Assembly: GCA_018499965.2 (NCBI GenBank)
Contig: JAHBAS020000003.1
Location: 1 to 43,299 of the forward strand
Direction: 5' to 3'
DNA length: 43,299 nucleotides
From: Candidatus Uhrbacteria bacterium
GTDB taxonomy: Bacteria; Patescibacteriota; Patescibacteriia; 2-12-FULL-60-25
Shown: in pieces, positions 1-43,299 of the stretch
Position numbering within the stretch: position 1 is the stretch's first letter
Layout of the letters: every line of letters begins with the position of its first letter
The notes under the pieces: model-generated
Database searches by the model: none
What the model was told of the DNA's origin: nothing
What the model saw: only the letters and a program-made list of their open reading frames with translations
Translations under genes and position numbers: made by a program

Positions 1-19
1 AGATGTGTATAAGAGACAG
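1..19 (+). other. Tn5/Nextera mosaic-end adapter (left)
   Basis: The first 19 bases are exactly AGATGTGTATAAGAGACAG, the hybrid mosaic end used in tagmentation libraries. Its reverse complement closes the window at 43281-43299. This is a library artefact and not part of the genome. Confidence 0.97.
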
Positions 20-636
20 CCTTTTTTCCAGAGTTCGTCTAGTTCTTGATGAGCTTCGTCGTGAGGGAGGATGTTTTTATCGAAAGTTTCCAGATCAAGG
101 GCGTTCGGAATCATCACGACGCGTTCTTTTGGTTTGATATGGTGTTCTTCTGCGCGTGCTCGATCATCCGGATGCAAGGTAATGATGACGTCTTTGCATG
201 AGGCGGTGAGACGCTCGCTCCAAATGCGGAGCGTTTTTTGAGCCTGTGAGACAGGATCTAAGAATGACCATCCGCCGATGCGGTAGACGATATGTGGCAC
301 GCGGGCGAGGCGACCGGCGATGGATCCAACGATGCCCGCTTTGGAACTATGGAGATAGACGGTATCGGGCCTCCATTCGCGGAAGAGGGATTGTAATTCT
401 CGGATTGCCCCAATGTCTTTTAATGGTCGGATTTCACGCTCCATGCGTAGGAGTTTTTGGTATGGAATTCCTGCTTTTTCGCAGGCTCCTTGAAGTTCGC
501 CTTCGCTACCGGCAACGATAAGGACTTCATAGCCGCGTTTGATGGCCTCGGTGGCTGCGCGAACGCAATAGGATTGCACGCCGCCCCATTCAGCCTGGGT
601 AATGACGAAAATAATGCGAGACTTGGCGTTTTTCAT
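20..636 (-). CDS. GT4 family glycosyltransferase, 3' end cut by contig edge
   Basis: Reading the minus strand from ATG at 636-634 gives an open frame of 205 codons that runs into the adapter at base 20. The protein starts MKNAKSRIIFVITQAEWGG and continues with the GT-B N-terminal pattern: a Gly-Gly-Val-Gln loop, a Ser-Ser-Lys-Ala-Gly segment after a predicted beta strand, and near residue 180 a 'MIPNALDLETFD' stretch, which is the linker typical of GT4 enzymes. A full GT4 protein is about 370-400 residues, so the C-terminal nucleotide-sugar domain (EX7E region) is missing. Role by family: transfer of a sugar from an NDP-sugar onto a lipid-linked glycan at the inner membrane face. The gene is divergent from asnB. 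A good promoter ends 10 bases before the ATG, which supports this start. Donor and acceptor cannot be read from the sequence. Confidence 0.88.
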
Positions 637-646
637 GCTAAGAGGT

Positions 647-675
647 AGAGTAGAGGAACCTGTCATGATTGGCAA
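647..675 (-). promoter_or_regulatory. Sigma70-like promoter of the minus-strand GT4 gene
   Basis: On the minus strand TTGCCA (675-670) is followed after exactly 17 bases by TACTCT (652-647). Transcription would start about 3-4 bases before the ATG at 636, giving a nearly leaderless mRNA. No Shine-Dalgarno sequence is present. Confidence 0.55.
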
Positions 676-680
676 ATAGT

Positions 681-820
681 GGGGAGAGGGTAGTGGGGAG
701 TGGGAGAAGAAATAAAAAAGTTTCAAGCATTGGTGGCTGGCGATTTTTTTCTCTTTTTCTATCACATCCTACACTTTTACCCTCTACCCCCCTCTCCTCT
801 ACCCCCCTACCCTCTACCCA
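681..820. repeat. G-rich block and C-rich direct repeats in the asnB upstream region
   Basis: Bases 681-704 hold four G-runs of 3-4 separated by 3-4 bases, a canonical G-quadruplex pattern on the plus strand. Bases 781-820 are C-rich: a 13-bp unit CCTCTACCCCCCT occurs at 781-793 and again at 796-808, with a partial third copy at 810-819, giving a quadruplex pattern on the minus strand. The two blocks are partly complementary and flank a T-rich stretch. The 191-bp gap 637-827 otherwise holds only the minus-strand promoter. A possible weak -10 (TACACT, 770-775) could serve asnB. Confidence 0.6.
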
Positions 821-827
821 TCTCTAT

Positions 828-2693
828 ATGTGCGGCATCGCAGGCATCGTCACGAAGAACGGCGCTCCTCCAGGCGAGGGCGATGTTCGGTGTATGACGG
901 ATGCGCTTGCGCATCGCGGACCTGACGGGGGTGGCGTGTGGATTGATGCCGGTATTGGACTCGGACATCGCCGTTTAGCGATTATCGATTTAACGGATCG
1001 TGCATCGCAGCCGATGCGTTCGGGAGATGGACGATGGCATGTAACCTATAATGGAGAAATTTATAATTACATTGAGTTGCGGGATATCTGCGAGAAGAAA
1101 GGATCTACCTTTCGTTCGACGTCTGATACGGAAGTCGTCCTTGAAATGTTCCGGCATTTTGGATCGGAATGTGTAAAGCAATTTCGCGGCATGTTTGCAT
1201 TCGCGATATGGGATCGTGATGAACGGAAGCTTTTCTTTGCTCGTGATCGTATTGGAAAGAAGCCGTTTTTTTATCGAACGTTAACGGATGGCTCATTCGC
1301 ATTCGCCTCGGAAATGTGTGCACTCCGCGCGTTGGAACCCGTCACGATCGACGAAGGGGCGATTCGATTGTTTTTTGGATTGCAGTACGTTCCATCTCCC
1401 TATACGGGTTTTACGGAGATCTCGGGTCTTCCGGCTGGATCTTGCGGATGGGTGGATCACGGATCTCTTCGTATCGCTTCGTATCATGATTGGAGTGAAG
1501 TCTCGACGATTCCGCGTGGAGACGTGGTGCAGGATATCCGTGCGCTTCTTGATGAATCCGTCCGTATCCGTCTCCGTTCAGACGTGACGGTCGGTGCTTT
1601 TTTATCTGGAGGTATCGATTCCACGGCCATGGTTGCGATCGCACAGCAGCATCTTGATCGCGGGATGCGGACGTTTACCATGGGGTTCCCGTCCATCTAT
1701 ATGGATGAGCGTGCAGAGGCTCGGAAGACGGCCGCATATTTTGGCACGGACCATCAAGAATTCGAGGCGCGTCCGGAGGATCTCATTCAGCTCGCGGAAT
1801 CTATGATTGCGCTCTATGGCGGTCCGTATGCGGATTCTTCGGCGCTTCCGGTGATGCTCTTGGCCCGTGAAGTGGCTCGTGAGGTTAAGGTCGTGCTTGT
1901 GGGAGATGGGGGAGATGAACTTTTTGGTGGATATCGTCGCTATCAAGCTTTTCAAACCGCGAAAAATCTTTCGCATATTCCCGGCTCCGCCTCGGTCCTT
2001 CCATTGCTCTTGCGCGCCACTGGTGCAGTCCGTCACGACCCTCGTTTCGCGCGTATGGCGGAAACGGTTCGCGCCACGTGTTCGGATGCGAATCGCGCAT
2101 ACGGAGAATTGTTTTGCGGTTCGTACTTCGGAACGAAAGATGCGAATCGCGTCTTGCAGCCGGATTTCCTCGAGCGTCAGGTGAATGCGGATCCGATCGC
2201 GTATATTTGCGCGAAAATGGGAAAGGAAGGCCATCCGCTCGCACGGGCGATGCGTTTTGATTTGGAATCGTATCTTGCGGATGATTTGAATCCGAAAATG
2301 GATCGTGCCACCATGGCGTATGGTCTCGAGGCGCGTGCTCCGTTATTGGATCAGCAGCTCGTGGCTTACGCTCTACGCCTTCCGGTAGAGGACCGTTTGC
2401 GATACGGACAAGGAAAGGTGGCTTTAAAGCGCGCGTTAAAGGGATTGGTTCCGGATGAGGTTCTTCATCGTCCAAAGCGAGGATTCCAAGTCCCGCTCGC
2501 GGAGTGGTTTCGTACGCGTTTGGATTCGTATTGGAAGGATCGTTGTCTGGATCCATCCTCTCCGCTTCACGCTTACGTGAAGCCTGAAGAAGCGGCTCGA
2601 TTATTCGATGAGAACATGCGTGGCACGGATCATGGGAATCGACTATGGATGTTATTGTCGCTTGCCGTGTGGCTGGAGGGCTTGAAAAAATAA
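828..2693 (+). CDS. asnB: Asparagine synthase-like glutamine amidotransferase
   Basis: The 621-residue protein has the two domains of AsnB. The N-terminal class II glutaminase begins Met-Cys-Gly-Ile-Ala-Gly, so Cys2 is the nucleophile after Met removal. It has the HRGPDGGG motif and the YNGEIYNY ammonia-site segment. The synthetase domain carries the ATP PP-loop SGGIDS at residues 260-265. The frame stays open upstream to 669, but start 828 is the only one placing Cys at position 2. AsnB makes asparagine from aspartate, glutamine and ATP. Copies inside polysaccharide clusters are thought to amidate sugar carboxylates, for example uronic acids. It is followed after 9 bases by a UDP-glucuronate decarboxylase, which agrees with a uronate-linked role (inference). 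A second paralogue lies at 12101-13948. Confidence 0.93.
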   Translation: MCGIAGIVTKNGAPPGEGDVRCMTDALAHRGPDGGGVWIDAGIGLGHRRLAIIDLTDRASQPMRSGDGRWHVTYNGEIYNYIELRDICEKKGSTFRSTSDTEVVLEMFRHFGSECVKQFRGMFAFAIWDRDERKLFFARDRIGKKPFFYRTLTDGSFAFASEMCALRALEPVTIDEGAIRLFFGLQYVPSPYTGFTEISGLPAGSCGWVDHGSLRIASYHDWSEVSTIPRGDVVQDIRALLDESVRIRLRSDVTVGAFLSGGIDSTAMVAIAQQHLDRGMRTFTMGFPSIYMDERAEARKTAAYFGTDHQEFEARPEDLIQLAESMIALYGGPYADSSALPVMLLAREVAREVKVVLVGDGGDELFGGYRRYQAFQTAKNLSHIPGSASVLPLLLRATGAVRHDPRFARMAETVRATCSDANRAYGELFCGSYFGTKDANRVLQPDFLERQVNADPIAYICAKMGKEGHPLARAMRFDLESYLADDLNPKMDRATMAYGLEARAPLLDQQLVAYALRLPVEDRLRYGQGKVALKRALKGLVPDEVLHRPKRGFQVPLAEWFRTRLDSYWKDRCLDPSSPLHAYVKPEEAARLFDENMRGTDHGNRLWMLLSLAVWLEGLKK

Positions 2694-2702
2694 AATATTT
2701 GT

Positions 2703-3635
2703 ATGACGCATACGATTCTCGTCACGGGCGGCGCTGGCTTTATTGGTTCGCATCTTTGTGACCGCCTTATTCAAGACGGTCATGATGTGACGTGTTTGGA
2801 TAATCTTTTTACGGGATCGAAAGAAAACATCAGTCATCTCATTGGTCATGAGCGATTTCATTTTTTCGAGCACGACGTCGAACAACCGTTTGACGGTGCA
2901 TACGATCGTATTTTTAATTTAGCGTGCCCGGCTTCACCTCCGCACTATCAGCATGATCCGGTGAAGACGATTCGAACGAACGTGCTCGGGATGATCAATG
3001 CGCTTGATCTTGCCAAGCGAACAGGGGCGAGGATTTTGCAAGCATCGACATCGGAAGTGTACGGAGATCCGCTCGTGCATCCGCAGGATGAGTCGTATTG
3101 GGGAAATGTCGATCCGCTTTCCCGCCGCGCATGTTATGACGAAGGGAAACGTTGTGCGGAAACGTTGTGCTTTGACTACCATCGAGAACATGGCGTGGAT
3201 ATTCGTGTCATCCGCATTTTTAATACCTACGGACCTCGCATGGCTAAGAATGATGGGCGCGTGGTTTCGAATTTCATCCTCCAGGCGCTTCGTGGCGAAC
3301 CGATCACGATTTACGGAGACGGGAGTTACACGCGAAGTTTCCAGTACGTTGACGACCTCGTTGAGGGGATGGTTCGCATGATGGATCAGGATGCTTTCGT
3401 TGGGCCGGTGAATATTGGAAACCCGGGAGAGTTTACGATTAAAGAGCTTGCTGGACTTGTCATTAAGCTGACGGCATCTTCATCTGATATCTCATACTTG
3501 CCAGCGGTGGCAAATGATCCGAAGCAACGTAAACCCGTAATTTCACTCGCAAAAGAGAAGTTACATTGGGAACCGACCGTTGTTTTACAAGAAGGATTGC
3601 TTAAAACGATCGAATATTTTAAGGGTAAGGTTTAG
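2703..3635 (+). CDS. uxs: UDP-glucuronate decarboxylase (UDP-xylose synthase), extended SDR
   Basis: The 310-residue extended short-chain dehydrogenase starts with the NAD-binding loop [11 protein letters not shown] and has the family signature [10 protein letters not shown] followed by [11 protein letters not shown], which is diagnostic of UDP-xylose synthase. The catalytic Tyr145 and Lys149 lie in YDEGK, with the STSEVYG segment upstream. The reaction converts UDP-glucuronate to UDP-xylose through a 4-keto intermediate using bound NAD in the cytoplasm. The length matches bacterial UXS enzymes. It lies 9 bases after asnB with no promoter between, so the two are probably co-transcribed. The likely UDP-glucuronate source is a UDP-glucose dehydrogenase; the only candidate in the window is the HTH fusion at 41089. 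The family call is firm, and the substrate is inferred from the signature. Confidence 0.93.
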
Positions 3636-3645
3636 TCGTTTGCCC

Positions 3646-3674
3646 TTGCCTAAAGCCTTCAAATCCGCTAATTT
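3646..3674 (+). promoter_or_regulatory. Sigma70-like leaderless promoter before the GT4 gene at 3681
   Basis: TTGCCT (3646-3651), a 17-base spacer, then TAATTT (3669-3674). The expected start point (+7 after the -10) falls on the A of the ATG at 3681, so the transcript would be leaderless. The 45-bp gap holds no ribosome binding site. Confidence 0.6.
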
Positions 3675-3680
3675 TAACCC

Positions 3681-4823
3681 ATGAAACAGCGGGTTTTGAT
3701 CTTTTCGACGACCTATTTCCCGCTCGTTGGTGGGGCGGAGGTTGCTATGCAGGAAGTGACGAATCGGCTTCCTGATTTTGATTTTGACTTGATCTGTGCC
3801 CGCGTCCGTCCGGGATTGGCGTCAACGGAGCGTATCGGTAATGTCACGGTGCATCGTTGTGGCTTTGGCCATCCGATTGATAAATATCTTCTTCCTATCC
3901 TCGGCCCCCTCCGTGCCCTTCGTATTCGACCCATAGATTTCATTTGGTCCCTCATGGCTTCTTACGGTGGTTTCGCTGCGCTCGTTTACACATGGCTTCG
4001 TCCAAAGGCAAAAATGCTTCTTACGATTCAGGAAGGAGATCCGTTGGAACATTATGCAAAACGCGTCGGTCGATTGCGTTTTTTGCATCAAGCTATTTTT
4101 CATCGTGCGGATGCGGTGCAGGCGATCAGTTCTTTTTTGGCCAAGTGGGCGGTAGACATGGGGTTTCGTGGGGAGCTGGTTATCGTGCCGAACGGGGTGG
4201 ATGTTGGGAAGTTTGGTCGACGGTCTGTAGCCGACGATCAACGAGAGACTGTGCGGGCGTCGTTTGGTTTTTCGGATACTGACGTGGTGCTTGTAACCGC
4301 TTCGCGGCTGTCATTGAAAAATGCGGTGGACGATCTCATTCGCTCACTCGTAGAACTTCCGTCAAACTACAAAGTATTGATCGCTGGCGTGGGCGAGGAT
4401 GAAGAAAAGCTTCATGCACTCGTAAAGGAATTGGCTTTGGATGCCCGCGTAGTTTTTCTTGGAAAGAAAACGCACGATGAGCTTCCGGGCATCCTTCACA
4501 GTTCGGATATCTTCGTTCGCGCATCGCTTTCGGAGGGGCTTGGCAATTCTTTTTTAGAGGCGATGGCTGCCGGTATTCCGATCATCGGGACTCCGGTCGG
4601 CGGCATTCCGGATTTTTTGACGGATGGCGAAACAGGCGTGTTCTGTCAGCCTCGGGATCCGAAGTCTATTGCTCTTGCCGCTCGACGCATTCAAGAAGAA
4701 TCGGGATTGCGTGAACGATTGATTGCTAACGGTGAACGTTTGGTTCATGCGAAATATGATTGGAATGGAATCGCGGAACGGATGAAGGATGTGTTATTGA
4801 GATTATCAAATGTAAAACGCTAG
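3681..4823 (+). CDS. GT4 family glycosyltransferase
   Basis: This 380-residue GT-B protein opens with the donor-side loop FSTTYFPLVGGAEVAM, has VIVPNGVDVGKF at the interdomain linker (about 168-178) and the C-terminal GT4 motif E-G-L-G-N-S-F-L-E-A-M-A-A-G (about 285-298), with the paired glutamates spaced as EX7E that bind the nucleotide-sugar. No membrane segment is evident. It should act at the cytoplasmic face of the membrane on a lipid-linked or soluble acceptor. It heads an operon with its own leaderless promoter and is followed by a methyltransferase after 10 bases and then by a coupled GT4. The sugar cannot be assigned from sequence. Confidence 0.9.
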   Translation: MKQRVLIFSTTYFPLVGGAEVAMQEVTNRLPDFDFDLICARVRPGLASTERIGNVTVHRCGFGHPIDKYLLPILGPLRALRIRPIDFIWSLMASYGGFAALVYTWLRPKAKMLLTIQEGDPLEHYAKRVGRLRFLHQAIFHRADAVQAISSFLAKWAVDMGFRGELVIVPNGVDVGKFGRRSVADDQRETVRASFGFSDTDVVLVTASRLSLKNAVDDLIRSLVELPSNYKVLIAGVGEDEEKLHALVKELALDARVVFLGKKTHDELPGILHSSDIFVRASLSEGLGNSFLEAMAAGIPIIGTPVGGIPDFLTDGETGVFCQPRDPKSIALAARRIQEESGLRERLIANGERLVHAKYDWNGIAERMKDVLLRLSNVKR

Positions 4824-4833
4824 ATCGTTTCGT

Positions 4834-5535
4834 ATGCTTTACTCCAAAAACAATGCAGCCAAACAGTGGATTCTCGAACAGCTCTCAGCGCGTTTTACGA
4901 ATCGATCCGCGAAGATTTTGGATCTCGCTTGCGGTTCTGCGTGGATTTGGAAAAACTTCGTCGATCAGCATCCGTTGATCCAAATCGTTGGCGCGGATAC
5001 GGATACGGTCGCAATCGCGAAAGGGAAAGGGGCATATCAGAACGAGTCTCGCGTGGAATTGCGCGTGGCGGATGCGCAGCGCCCATTGGAAGAAGGGGCG
5101 TACGATGCGGTGATCGCGTTGAGTGCGATTGAGCATGTCGTGGATCGTAAAGCATTTTTGGAAACGGTTTTTCGCGCGCTCGCTCCTGGCGGCGTGGCAT
5201 ATCTTAACTATGACGACGGTCATTTTCGGTCAACGGATTGGAAGGAACGCGTGATGGTGCCTGTGAGTCAGTTGCTTGCGATGGTCGGTATCGAAGGTCC
5301 GTACATGAAACGTGTAGATGATGTGGAGTTTCAGAAAATGGCGCAAGAGGTTGGATTTCGTGTTGTTGGTCTTCGATCTCATAATATCGCGCCGCTCAAA
5401 GGTTTGTTTAAGGATGCAGATGATGAATCGATCGCCGCATGGTATGCGTTTGAGGAATTGCTCGGTGCGCAGCTTCCTGCGGAACGGTTGCGTTCGTATG
5501 CGTACTCCGCCACGCTCGTGCTTGAAAAAGTATGA
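4834..5535 (+). CDS. Class I SAM-dependent methyltransferase
   Basis: The 233-residue protein has a Rossmann-type SAM fold. Motif I is ILDLACGSAWIWKN (about residues 28-41), an acidic residue follows the next strand (VGADTDTVAIAKGK), motif II is the region YDAVIALSAIEHVVD, and motif III is LAPGGVAYLNYDD. This is the Methyltransf_11/25 type. Motif I is unusual in having Ala-Cys-Gly-Ser-Ala instead of the usual GxGxG. It lies between two GT4 genes and overlaps the next by ATGA (5532-5535), so it probably methylates a sugar or glycan intermediate of this locus. The substrate is unknown. Confidence 0.85.
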   Translation: MLYSKNNAAKQWILEQLSARFTNRSAKILDLACGSAWIWKNFVDQHPLIQIVGADTDTVAIAKGKGAYQNESRVELRVADAQRPLEEGAYDAVIALSAIEHVVDRKAFLETVFRALAPGGVAYLNYDDGHFRSTDWKERVMVPVSQLLAMVGIEGPYMKRVDDVEFQKMAQEVGFRVVGLRSHNIAPLKGLFKDADDESIAAWYAFEELLGAQLPAERLRSYAYSATLVLEKV

Positions 5536-6677
5536 AGATTCTTTTTGCTACAGGAATCTATCCTCCGGATGCGGGCGGTCCTGCCACATACGTCCGCTCC
5601 ATGGCGCGCGCGTTCGTTGAGCGAGGGCATACGGTAGAAGTGGTGTGTTACGCCGACGTCGTGAAGTCGACGGGTGGTGATCCGTTTTCTGTGCATTGCG
5701 TATCTCGATCGCTTTTGCTTCCGATTCGATATGCTGTATTCGCGTGGAAAGTTTTTTCTCGGGCAATGGTCATGAAGGCGGATTTCGTGTATCTCCAAGG
5801 ACCGGTATCCGAAGGATTTCCTGGGACGCTTGGAGCGATGCTTGCGAGAAAACCGACGGTGATGAAGGTTGTTGGCGACTATGCGTGGGAGATTTATCAG
5901 GGAGCTTGTGTGAAGAGCGGGGATACGGGTGAATTGCTCTACGAATTCATTACGAAGCGTCCGCATGCGGGAAAAGTGAAATGGCTTGAGCACATTGAAC
6001 GATGGACGGCAAAGCATGCAAAGAGCATTGTCGTTCCAAGTCAATATTTAAAAAACATCGTACAGCTATGGGGTGTTCCAAAAGAAAAGATCTCCGTCAT
6101 CTACAATGCCATCTCCGATTTTCCAGCAGGGACGGATCGGGCATCTTTTCGAGGGGCGCAGGGCTTGGATGCATCCCGTGTCCTTTTTACGGCCGTAAGA
6201 GCCGTCCCGTGGAAGCAGATTGATTTCATCATTCATCTTCTCCCAGATCTTCCACGGGACGTCATATTTGTGATCGCGGGCGATGGGCCGCGTCTCTCTT
6301 CATGGAAAGCAGGTGTGGAACGATCACATCTTCAAGATCGCGTGCGATTCGTTGGTCGTTGTGATCGTATGCGGATGGGCGAATGGTATCGTGCGGCGGA
6401 TCTCTTTGTGCTTCCAAGCGGATACGAAGGGTTTCCGCATGTGATTCCAGAAGCGGCATCGCAAGGATTACCGAGTTTCGTAAGCGATCAGGGTGGCAAT
6501 CCGGAAACGAAAACGCTTTTGGGTTCGGTGTGCGTCACGGTTCTTCCGTATCTTGATCGAGAAAAATGGTTGGCTGCCTTAAAGGCGACATGGCCGGAGC
6601 GATGCGCATCGCATGCAGATGTGTTGCAATTTGATCATATGGTGACCTCTACCGAGAAGGTTCTTCAATCGCTATGA
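5532..6677 (+). CDS. GT4 family glycosyltransferase
   Basis: The 381-residue GT-B protein starts LFATGIYPPDAGGPATYVRS, the classic GT4 N-terminal Gly-rich acceptor loop. It contains VPSQYLKNIV, then SVIYNAISDF at the interdomain linker (about 193-202), and the C-terminal motif SGYEGFPHVIPEAASQG (about 297-313) with the EX7E pair. The start overlaps the previous stop by ATGA, and its own stop overlaps the next start the same way (6674-6677), so the three genes are translationally coupled. It acts in the cytoplasm on a membrane acceptor by family rule. Donor unknown. Confidence 0.9.
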   Translation: MKILFATGIYPPDAGGPATYVRSMARAFVERGHTVEVVCYADVVKSTGGDPFSVHCVSRSLLLPIRYAVFAWKVFSRAMVMKADFVYLQGPVSEGFPGTLGAMLARKPTVMKVVGDYAWEIYQGACVKSGDTGELLYEFITKRPHAGKVKWLEHIERWTAKHAKSIVVPSQYLKNIVQLWGVPKEKISVIYNAISDFPAGTDRASFRGAQGLDASRVLFTAVRAVPWKQIDFIIHLLPDLPRDVIFVIAGDGPRLSSWKAGVERSHLQDRVRFVGRCDRMRMGEWYRAADLFVLPSGYEGFPHVIPEAASQGLPSFVSDQGGNPETKTLLGSVCVTVLPYLDREKWLAALKATWPERCASHADVLQFDHMVTSTEKVLQSL

Positions 6678-9235
6678 ACTCCATCCGTACGATTTTCATT
6701 GGATACGAGCGTGACTTTTTAGACCCGAATTCCGATGCGTCCAAGCGTTTCGATCGTATGGCGAGCGCGGAGTTTTCGGCGAGCGTGATCGTGCTTTCGG
6801 GTGGGCAAAAACAGACGGTACGATCGTCTGCGCACGGCCGCATCTATGCGTTCTCTGGCTCGGCGACCGTGCGTTTGTGGAAAGCATTTTTTGCGACGCT
6901 TTCTGAGATCAAGTGCGCGCGGCAAGCGGGGGAATCCGTAATCCTCTCCGCACAAGATCCGTTCGTGGCCGGTATGATCGCGTTCAAGCTTTCACGATGG
7001 GCGAACGTTCCGTATGAAATCCAGGAGCATGGCGATCACTTTGCCGGTTTTTGGGAGCGGGAGTCGTTCATGAAGCACATCCTCGCTCGCCTCGCTCCTT
7101 TTGTCTTTCGTCGTGCGGATCGTATTCGCGTGGTGAGCGACCGTGTGAAGGATCGGATCGTCCGTCGATTCGGCGTCGAGGAATCCAATGTGTACGTGAA
7201 GCAAGTCGATCAGGACGTGTCGTGGCATCTTGAGCAGACGTCGCATGCCTGGGCCGAGATCCCGATGATCGTTGTTCCGTGCCGTTTTGAATCCCAAAAG
7301 GGATTGGACGTGTTTTTAGATGCCGCGTGTCAGCTTAAAGCTCGTGGACTCGTATTTCACGCGCGTCTCATCGGATCCGGATCGTTGGAGGGTGAGCTTC
7401 GCTCCCAGATCGTTTCACGCAAGCTCGAAGATTGTGTCATGATCGTGCCATGGGCCTCGCAGGAGGAGCTTTGGTCGACATCGGATCTCTTTGTGCTTTC
7501 GTCGAACTACGAAGGATGGGGGAGAACGATCGTGGAAGCGATGGCTTCGCGTGTCGCGATTGTGACGACGGATGTGGGATGCGTCGGTTCATTCTTCCGT
7601 CCGCAAATCGACGGGCGCGTGGTTCCGGTTGGGAATTCGAAAGCGCTTGCGGATGCAATCGCTGAACAGTTGAGGGAGAAAGATCGTCGTGAATGGATGG
7701 TTGTGCAGGCCTATGAACGGGCAAAGCGATTCGCGTCTTTGCAGGTTGAACAGGCTCGTATGCAGCAGGATGTTTGGAAGTCTATGATAGGGAGTAGGGG
7801 GTTGGGAGGAGTAGGGGGTTGGGCGGCCTGGAAATGGACAGCGGTTCTTCTTCTGGGAGCGGTTGGCCTTCGTGCGCTTTCTGTTATTTTATTTTCGGCA
7901 TCGCTTGGCGTGAATCGGGAGTGGGGATTCTATACGCTTGTGCAGAGCTGGTTTTTGGGACACGGATATACGTTCGCGAATGAGCTCGGATGTGCGTCCG
8001 CGTATCGTTCGCCGGGTTTCCTGTTTTTTTTAACGGCGACGTATCTCTTGTTCGGTTTTGGAAATTTTTTGGCGCAGGCGATCATCCAGAATATCGTCGC
8101 CGTCATCCTCGTCTATCTTATCTATCGGCTCGCATGGCGCGTATCGAATGACCGGCGCGTTGGATGGATTGCGGGCGCAGTAACAGCCTTGCATCCATAT
8201 ACCTTTTACCACTACACGCAGTATTATCACACGGTTTTTTCCGCGACGTTTCTTGCTGGTCTTTTGCTCATGCTCTTACGTTTGGAGCGCACGAAAAAAC
8301 TTCACGATGCGGCGTGGACGGGCGTTCTCATTGCATCATTGGCGTATGTGCAAGGAACGATTTTGCCGCTTATGCCTTTTCTTTCGTTGTGGTTGCTCTG
8401 GCGTTGGCATTGGGCCTGGGGAAAGGCGATCGCTGCTGTCTCTGTGATGGCGATCGTGTCGATGGCGATCATTGCGCCGTGGACGATTCGAAATTGGCGC
8501 GTGTTCCATCGGTTTATCCCTCTGACCACAGATATGGGATTTGCCTTGTATAAGGCAAATAGCGAGAATATTTACGGTTTAACGAAGCTCGGATTCCCGC
8601 AAGAAGTCGTTGGGATTGAGGTCGTGAATCCGAAGAATCCATTAGAGGTGAAGTACGAGATGTATCCGGAAGCCGAGCTTGCGCTTCGCGAGCAGGGGAT
8701 ATTCCGATCCTCTTCCCGTTTTTGGACAGAATGGCATCCTCGCGAACCGGTCGCTCGCGGCGAACTTTCTTGCTCGCAACTTTCATCCCTCTCGGAACCG
8801 GACGTCAGTGCGCATTGGTCTGGAATTGCAAAAGAGTGGCTTCGTGATAACTACCTTTGGGAAGGTGTGAAATTGCAGGGATTGAAACTGGTCTCGTTTT
8901 GGTCGCCATGGCTTCAGCCCGCTCGAAAGTATGGAGCAAGTTGGTCATTTGGGAATGAAGGGCTTGTCGCAACGCTCGCTCGTAACGCACTCGTCATCTA
9001 CGGGTGGTTCCTTCTCGTCTTCGGCGCGATCGGAACGTGGGTATGCGTGCGTCAACGACGCTTCGGTTTTGTGCTCCCGTTCTTTATCGTCTTTGCGGGA
9101 TATTCGCTTCTCCACACCTTCTTTGCGGGATATACGAAGTATCGCATTCCGCTCGACGGTCTGGTCGCTATCCTCGCGGCGATCGCAGTTGTGGCGGTAT
9201 GGGATGCTCTCATGAAAAAACGTCCGAACGTATGA
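6674..9235 (+). CDS. GT4 glycosyltransferase fused to a GT39/PMT-like membrane glycosyltransferase
   Basis: The 853-residue single frame has two parts. Residues 1 to about 368 form a GT4 enzyme, with VPCRFESQKGLDVFLDAA starting the C-terminal domain and SSNYEGWGRTIVEAMAS carrying EX7E. Residues about 384-853 form a polytopic membrane protein with many hydrophobic segments. It has APWTIRNWRVF between membrane segments and a C-terminal FFAGYTKYRIPLDGLVAI, patterns seen in GT39/PMT_2-type GT-C enzymes that use polyprenyl-phosphate sugars at the outer face. The junction (IGSRGLGGVGGWAAW) is encoded by two copies of a 17-bp G-rich repeat. An in-frame ATG at 7784 (Met371) could also start the membrane part alone. 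The fusion may be genuine or created by the repeat. Both ends are ATGA-coupled to neighbours. Confidence 0.82.
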   Translation: MNSIRTIFIGYERDFLDPNSDASKRFDRMASAEFSASVIVLSGGQKQTVRSSAHGRIYAFSGSATVRLWKAFFATLSEIKCARQAGESVILSAQDPFVAGMIAFKLSRWANVPYEIQEHGDHFAGFWERESFMKHILARLAPFVFRRADRIRVVSDRVKDRIVRRFGVEESNVYVKQVDQDVSWHLEQTSHAWAEIPMIVVPCRFESQKGLDVFLDAACQLKARGLVFHARLIGSGSLEGELRSQIVSRKLEDCVMIVPWASQEELWSTSDLFVLSSNYEGWGRTIVEAMASRVAIVTTDVGCVGSFFRPQIDGRVVPVGNSKALADAIAEQLREKDRREWMVVQAYERAKRFASLQVEQARMQQDVWKSMIGSRGLGGVGGWAAWKWTAVLLLGAVGLRALSVILFSASLGVNREWGFYTLVQSWFLGHGYTFANELGCASAYRSPGFLFFLTATYLLFGFGNFLAQAIIQNIVAVILVYLIYRLAWRVSNDRRVGWIAGAVTALHPYTFYHYTQYYHTVFSATFLAGLLLMLLRLERTKKLHDAAWTGVLIASLAYVQGTILPLMPFLSLWLLWRWHWAWGKAIAAVSVMAIVSMAIIAPWTIRNWRVFHRFIPLTTDMGFALYKANSENIYGLTKLGFPQEVVGIEVVNPKNPLEVKYEMYPEAELALREQGIFRSSSRFWTEWHPREPVARGELSCSQLSSLSEPDVSAHWSGIAKEWLRDNYLWEGVKLQGLKLVSFWSPWLQPARKYGASWSFGNEGLVATLARNALVIYGWFLLVFGAIGTWVCVRQRRFGFVLPFFIVFAGYSLLHTFFAGYTKYRIPLDGLVAILAAIAVVAVWDALMKKRPNV
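7791..7823 (+). repeat. Tandem 17-bp G-rich repeat at the domain junction
   Basis: GGAGTAGGGGGTTGGG occurs at 7791-7806 and again at 7808-7823, with one base between, so the period is 17 bp. Six G-runs within 33 bases make a strong plus-strand (mRNA-sense) G-quadruplex pattern. Since 17 is not a multiple of three, gain or loss of one copy would shift the frame between the GT4 and membrane parts. Confidence 0.85.
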
Positions 9236-10368
9236 AAATAACGTATATCGAAAACGTCCGCATTCCTTCTGAACGTGCGCATGCGTACCAGATCACGACG
9301 ACGTGCGTATGGATGGCGAAACTTGGACATGAAGTGACGCTTGTGAATCCGGACCGGACGAAGCAGGATGTTTTTACGTTTTTCGATTGGCCGAAGGATG
9401 TTTTTACGCATGTCCGCATTCGGTGCTGGGACCCGCTTTCATGGGTTCCGATGGCATTGAAGGGGATCGGCTATGCGCTACAGCGCGCATCATTTATCCG
9501 TCATGTGCGACCGTTCGTTGCAAAACATCAAACGGATATATGGTATACGCGGGATCTGGCCATGGTTGATGCATTCGTCGATACCACGAGCGCGCGATGG
9601 TTTTTAGAGCTGCATGACGAGCCGACGACGAATGTGGAACGTTGGAACCGCGTGAAAGATCGTATCGCGGGATTCATCGTTATTTCCCAAGGACTACGCC
9701 TTCGTTTGCGTGAACTTGGTATCGCGGAACATCTCATTCATGTCGCATCGGATGGTTTTGAGCCGCGGGAGTTCGAGCGTCTCTATCCGCGTGACAGTCT
9801 CCGAGCGAAATATGCGATTCCGCAAGACGCATTCGTCGTATTTTACCAAGGGACGTTTTATCGTTGGAAGGGATTGGATCGCATTATTCAAGCATGGTCA
9901 CGAACGAATCCGAACACGCATCTCGTATTGATCGGGGGTCCGGACGTGGAGCGGCACCGCATTGAGGAGTTGATTCCGAGTGAGGCGAAGGATCGCATTC
10001 ATGTGATTCCATACGTTCCGCGAAAAGAAAATATCGCCACCCATCCCATTGGGGACATCGGACTGCTCGCGAGTTCTCCGGATCAGAAGGTCGCGCATAG
10101 CTACACGTCGCCGATCAAGCTTTTTGAGTATCTCGCGGCAGGATTGCCGATCCTTGCGAGCGACGTTCCGTCTTCGCATGATGTTTTAACGAATGAGGTC
10201 GCCCGGTTTTTCGGCAAGGGAGACGAGGCCTTCCTTGAAGCGCTTGCCGCTGTACAAGCCGACCCGGAATGGGTTAAGCTAGCCTCACAGCGCTCCCGGA
10301 CCTTTGTTGAGCCTTATTCTTGGGCAGAACGTACAAAAAAAATTCTTCACTGGATCCAATCCCTATGA
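9232..10368 (+). CDS. GT4 family glycosyltransferase
   Basis: The 378-residue protein starts MKITYIENVRIPSERAHAYQ. The frame is open further upstream to 9004, but the ATG at 9232 gives the ATGA overlap with the preceding stop that is standard in this operon and begins directly at the first beta strand. GT-B features: IVISQGLRLRLRELGI (about 147-162) before the linker, FYQGTFYRWKGLDRIIQAW opening the C-terminal domain, VLIGG, and SPIKLFEYLAAGLPILASD (about 293-311), the GT4 donor-binding motif in the variant carrying K-x-F-E-Y. No membrane segments. It is coupled to the GT2 gene that follows by another ATGA. Donor and acceptor unknown. Confidence 0.88.
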   Translation: MKITYIENVRIPSERAHAYQITTTCVWMAKLGHEVTLVNPDRTKQDVFTFFDWPKDVFTHVRIRCWDPLSWVPMALKGIGYALQRASFIRHVRPFVAKHQTDIWYTRDLAMVDAFVDTTSARWFLELHDEPTTNVERWNRVKDRIAGFIVISQGLRLRLRELGIAEHLIHVASDGFEPREFERLYPRDSLRAKYAIPQDAFVVFYQGTFYRWKGLDRIIQAWSRTNPNTHLVLIGGPDVERHRIEELIPSEAKDRIHVIPYVPRKENIATHPIGDIGLLASSPDQKVAHSYTSPIKLFEYLAAGLPILASDVPSSHDVLTNEVARFFGKGDEAFLEALAAVQADPEWVKLASQRSRTFVEPYSWAERTKKILHWIQSL

Positions 10369-11066
10369 TTTCCTTTATTTTCCCCGCGTATAACGAAGCG
10401 GAAAATCTCCGTCGCTTCCCAACAGAGGTTTTTCCGGTCTTCGATCAGATCGGTCAACCGTATGAGGTCGTTGTTGTTGATGATGGAAGCTTTGATCAAA
10501 CAGCGGCCGTTGCTCGCGAACTTGGGCCGAAGGTGAATCTCGTGCAGCACGAGAAGAACAAGGGACTTGGAGCGGCTATTCGAACGGGCATTGCCGCTGC
10601 AAAAGGCGATCTCGTGGTTACGATGGATACGGATCTCACGTTTGCGCCGGCTGATGTTCCAAAGCTTCTTGAACGGTACGCGAAAGGGGATGTGGAGGTC
10701 GTGAGCGGTTCTCCGAAATTGGCAGGATATGGAAAAGAAATCCCAACGTATCGTGTGATCGTTGGAAAACTTGCAACGTTGATTTATTCGTTGATTTTTG
10801 GAAGCAAGATCACGGCGGTGACGCCGATTTTCCGCTTGTATCGTCGGCAGGATTTGGTCGATCTTCCATTGGTCGCCACGGGATTTGATATCAATGCGGA
10901 AATTCTGTTCTATCTCGTTCGCCGCGGAAAGCGTGTTGCCGAAGTTCCGACCATGCTTACGCAGCGCATCCATGGTGAAAGCAAATTGGATTATCGAAAA
11001 GAGATGAAGCGGCACCTCCGTCTTGTGTGGCGGATGATCAAGATGCGATTGGAAGGCAAGTCGTAG
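10365..11066 (+). CDS. GT2 family glycosyltransferase, DPM1-like
   Basis: The 233-residue GT-A protein starts MISFIFPAYNEAENLRRFP, has the nucleotide-binding VVVVDDGSFDQT (about 33-44), NKGLGAAIRTGIAAAKGD and the metal-binding MDTDLTFAP (about 86-94) in place of a plain DXD. No clear C-terminal membrane anchor is present. This is the dolichol-phosphate-mannose-synthase-like clade, which moves a hexose from an NDP-sugar to polyprenyl phosphate. Start 10365 gives the ATGA overlap with the previous gene; an upstream extension to 10320 lies inside that gene. A polyprenyl-phosphate sugar would serve the GT-C-like membrane domain encoded two genes earlier (inference). Confidence 0.87.
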   Translation: MISFIFPAYNEAENLRRFPTEVFPVFDQIGQPYEVVVVDDGSFDQTAAVARELGPKVNLVQHEKNKGLGAAIRTGIAAAKGDLVVTMDTDLTFAPADVPKLLERYAKGDVEVVSGSPKLAGYGKEIPTYRVIVGKLATLIYSLIFGSKITAVTPIFRLYRRQDLVDLPLVATGFDINAEILFYLVRRGKRVAEVPTMLTQRIHGESKLDYRKEMKRHLRLVWRMIKMRLEGKS

Positions 11067-11085
11067 CCATCGTTCCTGCATCCTC

Positions 11086-12093
11086 ATGCGTTTATTCGTC
11101 ATCACCCAGTCGGTTGATTCCACGCATGTCGTGTTGGGATTTTTCGTGGAGTGGTTACGGGCGTTTCGTGCGCATCCTTTCGTTTCCAAAATAACGGTCG
11201 CGAGTTTTGATTCGTCGCATGAACGCATTGATGGATTGGACATCCATCGAATCGCGGTCCAGGGAAAGTTAGATCGGATCCGTTCCATGTGGAAGCTATT
11301 GCGATCTTCGGATTGGGATGTGCTTTTCGTGCACATGACGCCTATTTGGTGCATCGCCTGTTGGCCGATCGTGCTTTTGAAGAGGAAAAAAATGGTCCTA
11401 TGGTATACGCACGGCTCCTCGAGCGTGGCGTTGCGTATGGCCTGCTTGTTGGCGAATGAGGTGTATACGGCCACGGCTGAGGCTTTTCCGATACGTTCAT
11501 CAAAATGTTTTACCATCGGCCACGGCATTCCGGAGTATTTTGGCCTTATCGAGAGAAAGCCTGGAGACGGACATCGGTATCTTAGCGTGGGGCGTTTGTC
11601 TCGCCGCAAACGTATTGTTGAAATGCTCGCGTTTTTTGATCGGATTCGACACGTCGATCCTCTTGCCTCATTAACGTTGGCGGGTTCGAGCATGGGTGAT
11701 GCGGCATATGAGACCGAGATCCATGAGACGATCGAGCGTCTTGGGCTTGAATCATGCGTCCATCTGATCGGAGCGATCGTTTCCGATCGGACGCCGGAGT
11801 TGTATGCGGCCCATGATGTTTTTTTGCACCTCAGCGCCACTGGCAGTTTAGATAAAGTGGTGATTGAAGCATTGATGGGTGGATGCGTTGTTTTCAGTAC
11901 GAATCCCGCAACGGCTGAAGGGCTTGGTCTTGAATGGTTTTGGGATGGTTCGTTGGATGATGAAGCGGCTGCAAAAATCGTGGCGATGGCAAAGCGCGAT
12001 CTCCCAGTCGGGCTTCGGGCGCGCATCGCAAAGCAGTACGGCCTTACGGCATTCATCGATCGATGTTGTACAATGATGGCGAATCTTCGGTGA
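11086..12093 (+). CDS. GT4-like glycosyltransferase, short form
   Basis: This 335-residue protein begins MRLFVITQSVDSTHVVLGFF. The central segment CFTIGHGIPEYFG matches the interdomain linker, YLSVGRLSRRKRIVEMLAFF opens the C-terminal Rossmann domain (about residues 166-185), and 'FLHLSATGSLDKVVIEALMGG' near 246-266 occupies the GT4 donor-motif position. The first glutamate of the usual EX7E is replaced by a Thr-Gly-Ser-Leu-Asp stretch, leaving only the second glutamate (VIEALMGG). It is about 40 residues shorter than its GT4 neighbours. It follows the GT2 gene by 19 bases and precedes the second asnB-like gene by 7. It is probably a glycosyltransferase; the altered motif makes activity less certain. 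Confidence 0.78.
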   Translation: MRLFVITQSVDSTHVVLGFFVEWLRAFRAHPFVSKITVASFDSSHERIDGLDIHRIAVQGKLDRIRSMWKLLRSSDWDVLFVHMTPIWCIACWPIVLLKRKKMVLWYTHGSSSVALRMACLLANEVYTATAEAFPIRSSKCFTIGHGIPEYFGLIERKPGDGHRYLSVGRLSRRKRIVEMLAFFDRIRHVDPLASLTLAGSSMGDAAYETEIHETIERLGLESCVHLIGAIVSDRTPELYAAHDVFLHLSATGSLDKVVIEALMGGCVVFSTNPATAEGLGLEWFWDGSLDDEAAAKIVAMAKRDLPVGLRARIAKQYGLTAFIDRCCTMMANLR

Positions 12094-12100
12094 TATTTTT

Positions 12101-13948
12101 ATGTGTGGCATCAACGGTTTTTCCTTCCATGATCCAGACGCTTTGCGTCGGATGCATGCCTGCACGCGCCATCGAGGGCCGGATCAAGAGGGTTTTTTCG
12201 AAACGCCTGATATTTCATTGGCGCATAACCGATTGTCGATTATCGATCTCTCCGAAGGCGGCCGCCAACCGATGTATACGCCGGACGGTCGTCATACGAT
12301 CGTCTTTAATGGAGAGATTTATAATTACCGCGAACTTCGCACGCAGCTCGAATCGCTCGGTGAGACGTTCGTATCAGAGAGTGATACGGAAGTCTTGTTG
12401 CGGGCCTGGGCCGTGTGGGGATCCGCGGCTTTACCGAAACTGAACGGGATATACGCGTTTGCGATTTGGGACAATCAGGAAAAGACGTTGTTTCTTGCGC
12501 GTGATCCGATGGGCGTGAAGCCTTTGTATTATTTTTTTGACGGAGAGAAGCGTTTGATCTTCTCTTCAGAGATCAAAGCGATCCTTTCGCATGGCATAAA
12601 ACGTGAAGTCGATCCTGTAGCGTTCAGCTTGTACGCGCGTATGCTCTACGTTCCTGGGGAGCGGACGATGTTTAAGGGGATCAAGAAGTTACCTCAGGGG
12701 TCATTTGCGCAATTTTCGTCTGGATCATTAGAGATGAAATCGTGGTATCAAATTTCGCGAAAGCATCCGGTTGCTTCTTATCAGGAAGCGGTCGCTGGCG
12801 TGCGGAGTCGCGCGGTTGAAGCCGTACGTCGCCAGCTCGTATCCGATCGTCCGCTCGGGGTGTTTTTATCCGGCGGCATTGATTCAACGGCCATCCTGGG
12901 CATGATGCGGAATCTCCAGCCATCTGGGGCGATCAAAACGTTTACCATCGGATATCAATCGAATGTCGATGCTGAGAAGTTCAACGCGGACGCGCGGTTG
13001 GCTGAAAAAACGGCGAAGCACTTTGGAACGGAGCATCATACGTTCACATTGTCGGCACAGGATACGATCGACAACATGGAAAAGGTGGTGTGGCACATGG
13101 ATGAGCCGATCGCGAACCACATCCAGCCGTCGACCTACCTTATTGCGAAATACGCGAAGCCGGAAATCACTGTTGCTTTGGGTGGCGATGGAGGGGATGA
13201 ACTTTTCGCAGGCTATCCCCGATACTGGTATGCACGCATGACAGAACAATTGCATGCGTTTGTACCCGGGATTTTTGCGAAGCTTTTTTTGGACAAGCGT
13301 CTTGCGGAAAAGATGGTGGCGAAAACGCATGCTGAACGATACCGTGCATTTCAGGGGTTGGATGAGGATCGTGTAGCGTTGCTACTATCAAAGCAGAATC
13401 CTGCCATCGCAAGATCGGAGCCATTGAAGAGTATTTTTGACTCGGTATTCGGGTTGATGTCGCAAGGTGGAGATATCGTTACGGACTGCCTTGAGGCTGA
13501 TCTTCGTATGTGGCTTCCGGACGAATCGCTCGTGCGGACGGACAAGCTCTCAATGGCGCATGCGCTTGAAGCGCGCGTGCCGTTGCTTGATCTCGATCTC
13601 GTAGAGTATGCATTCCGCATCCCTTCGAAGTTCAAGCTCAGTACGCGAGAACAGGGGAAGCGCGTATTTATCGATGCGATGCGACCGTATCTCCCTGAGC
13701 ACGTCTTGACTGAAAAGAAACGTGGATGGATGAGTCCTTCCGCAAAGTGGATTCGTGAAGAGCCGATGTTGAGTTGGGTCAGGGAAGTTCTTTCGTCATC
13801 TTACGCACCGGGATCCGAAGCATTTTTGGATTTTGACGGACTGCAAAAAATTCTCGATCAGCATCTTCGCAAAGAAACGTATGGGCTCCATGAGCTTTGG
13901 CTCGCGATCACGTTCCAGATCTGGTATCGCCGGTTTATATCATCTTGA
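12101..13948 (+). CDS. asnB: Asparagine synthase-like glutamine amidotransferase (second copy)
   Basis: The 615-residue AsnB-type protein begins Met-Cys-Gly-Ile-Asn-Gly, so Cys2 is the glutaminase nucleophile. It has RHRGPDQEGFF, NGEIYNYRELR, the PP-loop SGGIDS at residues 257-262 and the conserved TDKLSMAHALEARVPLLD near the C terminus. Family reaction: glutamine-derived ammonia is passed to an ATP-activated carboxylate. It is clearly diverged from the copy at 828-2693, so the two are likely not redundant, and each sits in a different glycosyltransferase operon, suggesting amidation of two sugar acids (inference). The start is set by Cys2. The next gene begins 9 bases after the stop. Confidence 0.92.
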   Translation: MCGINGFSFHDPDALRRMHACTRHRGPDQEGFFETPDISLAHNRLSIIDLSEGGRQPMYTPDGRHTIVFNGEIYNYRELRTQLESLGETFVSESDTEVLLRAWAVWGSAALPKLNGIYAFAIWDNQEKTLFLARDPMGVKPLYYFFDGEKRLIFSSEIKAILSHGIKREVDPVAFSLYARMLYVPGERTMFKGIKKLPQGSFAQFSSGSLEMKSWYQISRKHPVASYQEAVAGVRSRAVEAVRRQLVSDRPLGVFLSGGIDSTAILGMMRNLQPSGAIKTFTIGYQSNVDAEKFNADARLAEKTAKHFGTEHHTFTLSAQDTIDNMEKVVWHMDEPIANHIQPSTYLIAKYAKPEITVALGGDGGDELFAGYPRYWYARMTEQLHAFVPGIFAKLFLDKRLAEKMVAKTHAERYRAFQGLDEDRVALLLSKQNPAIARSEPLKSIFDSVFGLMSQGGDIVTDCLEADLRMWLPDESLVRTDKLSMAHALEARVPLLDLDLVEYAFRIPSKFKLSTREQGKRVFIDAMRPYLPEHVLTEKKRGWMSPSAKWIREEPMLSWVREVLSSSYAPGSEAFLDFDGLQKILDQHLRKETYGLHELWLAITFQIWYRRFISS

Positions 13949-13956
13949 TACGGTCC

Positions 13957-15858
13957 ATGATGGTTGATATTTTTTCTCAGATTAAAAAAGACGCTCTCGG
14001 TTTCGGCGGACGTTTTTCTGCGTGGTGGTGGCTCGGGATCCCGCTTTTCGTTGCATTGATTTCGTACGGCCCATTGTTGTTTTTACGATGTGGGCTACTT
14101 CCGGTTGCCGGCGAAGCGTGTTGGCGGATGTTTTCGGTTGGACAGCTCGTTTTTGACGTTCATGCGTACCTGGAGTTCATTGGAGGTATTCTTTCGCATT
14201 CGAATGGCATCCATATCCGGTGGATCGGCGGGCTTATTCGGGGTTTGCGCGTTCTTTTTCCTGGCATTTCTGTTGTGGAAACGTGGCTCGTTCTTCGCGT
14301 GGTCTCCGGGGTATTAAGTTGGTGGATGTTATCGTGGACGCTTTCTTTTTTGACGAATCGGCCTCTTGTACAGCGTCGTTTTGCGGCAACGGTTTTGTGG
14401 ATCGCTGTTTTTCTTCCCTTGGGTTTTCGGCCTGGGGTATTTTCTTGGTTTTTGCCTTTCGGACTCGCGATGCTCGTGGGTTGTATTCAGGCGGAATCGA
14501 CGCTTCGAGCGTCACGCGTCGCTCGCGCTGTCATTTGGTCTTTGTTTGCGGTTCTTTGTTCGTCTATCTATTCCTGGTTCTTGGTTTTTGCATTGATCTG
14601 GATAGGGGTGACATGGGGAGCGTGGTTCGGTGTCCGACGGGGAGTGAGTGCGTTGTGGGCTCTCGCTACCTTTCTAGCCATTCTTGGGAGTATCGCGTTG
14701 GTTTTCTTTGCGCCTGAGCGCGTTTCCGTGACGCTTCAGACTTATATGCGCAACAGCGTGGAGTTTACGCGTATGGCCCAATTGTCCGTTATGCTCATGG
14801 CGGCGGTATGCTGGGGAATTTTATATGCCTTCATTCTTCCGTTCATTCAGCAAGATGAAGATCGGGACGCTGGTCAATATCTCATATACGCCTGGATCGT
14901 GACGATTGCGGGTTGGTGCTCGAATGTCGCTACGAGTATTTACATTCAGAATGACCATTTTCGGATTTTTACCCTTCTTTTATCCTGGGCCAGTGCCTTC
15001 GTCCTATTTACGCGAGAGGCGGTCGTCATTCGCCTACGCTGGCAACGCGTGATCGTGTACGGTATCGGATTCGTTTCGCTGGGAATGGTTCTACGTATTC
15101 TCGCTGGTCCGTATATTCTTGATCGAGATCAATTGAACGTTATCCATCTATTCGTGTGGGTTTCGTTGTTACTGTCTTCGTATCGTGTGCTCGGACTTCC
15201 TGCGTTGTTCGTTCGTCCATTTATTCGGCGGGTGGCGATCGTCGCAATTACATGCGGAATCGGTTTCGTGCCATATGTGGTGATGTTTCAGCAGGAGGCG
15301 GGGCGTCTTTCTATTCTGCGCACGTATGACCCGATGATCGCATGGATTCAGCGCGAAATCCCTGCGAGGGAAACGGTATGCGCGAATCCGGCGATCTCGG
15401 AAGATGTGGGGGCTTTTTCAGGGCACTCGATCTTTTTTACCTTGCAGAATACCTATTCTTCCGGATCCGATCGCGATATCTACGAGCGCCTTTCCGCTCT
15501 CGCATCGTTGACGGACGCCTCCGTTTCTTCCACGAGGAATGCATGGACGGAATGGCTCACGTCCCGAGGAACGACGTGTCAACAATTTAGCTTGTATCGA
15601 AAGACGATTTTTTCTCGTATGGATGCTAAAACCTTCGACCGCATAAGCGGGTGTCCTCGGGATCGCATGGATGCCGAGACGAATTTCGTTCGAGGATTGT
15701 CGCGTGCGTACGGCATTCGGGATGATCGTGCGATGGAGCTATGTCCGTGGGTTGTCATAGAGCGATCATCTGCCGAAGCATGGAGCCTTCCAGGGCCGTA
15801 TCAACGTCGGTACCAGGATGGTCGATTCGAGATCTATGAGGCGGTTTTGCCTTTTTAA
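13957..15858 (+). CDS. Large polytopic membrane protein with C-terminal extracytoplasmic domain, family not recognised
   Basis: The 633-residue protein starts MMVDIFSQIKKDAL (two consecutive ATGs, 13957 and 13960) and has about ten or more hydrophobic segments up to roughly residue 450, then a soluble tail with several cysteines. Notable motifs are PLGFRPGVFSWFLPFGLAM in the membrane part, YDPMIAWIQREIP at the start of the tail, and RISGCPRDRMDAE followed by an LCPWVVIERSS block. The same motifs in the same order recur in the C-terminal two thirds of the next protein (15903-18674), so the two are paralogues. The shape (multi-TM then a soluble domain) resembles GT-C glycosyltransferases, but I do not recognise a named family. 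The frame is open upstream to 13897 inside asnB; 13957 avoids that overlap. Confidence 0.8.
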   Translation: MMVDIFSQIKKDALGFGGRFSAWWWLGIPLFVALISYGPLLFLRCGLLPVAGEACWRMFSVGQLVFDVHAYLEFIGGILSHSNGIHIRWIGGLIRGLRVLFPGISVVETWLVLRVVSGVLSWWMLSWTLSFLTNRPLVQRRFAATVLWIAVFLPLGFRPGVFSWFLPFGLAMLVGCIQAESTLRASRVARAVIWSLFAVLCSSIYSWFLVFALIWIGVTWGAWFGVRRGVSALWALATFLAILGSIALVFFAPERVSVTLQTYMRNSVEFTRMAQLSVMLMAAVCWGILYAFILPFIQQDEDRDAGQYLIYAWIVTIAGWCSNVATSIYIQNDHFRIFTLLLSWASAFVLFTREAVVIRLRWQRVIVYGIGFVSLGMVLRILAGPYILDRDQLNVIHLFVWVSLLLSSYRVLGLPALFVRPFIRRVAIVAITCGIGFVPYVVMFQQEAGRLSILRTYDPMIAWIQREIPARETVCANPAISEDVGAFSGHSIFFTLQNTYSSGSDRDIYERLSALASLTDASVSSTRNAWTEWLTSRGTTCQQFSLYRKTIFSRMDAKTFDRISGCPRDRMDAETNFVRGLSRAYGIRDDRAMELCPWVVIERSSAEAWSLPGPYQRRYQDGRFEIYEAVLPF

Positions 15859-15864
15859 GCTATA

Positions 15865-15894
15865 TTGACGTCTTTTTTTCTAAACTGTTATGCT
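15865..15894 (+). promoter_or_regulatory. Sigma70-like promoter with extended -10 before 15903
   Basis: TTGACG (15865-15870), an 18-base spacer, then TATGCT (15889-15894) preceded by TGT (extended -10). The start point is expected near 15901, two bases before the ATG, which would be nearly leaderless. Confidence 0.6.
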
Positions 15895-15902
15895 CACCAT
15901 TT

Positions 15903-18674
15903 ATGATGGAATACGATAATCGGTTCTCGCGGGTAGAGGGATTTGAGCGGTGTGATGCCGGAAATGGGTCGGCGCCTCTTTTGGTGATTATCCCGACGTA
16001 TAATGAATGTGGAAACGTGACGCGTCTTCTTTCCGCGATCGCTTCATTGCATCCTCGTTTGGCATTTGATGCCTTTATTGTTGACGACGGTAGTACGGAT
16101 GGTACGAGGGAGTCGGTTCGTGCATATGCTAAGACCGCGGATCACGGGGTTTATTTGATGTCGCGTAAAGGGAAGTTCGGTTTAGGGAACGCCTATCTTG
16201 ATGCGTACCGCTGGATGTTCGAACGCCTCCCTCCGTATCAGACGATCGTACACATGGATGCGGATTTCTCGCACGATCCAAATATGATTCCTTTGCTCGT
16301 TTCGCAGTCCTCTGCGTATGGCGTGGCGATCGGGTCGCGTTACGTGGTTGGCGGATGTACGCCGGATTGGAATTGGCGACGTGTGCTCATTAGTTTCTCC
16401 GGTAATACGTACATGCGTTGCGTGTTGAAGATTTTTTTTCCATCGTACCCTGTTAAAGATAATACATCTGGATTCATTGCTTGGAAGCGGCAAGTTCTCT
16501 CGGACGTATTGCAATATGACATTCCTGGCGATGGATATTCTTTCCTTACGGCAGAGAAACTGATCGCATTTCGCATCGGTTTTCCGGCTATTGAAGTTCC
16601 GATTGTGTTTCGCGATCGTCGGTTAGGCGTTTCAAAAATTAGCAAGAGCATTATCATCGAAGCTCTTTCAATGCCGTGGCGTTTAGCGATAAAGTTTCGA
16701 CGGATTTCGTTTTCCTCTTCGCTTCTTCCGCCGCCGGAAGGCGGATCCTCAATGCCGTCTTCGGACGGCGACATGCAAGATGAGGTCTCTGGTCGAATCG
16801 ATTCAGGGATTGCGTCGAGAACTGATATGCTTGCCAAGGTGGAGAATTTTTTTGCAAAAAATCTTTTTTGGTTTTTAGTTCCGGTGATTTTTTCGGCTCT
16901 TATTTGCTTCGCCTTTATCCTTCCTGGTTTCATGGGCGGATTTTATCCATGGTGGCGCATTCCTGTGATCGCACCCGTTGTTCCGGACATGTATTTGTAC
17001 CAGTCATGGCTCGGAGCTGTTGCGCAAGGATTGCCGCAAGGCCAATTTTTTTATTGGTACATTCCTGTTTTTCGTACACTTTGGCTATGGACGTCTGGAT
17101 CGTTGTTTCTTCCTGAGTTTCTTGGGTTGACATTTGTACTTTCCGCGATCGGATCGATTCTTATTTTTCCATGGACCATAAAGCAGTGGGCGCCGGAGAG
17201 TACGATTCCGCAGCAACGGATGCTAACTGTGGCTTTTTTGAGCGCTTGGACGCTTGTATTGGGATTTCGACCCGGATATTACTCCTGGTATGCGCCCGCG
17301 ATTTTTTTTGGATTCGGAGCCCTGGCTGCATTCCGTACCTCGCTCATCCGACGTCGTTGGAAGATGTCGATACTATGGATGGTCGGGTCATTAACAGCGT
17401 TTTTCATTTATCCGTGGTGTTTTTTATTTGGTGTGGTGTATGTCGCTGCGTCCGTTATTATGGCGTGCGTTGAATCGATGAAGCGCATCCGATTCGTTTC
17501 CGCGTGGATATTTCTGTGCATGACCGCTCTTGCTCTTGCAGGTGCAACGTTGATGGCGCCGATTATGGCGCATCCTCTGTTTGCTCCCATTATTGATTTG
17601 TATCATCGGACCGGTGTGACGCCTTCGCACATGCCATTTATCGCTAACGCTCTACTTGTCATCGTGTGCTGGATAGGAATTTTTTATCTGCGTGGCGGAA
17701 AAAATGATTCTGAAATTTCTCATGCTTTGGCATGGCTTTGTCTTCTCCTTTTGTGGCTCGATTACCCGTTTACAGGTTTCTTTATTTTCAATGAGCATTT
17801 TATGCAAGTCATTGCCCCAATGGGTGTTCTTTCGTTGGGGTTTGTGCTGGCGGATCGATTGTTAGACATTCGGCCGACATTTGCATTGAAGTTTTTTCTT
17901 GTTATTTCGATTTGCTTTATCGCGTTGTATATTTGGAAATCGTTTCTACCTCATCAATCCGTCCGATCGTTCATTGTCCATCTTGTGAATTGGGTACCCG
18001 TCGCGCTCGCCGGATGCTTTTTATTTTTTTCTTTTAAACGGCGCTTCGTGGTAATGGCAGGTATGGCTATTATGGTTGGCTTAGGGGCTTGGGGTTTAGG
18101 TTCCATTATTCGTACGCAGGCGGAGACCGTGGCTTCCGTGAAATCTTTTGAACCCATTATTGCCTGGATTCGGCAAGACGGTCCGGCGATCATGAGGTAT
18201 TGTACGGATACGGGGACAGCATCCGTCCTCGGAGCGCATACAGGGAGAGCGTTCTATCCGAATGAGACGATGATTTATGAACGCGTCACGAACGATGTTG
18301 AACGTGCACGCTTTCGAGCTATTGCGCGCGTATTTGATGTTGAGAGTGCGGGAGAACGGGATCGATGGAATTACTACTCGGTGTATGCGCTTCGATCTTC
18401 GTGCGATGCCTTTCCTTTGCAGACGAGATTTTTGCGAACGATAGGAGTTTCCGATCCGATCATCAATCGGATCAGTGGCTGTAATCCTCAAGAGATTCAA
18501 TCACGCGTCGATGTGGTGACGAGGGCAATTCGGGGTGAAGATCCGGCTCCGCCATTGTCGAGTGTTTGTGATCGCGTCATCATTCGTGATGAGCTTTCGG
18601 CGTTTTGGGATCTTTCCGCTGTTGGGTCTCTGATCGCCTCCGTTGGTGGGTATAACATTTATCAGGCTCAGTAA
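15903..18674 (+). CDS. GT2 polyprenyl-phosphate sugar synthase-like domain fused to a large membrane protein
   Basis: 923 residues. Residues about 20-270 are a DPM1-like GT-A domain: VIIPTYNECGNVTRL, FIVDDGSTDGTRES, FGLGNAYLDAYRW, MDADFSHDP (metal site), and DNTSGFIAWKR. A low-complexity Ser/Pro/Gly linker (about 271-305) leads to a polytopic membrane part (from about 317) and a soluble tail. The membrane part carries VLGFRPGYYSWYAP, and the tail carries FEPIIAWIRQDGP, Y-E-R, RISGCNPQEIQS and VCDRVIIRDELS, aligning in order with the preceding 633-residue protein. By analogy with other DPM1-type fusions, the GT2 part may make a polyprenyl-phosphate hexose used by the membrane part (inference). 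It has its own promoter. The linker DNA holds two tetraloop hairpins. Confidence 0.85.
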   Translation: MMEYDNRFSRVEGFERCDAGNGSAPLLVIIPTYNECGNVTRLLSAIASLHPRLAFDAFIVDDGSTDGTRESVRAYAKTADHGVYLMSRKGKFGLGNAYLDAYRWMFERLPPYQTIVHMDADFSHDPNMIPLLVSQSSAYGVAIGSRYVVGGCTPDWNWRRVLISFSGNTYMRCVLKIFFPSYPVKDNTSGFIAWKRQVLSDVLQYDIPGDGYSFLTAEKLIAFRIGFPAIEVPIVFRDRRLGVSKISKSIIIEALSMPWRLAIKFRRISFSSSLLPPPEGGSSMPSSDGDMQDEVSGRIDSGIASRTDMLAKVENFFAKNLFWFLVPVIFSALICFAFILPGFMGGFYPWWRIPVIAPVVPDMYLYQSWLGAVAQGLPQGQFFYWYIPVFRTLWLWTSGSLFLPEFLGLTFVLSAIGSILIFPWTIKQWAPESTIPQQRMLTVAFLSAWTLVLGFRPGYYSWYAPAIFFGFGALAAFRTSLIRRRWKMSILWMVGSLTAFFIYPWCFLFGVVYVAASVIMACVESMKRIRFVSAWIFLCMTALALAGATLMAPIMAHPLFAPIIDLYHRTGVTPSHMPFIANALLVIVCWIGIFYLRGGKNDSEISHALAWLCLLLLWLDYPFTGFFIFNEHFMQVIAPMGVLSLGFVLADRLLDIRPTFALKFFLVISICFIALYIWKSFLPHQSVRSFIVHLVNWVPVALAGCFLFFSFKRRFVVMAGMAIMVGLGAWGLGSIIRTQAETVASVKSFEPIIAWIRQDGPAIMRYCTDTGTASVLGAHTGRAFYPNETMIYERVTNDVERARFRAIARVFDVESAGERDRWNYYSVYALRSSCDAFPLQTRFLRTIGVSDPIINRISGCNPQEIQSRVDVVTRAIRGEDPAPPLSSVCDRVIIRDELSAFWDLSAVGSLIASVGGYNIYQAQ
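16731..16769 (+). other. Two adjacent tetraloop hairpins inside the interdomain linker
   Basis: CCGCC-GGAA-GGCGG (16731-16744) is a 5-bp stem with a GNRA-type loop. Nine bases later GCCGTC-TTCG-GACGGC (16754-16769) is a perfect 6-bp stem with a UUCG loop. They encode the Ser/Pro/Gly-rich linker of the GT2-membrane fusion. No U-tract follows, so they are not a classical terminator. Confidence 0.65.
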
Positions 18675-18677
18675 CAT

Positions 18678-19571
18678 ATGACAGAATGTATCACCGTTCC
18701 ATCTTGTCCGATCGGCGGATCGTCGCATCGGGTATATTTTGCTTTTTCGCGTTATGGATATCAGTTGTATCGTTGCAAGAGTTGCGGTCATCTCTGGGTA
18801 CATCCGACGCCTTCTGCTCGGGAGCTTGAGGACTTTTATTCAAAAGGGTATTTTCAAGGCGATGTCGAAAAGCGTGGCTATCAGAATTATGATACGGATA
18901 AAGTGAGCGTTTTGCCGGAGTTTGATTATTTTTTAACGCGTCTTGAGCGGGCGACGGATCGGCGTGATCTGTTGGATATCGGTGCGGCCACGGGTGTATT
19001 CATGGAATGTGCGATTCGAAGAGGGTGGCGAGCGAGGGGGTTGGAGTTGAGTTCGTATGCCGCAGAAGCTGGTCGCGCAAAGGGTTTGGATATCGCATGT
19101 TCCGCTCTTGAGGATATGGATGACGGATCGGTGGTGGCATCGGTGGTTACGCTATGGGATGTCGTTGAGCATTTTCGGGATCCTGTAGGCGCTTTTCGTA
19201 TTTTGGGACGCATCGTTCCTCCGGGTGGATTGATCATGTTCGCAACGCCGCAATCTGATAGTTTTTTTGCTCGAGTCATGGGAAGGTTCTGGACATTGCT
19301 TGCGCCTCCGCAGCATCTTCATTATTTTTCTCAAGCGAGTATGCTTGAAATCCTTCGACGAAATGGTTTCACGATCGTTTCCACGGAGTGGCGCGGGAAA
19401 TCTTTCGATCTCGGGTACATTATTCATTTTGTGATGGGCTGGTTGCGCATTCGTTGGGCATGGCTCAATCGAGTGGGGCATTGGCGAATCATGCAGCGTA
19501 TCGTTCTTCGAATCAACCCGCATGATATGATGATTGTGCTTGCGAAGAGATCTGATGAATCACCATTATAA
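18678..19571 (+). CDS. Class I SAM methyltransferase with N-terminal zinc-ribbon-like segment
   Basis: The 297-residue protein has an N-terminal segment of the kind found in polysaccharide-cluster methyltransferases: CPIGGSS near residue 10, then RCKSCGHLWVHPTP (about 34-47). The second Cys of the usual CPxC pair is Gly here, leaving three ligand cysteines. SAM motif I is LLDIGAATGVFMECA (about 95-109), LWDVVEHFRDP is the motif II region, and VPPGGLIMFATPQSD is motif III. PPQHLHYFS and the later segments fit the Methyltransf_23 clade. It starts 3 bases after the previous stop, in the same operon. It likely methylates a sugar or glycan end; target unknown. Confidence 0.86.
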   Translation: MTECITVPSCPIGGSSHRVYFAFSRYGYQLYRCKSCGHLWVHPTPSARELEDFYSKGYFQGDVEKRGYQNYDTDKVSVLPEFDYFLTRLERATDRRDLLDIGAATGVFMECAIRRGWRARGLELSSYAAEAGRAKGLDIACSALEDMDDGSVVASVVTLWDVVEHFRDPVGAFRILGRIVPPGGLIMFATPQSDSFFARVMGRFWTLLAPPQHLHYFSQASMLEILRRNGFTIVSTEWRGKSFDLGYIIHFVMGWLRIRWAWLNRVGHWRIMQRIVLRINPHDMMIVLAKRSDESPL

Positions 19572-19575
19572 ATTT

Positions 19576-20247
19576 ATGCCATTACATGATAATTCTCTTA
19601 CGATGTGGGATCGATATTATGCCTCTGATTCAGGTTCTTGGTTTTTTGCGAAGATGATTCACTGGGGACGTGAAGTGTATTTTGGCCAGCTTTTCGCGCG
19701 TCGCGTTCAGCGGTTTGGCGGGGACGCGTCATCGTATCTGGAGCTTGGGGTTGGAACGGCTCAAACGCTTACCCGTCTTCAGCGCATGACGAATGCGTCG
19801 TGTACGGGTATTGAAAAAACACCTCGGGCATATGAACTTGGAAAAGCGCTTGCGCCAAACTGCACGCTTGTTCTTGGTGACGCGCTCGCTTTACCTTTTC
19901 CGGACGCATCGTTCGATGTTATCTATTCCTTGGGGTTGTTTGAACATTTTGAACCCCAGGAGCAACTCAAGCTTCTTTCGGAGCAGGCGCGCGTAGCTCG
20001 TAAGAGGATTTTAATTGAAGTTCCTACCCGTTCTCCGCACATGTTGTCGATCATGTGGTTTAATCGCGTGATTCGAAAACGAAAAGGCGTGTGGGCGGAT
20101 GATGAGCTTTTTTCCCGGTCGCATTTTCGATCGAAATTTCCCGGCCTTTCTTTTCAATACTATTTTGATTGGGCGAGTGGGGCTATGACGTGCTGGTTTG
20201 TGTTGAAGCCTGAGGATGTGAAGGCGTTTATTTCTGGTCGTTCGTGA
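19576..20247 (+). CDS. Class I SAM methyltransferase
   Basis: The protein has 223 residues from the ATG at 19576. Alternative starts at 19555 (17-base overlap with the previous gene) and 19534 are in frame. 19576 is preferred because it lies just after the upstream stop, and the recognisable protein starts soon after at MWDRYYASDSGSWFF. SAM motif I is YLELGVGTAQTLTRLQ, followed by CTGIEKTPRAYELGKAL, LVLGDALALPFPDASFDVIYS (the acidic and motif II region) and FEHFEPQEQLK. Typical Methyltransf_11 layout. It is the last gene of the operon. Substrate unknown, presumably a glycan or lipid carrier intermediate. Confidence 0.82.
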   Translation: MPLHDNSLTMWDRYYASDSGSWFFAKMIHWGREVYFGQLFARRVQRFGGDASSYLELGVGTAQTLTRLQRMTNASCTGIEKTPRAYELGKALAPNCTLVLGDALALPFPDASFDVIYSLGLFEHFEPQEQLKLLSEQARVARKRILIEVPTRSPHMLSIMWFNRVIRKRKGVWADDELFSRSHFRSKFPGLSFQYYFDWASGAMTCWFVLKPEDVKAFISGRS

Positions 20248-20339
20248 TTTTCTCTCAAAGAGACCGTGAATACAAGAATTGATATGGATGGTGGATGAAT
20301 GAATCGTATCGTTTTTTTGTAAAGCAAGTAAAACGGATC

Positions 20340-20368
20340 TTGATGGATTTTCTTTTTCGTGGCACGAT
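20340..20368 (+). promoter_or_regulatory. Possible promoter of gmd with extended -10
   Basis: TTGATG (20340-20345), a 17-base spacer, then CACGAT (20363-20368) preceded by TGG (extended -10 form). The start point would fall about 3 bases before the ATG at 20378. The first -10 base is non-consensus. The rest of the 130-bp gap holds only a small TCTCT-CAA-AGAGA hairpin (20251-20263). Confidence 0.4.
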
Positions 20369-20377
20369 TTGCGTGCT

Positions 20378-21391
20378 ATGAAAACTGCTCTTATCACGGG
20401 GATCTCGGGTCAAGATGGTTATTTTTTGACGACGCTCTTATTGCAGAAGGGGTATGTCGTACACGGGATCGTTCGGCGAAACAGTCAGGCATCTATCGGA
20501 ACGCTGCGCTATGTAGATGATACCGATCGAGCACGCGTACAGATTCATTGGGGGGATGTGACGGACCATGTGTTTATTGAACGCTTGTTTCGAGAGCATG
20601 ATTTTGACGAGGTGTATCACCTCGCCGCCCAGAGCTTCGTGGGATTGAGCTTTGATAATCCAAAGCTAACCTATGATGTGAATATCGGTGGAACGCTTAA
20701 TGTGGTAAACGCCGTAAAGGAATTTCGGCCGAAGGCTAAAATGTATTTTGCGGCCACATCGGAGATGTTCGGAAAGGTTCATGAAACGCCGCAAACCGAG
20801 GAGACGCCATTCCATCCTCGAAGTCCGTATGGCATTTCCAAGTTGGCGGGTTTTTGGACTATGAAAAACTATCGTGAAGCTTATAATTTATTTTTCGTGA
20901 ATGGTATTCTTTTTAACCATGAATCCGAGCATCGCGGAGAGGAGTTTGTTACGAAGAAGGTCTCTAAGGCAGTGGCTCGCATTTCGAAAGGGTCTGATGA
21001 AGTGCTTATGGTCGGTAATCTCGATGCGAAGCGCGATTGGGGGTATGCTGGTGAATATGTGGAGGGCATGTGGCGCATGATGCAGCAAACAGAGCCTGAT
21101 GACTATGTCCTCGCGACGGGCACGACGCATAGCGTAAGGGAATTCATTGAGTCGGCTTTTCGATGCGTGAATATGCCTATTACATGGAGTGGGAACAATT
21201 TGGAAGAAGTTGCCTTCACGGCAGATGGGCGAGTGGTTGTTCGTATCGATCCAACGTTTTTTCGTCCGTCCGAGGTGGATGTGTTGATTGGAGACCCATC
21301 AAAGGCTGAGCGCGTGCTTGGCTGGAAGGCGCGAATGAGGTTCGATGAGTTGGTGCGGGTCATGGTTGAGCATGAACTTGCCACGGTATAG
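20378..21391 (+). CDS. gmd: GDP-mannose 4,6-dehydratase
   Basis: The 337-residue extended SDR has TGISGQDGYFLTTLLLQKGY at the N terminus, the GMD-specific VHGIVRR NADP-binding segment, HLAAQSFVGLSFDNP, the catalytic ATSEMFGKV and Tyr151/Lys155 in SPYGISK, and HESEHRGEEFVTKK. It converts GDP-D-mannose to GDP-4-keto-6-deoxymannose. The next enzyme of a fucose, rhamnose, perosamine or colitose branch (fcl, rmd, per or colD) is not obviously in the window. ATG 20378 is chosen over the in-frame TTG at 20369 because it starts at the first beta strand and sits correctly after the predicted promoter. It stands alone between two intergenic gaps. Confidence 0.94.
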   Translation: MKTALITGISGQDGYFLTTLLLQKGYVVHGIVRRNSQASIGTLRYVDDTDRARVQIHWGDVTDHVFIERLFREHDFDEVYHLAAQSFVGLSFDNPKLTYDVNIGGTLNVVNAVKEFRPKAKMYFAATSEMFGKVHETPQTEETPFHPRSPYGISKLAGFWTMKNYREAYNLFFVNGILFNHESEHRGEEFVTKKVSKAVARISKGSDEVLMVGNLDAKRDWGYAGEYVEGMWRMMQQTEPDDYVLATGTTHSVREFIESAFRCVNMPITWSGNNLEEVAFTADGRVVVRIDPTFFRPSEVDVLIGDPSKAERVLGWKARMRFDELVRVMVEHELATV

Positions 21392-21398
21392 GCCTCTC

Positions 21399-21416
21399 AA
21401 AAAGAACGGCTTTTTT
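21399..21416 (+). terminator. Possible weak intrinsic terminator after gmd
   Basis: AAAAAG (21399-21404), loop AACGG, CTTTTT (21410-21415) followed by one more T. The stem is A/T-rich and weak, but it lies 8 bases after the gmd stop. Confidence 0.35.
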
Positions 21417-21488
21417 GCTGTGGAGTTGAAGTTGAGCGGTGAGCGGTCCCTTTTCTTATATAGGAAAGTTGACTGTTCATTTCAAAAT

Positions 21489-21500
21489 GGACATTTGTCC
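21489..21500. promoter_or_regulatory. Short dyad in the 191-bp gap before the GT2 gene
   Basis: GGACA-TT-TGTCC is a perfect 12-bp dyad in the gap 21392-21582. It overlaps TTGTCC (21495-21500), which could be a -35 with TACGAA (21517-21522) 16 bases on. TTGACT at 21469-21474 is another possible -35. A GAGG (21571-21574) lies 8 bases before the GT2 ATG, one of few Shine-Dalgarno-like sequences in the window. Confidence 0.35.
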
Positions 21501-21582
21501 GTTTGTGGAGTAAATATACGAATAGTTTAAAAGGTTTTTAGGAGTGGCGGATTGACCGTCTGTTCTTCCCGAGGTTTCGAAT

Positions 21583-22569
21583 ATGTACCGAGATGATCCT
21601 ACCTGCGCAACCATTTTTATTCCTTGTTTTAACGAGGAAGCGAATATCGAACCGTTGTATCGACGAGTGGCTGACGTTGTATCAAAGTGGTCGTTTCCTG
21701 TGGAAATCCTCTATACGGACAATGGGAGCACTGATAGGACGTTAACGATATTAGAATCCATCGCCGCAAAGGATTCTCGTGTCCACGTGCTTGTGATGTC
21801 TCGTAATTTTGGTTACCAGGGGGCGATCAGCGCTGGTTTGGCGCATGCGACAGGGGATATCGTGATGGTGATGGATGGGGACCAGCAAGATCCTCCGGAA
21901 CTCCTCCCGCGTTTTATTGAAGAATGGAAGAGGGGAGCGATGGTCGTGTACGGTTCACGTGAAAAACGTGATGCGCCATTTTTCCGAAAGATCGGATACA
22001 AACTTTTTTATCGAATTATCCGTGCGCTTTCATACATAGACATTCCACGCGATGCCAGCGATTTCGCATTGATGGATCGCCGTATCGTGGATATTTTGAA
22101 CGCCATGCCGGAACGGGATCGGTTCATTCGGGGCCTTCGTGCATTTTCAGGGTTTCGGCAGGTTGGTGTTTCTTATGACCGGCCGGAGCGAGGCAAGGGC
22201 GTAACGAGTTTCCGTTTCCGTGATTACCTGCGCTTTGCATACCGAAGTATTTTTTCCTATTCGTACAAGCCGTTAGAGCTTGTTTCGCTTCTTGCTGTCT
22301 TCACGATGGTCATCGCCTGTATTGGTACTGTATTCTACCTCGCGCTCTATTTTGCTCAACCGAATCAGCCGCGAGGATTCGCTACGCTGATTTTAGCCAT
22401 TTTATTTTTCGGAGGGATCCAGCTGTTTTCCTTGGCGATCATCGGTGAATATATCGGGCGTATTTTTGAGGAGGTAAAAAAGAGGCCTATATATATCATT
22501 GATCGAAAAATCAGTTCGCATCAAGAGCATCAACAAGGTGTGACGTTGACTGATCAGTCATCGCGTTAA
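21583..22569 (+). CDS. GT2 family glycosyltransferase with two C-terminal membrane segments (GtrB/ArnC-like)
   Basis: The 328-residue protein has a GT-A domain with TIFIPCFNEEANIEPLYRRV, LYTDNGSTDRTL, MSRNFGYQGAISAGLAHATG and the metal-binding MDGDQQDPPELL, then DASDFALMDRRIVD. Two strong hydrophobic segments follow (about residues 236-262 and 269-291), and the tail has the GEYIGRIFEEVKKRP motif typical of GtrB/ArnC-type polyprenyl-phosphate glycosyltransferases. By family it loads a sugar onto undecaprenyl phosphate at the cytoplasmic membrane face. A GAGG sits 8 bases upstream. It precedes the CDP-sugar cassette by 6 bases, so a CDP- or NDP-sugar made there may be its donor (inference). Confidence 0.9.
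   Translation: MYRDDPTCATIFIPCFNEEANIEPLYRRVADVVSKWSFPVEILYTDNGSTDRTLTILESIAAKDSRVHVLVMSRNFGYQGAISAGLAHATGDIVMVMDGDQQDPPELLPRFIEEWKRGAMVVYGSREKRDAPFFRKIGYKLFYRIIRALSYIDIPRDASDFALMDRRIVDILNAMPERDRFIRGLRAFSGFRQVGVSYDRPERGKGVTSFRFRDYLRFAYRSIFSYSYKPLELVSLLAVFTMVIACIGTVFYLALYFAQPNQPRGFATLILAILFFGGIQLFSLAIIGEYIGRIFEEVKKRPIYIIDRKISSHQEHQQGVTLTDQSSR
22547..22560. promoter_or_regulatory. Perfect 14-bp palindrome before rfbF
   Basis: TGACTGATCAGTCA reads the same on both strands. It overlaps the last codons of the GT2 gene and ends 15 bases before the rfbF ATG. It overlaps a possible -35 TTGACT (22546-22551). It could be an operator for the CDP-sugar cassette or a chance feature. Confidence 0.4.
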
Positions 22570-22575
22570 TGTATT

Positions 22576-23352
22576 ATGAAAGTCGTCATTCTTTGTGGAG
22601 GAAAGGGAACACGTTTGCGTGAAGAAACGGAATATCGTCCGAAGCCGCTCGTTCCGATCGGCGATATGCCGATCTTGTGGCATATCATGAAACTGTATTC
22701 CCATTACGGGTATAAGGATTTTGTGCTTTGCTTGGGGTATCGAGGGGATATGATTCGCCAGTTCTTTTTGAATTTTGAAGAGATGGTGAATGATTTTACC
22801 CTCCACCTTCGGTCGCACCAGTCCCGCGTTGAGTATCACGGAGCTTGCTTGGAGGATTGGCGGATTACGTTTGTGAATACAGGGTTGGAAACGCAGACTG
22901 GTGATCGTATCGCTCAAATTGAGCGGTATGTACAGGGAGAGTCGTTTCATTTGACGTATGGCGATGGCCTTTCGAATGTCGATATCCAAAAGTTAACGGA
23001 GTTCCATCGGCAGAAGGGCAAGATTTTGACGTTGACTGGCGTGTGTCCTGAAAGCGTATTCGGAATCGTCGAGCATGAAGACGGAGTCGTGAAAAGTTTT
23101 AAAGAAAAGCCGCGAACCGACACGACGATTAACGGAGGTTTTTTCGTGTGCGAACCGTCGATTTTCCAATACCTCAACGCTCCGGCGCCGTGCGTTTTTG
23201 AACAGGAGCCGATGCGTAGGCTTGCGGCGGACAATCAGCTCGCTATCCATGAACATAGAGATTTTTGGTATTGTATGGACACGCATAAGCAGTACTTGGA
23301 ATTGAATAAGCGATGGAGCGATGGGGCGGCTCCGTGGCATGTGTGGAAATAA
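22576..23352 (+). CDS. rfbF: Glucose-1-phosphate cytidylyltransferase
   Basis: The 258-residue nucleotidyltransferase starts KVVILCGGKGTRLREET with RPKPLVPIGDMPILWHIM, the CTP-binding and sugar-1-phosphate signature of RfbF/DdhA (the Glu-Glu-Thr after the Gly-rich loop separates it from RmlA and GalU). DFVLCLGYRGDMIRQFF, THLTYGDGLSNVD-type residues near 135 and GGFFVCEPSIF also match. Length matches the family (about 257). It makes CDP-glucose from CTP and glucose-1-phosphate, the first step to CDP-3,6-dideoxyhexoses. It is the first gene of the rfbF-rfbG-rfbH order, which is itself strong support. Confidence 0.94.
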   Translation: MKVVILCGGKGTRLREETEYRPKPLVPIGDMPILWHIMKLYSHYGYKDFVLCLGYRGDMIRQFFLNFEEMVNDFTLHLRSHQSRVEYHGACLEDWRITFVNTGLETQTGDRIAQIERYVQGESFHLTYGDGLSNVDIQKLTEFHRQKGKILTLTGVCPESVFGIVEHEDGVVKSFKEKPRTDTTINGGFFVCEPSIFQYLNAPAPCVFEQEPMRRLAADNQLAIHEHRDFWYCMDTHKQYLELNKRWSDGAAPWHVWK

Positions 23353-23353
23353 T

Positions 23354-24313
23354 ATGAAAAATATCTTCATTACCGGAGGAGCGGGTCTTGTCGGCGGACA
23401 TGTCGTCGAAGAAGCGTTACGCGTGGCGCCTGATGCGCGTATCGTGGTATTAGTGCAAGCGCTTGATCCGAGAAGTTATTTCGTTTCGAGTGGGATGAAG
23501 GATCGCGTTACGCTCGTTTTCGGGGATATTCGTGATGAGCGTACGGTGAGGGATTGTGTGTTCAATTATGAAATAGATACGATTTTTCATTTAGCGGCGC
23601 AGCCGATCGTGAATGTGGCATTGGCGAATCCACGGCAGACCCTGGATACGAATATCATGGGAACCGTGAATGTGCTGGAGGCCGCACGAACCAGCGGGCT
23701 CGTGCAGGCGGTCGTCGTAGCCTCCAGTGATAAGGCGTACGGCAAGGCGAAATTTCAGCCCTATACGGAAGATCATCCTTTGGAGGGGCTGCATCCGTAT
23801 GATGTGTCAAAATCTTGTACGGATCTTATCGCACGAACGTATGCGACGTGTTACGACCTGCCCATCATCGTCACGCGGTTTGGAAATATTTTCGGTCCGG
23901 GCGATTTGAATTTGAACCGATTGGTTCCAGGTGCGATGCGCGCCCTTGCATTGAATGAAGATCTTTTGATTCGAAGTGACGGTACGTTGACGCGTGATTT
24001 CGTGTACGTGAAAGACGTCGCATACGTGTACGTCATGCTGGCGCAGCGCGCAAGGGAATATGGCGGCCAGGCGTTCAATTGTACCTCGGGTATCCATAAG
24101 AGCGTCATTGATATGCTTGATACGATCAGTGTTGCCGTGGGTCAGCCTGTACCGCATCGCATCCTCAACGAAGCGAAGCATGAAATTCCCGAACAGGCGC
24201 TCAGTGATCAAAAATTGCGAAATACGTTTCAGTGGAAGCCGAGTATCGCATTCGATCAGGCGATTCGTGATACGTATGAGTGGTATAAAGCATTATTCTC
24301 TTCCCATCTATGA
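23354..24313 (+). CDS. rfbG: CDP-glucose 4,6-dehydratase-like SDR
   Basis: The 319-residue extended SDR starts MKNIFITGGAGLVGGHVVEE. The frame continues upstream to 23321, but that part overlaps rfbF, and 23354 lies 1 base after its stop. It has FHLAAQPIVNVALANP, VVASSDKAYGKAKFQPYTED and the catalytic Tyr149/Lys153 in HPYDVSK, then SCTDLIARTYATCYDLPI and RFGNIFGPGDLNLNRLVPG, all characteristic of the RfbG/DdhB clade. It is about 35 residues shorter than enteric RfbG. It converts CDP-glucose to CDP-4-keto-6-deoxyglucose. Its position between rfbF and rfbH makes the substrate assignment fairly secure. It overlaps rfbH by ATGA. Confidence 0.92.
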   Translation: MKNIFITGGAGLVGGHVVEEALRVAPDARIVVLVQALDPRSYFVSSGMKDRVTLVFGDIRDERTVRDCVFNYEIDTIFHLAAQPIVNVALANPRQTLDTNIMGTVNVLEAARTSGLVQAVVVASSDKAYGKAKFQPYTEDHPLEGLHPYDVSKSCTDLIARTYATCYDLPIIVTRFGNIFGPGDLNLNRLVPGAMRALALNEDLLIRSDGTLTRDFVYVKDVAYVYVMLAQRAREYGGQAFNCTSGIHKSVIDMLDTISVAVGQPVPHRILNEAKHEIPEQALSDQKLRNTFQWKPSIAFDQAIRDTYEWYKALFSSHL

Positions 24314-25620
24314 TTCCAGAAGATATCGCAGCGCGTATTAAGACATTTGCCGATGAACGGTTTCCGCGAATGCCGTTCGTGCCGGGTGAGACCGCCGTCC
24401 CTGCTTCAGGAAAGGTGTTCGATGAACGTGAATTGCAGGCGGGCGTTGAGGCGGTCTTGGACGGATGGTGGACGGATGGTCATTTTACGAAGGAGTTTGA
24501 ACGACGATTCTGCGGATTGATGAATCGAAAATCCTGCTCCATCGTGAATTCTGGTTCGTCTGCGAATTTAGTGGCCTTCGCGGCGTTGACTTCGCGTAAG
24601 TTGGGTGAACGACGACTGCAACCTGGGGATGAGGTGATTACGGTTGCCGCCGGATTCCCGACGACGATCGCGCCGATCATTCAGCATGGTTGCGTTCCTG
24701 TTTTTGTTGATATTGATCCGGATACGCATAATACGCGTCTTGATTTGATTGAAGCGGCATTCGGTCCGAAGACGCGGGCGGTAATGATTGCGCATACGCT
24801 GGGGAACGCATTCCCTGTAAAAGAGATTGCCGCATGGTGCCGGGAACGGAATTTATGGTTCATTGAGGATACCTGTGACGCCCTTGGCGGGACATATGAT
24901 GGGGAGCCGCTCGGTTCGTTTGGCGATCTTGCAACGTGTAGTTTTTATCCGGCTCATCATCTCACGATGGGGGAGGGCGGAGCTGTTCTTTCTAATGACG
25001 CTCTTTTGACCAAAATCGTCCGTTCATTCCGCGATTGGGGTCGGGATTGTTGGTGCGGAACCGGATGTGACAATACATGTGGTATCCGATATGGCTGGAA
25101 ACTTGGAGAGCTTCCAAAAGGGTATGATCATAAATACGTCTATTCTGAAATTGGATATAACTTGAAAGCGACGGATATCCAGGCTGCTATCGGATTGGCG
25201 CAATTGGACAAGCTTCCTTCGTTTCACGAAGCTCGACGAAAAAATCACGCTTTCCTGTTGGAGCGATTGCAGGTTGTATCGGACGTTTTGCGTCTTCCTG
25301 TTGCTACGAAGGGGAGTGATCCGAGCTGGTTCGGTTTTTTGATGAGTGTTCGCGAGGGTGCTCCGTTTTCACGGGAGGAGTTAACGCAGTATCTGAACGA
25401 TCGAAAAATTGGAACGCGTTTGCTCTTTGCGGGAAATATCCTCAAGCAGCCGTGTTTCACCGGAGCGAATATCCCGCATCGTGTCGTTGGTTCGCTTGAC
25501 CATACGGATGATGCGATGTGCCGTGCATTCTGGATCGGGTGCTATCCTGGGCTTGATGAAGAGCGTCTTCGGTACGCGAGCGATGCGATTATCGAATTTT
25601 GCCGGAAGGATCACGTATGA
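24310..25620 (+). CDS. rfbH: CDP-4-keto-6-deoxyglucose 3-dehydrase (E1), PMP and 2Fe-2S enzyme
   Basis: The 436-residue aminotransferase-fold protein has the PLP lysine replaced by histidine: SFYPAHHLTMGEGG places His216 where E1 of Yersinia has His220. The iron-sulfur ligands follow the exact E1 spacing C-X57-C-X1-C-X7-C at Cys189, Cys247, Cys249 and Cys257. These residues identify the PMP-dependent radical dehydrase RfbH/DdhC rather than an ordinary sugar aminotransferase or ColD. It removes the C3 hydroxyl of CDP-4-keto-6-deoxyglucose and needs electrons from a flavin/2Fe-2S reductase (E3), which is not seen here. The start is ATGA-coupled to rfbG, and the stop is ATGA-coupled to the following SDR. 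Confidence 0.95.
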   Translation: MIPEDIAARIKTFADERFPRMPFVPGETAVPASGKVFDERELQAGVEAVLDGWWTDGHFTKEFERRFCGLMNRKSCSIVNSGSSANLVAFAALTSRKLGERRLQPGDEVITVAAGFPTTIAPIIQHGCVPVFVDIDPDTHNTRLDLIEAAFGPKTRAVMIAHTLGNAFPVKEIAAWCRERNLWFIEDTCDALGGTYDGEPLGSFGDLATCSFYPAHHLTMGEGGAVLSNDALLTKIVRSFRDWGRDCWCGTGCDNTCGIRYGWKLGELPKGYDHKYVYSEIGYNLKATDIQAAIGLAQLDKLPSFHEARRKNHAFLLERLQVVSDVLRLPVATKGSDPSWFGFLMSVREGAPFSREELTQYLNDRKIGTRLLFAGNILKQPCFTGANIPHRVVGSLDHTDDAMCRAFWIGCYPGLDEERLRYASDAIIEFCRKDHV

Positions 25621-26579
25621 CGATATCGAAGCATGAACGCGTGCTCGTGACTGGAGGTTCTGGTTTTTTGGGATCGGTGCTCGTTCGTCGCTTGGTCGCT
25701 TTGGGTGCGAATGTGTTCGTTGCAACCAGGGGGGAGATGTCTTTCGATCGTCTGCAGAGCGTTCAGGGTGCGTATGCGTATCATGAGGTCGATCTGACGG
25801 ATGCGGCATCTGTTCATAGGGCATTCGATGAGATTCGTCCTACGGTGGTCTTTCATCTTGCGGTGTATGGCACTTCACCGGGTCAACACGATGGAGAGGC
25901 GATGCATCGAATGAATGTCGTTGGTACGCAATATGTGCTTGCTGAATGTGAGCGACATGATATTCGACGTATCGTTATGGCTGGAAGTTGGGCGGAGTAT
26001 GGGGTATCCGAACGCGACGGATTGATGTCTGAAGAAGATGCGTGTCTTCCGTGTTCCGAATATGGGGTATCGAAATTGGCATCTACCAAGGTTGCCGCTG
26101 ATTGGTCATTACGTACGGGTCGTCCGGTAACGGTCCTTCGTTTTTTTTCCGTGTACGGACCTGGAGAGCCGGAGCATCGTCTTGTCCCGATCTTGCTCGC
26201 TTCTGCGCGTTCTGGAATTCCGGCTCACCTCGGCAATCCTGCAATCATGAGGGATTTTATCCATGTCGACGACGTCGTGGACGCGATCATACGTTCCGCG
26301 GAACGTATGTCAGATGCGCATGAAGTTCTTAATGTGGGTACCGGAAGGGGTTTGTCGATCGGAGATTTGGTTGGCATTGTTCGCGGTGTTTTTCCGAATA
26401 TGCCGCAGCCTGTGTGGTCCAATGAGCCCTGTCGTCCATGGGACGTTCCAGCGGCTATCGCGGATACTTCACGTATGCAACGCACGTGTTCCTGGCGTTC
26501 AATGAAAACCGTAGAAGAGGCGATTCGGGAAATGGGCGGGTTGAATGATTTTTCAAATAATGGTAAGCAAACATCGTAA
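25617..26579 (+). CDS. NAD(P)-dependent sugar epimerase/reductase (CDP-3,6-dideoxyhexose 4-ketoreductase candidate)
   Basis: The 320-residue extended SDR starts MTISKHERVLVTGGSGFLG. The start is chosen for the ATGA overlap with rfbH; the frame is open to 25599 inside rfbH. Catalytic residues are the Ser in MAGSWAEYG and Tyr149/Lys153 in EYGVSK. RFFSVYGPGEPEHRLVP and RDFIHVDDVVDAI match the epimerase/dehydratase clade that includes CDP-abequose and CDP-paratose synthases (RfbJ, RfbS). Directly after rfbF-G-H, the expected enzyme is a 4-ketoreductase giving CDP-paratose or CDP-abequose, or the ascarylose branch. I cannot tell which stereochemistry from sequence, so no symbol is given. Confidence 0.85.
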   Translation: MTISKHERVLVTGGSGFLGSVLVRRLVALGANVFVATRGEMSFDRLQSVQGAYAYHEVDLTDAASVHRAFDEIRPTVVFHLAVYGTSPGQHDGEAMHRMNVVGTQYVLAECERHDIRRIVMAGSWAEYGVSERDGLMSEEDACLPCSEYGVSKLASTKVAADWSLRTGRPVTVLRFFSVYGPGEPEHRLVPILLASARSGIPAHLGNPAIMRDFIHVDDVVDAIIRSAERMSDAHEVLNVGTGRGLSIGDLVGIVRGVFPNMPQPVWSNEPCRPWDVPAAIADTSRMQRTCSWRSMKTVEEAIREMGGLNDFSNNGKQTS

Positions 26580-26590
26580 ATATCGCCTTT

Positions 26591-27664
26591 ATGCTCGCGG
26601 TTATCCTCGGTACTCGTCCAGAACTTATCAAATGCGCCCCAGTCATCCTGGAGGCGCAGCGACGAGGTATCCCGGTGGGTATTATCCATACCGGCCAGCA
26701 TTATACGCATGAGCTGGATGGGGTATTTTTTGAGGAATTGCGCCTCCCGAAGCCTATCGCGCACATCCATGTAGGCTCCCGACCAGCTCCAAAGCAGATC
26801 GGTTTGATGATCTATCGGCTCGCGGAAGCCTTTGAGGCTTTTTCATGCACGTCCGTTCTCGTTGAAGGCGATACGAATTCCGTGCTTGCCGGCGCGCTCG
26901 CAGCGTATAAATCCGGCATTCCGGTCGCGCACCTTGAGGCGGGATTGCGGAGCGATGATTGGACCATGCCTGAAGAATCGAATCGTGTACTCGCGGATCG
27001 CGTGTCGAAGTGGCTGTTCTGTCCAACGGAGAATCAACGGGAGTGTTTGCGTCGCGAAGGGATCGACCATGAAGGCGTGCATGTGGTGGGAAACACGGTG
27101 GTCGATGCTGCGCTCCATTACGTCCGCGTTTCGTACGAGAAGAGCGATATCGCGGAACGTTTGAACGTCCATCAGTCGAATTACGGCGTACTCACGATGC
27201 ATCGTCCTTCAAACGTAGACGAGCCGGTGCGGTTGCGGGCAATGCTCGAATCGATTTCGCATGCCTCACTCGAGCATGGATTGAAAATCGTTTTCCCAAT
27301 CCATCCACGTACCAAGAAAACCATCACGGATCATCATATCCCGCTGCCGGAGCATTTCGTGGTCACGGAACCGCTTGGGTACCTAGACCTCCTTCGCCTT
27401 CAATCGTCCGCGCAAATCATCCTTACGGATTCCGGCGGCATCCAAGAAGAGGCATGTATCCTTCGTGTTCCGAGTATTACGCTCCGTCCGAATACCGAAC
27501 GTCCGGAAACGATTCACGTCGGTGCGAGCATCCTTTTCCACGAGCCGCATAACGAACGTTTGGCTTCCGTTATGCATGACCAGATGAAAAAGGATCGCTC
27601 ATGGGAAAACCCGTTTGGAGACGGAAAAACAGCCGAACGCGTGTTGGATATTTTGTCACGATAG
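26591..27664 (+). CDS. wecB: UDP-N-acetylglucosamine 2-epimerase (non-hydrolysing)
   Basis: The 357-residue GT-B-like epimerase has AVILGTRPELIKCAPVI at the N terminus, the HTGQHYTHELDG segment, VEGDTNSVLAGALAAY, HLEAGLRSDDWTMPEESNR with active-site acids, TMHRPSNVDEP, PIHPRTKK with the catalytic His, and LTDSGGIQEEACILRVP, all hallmarks of WecB/MnaA. It interconverts UDP-GlcNAc and UDP-ManNAc. It follows the CDP-sugar cassette by 11 bases and ends the plus-strand block. A dehydrogenase to make UDP-ManNAcA (WecC) could be the HTH fusion at 41089, but that is only a possibility. Only 5 bases separate it from a convergent minus-strand gene. Confidence 0.95.
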   Translation: MLAVILGTRPELIKCAPVILEAQRRGIPVGIIHTGQHYTHELDGVFFEELRLPKPIAHIHVGSRPAPKQIGLMIYRLAEAFEAFSCTSVLVEGDTNSVLAGALAAYKSGIPVAHLEAGLRSDDWTMPEESNRVLADRVSKWLFCPTENQRECLRREGIDHEGVHVVGNTVVDAALHYVRVSYEKSDIAERLNVHQSNYGVLTMHRPSNVDEPVRLRAMLESISHASLEHGLKIVFPIHPRTKKTITDHHIPLPEHFVVTEPLGYLDLLRLQSSAQIILTDSGGIQEEACILRVPSITLRPNTERPETIHVGASILFHEPHNERLASVMHDQMKKDRSWENPFGDGKTAERVLDILSR

Positions 27665-27669
27665 GATTT

Positions 27670-28431
27670 TTATATACGGTAGGTCGCCCCTCGATCTCCG
27701 ATTTCGTTGAGTTTTCGCGCAGGGTATTGGAAGGTCGGATTTTTCTTTGCGAAAATATATTGTTGCGGCGACAAGAACGATACGAGGCGATCGAGCCAAG
27801 GCGTTTGAAAAATAAAAGGACGTTGGACTTCAATAATCCATCCAGACCGTTTGATTGTTTCGAGGAGCGTATTTTTGGTAAAGAAGTTGATGTGTTCATG
27901 TGCCAATGAACCCGAGAATTTTTTGATGTTCATGAGCGCATTCGGCCACGGGAATACCGGGACGCCAAGCACGAGCTTGGTGTGATCGTCTGCGAGCGCG
28001 TAGAGCTCGCGTAAGAAGATATGAGGGGAATCGACGTGCTCGAAGATATTTACCGTATAGAGCGTGTCGAATGAGCCGTGCTTTTTTAGTTCGTCAAACG
28101 TGCTTCGGTCATTCACATTCCCGACCATGACATCGAGTCCGATGGATGCGGCCGTATCGGCTTCGTTTTGCAGCGTGGTAATTCCAAGGCTACCTTTTTT
28201 TGCGTAGATGAGGAATTCCCCATAAGAGCAACCGATATCAAGGACCCGTTTTTGGGAGAAGTCCAATGCCTGGTACATATGGAAAAAACCACGTGTTTTC
28301 GCGGCTAATTCGAAACGATGACGGATACCCTTGAATAGTTCGGATACGGGTTTTTGGAGGAGGTGTTCGTAGGGCAAATAACAGGAAAACATAGGAAATG
28401 CTTCAATTGGATACGGTTTTGATTGTCGCAT
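27670..28431 (-). CDS. Class I SAM methyltransferase
   Basis: The 253-residue protein has SAM motif I VLDIGCSYGEFLIYAK (about residues 63-78), then a sensible acidic position and motif II FDTLYTVNIFEHVDSP, followed by LVLGVPVFPWPNALMNIKK and HEHINFFTKNTLLETIKRSGW, which matches the Methyltransf_23 group common in polysaccharide clusters. It starts at ATG 28431. Three hairpins lie between it and the gene upstream. It runs convergent with wecB, with stops only 5 bases apart and no terminator between. Target unknown; sugar O- or glycan-end methylation is the default guess. Confidence 0.84.
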   Translation of the reverse strand: MRQSKPYPIEAFPMFSCYLPYEHLLQKPVSELFKGIRHRFELAAKTRGFFHMYQALDFSQKRVLDIGCSYGEFLIYAKKGSLGITTLQNEADTAASIGLDVMVGNVNDRSTFDELKKHGSFDTLYTVNIFEHVDSPHIFLRELYALADDHTKLVLGVPVFPWPNALMNIKKFSGSLAHEHINFFTKNTLLETIKRSGWIIEVQRPFIFQTPWLDRLVSFLSPQQYIFAKKNPTFQYPARKLNEIGDRGATYRI

Positions 28432-28456
28432 AAAAACGGAAGCGGGTCGAATAAAT

Positions 28457-28508
28457 GTTCTTATATGAAGAACGGGCGATTCGCGGAGAGGTTCTCGTGA
28501 ATCGCCCG
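28457..28508 (-). other. Two tandem hairpins between the exported Cys-rich gene and the methyltransferase
   Basis: GTTCTT (28457-28462) pairs with AAGAAC (28468-28473). CGGGCGATTC (28473-28482) pairs with GAATCGCCCG (28499-28508), a perfect 10-bp stem with an inner GAGA/TCTC extension. No U-tract follows on the minus strand. They may end or protect the 3' end of the exported-protein mRNA, or mark processing. Confidence 0.55.
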
Positions 28509-28524
28509 AAAGGAAAAGTACTAG

Positions 28525-28549
28525 CCCTTGTTTTTATTCAAGGGTTTTT
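28525..28549 (+). terminator. Plus-oriented intrinsic terminator-like hairpin
   Basis: CCCTTG (28525-28530), an 8-base T-rich loop, CAAGGG (28539-28544), then TTTTT (28545-28549). The U-tract points to the plus strand, where no gene is nearby. On the minus strand the same hairpin lies just after the stop at 28574 but has A-rich flanks. It may block readthrough from wecB antisense to this region. Confidence 0.45.
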
Positions 28550-28573
28550 AATAAGTATGACGTCGTTGATCTG

Positions 28574-30040
28574 CTACGGGGTCGTCCACGTCCCGCCGCA
28601 TGTTGTGCAGGTCTCCTGGGTTTGAGGTGAGGTGCATAGCGTTGCAGTCGGATTGTTGCAAGTACTTGCGGCATTCCAGGTACAATTTCCGTATCCGTTG
28701 CTCGTCAACATGTTGCAACGAATTTGATTGTTTAGATCACTGCAGACAGTACTTTTGATGTGACAGGCCGATCCGTTCCACGTGCAGTATGATGATGCGA
28801 GTACCTGCTTGCCGCTGCCGTCTAGCACTCCTTGATGCGTGCAGGTTGATTCGTCGGATAGTTGAGCACATGTCGTTTCGCCGAGATTTGTTGACTCACC
28901 GGTGCAGGTGCCGTCCATTGGATCGGGTCCCCATGTGCAATCTCCCATCCCACCGTTGATCAACGCATCGCAATTGATTTCGGTGATGGTACTGGAACAT
29001 ACGGTGCTCTTAATATCGCATGTCGATCCATTCCATGTGCAAGGTCCGTTGCCGTCAAGTAGTCCTAGATTTTCGCAGTCGGATTGATTGTTTTCTTGGG
29101 CGCATACGGTCGCTCCTCCTGCGGTAGGTTCGCCTGAGCAAATATTAGTGGTTGGCGGGATCGCTGCCCACGTTCCTCCGCATGTTGTGCACGTCGAGGA
29201 TGTTGTAGGTGCCGCACAGAGTGTTGCATTGTGTCCGGAACATGTTCCGGAACTCGTGGGAGTGAATGCGGGATTTCCGACTTCGAGGTTTGCAGTGTCT
29301 TCGTATTGATTTCCTTCATTGTCGACGCAGGCGAGTCGAACGGCATGGATCGGAACGTTGACTGGGAGGGTTGCAGACGTTGTAACGCCCGATCCTGGAG
29401 TCAATGTCATGATTGATCCAATGGGTCCAACCGGTGAGCCGTCGAGCGCGTATGCCCAAAAACGGTATAGCTGATATGGGCATCCGTTTTGGTCTGAGAA
29501 ATCGACGGACAGCGTGATGGGATTCGTTGGAGTTGTTCCTGCGGGTAGTCGAGAGTATCCTTCAGGATTCTGCCAAGAAACGGCGGATCGTGGCGTAAAG
29601 GCCGGTGAGCCGCTTTCGAGGATATCGCTATTCGCATAACGCTCGCCATTCGCCTTTGTACAGGCGAGCCGTATTTGGTAGACGGGAACGTCTATCGGAA
29701 GACTCACGACTTGTTCAAAGTGATTCGTCGGCAGGAGTTCGGCATTGGATCCGATTCCCGTGAGCGGCGTTCCTCCGTCTTTTGAAAACAACCAGAAGCG
29801 ATATGTCTTATTCGGACATCCGCTCTGATCTGAAAAATCGACAGAGAGCGTAATGGGATTGACGGGATTCGTTCCTGTCGGGGTTCTGGAGTAGCTCGCA
29901 GGACTTTGCCATTGCGCGGTCACGTCTTGGCCTGGAAGCTGTACGCCAATTCCCGAGAGATCGAGGTCTCCGCAGCCTTGCGACAAGACGAGTGTGAGAC
30001 TTGTTAGAACGAGGAGAGAAGCAGATCTTTTATTTTTCAC
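28574..30040 (-). CDS. Exported Cys-rich repeat protein, possible lipoprotein
   Basis: The 488-residue protein starts from GTG at 30040 (no in-frame ATG nearby). A basic N terminus and hydrophobic core (residues 7-20) are followed by LSQGC at 19-23, an imperfect lipobox, then a Gly/Asp start. Residues about 44-150 and 155-262 are two copies of one domain: each has a W-x-x-P-x-x-YSR-x-P start, NPITLSVDFSDQ, GCP, YRFW, RLAC and PAFTP at the end. Residues about 265-488 contain 24 cysteines in CTWNGSxC, IKSTVCS and CTTCGGTW modules, the last occurring near both ends of the region. No catalytic motif is seen. It is probably a disulfide-rich cell-surface protein; function unknown. Its presence inside a glycan locus may mean it is glycosylated or holds the glycan (speculative). 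Confidence 0.82.
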   Translation of the reverse strand: MKNKRSASLLVLTSLTLVLSQGCGDLDLSGIGVQLPGQDVTAQWQSPASYSRTPTGTNPVNPITLSVDFSDQSGCPNKTYRFWLFSKDGGTPLTGIGSNAELLPTNHFEQVVSLPIDVPVYQIRLACTKANGERYANSDILESGSPAFTPRSAVSWQNPEGYSRLPAGTTPTNPITLSVDFSDQNGCPYQLYRFWAYALDGSPVGPIGSIMTLTPGSGVTTSATLPVNVPIHAVRLACVDNEGNQYEDTANLEVGNPAFTPTSSGTCSGHNATLCAAPTTSSTCTTCGGTWAAIPPTTNICSGEPTAGGATVCAQENNQSDCENLGLLDGNGPCTWNGSTCDIKSTVCSSTITEINCDALINGGMGDCTWGPDPMDGTCTGESTNLGETTCAQLSDESTCTHQGVLDGSGKQVLASSYCTWNGSACHIKSTVCSDLNNQIRCNMLTSNGYGNCTWNAASTCNNPTATLCTSPQTQETCTTCGGTWTTP

Positions 30041-30059
30041 GGTGCATACTTTCTACGTA

Positions 30060-30086
30060 TCACATGCTTCACTATGAAACATGTGA
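30060..30086 (-). promoter_or_regulatory. 5'-terminal hairpin in the leader of the Cys-rich gene
   Basis: TCACATG (30060-30066) pairs with CATGTGA (30080-30086), with an inner TTCA/TGAA stem and a 3-base loop. The start point predicted from the -10 at 30098-30093 is base 30086, so the mRNA would begin with this hairpin. It could protect the 5' end or act as an operator. Confidence 0.5.
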
Positions 30087-30092
30087 GGCGAA

Positions 30093-30101
30093 AGTGTAGC
30101 A
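30093..30101 (-). promoter_or_regulatory. Extended -10 element of the Cys-rich gene
   Basis: On the minus strand TGC-TACACT (30101-30093) is an extended -10. The -35 region (CAGTAA, 30121-30116) is poor. The leader would be about 46 bases. The rest of the 255-bp gap (30102-30295) is A/T-rich, with a TCCTCT-AAAC-AGAGGA hairpin at 30217-30232, and no gene is seen in it. Confidence 0.45.
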
Positions 30102-30295
30102 CTTTTTCCTCGCGTTTACTGTGTATAATGCGCAAAAAACTTTATCTTTTTTTGATCTGTTTATTTTTTCCCTTTAAAAAAGATTTTATTTTTCTTGCAT
30201 GCAGCTTTAAAAGCGTTCCTCTAAACAGAGGATTAAACTTTTTGGGTTAGTATGACTTTTTTATTGTTGCTTTGGTAGGTGCCTGGCAACGGCGA

Positions 30296-31564
30296 TCAGA
30301 TTTTCGGAGTCGTTTTTTCTTTGACGCTGTTCAAAGGATATCCTGCAGGCAAGCTTCCTACTCGCGTGATGACGCGGGACCATATGGCGCCCCAGTTTCC
30401 TAGCCACGGAATGAAGACGATACTTGTGAGAATTTGCAAACTGGCTGAAAGGGCATAGAACTTCCAGATGCGTTTATAATCGGCTTGAGATTGAAAATAA
30501 TTTACGCCGATAAGCGACGGGATTACGAGAATGCCAATGGCATAGATAATAGATGGTAAGACGGCATCGGGATATTGGGGGAAAAAAAGCGGGACGATGA
30601 AGGGCGCAATGGCGGCATAGGATGCGGTGATGATAAGAGATCCGAAAAAAACGAGCCGAAATTGTTTCTGAATATTTTGAAGGCTTTTTGGATCGATCTC
30701 CTTCCGAGAAAATCGTTGCAGAAGCGTGCCGTTCATCGTTTTCGCCAAGTTGATGATTTGTTCAGGGAGAATCATCGCCACGCTAAAAGCAGCTAGCGCG
30801 GTATATCCCCATACGCGCTGTAAAAGAATGAGTCCAATGGCTCCTGCAATGGATTGCATGATATTAATGCCATTGAAATGGCGTCCGAGCACTTCATGCG
30901 TTTCTGGTGATGTCGCGGCACGTGGAATGGATCGGTAGGCGCGCCACGTAATCCATCCTCGGATGAGGATGTCGATAAGGAAGTACGCAATGGTAATGAC
31001 GATGAGATTATGCGACCAAAGAAGAGTCAGGATAAACAAAACGGCATATGCGATATTGCTCCAGATATTCGCGTAGCTTAATTTTTTGATTTGTTCGTAT
31101 CCGGTGTAGATGTAGGTATAGAAGGTACAGAGCGTATACGGTACGAATGAGAGCGCCGCGATCGCAATGGCGTAGGCTACGGTTTGTTCGCCTTGGAGGT
31201 ATCGATCAAGCGCACCAAGGAGGAGAACGACGGCGCCAAGCGGTGCATATGTAGCAACACGTTTAACGGCGTGACGGACCGCGTTCGTTTCTCCGCGTGC
31301 AAGGCCTTTGATAATAGACGATCCGTAACCGGTGAACGCGAAAATCCCTGCCAATCCGTAGAGCGTGAGGACGTATCGAAATTGTCCTAAGATTTCGGGT
31401 GAGACCCATCGAGCAACGAGATAGGTGGATGCGAGGCCGCGAAAGATGGCGCTAAAGTGACCCACGGAGAGCCAGGAGAAAGAATGTCCGTAAAAACGAA
31501 CATCGAATTTTAATTTTTTCGACAAGTCGTCCGCAATCGACTGAGAGCGATCTTTGAGGGTCAT
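30296..31564 (-). CDS. wzx: Polysaccharide flippase (Wzx/MATE-like)
   Basis: The protein has 422 residues from ATG 31564. The frame runs to a TTG at 31603, but that TTG is the -35 box of a well-placed promoter, so 31564 is preferred. It is an integral membrane protein with about twelve hydrophobic segments, including LASTYLVARWVSPEILGQFRY and LYGLAGIFAFTGYGSSIIKGLARG near the N terminus, the typical opening of O-antigen/teichoic flippases of the MOP superfamily. By family it flips a polyprenyl-linked glycan to the outer face of the membrane. It lies between the toroid-like protein and the exported Cys-rich protein, all on the minus strand. No Wzy polymerase is clearly recognised in the window. 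Confidence 0.88.
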   Translation of the reverse strand: MTLKDRSQSIADDLSKKLKFDVRFYGHSFSWLSVGHFSAIFRGLASTYLVARWVSPEILGQFRYVLTLYGLAGIFAFTGYGSSIIKGLARGETNAVRHAVKRVATYAPLGAVVLLLGALDRYLQGEQTVAYAIAIAALSFVPYTLCTFYTYIYTGYEQIKKLSYANIWSNIAYAVLFILTLLWSHNLIVITIAYFLIDILIRGWITWRAYRSIPRAATSPETHEVLGRHFNGINIMQSIAGAIGLILLQRVWGYTALAAFSVAMILPEQIINLAKTMNGTLLQRFSRKEIDPKSLQNIQKQFRLVFFGSLIITASYAAIAPFIVPLFFPQYPDAVLPSIIYAIGILVIPSLIGVNYFQSQADYKRIWKFYALSASLQILTSIVFIPWLGNWGAIWSRVITRVGSLPAGYPLNSVKEKTTPKI

Positions 31565-31574
31565 GGATGGCGTC

Positions 31575-31603
31575 AGCGTAGCTTTTTTGGGACTTTTTCG
31601 CAA
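31575..31603 (-). promoter_or_regulatory. Sigma70-like near-leaderless promoter of the flippase gene
   Basis: On the minus strand TTGCGA (31603-31598), 17 bases, then TACGCT (31580-31575). The start point would fall about 4 bases before the ATG at 31564. The 84-bp gap 31565-31648 contains nothing else notable. Confidence 0.5.
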
Positions 31604-31648
31604 TATGGATTTGCTGGCATCGTTTTGGCACCCTACTGGTGATTTTTC

Positions 31649-32968
31649 TTATCGGTCCTTCGTTAATTCGTACAGTTCCGTATTGTAGATCGGTCGTTGT
31701 TCGTCAAGAACGATGAGGGCCTTCAAAAAGAGGGTAATGAATTTGATTTTCAGTTCGGGACAGGTTGTTTCTCCTGTATATGTATTTACCATCAATACAT
31801 ATCCTTTAAGGTCTGGTTTCCGGTGATAGGTCAGAATGCCCGTCATGATTCTTTTTGCGGCATTGAGGTATTTCGGGTCGTTGGATAATTCTGAAATTTT
31901 GGAAAAGGCGATAAACGTATCCGTGAGATTGTCTAAATCCGTGTCCGTGCAATCCGTCGACTGTGGAATGAGTCCCGTATTCTCATCTTGCAATTCCATC
32001 CAGGATAGCGCGATTTTTTCCGCAAGATTCAGGAATTCCTTATCATGTAAAAAATAATAACAATCCGCAGCCCAATCCATAACGGGGAAGTTTTGAACGA
32101 GTTGCGCGTGTTCCGTGTGTATCGCCATGCCATTTGACGTGGAGAATTCGACGATGCGATTTTTTGAATCTAGCGCATATCGGATGATCGCATCCTTCAT
32201 CTGGACGAGATGGGCTCGATATTCTTCCTTTCCGGTCGCTTTGTATAATTCCAAGAAGGCGTATGCCGTATTGGAAAAATATTTCATGGGCGTATATTTC
32301 GTCCTTGCAGATCGCAAGCGCGTTTCGACGATAGCCCTTCCAAAGATATTTGTGCCGGTGAGATTTGGAACGAGCGGAAAGAAGTTTTTCGGAGTCATTT
32401 GCATCAGATTAAACGCAAGCCGTTCGGCGATGCGGAGATAGCGTGGCTCGTCGAATGTGCGGGCAAGCGAGGTCCAAATTTCAATGAACATGCCGTCTTT
32501 GAAATCAAAAATCGGCAAACGGAAGCCTGTTGTCGGAAAATACCAGGAAGATGGCGATTTTTTTTCGGGATGATACGTCTGGATGACGCTTGTTGAGACG
32601 CGTTGGATGAGTGATTTGAGCGGATCGGACGGGAAGAAAGAATAGGTATCGGCTAATCCCAGCAAAAGGTCGGTGTGTTCGTATGAACGCGTGCACGGCA
32701 TTCCGAAGTAGGTGAATTCCGCAGGTAAAAGGCTTTCTTTGGTTAGGATATTTTCCGTGTCCTTGAGTTGCTTGAGGCAAAAGTCTTTTTGTTTGAGGTA
32801 TGCGAAAAAGGGGAGATAGTCTCCCAGATCATTAAAAAGCCGCGCCTTGCGACCCGTGCCGTCTTGCTTTACACTGCGAGGCAGCCCACCTTGTCCGTCA
32901 TCATAATACGTTAGCGTCCAGTGGATGATCTCATTTATCGCCTGTTTTGGTGTTAGTTCGGGACTCAT
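31649..32968 (-). CDS. Helical toroid-like protein (possible six-hairpin glycosidase fold)
   Basis: The 439-residue soluble protein has no signal peptide (MSPELTPKQAINEIIHWTLT). It is mainly alpha-helical with repeated pairs of helices carrying aromatic and acidic residues: YDDGQGGLPRSV at the N terminus, FNDLGDYLPFFAYL, EHTDLLLGLADTY, YFSNTAYAFLELYKATG, PVMDWAADCYYFL, DTFIAFSKISEL. This pattern resembles alpha/alpha-toroid carbohydrate enzymes (glucuronyl epimerases, GH88/GH105-like), but no catalytic signature is sure. Its ATG at 32968 sits 9 bases from a strong -10. It is divergent from the nitroreductase gene. It is likely a glycan-processing or sugar-modifying enzyme of the cluster. Confidence 0.68.
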   Translation of the reverse strand: MSPELTPKQAINEIIHWTLTYYDDGQGGLPRSVKQDGTGRKARLFNDLGDYLPFFAYLKQKDFCLKQLKDTENILTKESLLPAEFTYFGMPCTRSYEHTDLLLGLADTYSFFPSDPLKSLIQRVSTSVIQTYHPEKKSPSSWYFPTTGFRLPIFDFKDGMFIEIWTSLARTFDEPRYLRIAERLAFNLMQMTPKNFFPLVPNLTGTNIFGRAIVETRLRSARTKYTPMKYFSNTAYAFLELYKATGKEEYRAHLVQMKDAIIRYALDSKNRIVEFSTSNGMAIHTEHAQLVQNFPVMDWAADCYYFLHDKEFLNLAEKIALSWMELQDENTGLIPQSTDCTDTDLDNLTDTFIAFSKISELSNDPKYLNAAKRIMTGILTYHRKPDLKGYVLMVNTYTGETTCPELKIKFITLFLKALIVLDEQRPIYNTELYELTKDR

Positions 32969-32977
32969 ATGACGGTC

Positions 32978-33006
32978 AGTTTAACAGGGCCTGGTTTTAT
33001 TGTCAT
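32978..33006 (-). promoter_or_regulatory. Sigma70-like near-leaderless promoter of the toroid-like gene
   Basis: On the minus strand ATGACA (33006-33001), exactly 17 bases, then TAAACT (32983-32978). The start point would be about 3 bases before the ATG at 32968. The -35 box lies 4 bases from the divergent nitroreductase ATG (33010), so the two genes must share or interlock control. No clear plus-strand promoter is seen. Confidence 0.6.
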
Positions 33007-33009
33007 GAT

Positions 33010-33705
33010 ATGACATTTGTCGCCTTTTCGAATTTGGTCCGCGCGAGACAGAGCGTGCGTATGTTCGACGATCGTTCTATTCCGCGGGAAGTCATTCGTG
33101 AGATCGTGCAGTTGGGGCAATGGGCTCCCTATTCATGCAATCTTCAGCTTGCGCAGTGTACGATCGTGGATGACCCGGAGCTGCTAGAGGCACTCTCGCT
33201 CCATGCGGATGCAAAATTCGGATGGGCGCCTTGTATTCTCGTGTTGTCATTCGATGGTCGGTTGGGCCGAAAACGTTCCGCATCGGAAATAAGTATCGGA
33301 GGGATGATGCAGACGATTCTTTTGGCGGCGACGGAAAAAGGCATTTCAACATGTCCGATGGCTGGTTTTGCAGGGGATCAAGAAATCAAAAAACGTTTGA
33401 ACATCCCGCGGGAGCATGAATTGGCTCTTCTTATCGCTATGGGGTATCCGACTTCGGATTCCATAAAAAAAGAGGATCGATTCCGTCTTTCGTTCGGGCG
33501 TTTTGCTTTTTGGAATCGCGACGCATCGCGTAAGGCGGATTTGCCGAAGAACCTGTCCATGCGCATTAAGGATTGGTCGATGAATGAGGTGATCTCATAT
33601 CGGGAACGTCTGGCCCCGGTGTATCTATATGACCGCCACTATCGTTTGCAGGTTTTTTCCGATGCGGTATTCGAGTCTGCAGTTTCTCGTTTTTTTCCGT
33701 CTTAG
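33010..33705 (+). CDS. Nitroreductase family flavoprotein, C-terminal tail resembling a methyltransferase N terminus
   Basis: The protein has 231 residues from ATG 33010; the frame is open upstream to 32947 but only over the divergent promoter. Nitroreductase features: LVRARQSVRMFDDRSIPRE (FMN phosphate site RxSxR), LGQWAPYSCNLQ (the SxxNxQ motif), GGMMQTILLAATEKGISTCPM and ALLIAMGYP near 150. The fold is complete by about residue 185. The remaining 45 residues (YRERLAPVYLYDRHYRLQVF and on) look like the helix before SAM motif I. A T7 run at 33690-33696 precedes the stop, and the SAM domain continues in the -1 frame. Family role: FMN-dependent NAD(P)H oxidation; substrate unknown. Confidence 0.82.
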   Translation: MTFVAFSNLVRARQSVRMFDDRSIPREVIREIVQLGQWAPYSCNLQLAQCTIVDDPELLEALSLHADAKFGWAPCILVLSFDGRLGRKRSASEISIGGMMQTILLAATEKGISTCPMAGFAGDQEIKKRLNIPREHELALLIAMGYPTSDSIKKEDRFRLSFGRFAFWNRDASRKADLPKNLSMRIKDWSMNEVISYRERLAPVYLYDRHYRLQVFSDAVFESAVSRFFPS

Positions 33706-33722
33706 CCTTGTCAGGCGGCAAG
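33690..33722 (+). promoter_or_regulatory. T7 slippery heptamer with downstream stem-loop
   Basis: T-TTT-TTT (33690-33696) is in the correct phase for a -1 slip from the nitroreductase frame. Ten bases later CTTGTC-AGGC-GGCAAG (33707-33722) can form a 6-bp stem including one G-T pair. A -1 slip, or one extra T, joins the nitroreductase to the methyltransferase domain. A sequencing error in the homopolymer would look the same. Confidence 0.5.
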
Positions 33723-34292
33723 ATATTAGATCTGTGCACGTATGACGGCGCTGCATTGAGGTGCATGCTTCGAAAGTTTCCGGATGCTGCATATACCTTT
33801 TCAGATCACTTGCCGTACGTAGGTTCGATTTTTAGAAAATTTCGATCCGATCTCGAGTTTGTCCTTGCTGACGAATCTCATGTTTTAGAAGCTGGAGACG
33901 CTTCGGTTGATGCGGTGACCTGTTTTCATAAGATTGAATTTACTCCAAACTGGGAGAGAATCGTTCGCGAAGCGTTTCGGGTTCTAAAACCCGGAGGGTA
34001 TTTATTCATCTCCACGAGCCAGCCTTCGTTTGCAAAGCGTTTTTTTGATATGTCTCGAGCGTATTTTCTTTCCTGGCCGAATAAACCGAATGTCTATGAT
34101 GGAAATCCTTATTACAAAATAGGTCCTTTTGGACGGAGGAACTTGTCGTCGGTGTCTGAGGTTGGGAAACAGGCTGGTTTTTGTATTCGATCCAGTGGAG
34201 TGGAGCGGGTACATGGAGCTGTTCTGGGTCATGACTACGGATGGATTCTCTTTTCTAAAGATGGATCTTTGGCGTTGGATTGTAAAACTTAA
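33708..34292 (+). CDS. SAM methyltransferase domain, frame-displaced from the nitroreductase gene
   Basis: Read alone from TTG 33708 it has 194 residues and starts directly on motif I (GGKILDLCTYDGAAL), lacking the 40-50 residues normally before it. The frame is open back to 33633, inside the nitroreductase gene. Other motifs: YTFSDHLPYVGS, VDAVTCFHKIEFTPNW and LKPGGYLFISTSQPSF (motif III). The best reading is the C-terminal half of a nitroreductase-methyltransferase fusion of about 427 residues, joined by a -1 shift or by correcting T7 to T8. If it is a stand-alone gene, it begins with TTG and without a ribosome binding site. Target unknown. Confidence 0.72.
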   Translation: MSGGKILDLCTYDGAALRCMLRKFPDAAYTFSDHLPYVGSIFRKFRSDLEFVLADESHVLEAGDASVDAVTCFHKIEFTPNWERIVREAFRVLKPGGYLFISTSQPSFAKRFFDMSRAYFLSWPNKPNVYDGNPYYKIGPFGRRNLSSVSEVGKQAGFCIRSSGVERVHGAVLGHDYGWILFSKDGSLALDCKT

Positions 34293-34301
34293 AAGCCGTA
34301 T

Positions 34302-34330
34302 TTGACGTGACGGGCGGAATAAAATACCGT
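34302..34330 (+). promoter_or_regulatory. Sigma70-like near-leaderless promoter before 34340
   Basis: TTGACG (34302-34307), 17 bases, then TACCGT (34325-34330). The start point would fall about 3 bases before the ATG at 34340. The -10 is a weak match. Confidence 0.42.
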
Positions 34331-34339
34331 TGAGTTCAT

Positions 34340-35056
34340 ATGTGGAAAGGAAAGACCGTTTCTGTGGTATTGGCGAGCTATCGAGAGAAGGATTCGATCC
34401 GCGAGGTGATCGACGGATTTTTTGCCACCGGATTGGTTGATGATGTAATCGTCGTCGATAATAATGCCGAGCCGGGGAGCGCGGAAGAGGTGCAAAAGAC
34501 AAAAGCCAAGCTCGTTTTCGAGAAAAAACAAGGTCAAGGATTCGCCTTGCAACGAGGAATGCGTGAAGCGCAAGGGGATTATGTTGTGTTGTGCGAAGGG
34601 GATGGAACGTATGTTCCAGCTGACATCGAAAAGTTTTTAGTCTACGGAGAGCGCTTTCCTGTCGTATTCGGTACGCGAACGAATACGAGTACGATCGGTC
34701 CTGATGCGGGGCTCTTTTTTCTGCGTCGAGTGGCGGATATTTTTGAAGCGAAAGTGATTGAAATGCGATTTCGATCCCATCGACTCACGGATATCGGATG
34801 TACGTATAAGCTGCTGCATCAAGATGTGATCCGTATGATGGATGGTCAATGGATAAAAGGGGATTCCCATTTCGTGACGGAGATGACATTGCAAGTCGCC
34901 GCCCGCCGCATTCCGTTCATTGAGATTCCGGTTTCGTTCGTGAAGCGGGTTGGTGTTTCGTCCGTCACGGATGATATCGGGAAAATCATGAAATGGGGGT
35001 GGAAGTTGCTTTTTTTCATCATGACGTTTCGATTGCCATCGAAAACGAGCGTTTAA
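34340..35056 (+). CDS. GT2 family glycosyltransferase, DPM1-like
   Basis: The 238-residue GT-A protein has VSVVLASYREKDSIREVIDG, VDDVIVVDNNAEPGSAEEV, QGQGFALQRGMREAQGDYV and the metal site CEGDGTYVPADIEKF, then TDIGCTYKLLHQDVIR. The opening matches polyprenyl-phosphate hexose synthases. A single C-terminal hydrophobic segment (WGWKLLFFIMTFRL) may touch the membrane. It lies 4 bases before the DprE1-like gene, so the three genes 34340-37132 form one unit. This suggests the GT2 makes the lipid-linked sugar that the DprE1/E2 pair then epimerises (inference). Confidence 0.88.
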   Translation: MWKGKTVSVVLASYREKDSIREVIDGFFATGLVDDVIVVDNNAEPGSAEEVQKTKAKLVFEKKQGQGFALQRGMREAQGDYVVLCEGDGTYVPADIEKFLVYGERFPVVFGTRTNTSTIGPDAGLFFLRRVADIFEAKVIEMRFRSHRLTDIGCTYKLLHQDVIRMMDGQWIKGDSHFVTEMTLQVAARRIPFIEIPVSFVKRVGVSSVTDDIGKIMKWGWKLLFFIMTFRLPSKTSV

Positions 35057-35060
35057 TCGT

Positions 35061-36401
35061 ATGTCTTTCCCATCCACGCGGACGATCCTAACGAGTTTTG
35101 ATGGAGGAGTGGTATTGCAGGCATCCGTCCAAAAGCCGGATAAGTACCGTTTTTTCGATTCATTGGGCGATGTCGCTTTGATTCCGCGAGGCGCAGGGCT
35201 TTCGTATCCGGCTGCCAGTTTTGGATCGGAGAGTACGTCGGTGGACCTTTCGAATTTTAATCGTCTTTTATCGTATCAAGACGGTCTCTTACATGTGGAG
35301 GCTGGAGCGACCTTGGGTCAGGTCTATAATTTCTTGATTAAGCATGGACGGTATCTTCCGATTCAACCCGGCCATCCTGATATTACGATCGGCGGATGCG
35401 TGGCTGCTGACGTGCATGGAAAAAACCAACTTCGTGACGGCACGTTCATCGAGCTCGTAGAAGCGTTGGAGCTTTTTCATCCCAAGCACGGGGTCGTGAC
35501 GCTTAGTCGTACGGAGCATGCGGATCTTTTTTATCTCACCTGCGGGGGATATGGGCTTACGGGCATCATCCGTACGGTCCATTTGCGAACGAGGGAGCTC
35601 CCATCTCCCGTCGTTGAAATCGTCACGATTCCCGTGTCGTCCGTTGAGGATTTGGAAGCGGTGATAACGGAAAAGGCGCGTCAGTACGACCTCGTATACT
35701 CCTGGCATGATTTTACCCAAAGAGGGAAAGGATTCGGAAAAGGTTTTATCAAGGCTGCGCGATTCGTGCCTTCCTCCGAAGTCGCTTCTTCTTTCGATCA
35801 ACGTGACCGGCATCCGAAGCGGACGTTATACGCTGAGCATCGAGGAATGTATCGATATGCGTTTTTTTCGCAGTGGACAACGCGGCCATTCAATGCCCTT
35901 TTTTACCAGAGTAATATGATCGGACGTTCTGTGCACAAGATGCCCCTCTACGATTTCCTATTCCCGGTCCATAACAAAGAAATTTATTTTAAATTTTTTG
36001 GTCGCAAGGGATTCCATGAGTGTCAGTTCATCATTCCTTTCAAACAGGTTTCTTCGTGGACCGAAGAAGTGAAAGTATATCTTTCGGGTCATTCCATATC
36101 CGTCACCCTGGCCTCGGCAAAGCTCTTTGTCGGTGAACAGCGTTTATTGCGTTTTACGGGTCAGGGGATTTGTATGGCGTTGGATGTCCCACGATCCGCC
36201 CAAGGTCGTCTCTTCGTGGATTTTCTCAATGACCTTGCCACCCGAACCGGCGCTATTCCAAATATTATCAAAGACGCTGAGCTATCCGCTCCTGTCGTAG
36301 CCGCCTGTTATCCGGAGTATGAAGCGTTTCGATCGGCCTTGCGCGCATGGGATCCTGATCGAATGTTCCGTTCTCACTTATCAGAAAGGATCGGGCTATG
36401 A
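35061..36401 (+). CDS. dprE1: FAD-dependent oxidoreductase, DprE1-like
   Basis: The 446-residue VAO-type FAD protein has ALIPRGAGLSYPAASFG (diphosphate-binding loop, with the RGxGxSY pattern of DprE1) and PIQPGHPDITIGGCVAADVH followed by GKN, the DprE1 signature region. YGLTGIIRTVHLRTREL and a C-terminal CYPEYEAFRSALRAWDPDRMF also match. In mycobacteria DprE1 oxidises the 2'-OH of decaprenyl-phospho-ribose. The homologue here would do the same to some polyprenyl-phosphate sugar at the membrane. It overlaps its SDR partner by ATGA (36398-36401), the same pairing as dprE1-dprE2. The substrate could be ribose or a hexose from the upstream GT2. No UbiA-type phosphoribosyltransferase is seen. Confidence 0.82.
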   Translation: MSFPSTRTILTSFDGGVVLQASVQKPDKYRFFDSLGDVALIPRGAGLSYPAASFGSESTSVDLSNFNRLLSYQDGLLHVEAGATLGQVYNFLIKHGRYLPIQPGHPDITIGGCVAADVHGKNQLRDGTFIELVEALELFHPKHGVVTLSRTEHADLFYLTCGGYGLTGIIRTVHLRTRELPSPVVEIVTIPVSSVEDLEAVITEKARQYDLVYSWHDFTQRGKGFGKGFIKAARFVPSSEVASSFDQRDRHPKRTLYAEHRGMYRYAFFSQWTTRPFNALFYQSNMIGRSVHKMPLYDFLFPVHNKEIYFKFFGRKGFHECQFIIPFKQVSSWTEEVKVYLSGHSISVTLASAKLFVGEQRLLRFTGQGICMALDVPRSAQGRLFVDFLNDLATRTGAIPNIIKDAELSAPVVAACYPEYEAFRSALRAWDPDRMFRSHLSERIGL

Positions 36402-37132
36402 AATTTTTAATCATTGGTGCATCTTCCGGTCTCGGGCGTTCATTGTCCGAGGCTTTGGCTGCCTCCGGACATGATCTCGTATTGGTAGCGAGTGACGAAA
36501 GGGATTTGTCTGTTCAATGCGCGGATTTGTCTTTGCGATACCATGGAATGATCGTGCCTGTGGCATGCCACATCGATCCACGGAATCAATGGCTTGATGC
36601 ATTCAAAGACCGGATGTCTATGATGACTGATCTAGATGGAATCTTTTTTCCACTAGGCTGGTCAAGCGATCGAGATAGCGTTGCGCTTGATTCGGAACAT
36701 GTCGACGCTTTGGTCGAATCGAATTTTTCAGCCATCGTGAAGATCGTGTCTTTGTTTTTGAATCACTTTCTTGCAAGGGGTAGAGGATCCATCGTCGGAT
36801 TCGGATCAGTCGCTTCTCTGCGAGGACGTTCGAATAACGTCGTATATGCCGCTGCCAAGCGAGCGCTTTCCAGTTATTTCGAGAGTCTGCGACACGCGCT
36901 TGCGAATACTCAGATTCGCGTGCAGTTCTATCAACTCGGTTACGTGGATACGCCGCGAAACTTCGGGAAGCGCTTCTTATTTCCTCAGGGGGATCCTAAG
37001 ATAGCGGCAAAGCGAGTGATGAAGAATCTCCATAGGGATTTTGGTCGCGTATTTTTTCCGAGATTTTGGTTTATCATTCAATACGTCGTTCGGTGGTTGC
37101 CCTGGCGTATTTTTAAACGATTGAATTTTTAA
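36398..37132 (+). CDS. dprE2: Short-chain dehydrogenase, DprE2-like
   Basis: The 244-residue classical SDR has the cofactor loop FLIIGASSGLGRSLSEAL, a Ser in VGFGSVASLRGRS and the catalytic Tyr150/Lys154 in VVYAAAKRALSSYFESLR. RVQFYQLGYVDTPRNF and a hydrophobic, basic C terminus (IIQYVVRWLPWRIFKRLNF) fit the membrane-associated DprE2 group. With the upstream FAD enzyme it would reduce a 2-keto lipid-linked sugar, completing a C2 epimerisation, for example ribose to arabinose in mycobacteria. It is ATGA-coupled to the DprE1-like gene. Function by gene pair and family; the sugar is not known. Confidence 0.82.
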   Translation: MKFLIIGASSGLGRSLSEALAASGHDLVLVASDERDLSVQCADLSLRYHGMIVPVACHIDPRNQWLDAFKDRMSMMTDLDGIFFPLGWSSDRDSVALDSEHVDALVESNFSAIVKIVSLFLNHFLARGRGSIVGFGSVASLRGRSNNVVYAAAKRALSSYFESLRHALANTQIRVQFYQLGYVDTPRNFGKRFLFPQGDPKIAAKRVMKNLHRDFGRVFFPRFWFIIQYVVRWLPWRIFKRLNF

Positions 37133-37174
37133 TTTCGATAACGGCTATGCGGAACAATGTCGAGCGTTTCAAAA

Positions 37175-37203
37175 TTGACGTGACGGGGACGTCTCTGTAT
37201 ATT
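37175..37203 (+). promoter_or_regulatory. Strong sigma70-like promoter before the C-methyltransferase gene
   Basis: TTGACG (37175-37180), exactly 17 bases, then TATATT (37198-37203). The start point is near 37210, giving a 20-base leader without a Shine-Dalgarno sequence before ATG 37230. It is one of the best promoter matches in the window. Confidence 0.68.
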
Positions 37204-37229
37204 AGCCCATATTCTCCTGCTGTTTTTGT

Positions 37230-38507
37230 ATGATCATCAACTCCCGTTGCCGTATTTGCCAGAGCGATAAACTGCATAAAGTGATTGATTTAGGCTCTCA
37301 GCCCCCGGCGAACGCCTTTTTACGACCCGATCAATTAGATCAGCCGGAGGAGCGTTTCCCGCTGGAGATGCACGTTTGCGGCGATTGCAACTTGGCTCAA
37401 TTGATTCACGTGGTCGACAAAGAAGATCTTTTTTCCGATTATATTTACTACACGTCCGGGATTCCGAAGGTTTCTCCGTACTGGCAGGGGTATGCGGATC
37501 AAGTCGCTGAACAGTGCCTTCATGATGCGAATGATTTCGTGGTTGAAGTTGGGAGCAACGACGGGCTTCTTTTGTGGTCGTTTAAAGAAAAAGGCTTCCG
37601 AACGCTCGGTGTGGATCCAGCCAAGAATATCGCTCCTATCGCAGAGTCTCGCGGCGTGCGGACGGTTGTGGATTTTTTTGGTGAGAAGGTTGCTACGGAT
37701 ATCGTACATCAAGACGGAAAAGCGAAGTTGATCATCGGGAATAATGTCATCGCTCATATCAATGATCATCATGATCTTTGTCGGGGCATCAAGGCGCTGC
37801 TTGCGGATGACGGAACGTTTGTCCTTGAGGCTCCGTACTTGGTCGACATGATCGAGCATGTGACGTTCGACACGATTTACCATGAACATTTGTCTTTTTT
37901 GGCGGTTCGTCCGTTGATAAAGTTATTTGAGCAATTCGGTTTGGAAGTTTTCGATGTTCACATCGTTCCGGCGCAGGGCCAATCCATTCGTGTATTCGTT
38001 GGACACGCAGGAGCGCACGAAGTGAAGCCGAGCGTGCAGGCTTGCGTTGCAAAGGAGCTTGAACTTGGACTGGATAAGATAGAGACGTACATGGAGCTTG
38101 CGAAGAAGGTAGAGCATTGTAAGAACGCGACGTTGGATATCCTCCATGGATTAAAATCTTCTGGTGAACGCATTGCCGGGTATGGCGCGTCCGCAAAGGG
38201 GATGACCGTGTTGAATTATTATCATATCGGTTCGGATATGCTTGATTTTGTCATGGACGAGCTTCCTTCAAAGGAGGGGCTGTTTACGCCAGGTACGCAT
38301 ATCCCATTGGCTTCCAAGGCTTATGCGGAAGAACATCGTCCAACGAGTTACCTCTTATTGGTGTGGAATTATTTACCATTGGTTTTAGCCAAAGAACAAG
38401 CCTTTTTGGCTGCCGGTGGGAAATTCATCTTGCCAACGGGCGTTGTTGTTGATGCGCAGGGCGTACATGAGGCAGAATATACAGAGGAGGAAAAAGTTCC
38501 TGCATAG
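37230..38507 (+). CDS. Sugar C-methyltransferase (NovU/TylC3-like)
   Basis: The 425-residue protein has the three-part build of NDP-sugar C-methyltransferases. The N-terminal zinc site is CRICQSDKLHKVIDLGSQPP with the second cysteine pair in CGDCNLAQL (Methyltransf_13). The SAM domain has FVVEVGSNDGLLLWSFKEKG and IGNNVIAHINDHHDLCRGIK. The C-terminal domain (Methyltransf_14) has IAGYGASAKGMTVLNYYHIG and LLVWNYLPLVLAKEQAF. TIYHEHLSFLAV holds the Tyr-His-Glu-His motif used in catalysis on keto-sugars. It adds a methyl branch next to a 4-keto group of an NDP-6-deoxysugar. Possible substrates from this locus are CDP- or GDP-4-keto-6-deoxy sugars. It has its own strong promoter. Confidence 0.92.
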   Translation: MIINSRCRICQSDKLHKVIDLGSQPPANAFLRPDQLDQPEERFPLEMHVCGDCNLAQLIHVVDKEDLFSDYIYYTSGIPKVSPYWQGYADQVAEQCLHDANDFVVEVGSNDGLLLWSFKEKGFRTLGVDPAKNIAPIAESRGVRTVVDFFGEKVATDIVHQDGKAKLIIGNNVIAHINDHHDLCRGIKALLADDGTFVLEAPYLVDMIEHVTFDTIYHEHLSFLAVRPLIKLFEQFGLEVFDVHIVPAQGQSIRVFVGHAGAHEVKPSVQACVAKELELGLDKIETYMELAKKVEHCKNATLDILHGLKSSGERIAGYGASAKGMTVLNYYHIGSDMLDFVMDELPSKEGLFTPGTHIPLASKAYAEEHRPTSYLLLVWNYLPLVLAKEQAFLAAGGKFILPTGVVVDAQGVHEAEYTEEEKVPA

Positions 38508-38519
38508 CGCTTTCTATCA

Positions 38520-38536
38520 CGCTATCGTCCATAGCG
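38520..38536 (+). terminator. Hairpin after the C-methyltransferase gene
   Basis: CGCTAT (38520-38525), loop CGTCC, ATAGCG (38531-38536), then GCTTTGTTTC. The stem is perfect, but the T-rich stretch is interrupted, so termination is only possible. TACGAT at 38560-38565 in the same 77-bp gap could be a weak -10 for the next gene. Confidence 0.4.
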
Positions 38537-38584
38537 GCTTTGTTTCGCGAATGGTAACGTACGATCTATCCACATGTACGCGCT

Positions 38585-40198
38585 ATGAAAATGACTATTG
38601 AAAAAGCAGTACTCTTTTTTTTAGGATTGACCTTTTTTATCGGAACGTGGCATGCCTTGCCCATGTTGAGCGTAATCGGCGATGAGCAGTGCTTCGTGGG
38701 AAGCGTTTTGCGCGCCATGGAACGTCATACCATCGTGCCTGCGGTTGACGATGTCCCATATGGAACGTTGACGTATGTTCTCAATTACCTTCTCATGGGC
38801 GTCGTCCTCTTGTTTGCGTTGCCGTTTTTCCGTTTTGACGTCGCTGGATTGAAAATGTTCCTTCTTCAGTCCCCGGAGTATGCCTACATCGTTCCGAGGT
38901 TTTTGAATGCGTGTTTGGCGGTAGGCATGCTCGTGCTTTTCCATCGTTTCCTTACGAGGGAAGTGAAGGATACGAAAGCGAAGCTGTTTTTATTGGTTCT
39001 CCTTTTTACGAATGTCATCACCACGTTGATTTTGCATACCGGAAAAATGTGGGTACTTAGTACGCTGCTCGTGATGATTTCATTCCGATATGTCTATGAC
39101 GCGTTAGAGAAGGGTTCTGGTACGACGGAGCGTCCGCATCGAAGCATCTTTCTTGCCATCTTCTTTTCTTTTTTAGCTCTTGCGAATTTTCCGTTGAATC
39201 TGTATTCGTTGATTAGCATTCCCATCCTTTTCTTCTTTTTTAGAAAAAAGAAGGATGTCTGTTTTTCTATTGGCATATCCGTCTTGGTCGGTTTGTTGGC
39301 ATTCGTCTTGGTTACGGCATTTAATTTTGAAGGAATCAAGCATCAGGTATTGGGGATTTCGACGGATTTTCATACGATTGGCGTTACCTCCCGTTTCGAC
39401 CTTGGGGCGATTTTGAGGTCGTTTTCTTCCTATGCGTTAAAGCTTGTATACCTTTTTCCGCTTACGCTTATTACCTTGTTGATGGTTTGGAAGAATGGCA
39501 TTCGGAACAAAATACTCTTCGTGCTTTCCTTGATCTATTTTTTTGTCAATTTCACGACGATCGCGTTGGTTGCAAACGGGGCGTATATCAGCATGATGGA
39601 TAAGTTACGATATCTCTTCCATCTCGGATTTTTCCTTACGTTTCTTCTTGCGAGCTTCAATATCTCATTCAAGAAGAAGATGTATGTCATTGGAGGCATT
39701 TCTTTGCTGTACGGTCTTTTTACCGTTTACATGCTTGCCGTTCCTACGACCTATAATCGAGCGTATGATTGGGTGAAGCGCGAGTTCGCTGATTCGGATA
39801 TCGTTATCGTCAATAAGGCCGTGGGTCCGATGCTGCAACTTCCCAAGAACAAGAGTTCCTACCTCCTCATCGAAAAAGAGTCTTGCGCCACGAAGTGCCT
39901 CAATACCCTAAAAGATGATTTGCATCGTGAATTTAAACCGATTACGATCGACGAAAAGAGCATAAAGACGATCGACGTTATGGATTTAGCTAAAGGTAAG
40001 GATTTGTATTTCATCCTATCTACGGCTACATCTAGCCAGGATATGCAGCAAGTTGCTTTTTTTGGCAATCCGATTGATGACGCACGGTATTACTCCGTTG
40101 ATTTTAATATCGGGAATTATTTCGATATGAATTATCTTCGGGCGAGAAATTTGGGTCATAATATTTATATCTATAAATATACGGGCCCTCGTGACTAG
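38585..40198 (+). CDS. Polytopic membrane protein, GT-C/PMT-like glycosyltransferase candidate
   Basis: The 537-residue protein starts from ATG 38585. The first hydrophobic segment (about 8-25) is followed by an outer loop with VIGDEQCFVGSVLRAM, where Asp-Glu sits at the GT-C catalytic position (PMT/ArnT enzymes have an acidic residue there). About ten further membrane segments run to residue 400, then a soluble tail of about 140 residues (YDWVKREFADSDIVIVNKAV and on). That is the GT-C topology: polytopic then C-terminal extracytoplasmic domain. It would transfer a sugar from polyprenyl phosphate to an outer-face acceptor (inference). The gene looks more A/T-rich than its neighbours by eye, possibly from a separate origin. 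Confidence 0.72.
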   Translation: MKMTIEKAVLFFLGLTFFIGTWHALPMLSVIGDEQCFVGSVLRAMERHTIVPAVDDVPYGTLTYVLNYLLMGVVLLFALPFFRFDVAGLKMFLLQSPEYAYIVPRFLNACLAVGMLVLFHRFLTREVKDTKAKLFLLVLLFTNVITTLILHTGKMWVLSTLLVMISFRYVYDALEKGSGTTERPHRSIFLAIFFSFLALANFPLNLYSLISIPILFFFFRKKKDVCFSIGISVLVGLLAFVLVTAFNFEGIKHQVLGISTDFHTIGVTSRFDLGAILRSFSSYALKLVYLFPLTLITLLMVWKNGIRNKILFVLSLIYFFVNFTTIALVANGAYISMMDKLRYLFHLGFFLTFLLASFNISFKKKMYVIGGISLLYGLFTVYMLAVPTTYNRAYDWVKREFADSDIVIVNKAVGPMLQLPKNKSSYLLIEKESCATKCLNTLKDDLHREFKPITIDEKSIKTIDVMDLAKGKDLYFILSTATSSQDMQQVAFFGNPIDDARYYSVDFNIGNYFDMNYLRARNLGHNIYIYKYTGPRD

Positions 40199-40215
40199 CT
40201 GAGGCTTCTACGCAT

Positions 40216-40995
40216 ATGTTGAATCAATTGTTTCGCGTTTTCTCTCTAGGAGCTTCTTTGGGTGACAAGCTAAAGATCACGTGTTTTTACGCAATTCTTT
40301 TTATAAAGCGTCGCATAGGATTCGGTTCGACGTTCGCGCATCCATGGCGCGTGCATATCCGTTTCGAAGGGAAGGTTTACGAGTTCTATCTCGCGGCTCT
40401 TTTAGATATCCATATTTTGCGAGAAATGTTCGTTGACGAGCATTATCGTATGCCATCGGATGAGTCCGTTCAGCGTGTGATCGATTTGGGGAGCAATATC
40501 GGAGGATCGCTCGTTTATTTCGCTCATAAGTTTCCTCATGCCAGGATCATTGCGGTCGAGCCGCATCCGTTTTGTTTGCATCTCCTTCGGTTAAATGCAA
40601 AGCAGTTTGGAGACCGCGTGGAGGTTGTGGCTGCCGCCGTATGTGCAGAGGCCGGGGAAGTGACGTTGTATCCGAATGGAGAACACTGGTCTGCCTCGGT
40701 GATCCATCGAAGAGGGGATTCGAGTGGTTTTGCCGTTACGTGCATGACGCTACGAGACATTCTGGGGCGTTTTGAGGGCGATCAGGTCGATCTTATGAAG
40801 TGTGATATCGAAGGCGCGGAATTTGATGTTTTTACGCCTCAGGAGACATCTCGGATCCGTCGTTTCATCGGAGAGGTTCATCCGACCGTCGCAAAGCGGT
40901 CTGTAGCGGAGTTTGTGGCGTTATTTCCACAGCATCATCTTATTCGTGAAGATGCCGTTGGTGAGCACGTGCATGTTGAACTTGTCATAGAATAG
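40216..40995 (+). CDS. FkbM family SAM methyltransferase
   Basis: The 259-residue protein has RVIDLGSNIGGSLVYFAHKF (motif I, about 87-106), IIAVEPHPFCLHLLRLNAK with the SAM-ribose acid, VTCMTLRDIL and the FkbM signature VDLMKCDIEGAEFDVF (about 194-209). FkbM enzymes are O-methyltransferases often found in glycan and exopolysaccharide clusters. The N terminus is basic and hydrophobic (LFRVFSLGASLGDKLKITCF), possibly membrane-touching. It starts 17 bases after the GT-C-like gene and is probably co-transcribed. Target: a sugar hydroxyl, not defined. Confidence 0.88.
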   Translation: MLNQLFRVFSLGASLGDKLKITCFYAILFIKRRIGFGSTFAHPWRVHIRFEGKVYEFYLAALLDIHILREMFVDEHYRMPSDESVQRVIDLGSNIGGSLVYFAHKFPHARIIAVEPHPFCLHLLRLNAKQFGDRVEVVAAAVCAEAGEVTLYPNGEHWSASVIHRRGDSSGFAVTCMTLRDILGRFEGDQVDLMKCDIEGAEFDVFTPQETSRIRRFIGEVHPTVAKRSVAEFVALFPQHHLIREDAVGEHVHVELVIE

Positions 40996-41030
40996 ATCAT
41001 GTATTAGGGTATTTTCTCTTTTTTATACTC

Positions 41031-41059
41031 TTGTACTATTTTTTGTATTGGAGTACGAT
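41031..41059 (+). promoter_or_regulatory. Promoter with overlapping dyad before the HTH-dehydrogenase gene
   Basis: TTGTAC (41031-41036), 17 bases, then TACGAT (41054-41059). The start point is near 41066, giving a 23-base leader. An inverted repeat GTACT (41033-41037) / AGTAC (41052-41056) overlaps both boxes, a layout fit for autoregulation by the HTH protein encoded just downstream. The 93-bp gap is strongly T-rich and holds no gene. Confidence 0.5.
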
Positions 41060-41088
41060 ATTTTTATTCGAGTTAAAGATTTCTACAT

Positions 41089-42177
41089 ATGCAGCAAATC
41101 GCTCCAAAATTGCGTGAACTTCGTCAGCAAAAGGAGATGACGCAGAATACTCTCGCTGAACGCTCAGGGGTTTCTTCGGCATTTATCTACAAGCTTGAGG
41201 CTGGAGAGTATGACACGCTTTCCATTGATACGTGTCGGCAATTGGCAAAAGGATTTGGCATTTCACTTCGTCAATTTTTGGAAGTGACGGGTATGTTGGA
41301 CGATGCCGAGATTGCATCCGAAGCGAGTGGGCCCAAAGAGGTGGTATATAGCGATATCGCTATCGTTGGTGCTGGAATGGTCGGCGGTGCATTGGATCGT
41401 TACTTTAAGACGAAAGGTATTGAAGTAGGGATTTTTGATCCGCCAAAGGGGCATCATGATATCGGCGTTCTTGAACACGCGGACACGATTTTCATCGCCG
41501 TGCCAACGCCGTACTATTTTGAGACGGGATTTGACGACACGTATATTCGCGCGGCGTTAAACACGATTCCGGTTCCAGGAAAGACGGTTGTATTGAAATC
41601 GACGATTCAGCCGGGAACGACGGAGCGATTGCAGGCGCTGTATCCGCAGCATCGCATTCTTTTCAATCCGGAGTTTTTAACGGAGACGACGGTCGATCAT
41701 GACATGCAGTTTCCAACGCGTCAGATCGTCGGATACACTCCGGAGAGCCGCTGTGATGCGGAAAAGGTGATGGGGTTGCTGCCTCGTGCGCCGTTTGAAA
41801 AGATTACGCATGCGAAGGTTTCGGAACTCGTGAAGTATTTCGGCAATGCGTTCTATGCGTTGAAGGTCACGTACGCGAACCAAATGTACGACGTCTGTTC
41901 CGCGTTAGGCGTTGATTACGATCATGTCAAAGAATGCGGGCAGGCTGAGCCGTGGGTTGGAAAGAATCACCTTGATATTTTTCACAAAGGATATCGTGGA
42001 TACGGCGGGAAGTGTCTTCCGAAGGACACGCGTAGCATTATTCAGCTCGCAGAATCTCTCGGTGTCGATCTTTCGGTCTTAAAGGCTGCGGAGGCGTATA
42101 ATATGGAATTGCAGAAGAAGCAGGGGATTGATGTGCGTTGGGTGGAAGGATCACCGGAGAAAGGGAATAGTCATTAA
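41089..42177 (+). CDS. XRE-type HTH domain fused to a UDP-glucose/ManNAc dehydrogenase-like domain
   Basis: The 362-residue single frame has a Cro/C1 HTH at residues 5-65 (KLRELRQQKEMTQNTLAERS, SSAFIYKLEAGEYDTLSIDT). After a short linker comes a nucleotide-sugar dehydrogenase: Rossmann loop IAIVGAGMVGG (90-100), IFIAVPTPYY, LFNPEFLTETT, the Lys/Asn segment SELVKYFGNAFYALKV and the catalytic Cys309 in GYGGKCLPKD. Only 53 residues follow Cys309, so the usual C-terminal UDP-sugar-binding domain is absent. The family oxidises NDP-hexoses to NDP-uronic acids with NAD. Here the enzyme domain may sense NAD(H) or a nucleotide-sugar for a DNA-binding regulator, or be a bifunctional enzyme-repressor (inference). 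No internal stop or alternative ATG separates the two parts. Confidence 0.88.
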   Translation: MQQIAPKLRELRQQKEMTQNTLAERSGVSSAFIYKLEAGEYDTLSIDTCRQLAKGFGISLRQFLEVTGMLDDAEIASEASGPKEVVYSDIAIVGAGMVGGALDRYFKTKGIEVGIFDPPKGHHDIGVLEHADTIFIAVPTPYYFETGFDDTYIRAALNTIPVPGKTVVLKSTIQPGTTERLQALYPQHRILFNPEFLTETTVDHDMQFPTRQIVGYTPESRCDAEKVMGLLPRAPFEKITHAKVSELVKYFGNAFYALKVTYANQMYDVCSALGVDYDHVKECGQAEPWVGKNHLDIFHKGYRGYGGKCLPKDTRSIIQLAESLGVDLSVLKAAEAYNMELQKKQGIDVRWVEGSPEKGNSH

Positions 42178-42192
42178 TAACGAATACATTAT

Positions 42193-43104
42193 ATGAAATA
42201 CATTGTTACCGGCGGAGCCGGATTCATCGGATCGACGCTCGCGAAGCGCATGATTCGTGACGGGCATGAAGTCGTGATCATTGATAACTTTTCAACGGGC
42301 TTGCGTGAGCGCGTCCCTGAGGGTGCGACGGTCGTTGAATGGGATTTGACCAGCGAAGACATCCAGACGCTTGCTTCGCATATGCAAGGCGCGGATGGCG
42401 TTTTCCATTTTGCCGCATTGCCTCGTGTGCCTTTTTCGATCGCCGAGCCGATCATTTCATCCAAGCATAATGTTTTCGGAACCTTGCATACGCTTGTCGC
42501 GGCTCGTGACGCCGGGGTGCGTCGCGTGGTGTACTCGGCTTCGTCTTCTGCGTATGGGAATCAACCGGTATTGCCGCAGCACCCAGACATGAAGCCACAA
42601 CCACTGAGTCCGTATGCGCTTCAAAAGTTAATGGGCGAACATTTTTGTTCGCAGTTCTACGCGTTGTACGGATTGGAAACGGTTTCTCTTCGTTATTTTA
42701 ACGTGTATGGACCAGGGATGGCTGAGGATGGAGCGTATGCGCCTGTTTTTGCCATCTTTAAGCGTCAGTACTTGGCAAAAGAGCCTTTGACGATCTGTGG
42801 AGATGGCTCGCAGACGCGATCGTTTTGCCATGTCGATGACGTGGTCGAAGCGAATGTCAAAGCGATGATGTCCGAGAAGGCCGGAAAGGGGGAAGTGTTA
42901 AACGTGAGCGGGCCGACGAGCGTGAGCATTAAAGATATCGCAGATCGTTTTAATCATCCGATCACGTATCTTGATCCTCGACCGGGCGATGTTCCGCACT
43001 CGCTCGGAGATATCGAGCGTACAAAAGAACTCATCGATTGGGAGCCGAAGATCCATTTTGATCATGGATTTGAAGCGCTTTTAAAACATTGGGGCGTACG
43101 GTAG
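42193..43104 (+). CDS. galE: NAD-dependent NDP-sugar 4-epimerase (GalE/WbpP-like)
   Basis: The 303-residue extended SDR starts [20 protein letters not shown] and has DNFSTG, FHFAALPRVPFSIAEP (the WbpP/UDP-GlcNAc epimerase pattern), YSASSSAYGNQP and the catalytic Tyr141/Lys145 in SPYALQK, then RYFNVYGPGM and FCHVDDVVEA. It interconverts UDP-Glc/UDP-Gal or UDP-GlcNAc/UDP-GalNAc (or the uronic acids). The SIxxP loop favours the N-acetyl or uronic forms, but this is not decisive. It lies 15 bases after the HTH-dehydrogenase, the same neighbours as Ugd/WbpO and epimerase pairs elsewhere. Confidence 0.88.
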   Translation: MKYIVTGGAGFIGSTLAKRMIRDGHEVVIIDNFSTGLRERVPEGATVVEWDLTSEDIQTLASHMQGADGVFHFAALPRVPFSIAEPIISSKHNVFGTLHTLVAARDAGVRRVVYSASSSAYGNQPVLPQHPDMKPQPLSPYALQKLMGEHFCSQFYALYGLETVSLRYFNVYGPGMAEDGAYAPVFAIFKRQYLAKEPLTICGDGSQTRSFCHVDDVVEANVKAMMSEKAGKGEVLNVSGPTSVSIKDIADRFNHPITYLDPRPGDVPHSLGDIERTKELIDWEPKIHFDHGFEALLKHWGVR

Positions 43105-43120
43105 ATTGGAACCCCTAAAT

Positions 43121-43280
43121 CCCCTTGTCAGGGGACTTGAGCGCGGTACTAAGTAGGTATCAGATAACGATTTTTAAAAAGAAGTTCCCCTCCTTTCGGC
43201 TTGCCGAAGGGAGGGGTTAGGGGTGGGTTTGAGATCGGCACGATGTATTCAGCATCGCGCCAAAGTCCCCTGACAAGGGG
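43121..43280. repeat. Intergenic inverted-repeat element, cut by the contig end
   Basis: An 18-bp sequence at 43121-43138 (starting CCCCTTGTCAGGGG) returns as its exact reverse complement at 43263-43280. Between them CCCCTCCTTTCGGC (43187-43200) pairs with GCCGAAGGGAGGGG (43203-43216) over 14 pairs (one G-T) with a 2-base loop, followed by TTAGGGGTGGGTTT. No ORF is present. This looks like a MITE- or REP-like repeat whose right end is lost at the adapter. The gap 43105-43280 holds nothing else. Confidence 0.75.
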
Positions 43281-43299
43281 CTGTCTCTTATACACATCT
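43281..43299 (-). other. Tn5/Nextera mosaic-end adapter (right)
   Basis: The last 19 bases are CTGTCTCTTATACACATCT, the exact reverse complement of bases 1-19. Artefact of tagmentation. Confidence 0.97.

Follow-up and report, generated by a model that had tools for sequence, protein, structure and literature searches.

An XRE-type DNA-binding domain fused to a short nucleotide-sugar dehydrogenase in Candidatus Uhrbacteria: a putative self-regulating enzyme

Can an enzyme of sugar-nucleotide metabolism that carries its own DNA-binding domain control the gene that encodes it? This question is raised by one open frame of 362 aa at 41089-42177 (+ strand) in the window, which is the whole stretch of 43,299 nucleotides from Candidatus Uhrbacteria analyzed in the present study. 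The window is contig C10 of a 1.11-Mb genome in 46 contigs, and the whole contig is a surface-polysaccharide cluster from one end to the other.

Trigger enzymes with a DNA-binding part are known: E. coli PutA, BirA, and NadR have been experimentally proven to be active enzymes that repress genes of their own pathways. The route from an enzyme to a transcription regulator is thought to consist of the gain of a DNA-binding domain followed by the loss of activity. Q1, a bifunctional XRE-enzyme intermediate, was reportedly made in the laboratory for want of a natural example. It joins the HTH of BzdR to E. coli shikimate kinase I and retains both DNA binding and catalysis (PMC3602430). BzdR and BoxR consist of an N-terminal XRE domain, a linker, and a shikimate-kinase-like domain, and repress via palindromic operators; the enzyme domain of BzdR has lost its activity and senses benzoyl-CoA, and the linker transmits the signal (PMC3602430). 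In vitro, Q1 left DNA with its substrate, for which the linker was required (PMC3602430, Durante-Rodriguez et al.). Q1 was not inducible in vivo, with catalysis consuming the loaded state, and only the dead version, Q2, was inducible (PMC3602430).

A genuine fusion of two constrained domains

A sequence-only reading of the locus had claimed that an XRE/Cro HTH and a UGD-like domain share one frame, and Pfam searches with curated cut-offs bore this out. HTH_3 (PF01381) matched residues 8-62 (E 1e-13; 51.5 bits against a cut-off of 23), UDPG_MGDP_dh_N (PF03721) residues 128-221 (E 7e-16; 58.9 bits, cut-off 27), and UDPG_MGDP_dh (PF00984) residues 244-338 (E 1e-21; 77 bits, cut-off 25.4). We assigned residues 1-69 (41089-41295, + strand) to the XRE/Cro-type HTH domain on the basis of the HTH_3 match, constraint, and modelled helices, and residues 70-87 (41296-41349, +) to a linker marked by low identity between fused proteins and low pLDDT. 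Residues 88-345 (41350-42123, +) form a short nucleotide-sugar dehydrogenase with a Rossmann and a central domain, as indicated by PF03721 and PF00984. The UDP-binding domain UDPG_MGDP_dh_C (PF03720) was not matched in the protein by Pfam, which agrees with its earlier reported absence, and approximately 15 residues are left past residue 345. The Rossmann part is also shortened: residues 90-117 resemble the first beta-alpha-beta of the fold (IAIVGAGMVGG ... FDP), the next 30-40 residues of the usual NAD domain are gone, and the PF03721 match begins at profile position 74. The protein missed the curated cut-off of TIGR03026 (NCBIfam), which presupposes a full-length protein (148.8 vs. 189.8 bits), and only profile positions 73-297 of 413 were aligned. 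PRK08154, the model of the BzdR group, matched the HTH alone and weakly (E 2e-8; 33.7 bits, cut-off 204).

A genome search for the HTH-UGD architecture identified the same fusion in a second MAG of the genus, Ca. Uhrbacteria nzgw360 (G002; JAHFIK010000021.1), with 80% identity over residues 1-360; the architecture recurs in Bacillota plasmids, as described below. Between the two Uhrbacteria genomes, the HTH (residues 1-69) shows 84% identity, a dN/dS of 0.07, and a dS of about 1.3, and the dehydrogenase (residues 88-345) a dN/dS of 0.052 and a dS of about 2.3. The linker (residues 70-87) is just 28% identical, and the putative recognition region (residues 18-42) is identical at 23 of its 25 positions. 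Since synonymous sites are nearly saturated but dN/dS is low in both domains, an assembly join and a decaying fusion can both be dismissed; selection on both domains together with a free linker is the pattern of a working two-domain protein. We conclude from these comparisons that the HTH-dehydrogenase fusion is genuine.

Because the window is a MAG contig that ends in sequencing adapter on both sides, one might suspect an artefact: two genes joined in assembly, by a frameshift, or by a recent neutral fusion event. However, the independently assembled second MAG contains the same fusion, with synonymous sites close to saturation while both domains are strongly constrained, and we regard an artefact as extremely improbable. 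The frameshift or assembly join that the earlier reading had named as a danger is ruled out by this MAG, in which the fusion, the frame, and the dyad described below are the same. The other danger it had named, an HTH that is always separate in orthologues, is contradicted by one genus-mate, although most dehydrogenase orthologues are without an HTH. The adapter itself (window 1-19 and 43281-43299; AGATGTGTATAAGAGACAG / CTGTCTCTTATACACATCT) is untrimmed Nextera transposase sequence and not biology.

A tree built from 38 dehydrogenase domains placed both fused proteins in one clade (SH-aLRT 100), separate from the HTH-less versions of two other genus members, and thus the HTH was gained once in the Uhrbacteria lineage. 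The branch length of this clade was comparable to those of unfused dehydrogenases. A whole-protein search of 381 genomes of the class and 380 of the phylum did not reveal a wider spread of the Uhrbacteria fusion; the other matches begin at the Rossmann domain, and no HTH was found in the longer open frames inspected (L029, L052, L053, and L055).

Among stand-alone proteins, the HTH is closest to one in genome G007 (61%), the gene of which has a Bro-N-like gene, a metallopeptidase-like gene, and restriction-modification-like genes as neighbors. The loci of the nearest HTH relatives (L035 4149-6073 and L036 3143-5048) adjoin a Bro-N-like gene, an M78-like metallopeptidase gene, and R-M-type DNA-methylase and helicase genes, a defence-like island that is conserved in two genera.

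The short dehydrogenase and its epimerase partner

The dehydrogenase had been called truncated, a description that our searches did not sustain. A short dehydrogenase of 260-300 aa that begins at the Rossmann strand was found by whole-genome search in 24 of 41 genomes of the family, in 89 of 381 genomes of the class (about a quarter of the sampled Paceibacteria genomes), and in 31 of 380 genomes of the phylum. Among viral contigs, 234 stretches encode relatives, and those examined are likewise short. Judging from these sequences, the form without a UDP-binding domain is the normal form of the family, and the Uhrbacteria enzyme has no C-terminal domain because it is a member of this family. Phage UGD-like proteins (Campylobacter phage F379, 256 aa; Microbacterium phage Fireman, 262 aa) have the same short architecture, but, unlike the Uhrbacteria fusion, are without an HTH. 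In the viral loci L060-L139, short NDP-sugar dehydrogenases are common and several have an SDR epimerase gene nearby; phages or their hosts possess the same pair of enzymes.

Lys249, Asn253, Cys309, Lys312, and Asp313 are invariant in all 45 aligned dehydrogenases. Cys309 (codon 42013-42015, +), which was expected to be the retained catalytic residue, lines up with the cysteine of GGSCFPKD in solved UGDs (4a7p, 3vtf, and 2y0e). We also considered a degenerate, truncated enzyme, but the family is normally short and its catalytic set does not vary, which rules this reading out. A first AlphaFold2 model built from a 3-sequence alignment was poor (pLDDT 62). A 45-row alignment that included viral short dehydrogenases gave a mean pLDDT of 89, with 94-99 across most of the enzyme, values under 50 at linker residues 75-80, and five HTH helices (residues 4-14, 19-26, 30-37, 46-56, and 60-67). 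Residues 88-362 of this model matched S. pyogenes UGD 1dli (Z 25.5; 259 residues, 2.3 A) and C. jejuni Cj1441 (Z 25.5). The rows of this structure-library comparison were taken up by the enzyme domain, with the HTH part scarcely covered. The residues and the modelled fold predict that the fusion protein is catalytically active.

The 4-epimerase that the earlier reading had placed next to the fusion is an SDR-family sugar 4-epimerase (TviC/GalE-like, 303 aa) at 42193-43104 (+; PF01370, E 3e-56), which begins 15 bases past the stop codon of the fusion gene. Its nearest NCBIfam models are TviC, the closest, and GalE, both below the cut-off. In the family, 19 of 23 readable loci have an SDR 4-epimerase as the next gene, and one of its genera, g19, encodes the short dehydrogenase and the 4-epimerase as a single polypeptide of about 590-600 aa (L012 1465-3261; L016 1486-3252). 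This adjacency and the g19 fusion indicate that the dehydrogenase and the epimerase are a functional pair, the products of which are presumably a uronic acid sugar nucleotide and its C4 epimer. In genome G008 (L010 1432-3198), two short dehydrogenases lie in tandem ahead of one epimerase.

Other parts of the polysaccharide cluster were also noted. Two asparagine-synthase-type amidotransferases are encoded within it (window 669-2693 and 12101-13948), which may possibly serve uronic acid sugar amidation. Genes for a glucose-1-phosphate cytidylyltransferase, a CDP-glucose 4,6-dehydratase-like protein, and RfbH are consecutive at 22576-25620 and correspond to a CDP-3,6-dideoxyhexose pathway in a Patescibacterium. 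At 35061-37132, a DprE1-like FAD oxidase gene (a weak match, 182 vs. a cut-off of 500 bits) is followed by an overlapping SDR gene, a layout that we take to be like that of the DprE1/DprE2 epimerase pair of mycobacterial arabinan synthesis.

The dehydrogenase domain may be a retired enzyme that is purely a ligand sensor, similar to the shikimate-kinase domain of BzdR. BzdR has the same layout of an XRE domain and an enzyme-derived domain, the latter being inactive, and a canonical UGD of 434 aa is encoded elsewhere in the source genome on contig C15. However, the full catalytic set is retained, the enzyme domain has evolved with the low dN/dS and ordinary branch length given above, and the partner epimerase is still adjacent. 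Moreover, the fusion is the sole short dehydrogenase found in each of the two fused genomes, and, with the usual epimerase directly after it, the enzyme role is probably still needed. We consider a retired enzyme to be unlikely.

The upstream dyad and control of the operon

The promoter of the fusion gene had been reported to contain a fitting dyad at 41031-41059. The dyad is present, but those coordinates are of an overlapping promoter-like sequence, TTGTAC-N17-TACGAT (41031-41059, +), whereas the dyad itself, TACTCTTGTAC-N8-GTATTGGAGTA, lies at 41026-41055. The promoter-like sequence, which we treat as a candidate, was read from the upstream alignment of the two genomes, and its counterpart in the second fused genome is TTGTAC-N17-TACTAT. 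The upstream regions of the two fused genes have diverged except for TACTCTTGTAC, an 8-base spacer of differing sequence, and GTATTGSAGTA; the half-sites are conserved at 11/11 and 10/11 positions. Between the arms, 8 of 11 positions conform to an inverted repeat, and the probability that two random 11-mers pair as well is about 0.001-0.007 by base composition, before the choice of register.

The pattern TACTNNNNTAC-N8-GTANNNNAGTA matched once in each fused genome, directly 5' of the fusion gene, and not in 32 other genomes. With two mismatches allowed, each fused genome still contained one match, against 10 and 8 for a reversed-pattern control. In either fused genome alone, the dyad was no better than shuffled sequence, and its weight comes from its being conserved and single-copy in two genomes rather than from one-genome statistics. 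Because its arms are interrupted, the dyad escaped a repeat finder set to 6-base arms in both Uhrbacteria genomes. A consensus promoter scan, which gave fewer matches than in shuffles, did not list TTGTAC-N17-TACGAT, and an Rfam scan detected no RNA element. The promoter of the stand-alone HTH gene in G007 contains one similar half-site, TACTTTGGTAC; no such half-site was found in the promoters of six more distant stand-alone HTH relatives. Comparison of the two upstream regions suggests that promoter conservation accounts for part but not all of the conserved dyad bases, and supports the dyad as a putative operator bound by the HTH. Since the candidate promoter coincides with the dyad, a bound protein would block RNA polymerase.

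The HTH may act elsewhere, on other target genes, or may be kept for oligomerization or protein contact instead of DNA binding. XRE domains are capable of other roles, and further sites may be missing because the MAGs are incomplete. However, the sole matching site per genome is at the gene itself even at the relaxed threshold, and the recognition region is nearly identical between the two fused proteins. Therefore, we regard a role elsewhere as very improbable.

We consider it fairly probable that a working short NDP-sugar dehydrogenase with an acquired XRE domain controls its own dehydrogenase and 4-epimerase operon, tuned by occupancy with NAD and NDP-sugar. The one-frame fusion, purifying selection on both domains, the retained catalytic residues, and the promoter dyad make the previously suggested self-regulating, trigger-type enzyme the best reading, and the fusion enzyme probably regulates its own production. 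The protein would form dimers held via the long helix of the central domain, and the dimer would set two HTHs on the dyad, overlapping the promoter and presumably repressing rather than activating transcription. The binding of NAD and NDP-sugar would close the Rossmann domain onto the central domain. With the HTH attached to the N terminus of the Rossmann domain, the HTH pair would fit DNA differently depending on occupancy, so that the protein would let go of DNA or bind it more tightly, and expression would track the level of substrate or product. We infer this ligand dependence by analogy, from domain closure in UGDs and from Q1 and BzdR. This reading draws on just two genomes in the Uhrbacteria lineage, the conserved blocks are partly the possible promoter and may be kept for its sake, and the model leaves the placement of the HTH against the enzyme uncertain.

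Alternatively, the HTH may bind DNA constitutively, giving fixed negative feedback on the amount of protein without a ligand effect. A long linker that is unconstrained and disordered in the model fits two independent domains better than tight allosteric coupling, and the Q1 chimera with its active enzyme was not inducible in vivo. However, the linker transmits the signal in BzdR-type proteins, and simple feedback needs no fusion, although a fusion is an easy route to it. We regard constitutive binding as rather unlikely. Since catalysis prevented the induction of Q1 in vivo, retained activity may make for poor sensing; a live enzyme-repressor may instead report an imbalance, such as substrate without NAD or a build-up of product, or serve as fixed feedback.

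Plasmid fusions in Bacillota and known systems

A translated plasmid search identified a 492-aa protein with HTH_3, PF03721, PF00984, and PF03720 (Pfam) on a plasmid of Butyrivibrio fibrisolvens D1 (L148 2953-4431; NZ_CP146964.1 219678-221156). Relatives on Enterococcus faecalis and E. hirae plasmids (L149 4001-5479; L150 4001-5485) are 75-76% identical over their full length. Among these Bacillota fusions, identity is 60% in the HTH, 20% in the linker, and 80% in the enzyme. The next-closest plasmid relatives match only from about residue 72-85 on, i.e., without the HTH. Similar to the Uhrbacteria protein, the Butyrivibrio and Enterococcus fusions have an N-terminal XRE HTH, an ill-conserved linker, PF03721 and PF00984, and palindromes just upstream. 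In contrast to it, they contain a three-domain UGD with PF03720 and have a different operator sequence. Since their enzyme part is full length and belongs to another branch of the family, they arose by a separate fusion event.

Of the three exact copies of TGTTAT-N5-ATAACA that the 242.7-kb Butyrivibrio plasmid contains, two lie upstream of the fusion gene, no more than 132 bases from its start codon. The best match in the E. hirae plasmid (1 mismatch) is at the same upstream place, as is a 2-mismatch site in E. faecalis, which is weak taken alone. Thus, by sequence, an HTH, a UGD, and a palindrome at the gene itself have apparently come together twice.

The Uhrbacteria fusion resembles BzdR and BoxR in its N-terminal XRE domain, linker, and C-terminal domain of metabolic-enzyme origin. 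It differs from them in enzyme family, in having all catalytic residues where the enzyme domain of BzdR is dead, and in its presumed target, its own operon. By this analogy, it is closer to Q1, which also joins an XRE HTH to an intact enzyme in a single chain, than to natural BzdR with its dead kinase domain. Q1 is man-made and contains another enzyme, whereas the proposed intermediate would have a natural example in the Uhrbacteria protein. In PutA, BirA, and NadR, as in the proposed function of the fusion, catalysis and repression of the enzyme's own pathway genes are combined in one protein; however, these three have other folds and DNA-binding domains and are experimentally proven. While trigger enzymes and XRE-enzyme fusions are already known, the UGD family as the enzyme part is apparently unpublished, as no HTH-UGD fusion was found in the open-access papers searched.

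It is conceivable, and we propose it tentatively, that the gain of an XRE domain has, on at least two occasions (Patescibacteria and Bacillota), made a catalytically active NDP-sugar dehydrogenase into a one-component sensor for its own substrate. These proteins would then represent a natural, still active intermediate between enzyme and repressor and a transcription switch for surface polysaccharide that responds directly to NDP-sugar and NAD. Database annotation conceals the HTH of the Bacillota fusions, which are named merely "nucleotide sugar dehydrogenase" (e.g., WP_073386844.1). The present study provides candidate natural bifunctional XRE-enzymes in two unrelated lineages, each with a presumed operator beside its gene. 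If our reading is true, the route from enzyme to regulator would become directly testable, a repressor that senses sugar nucleotides would be added to those known, and a small Patescibacteria genome would regulate a step of surface-polysaccharide synthesis with one gene.
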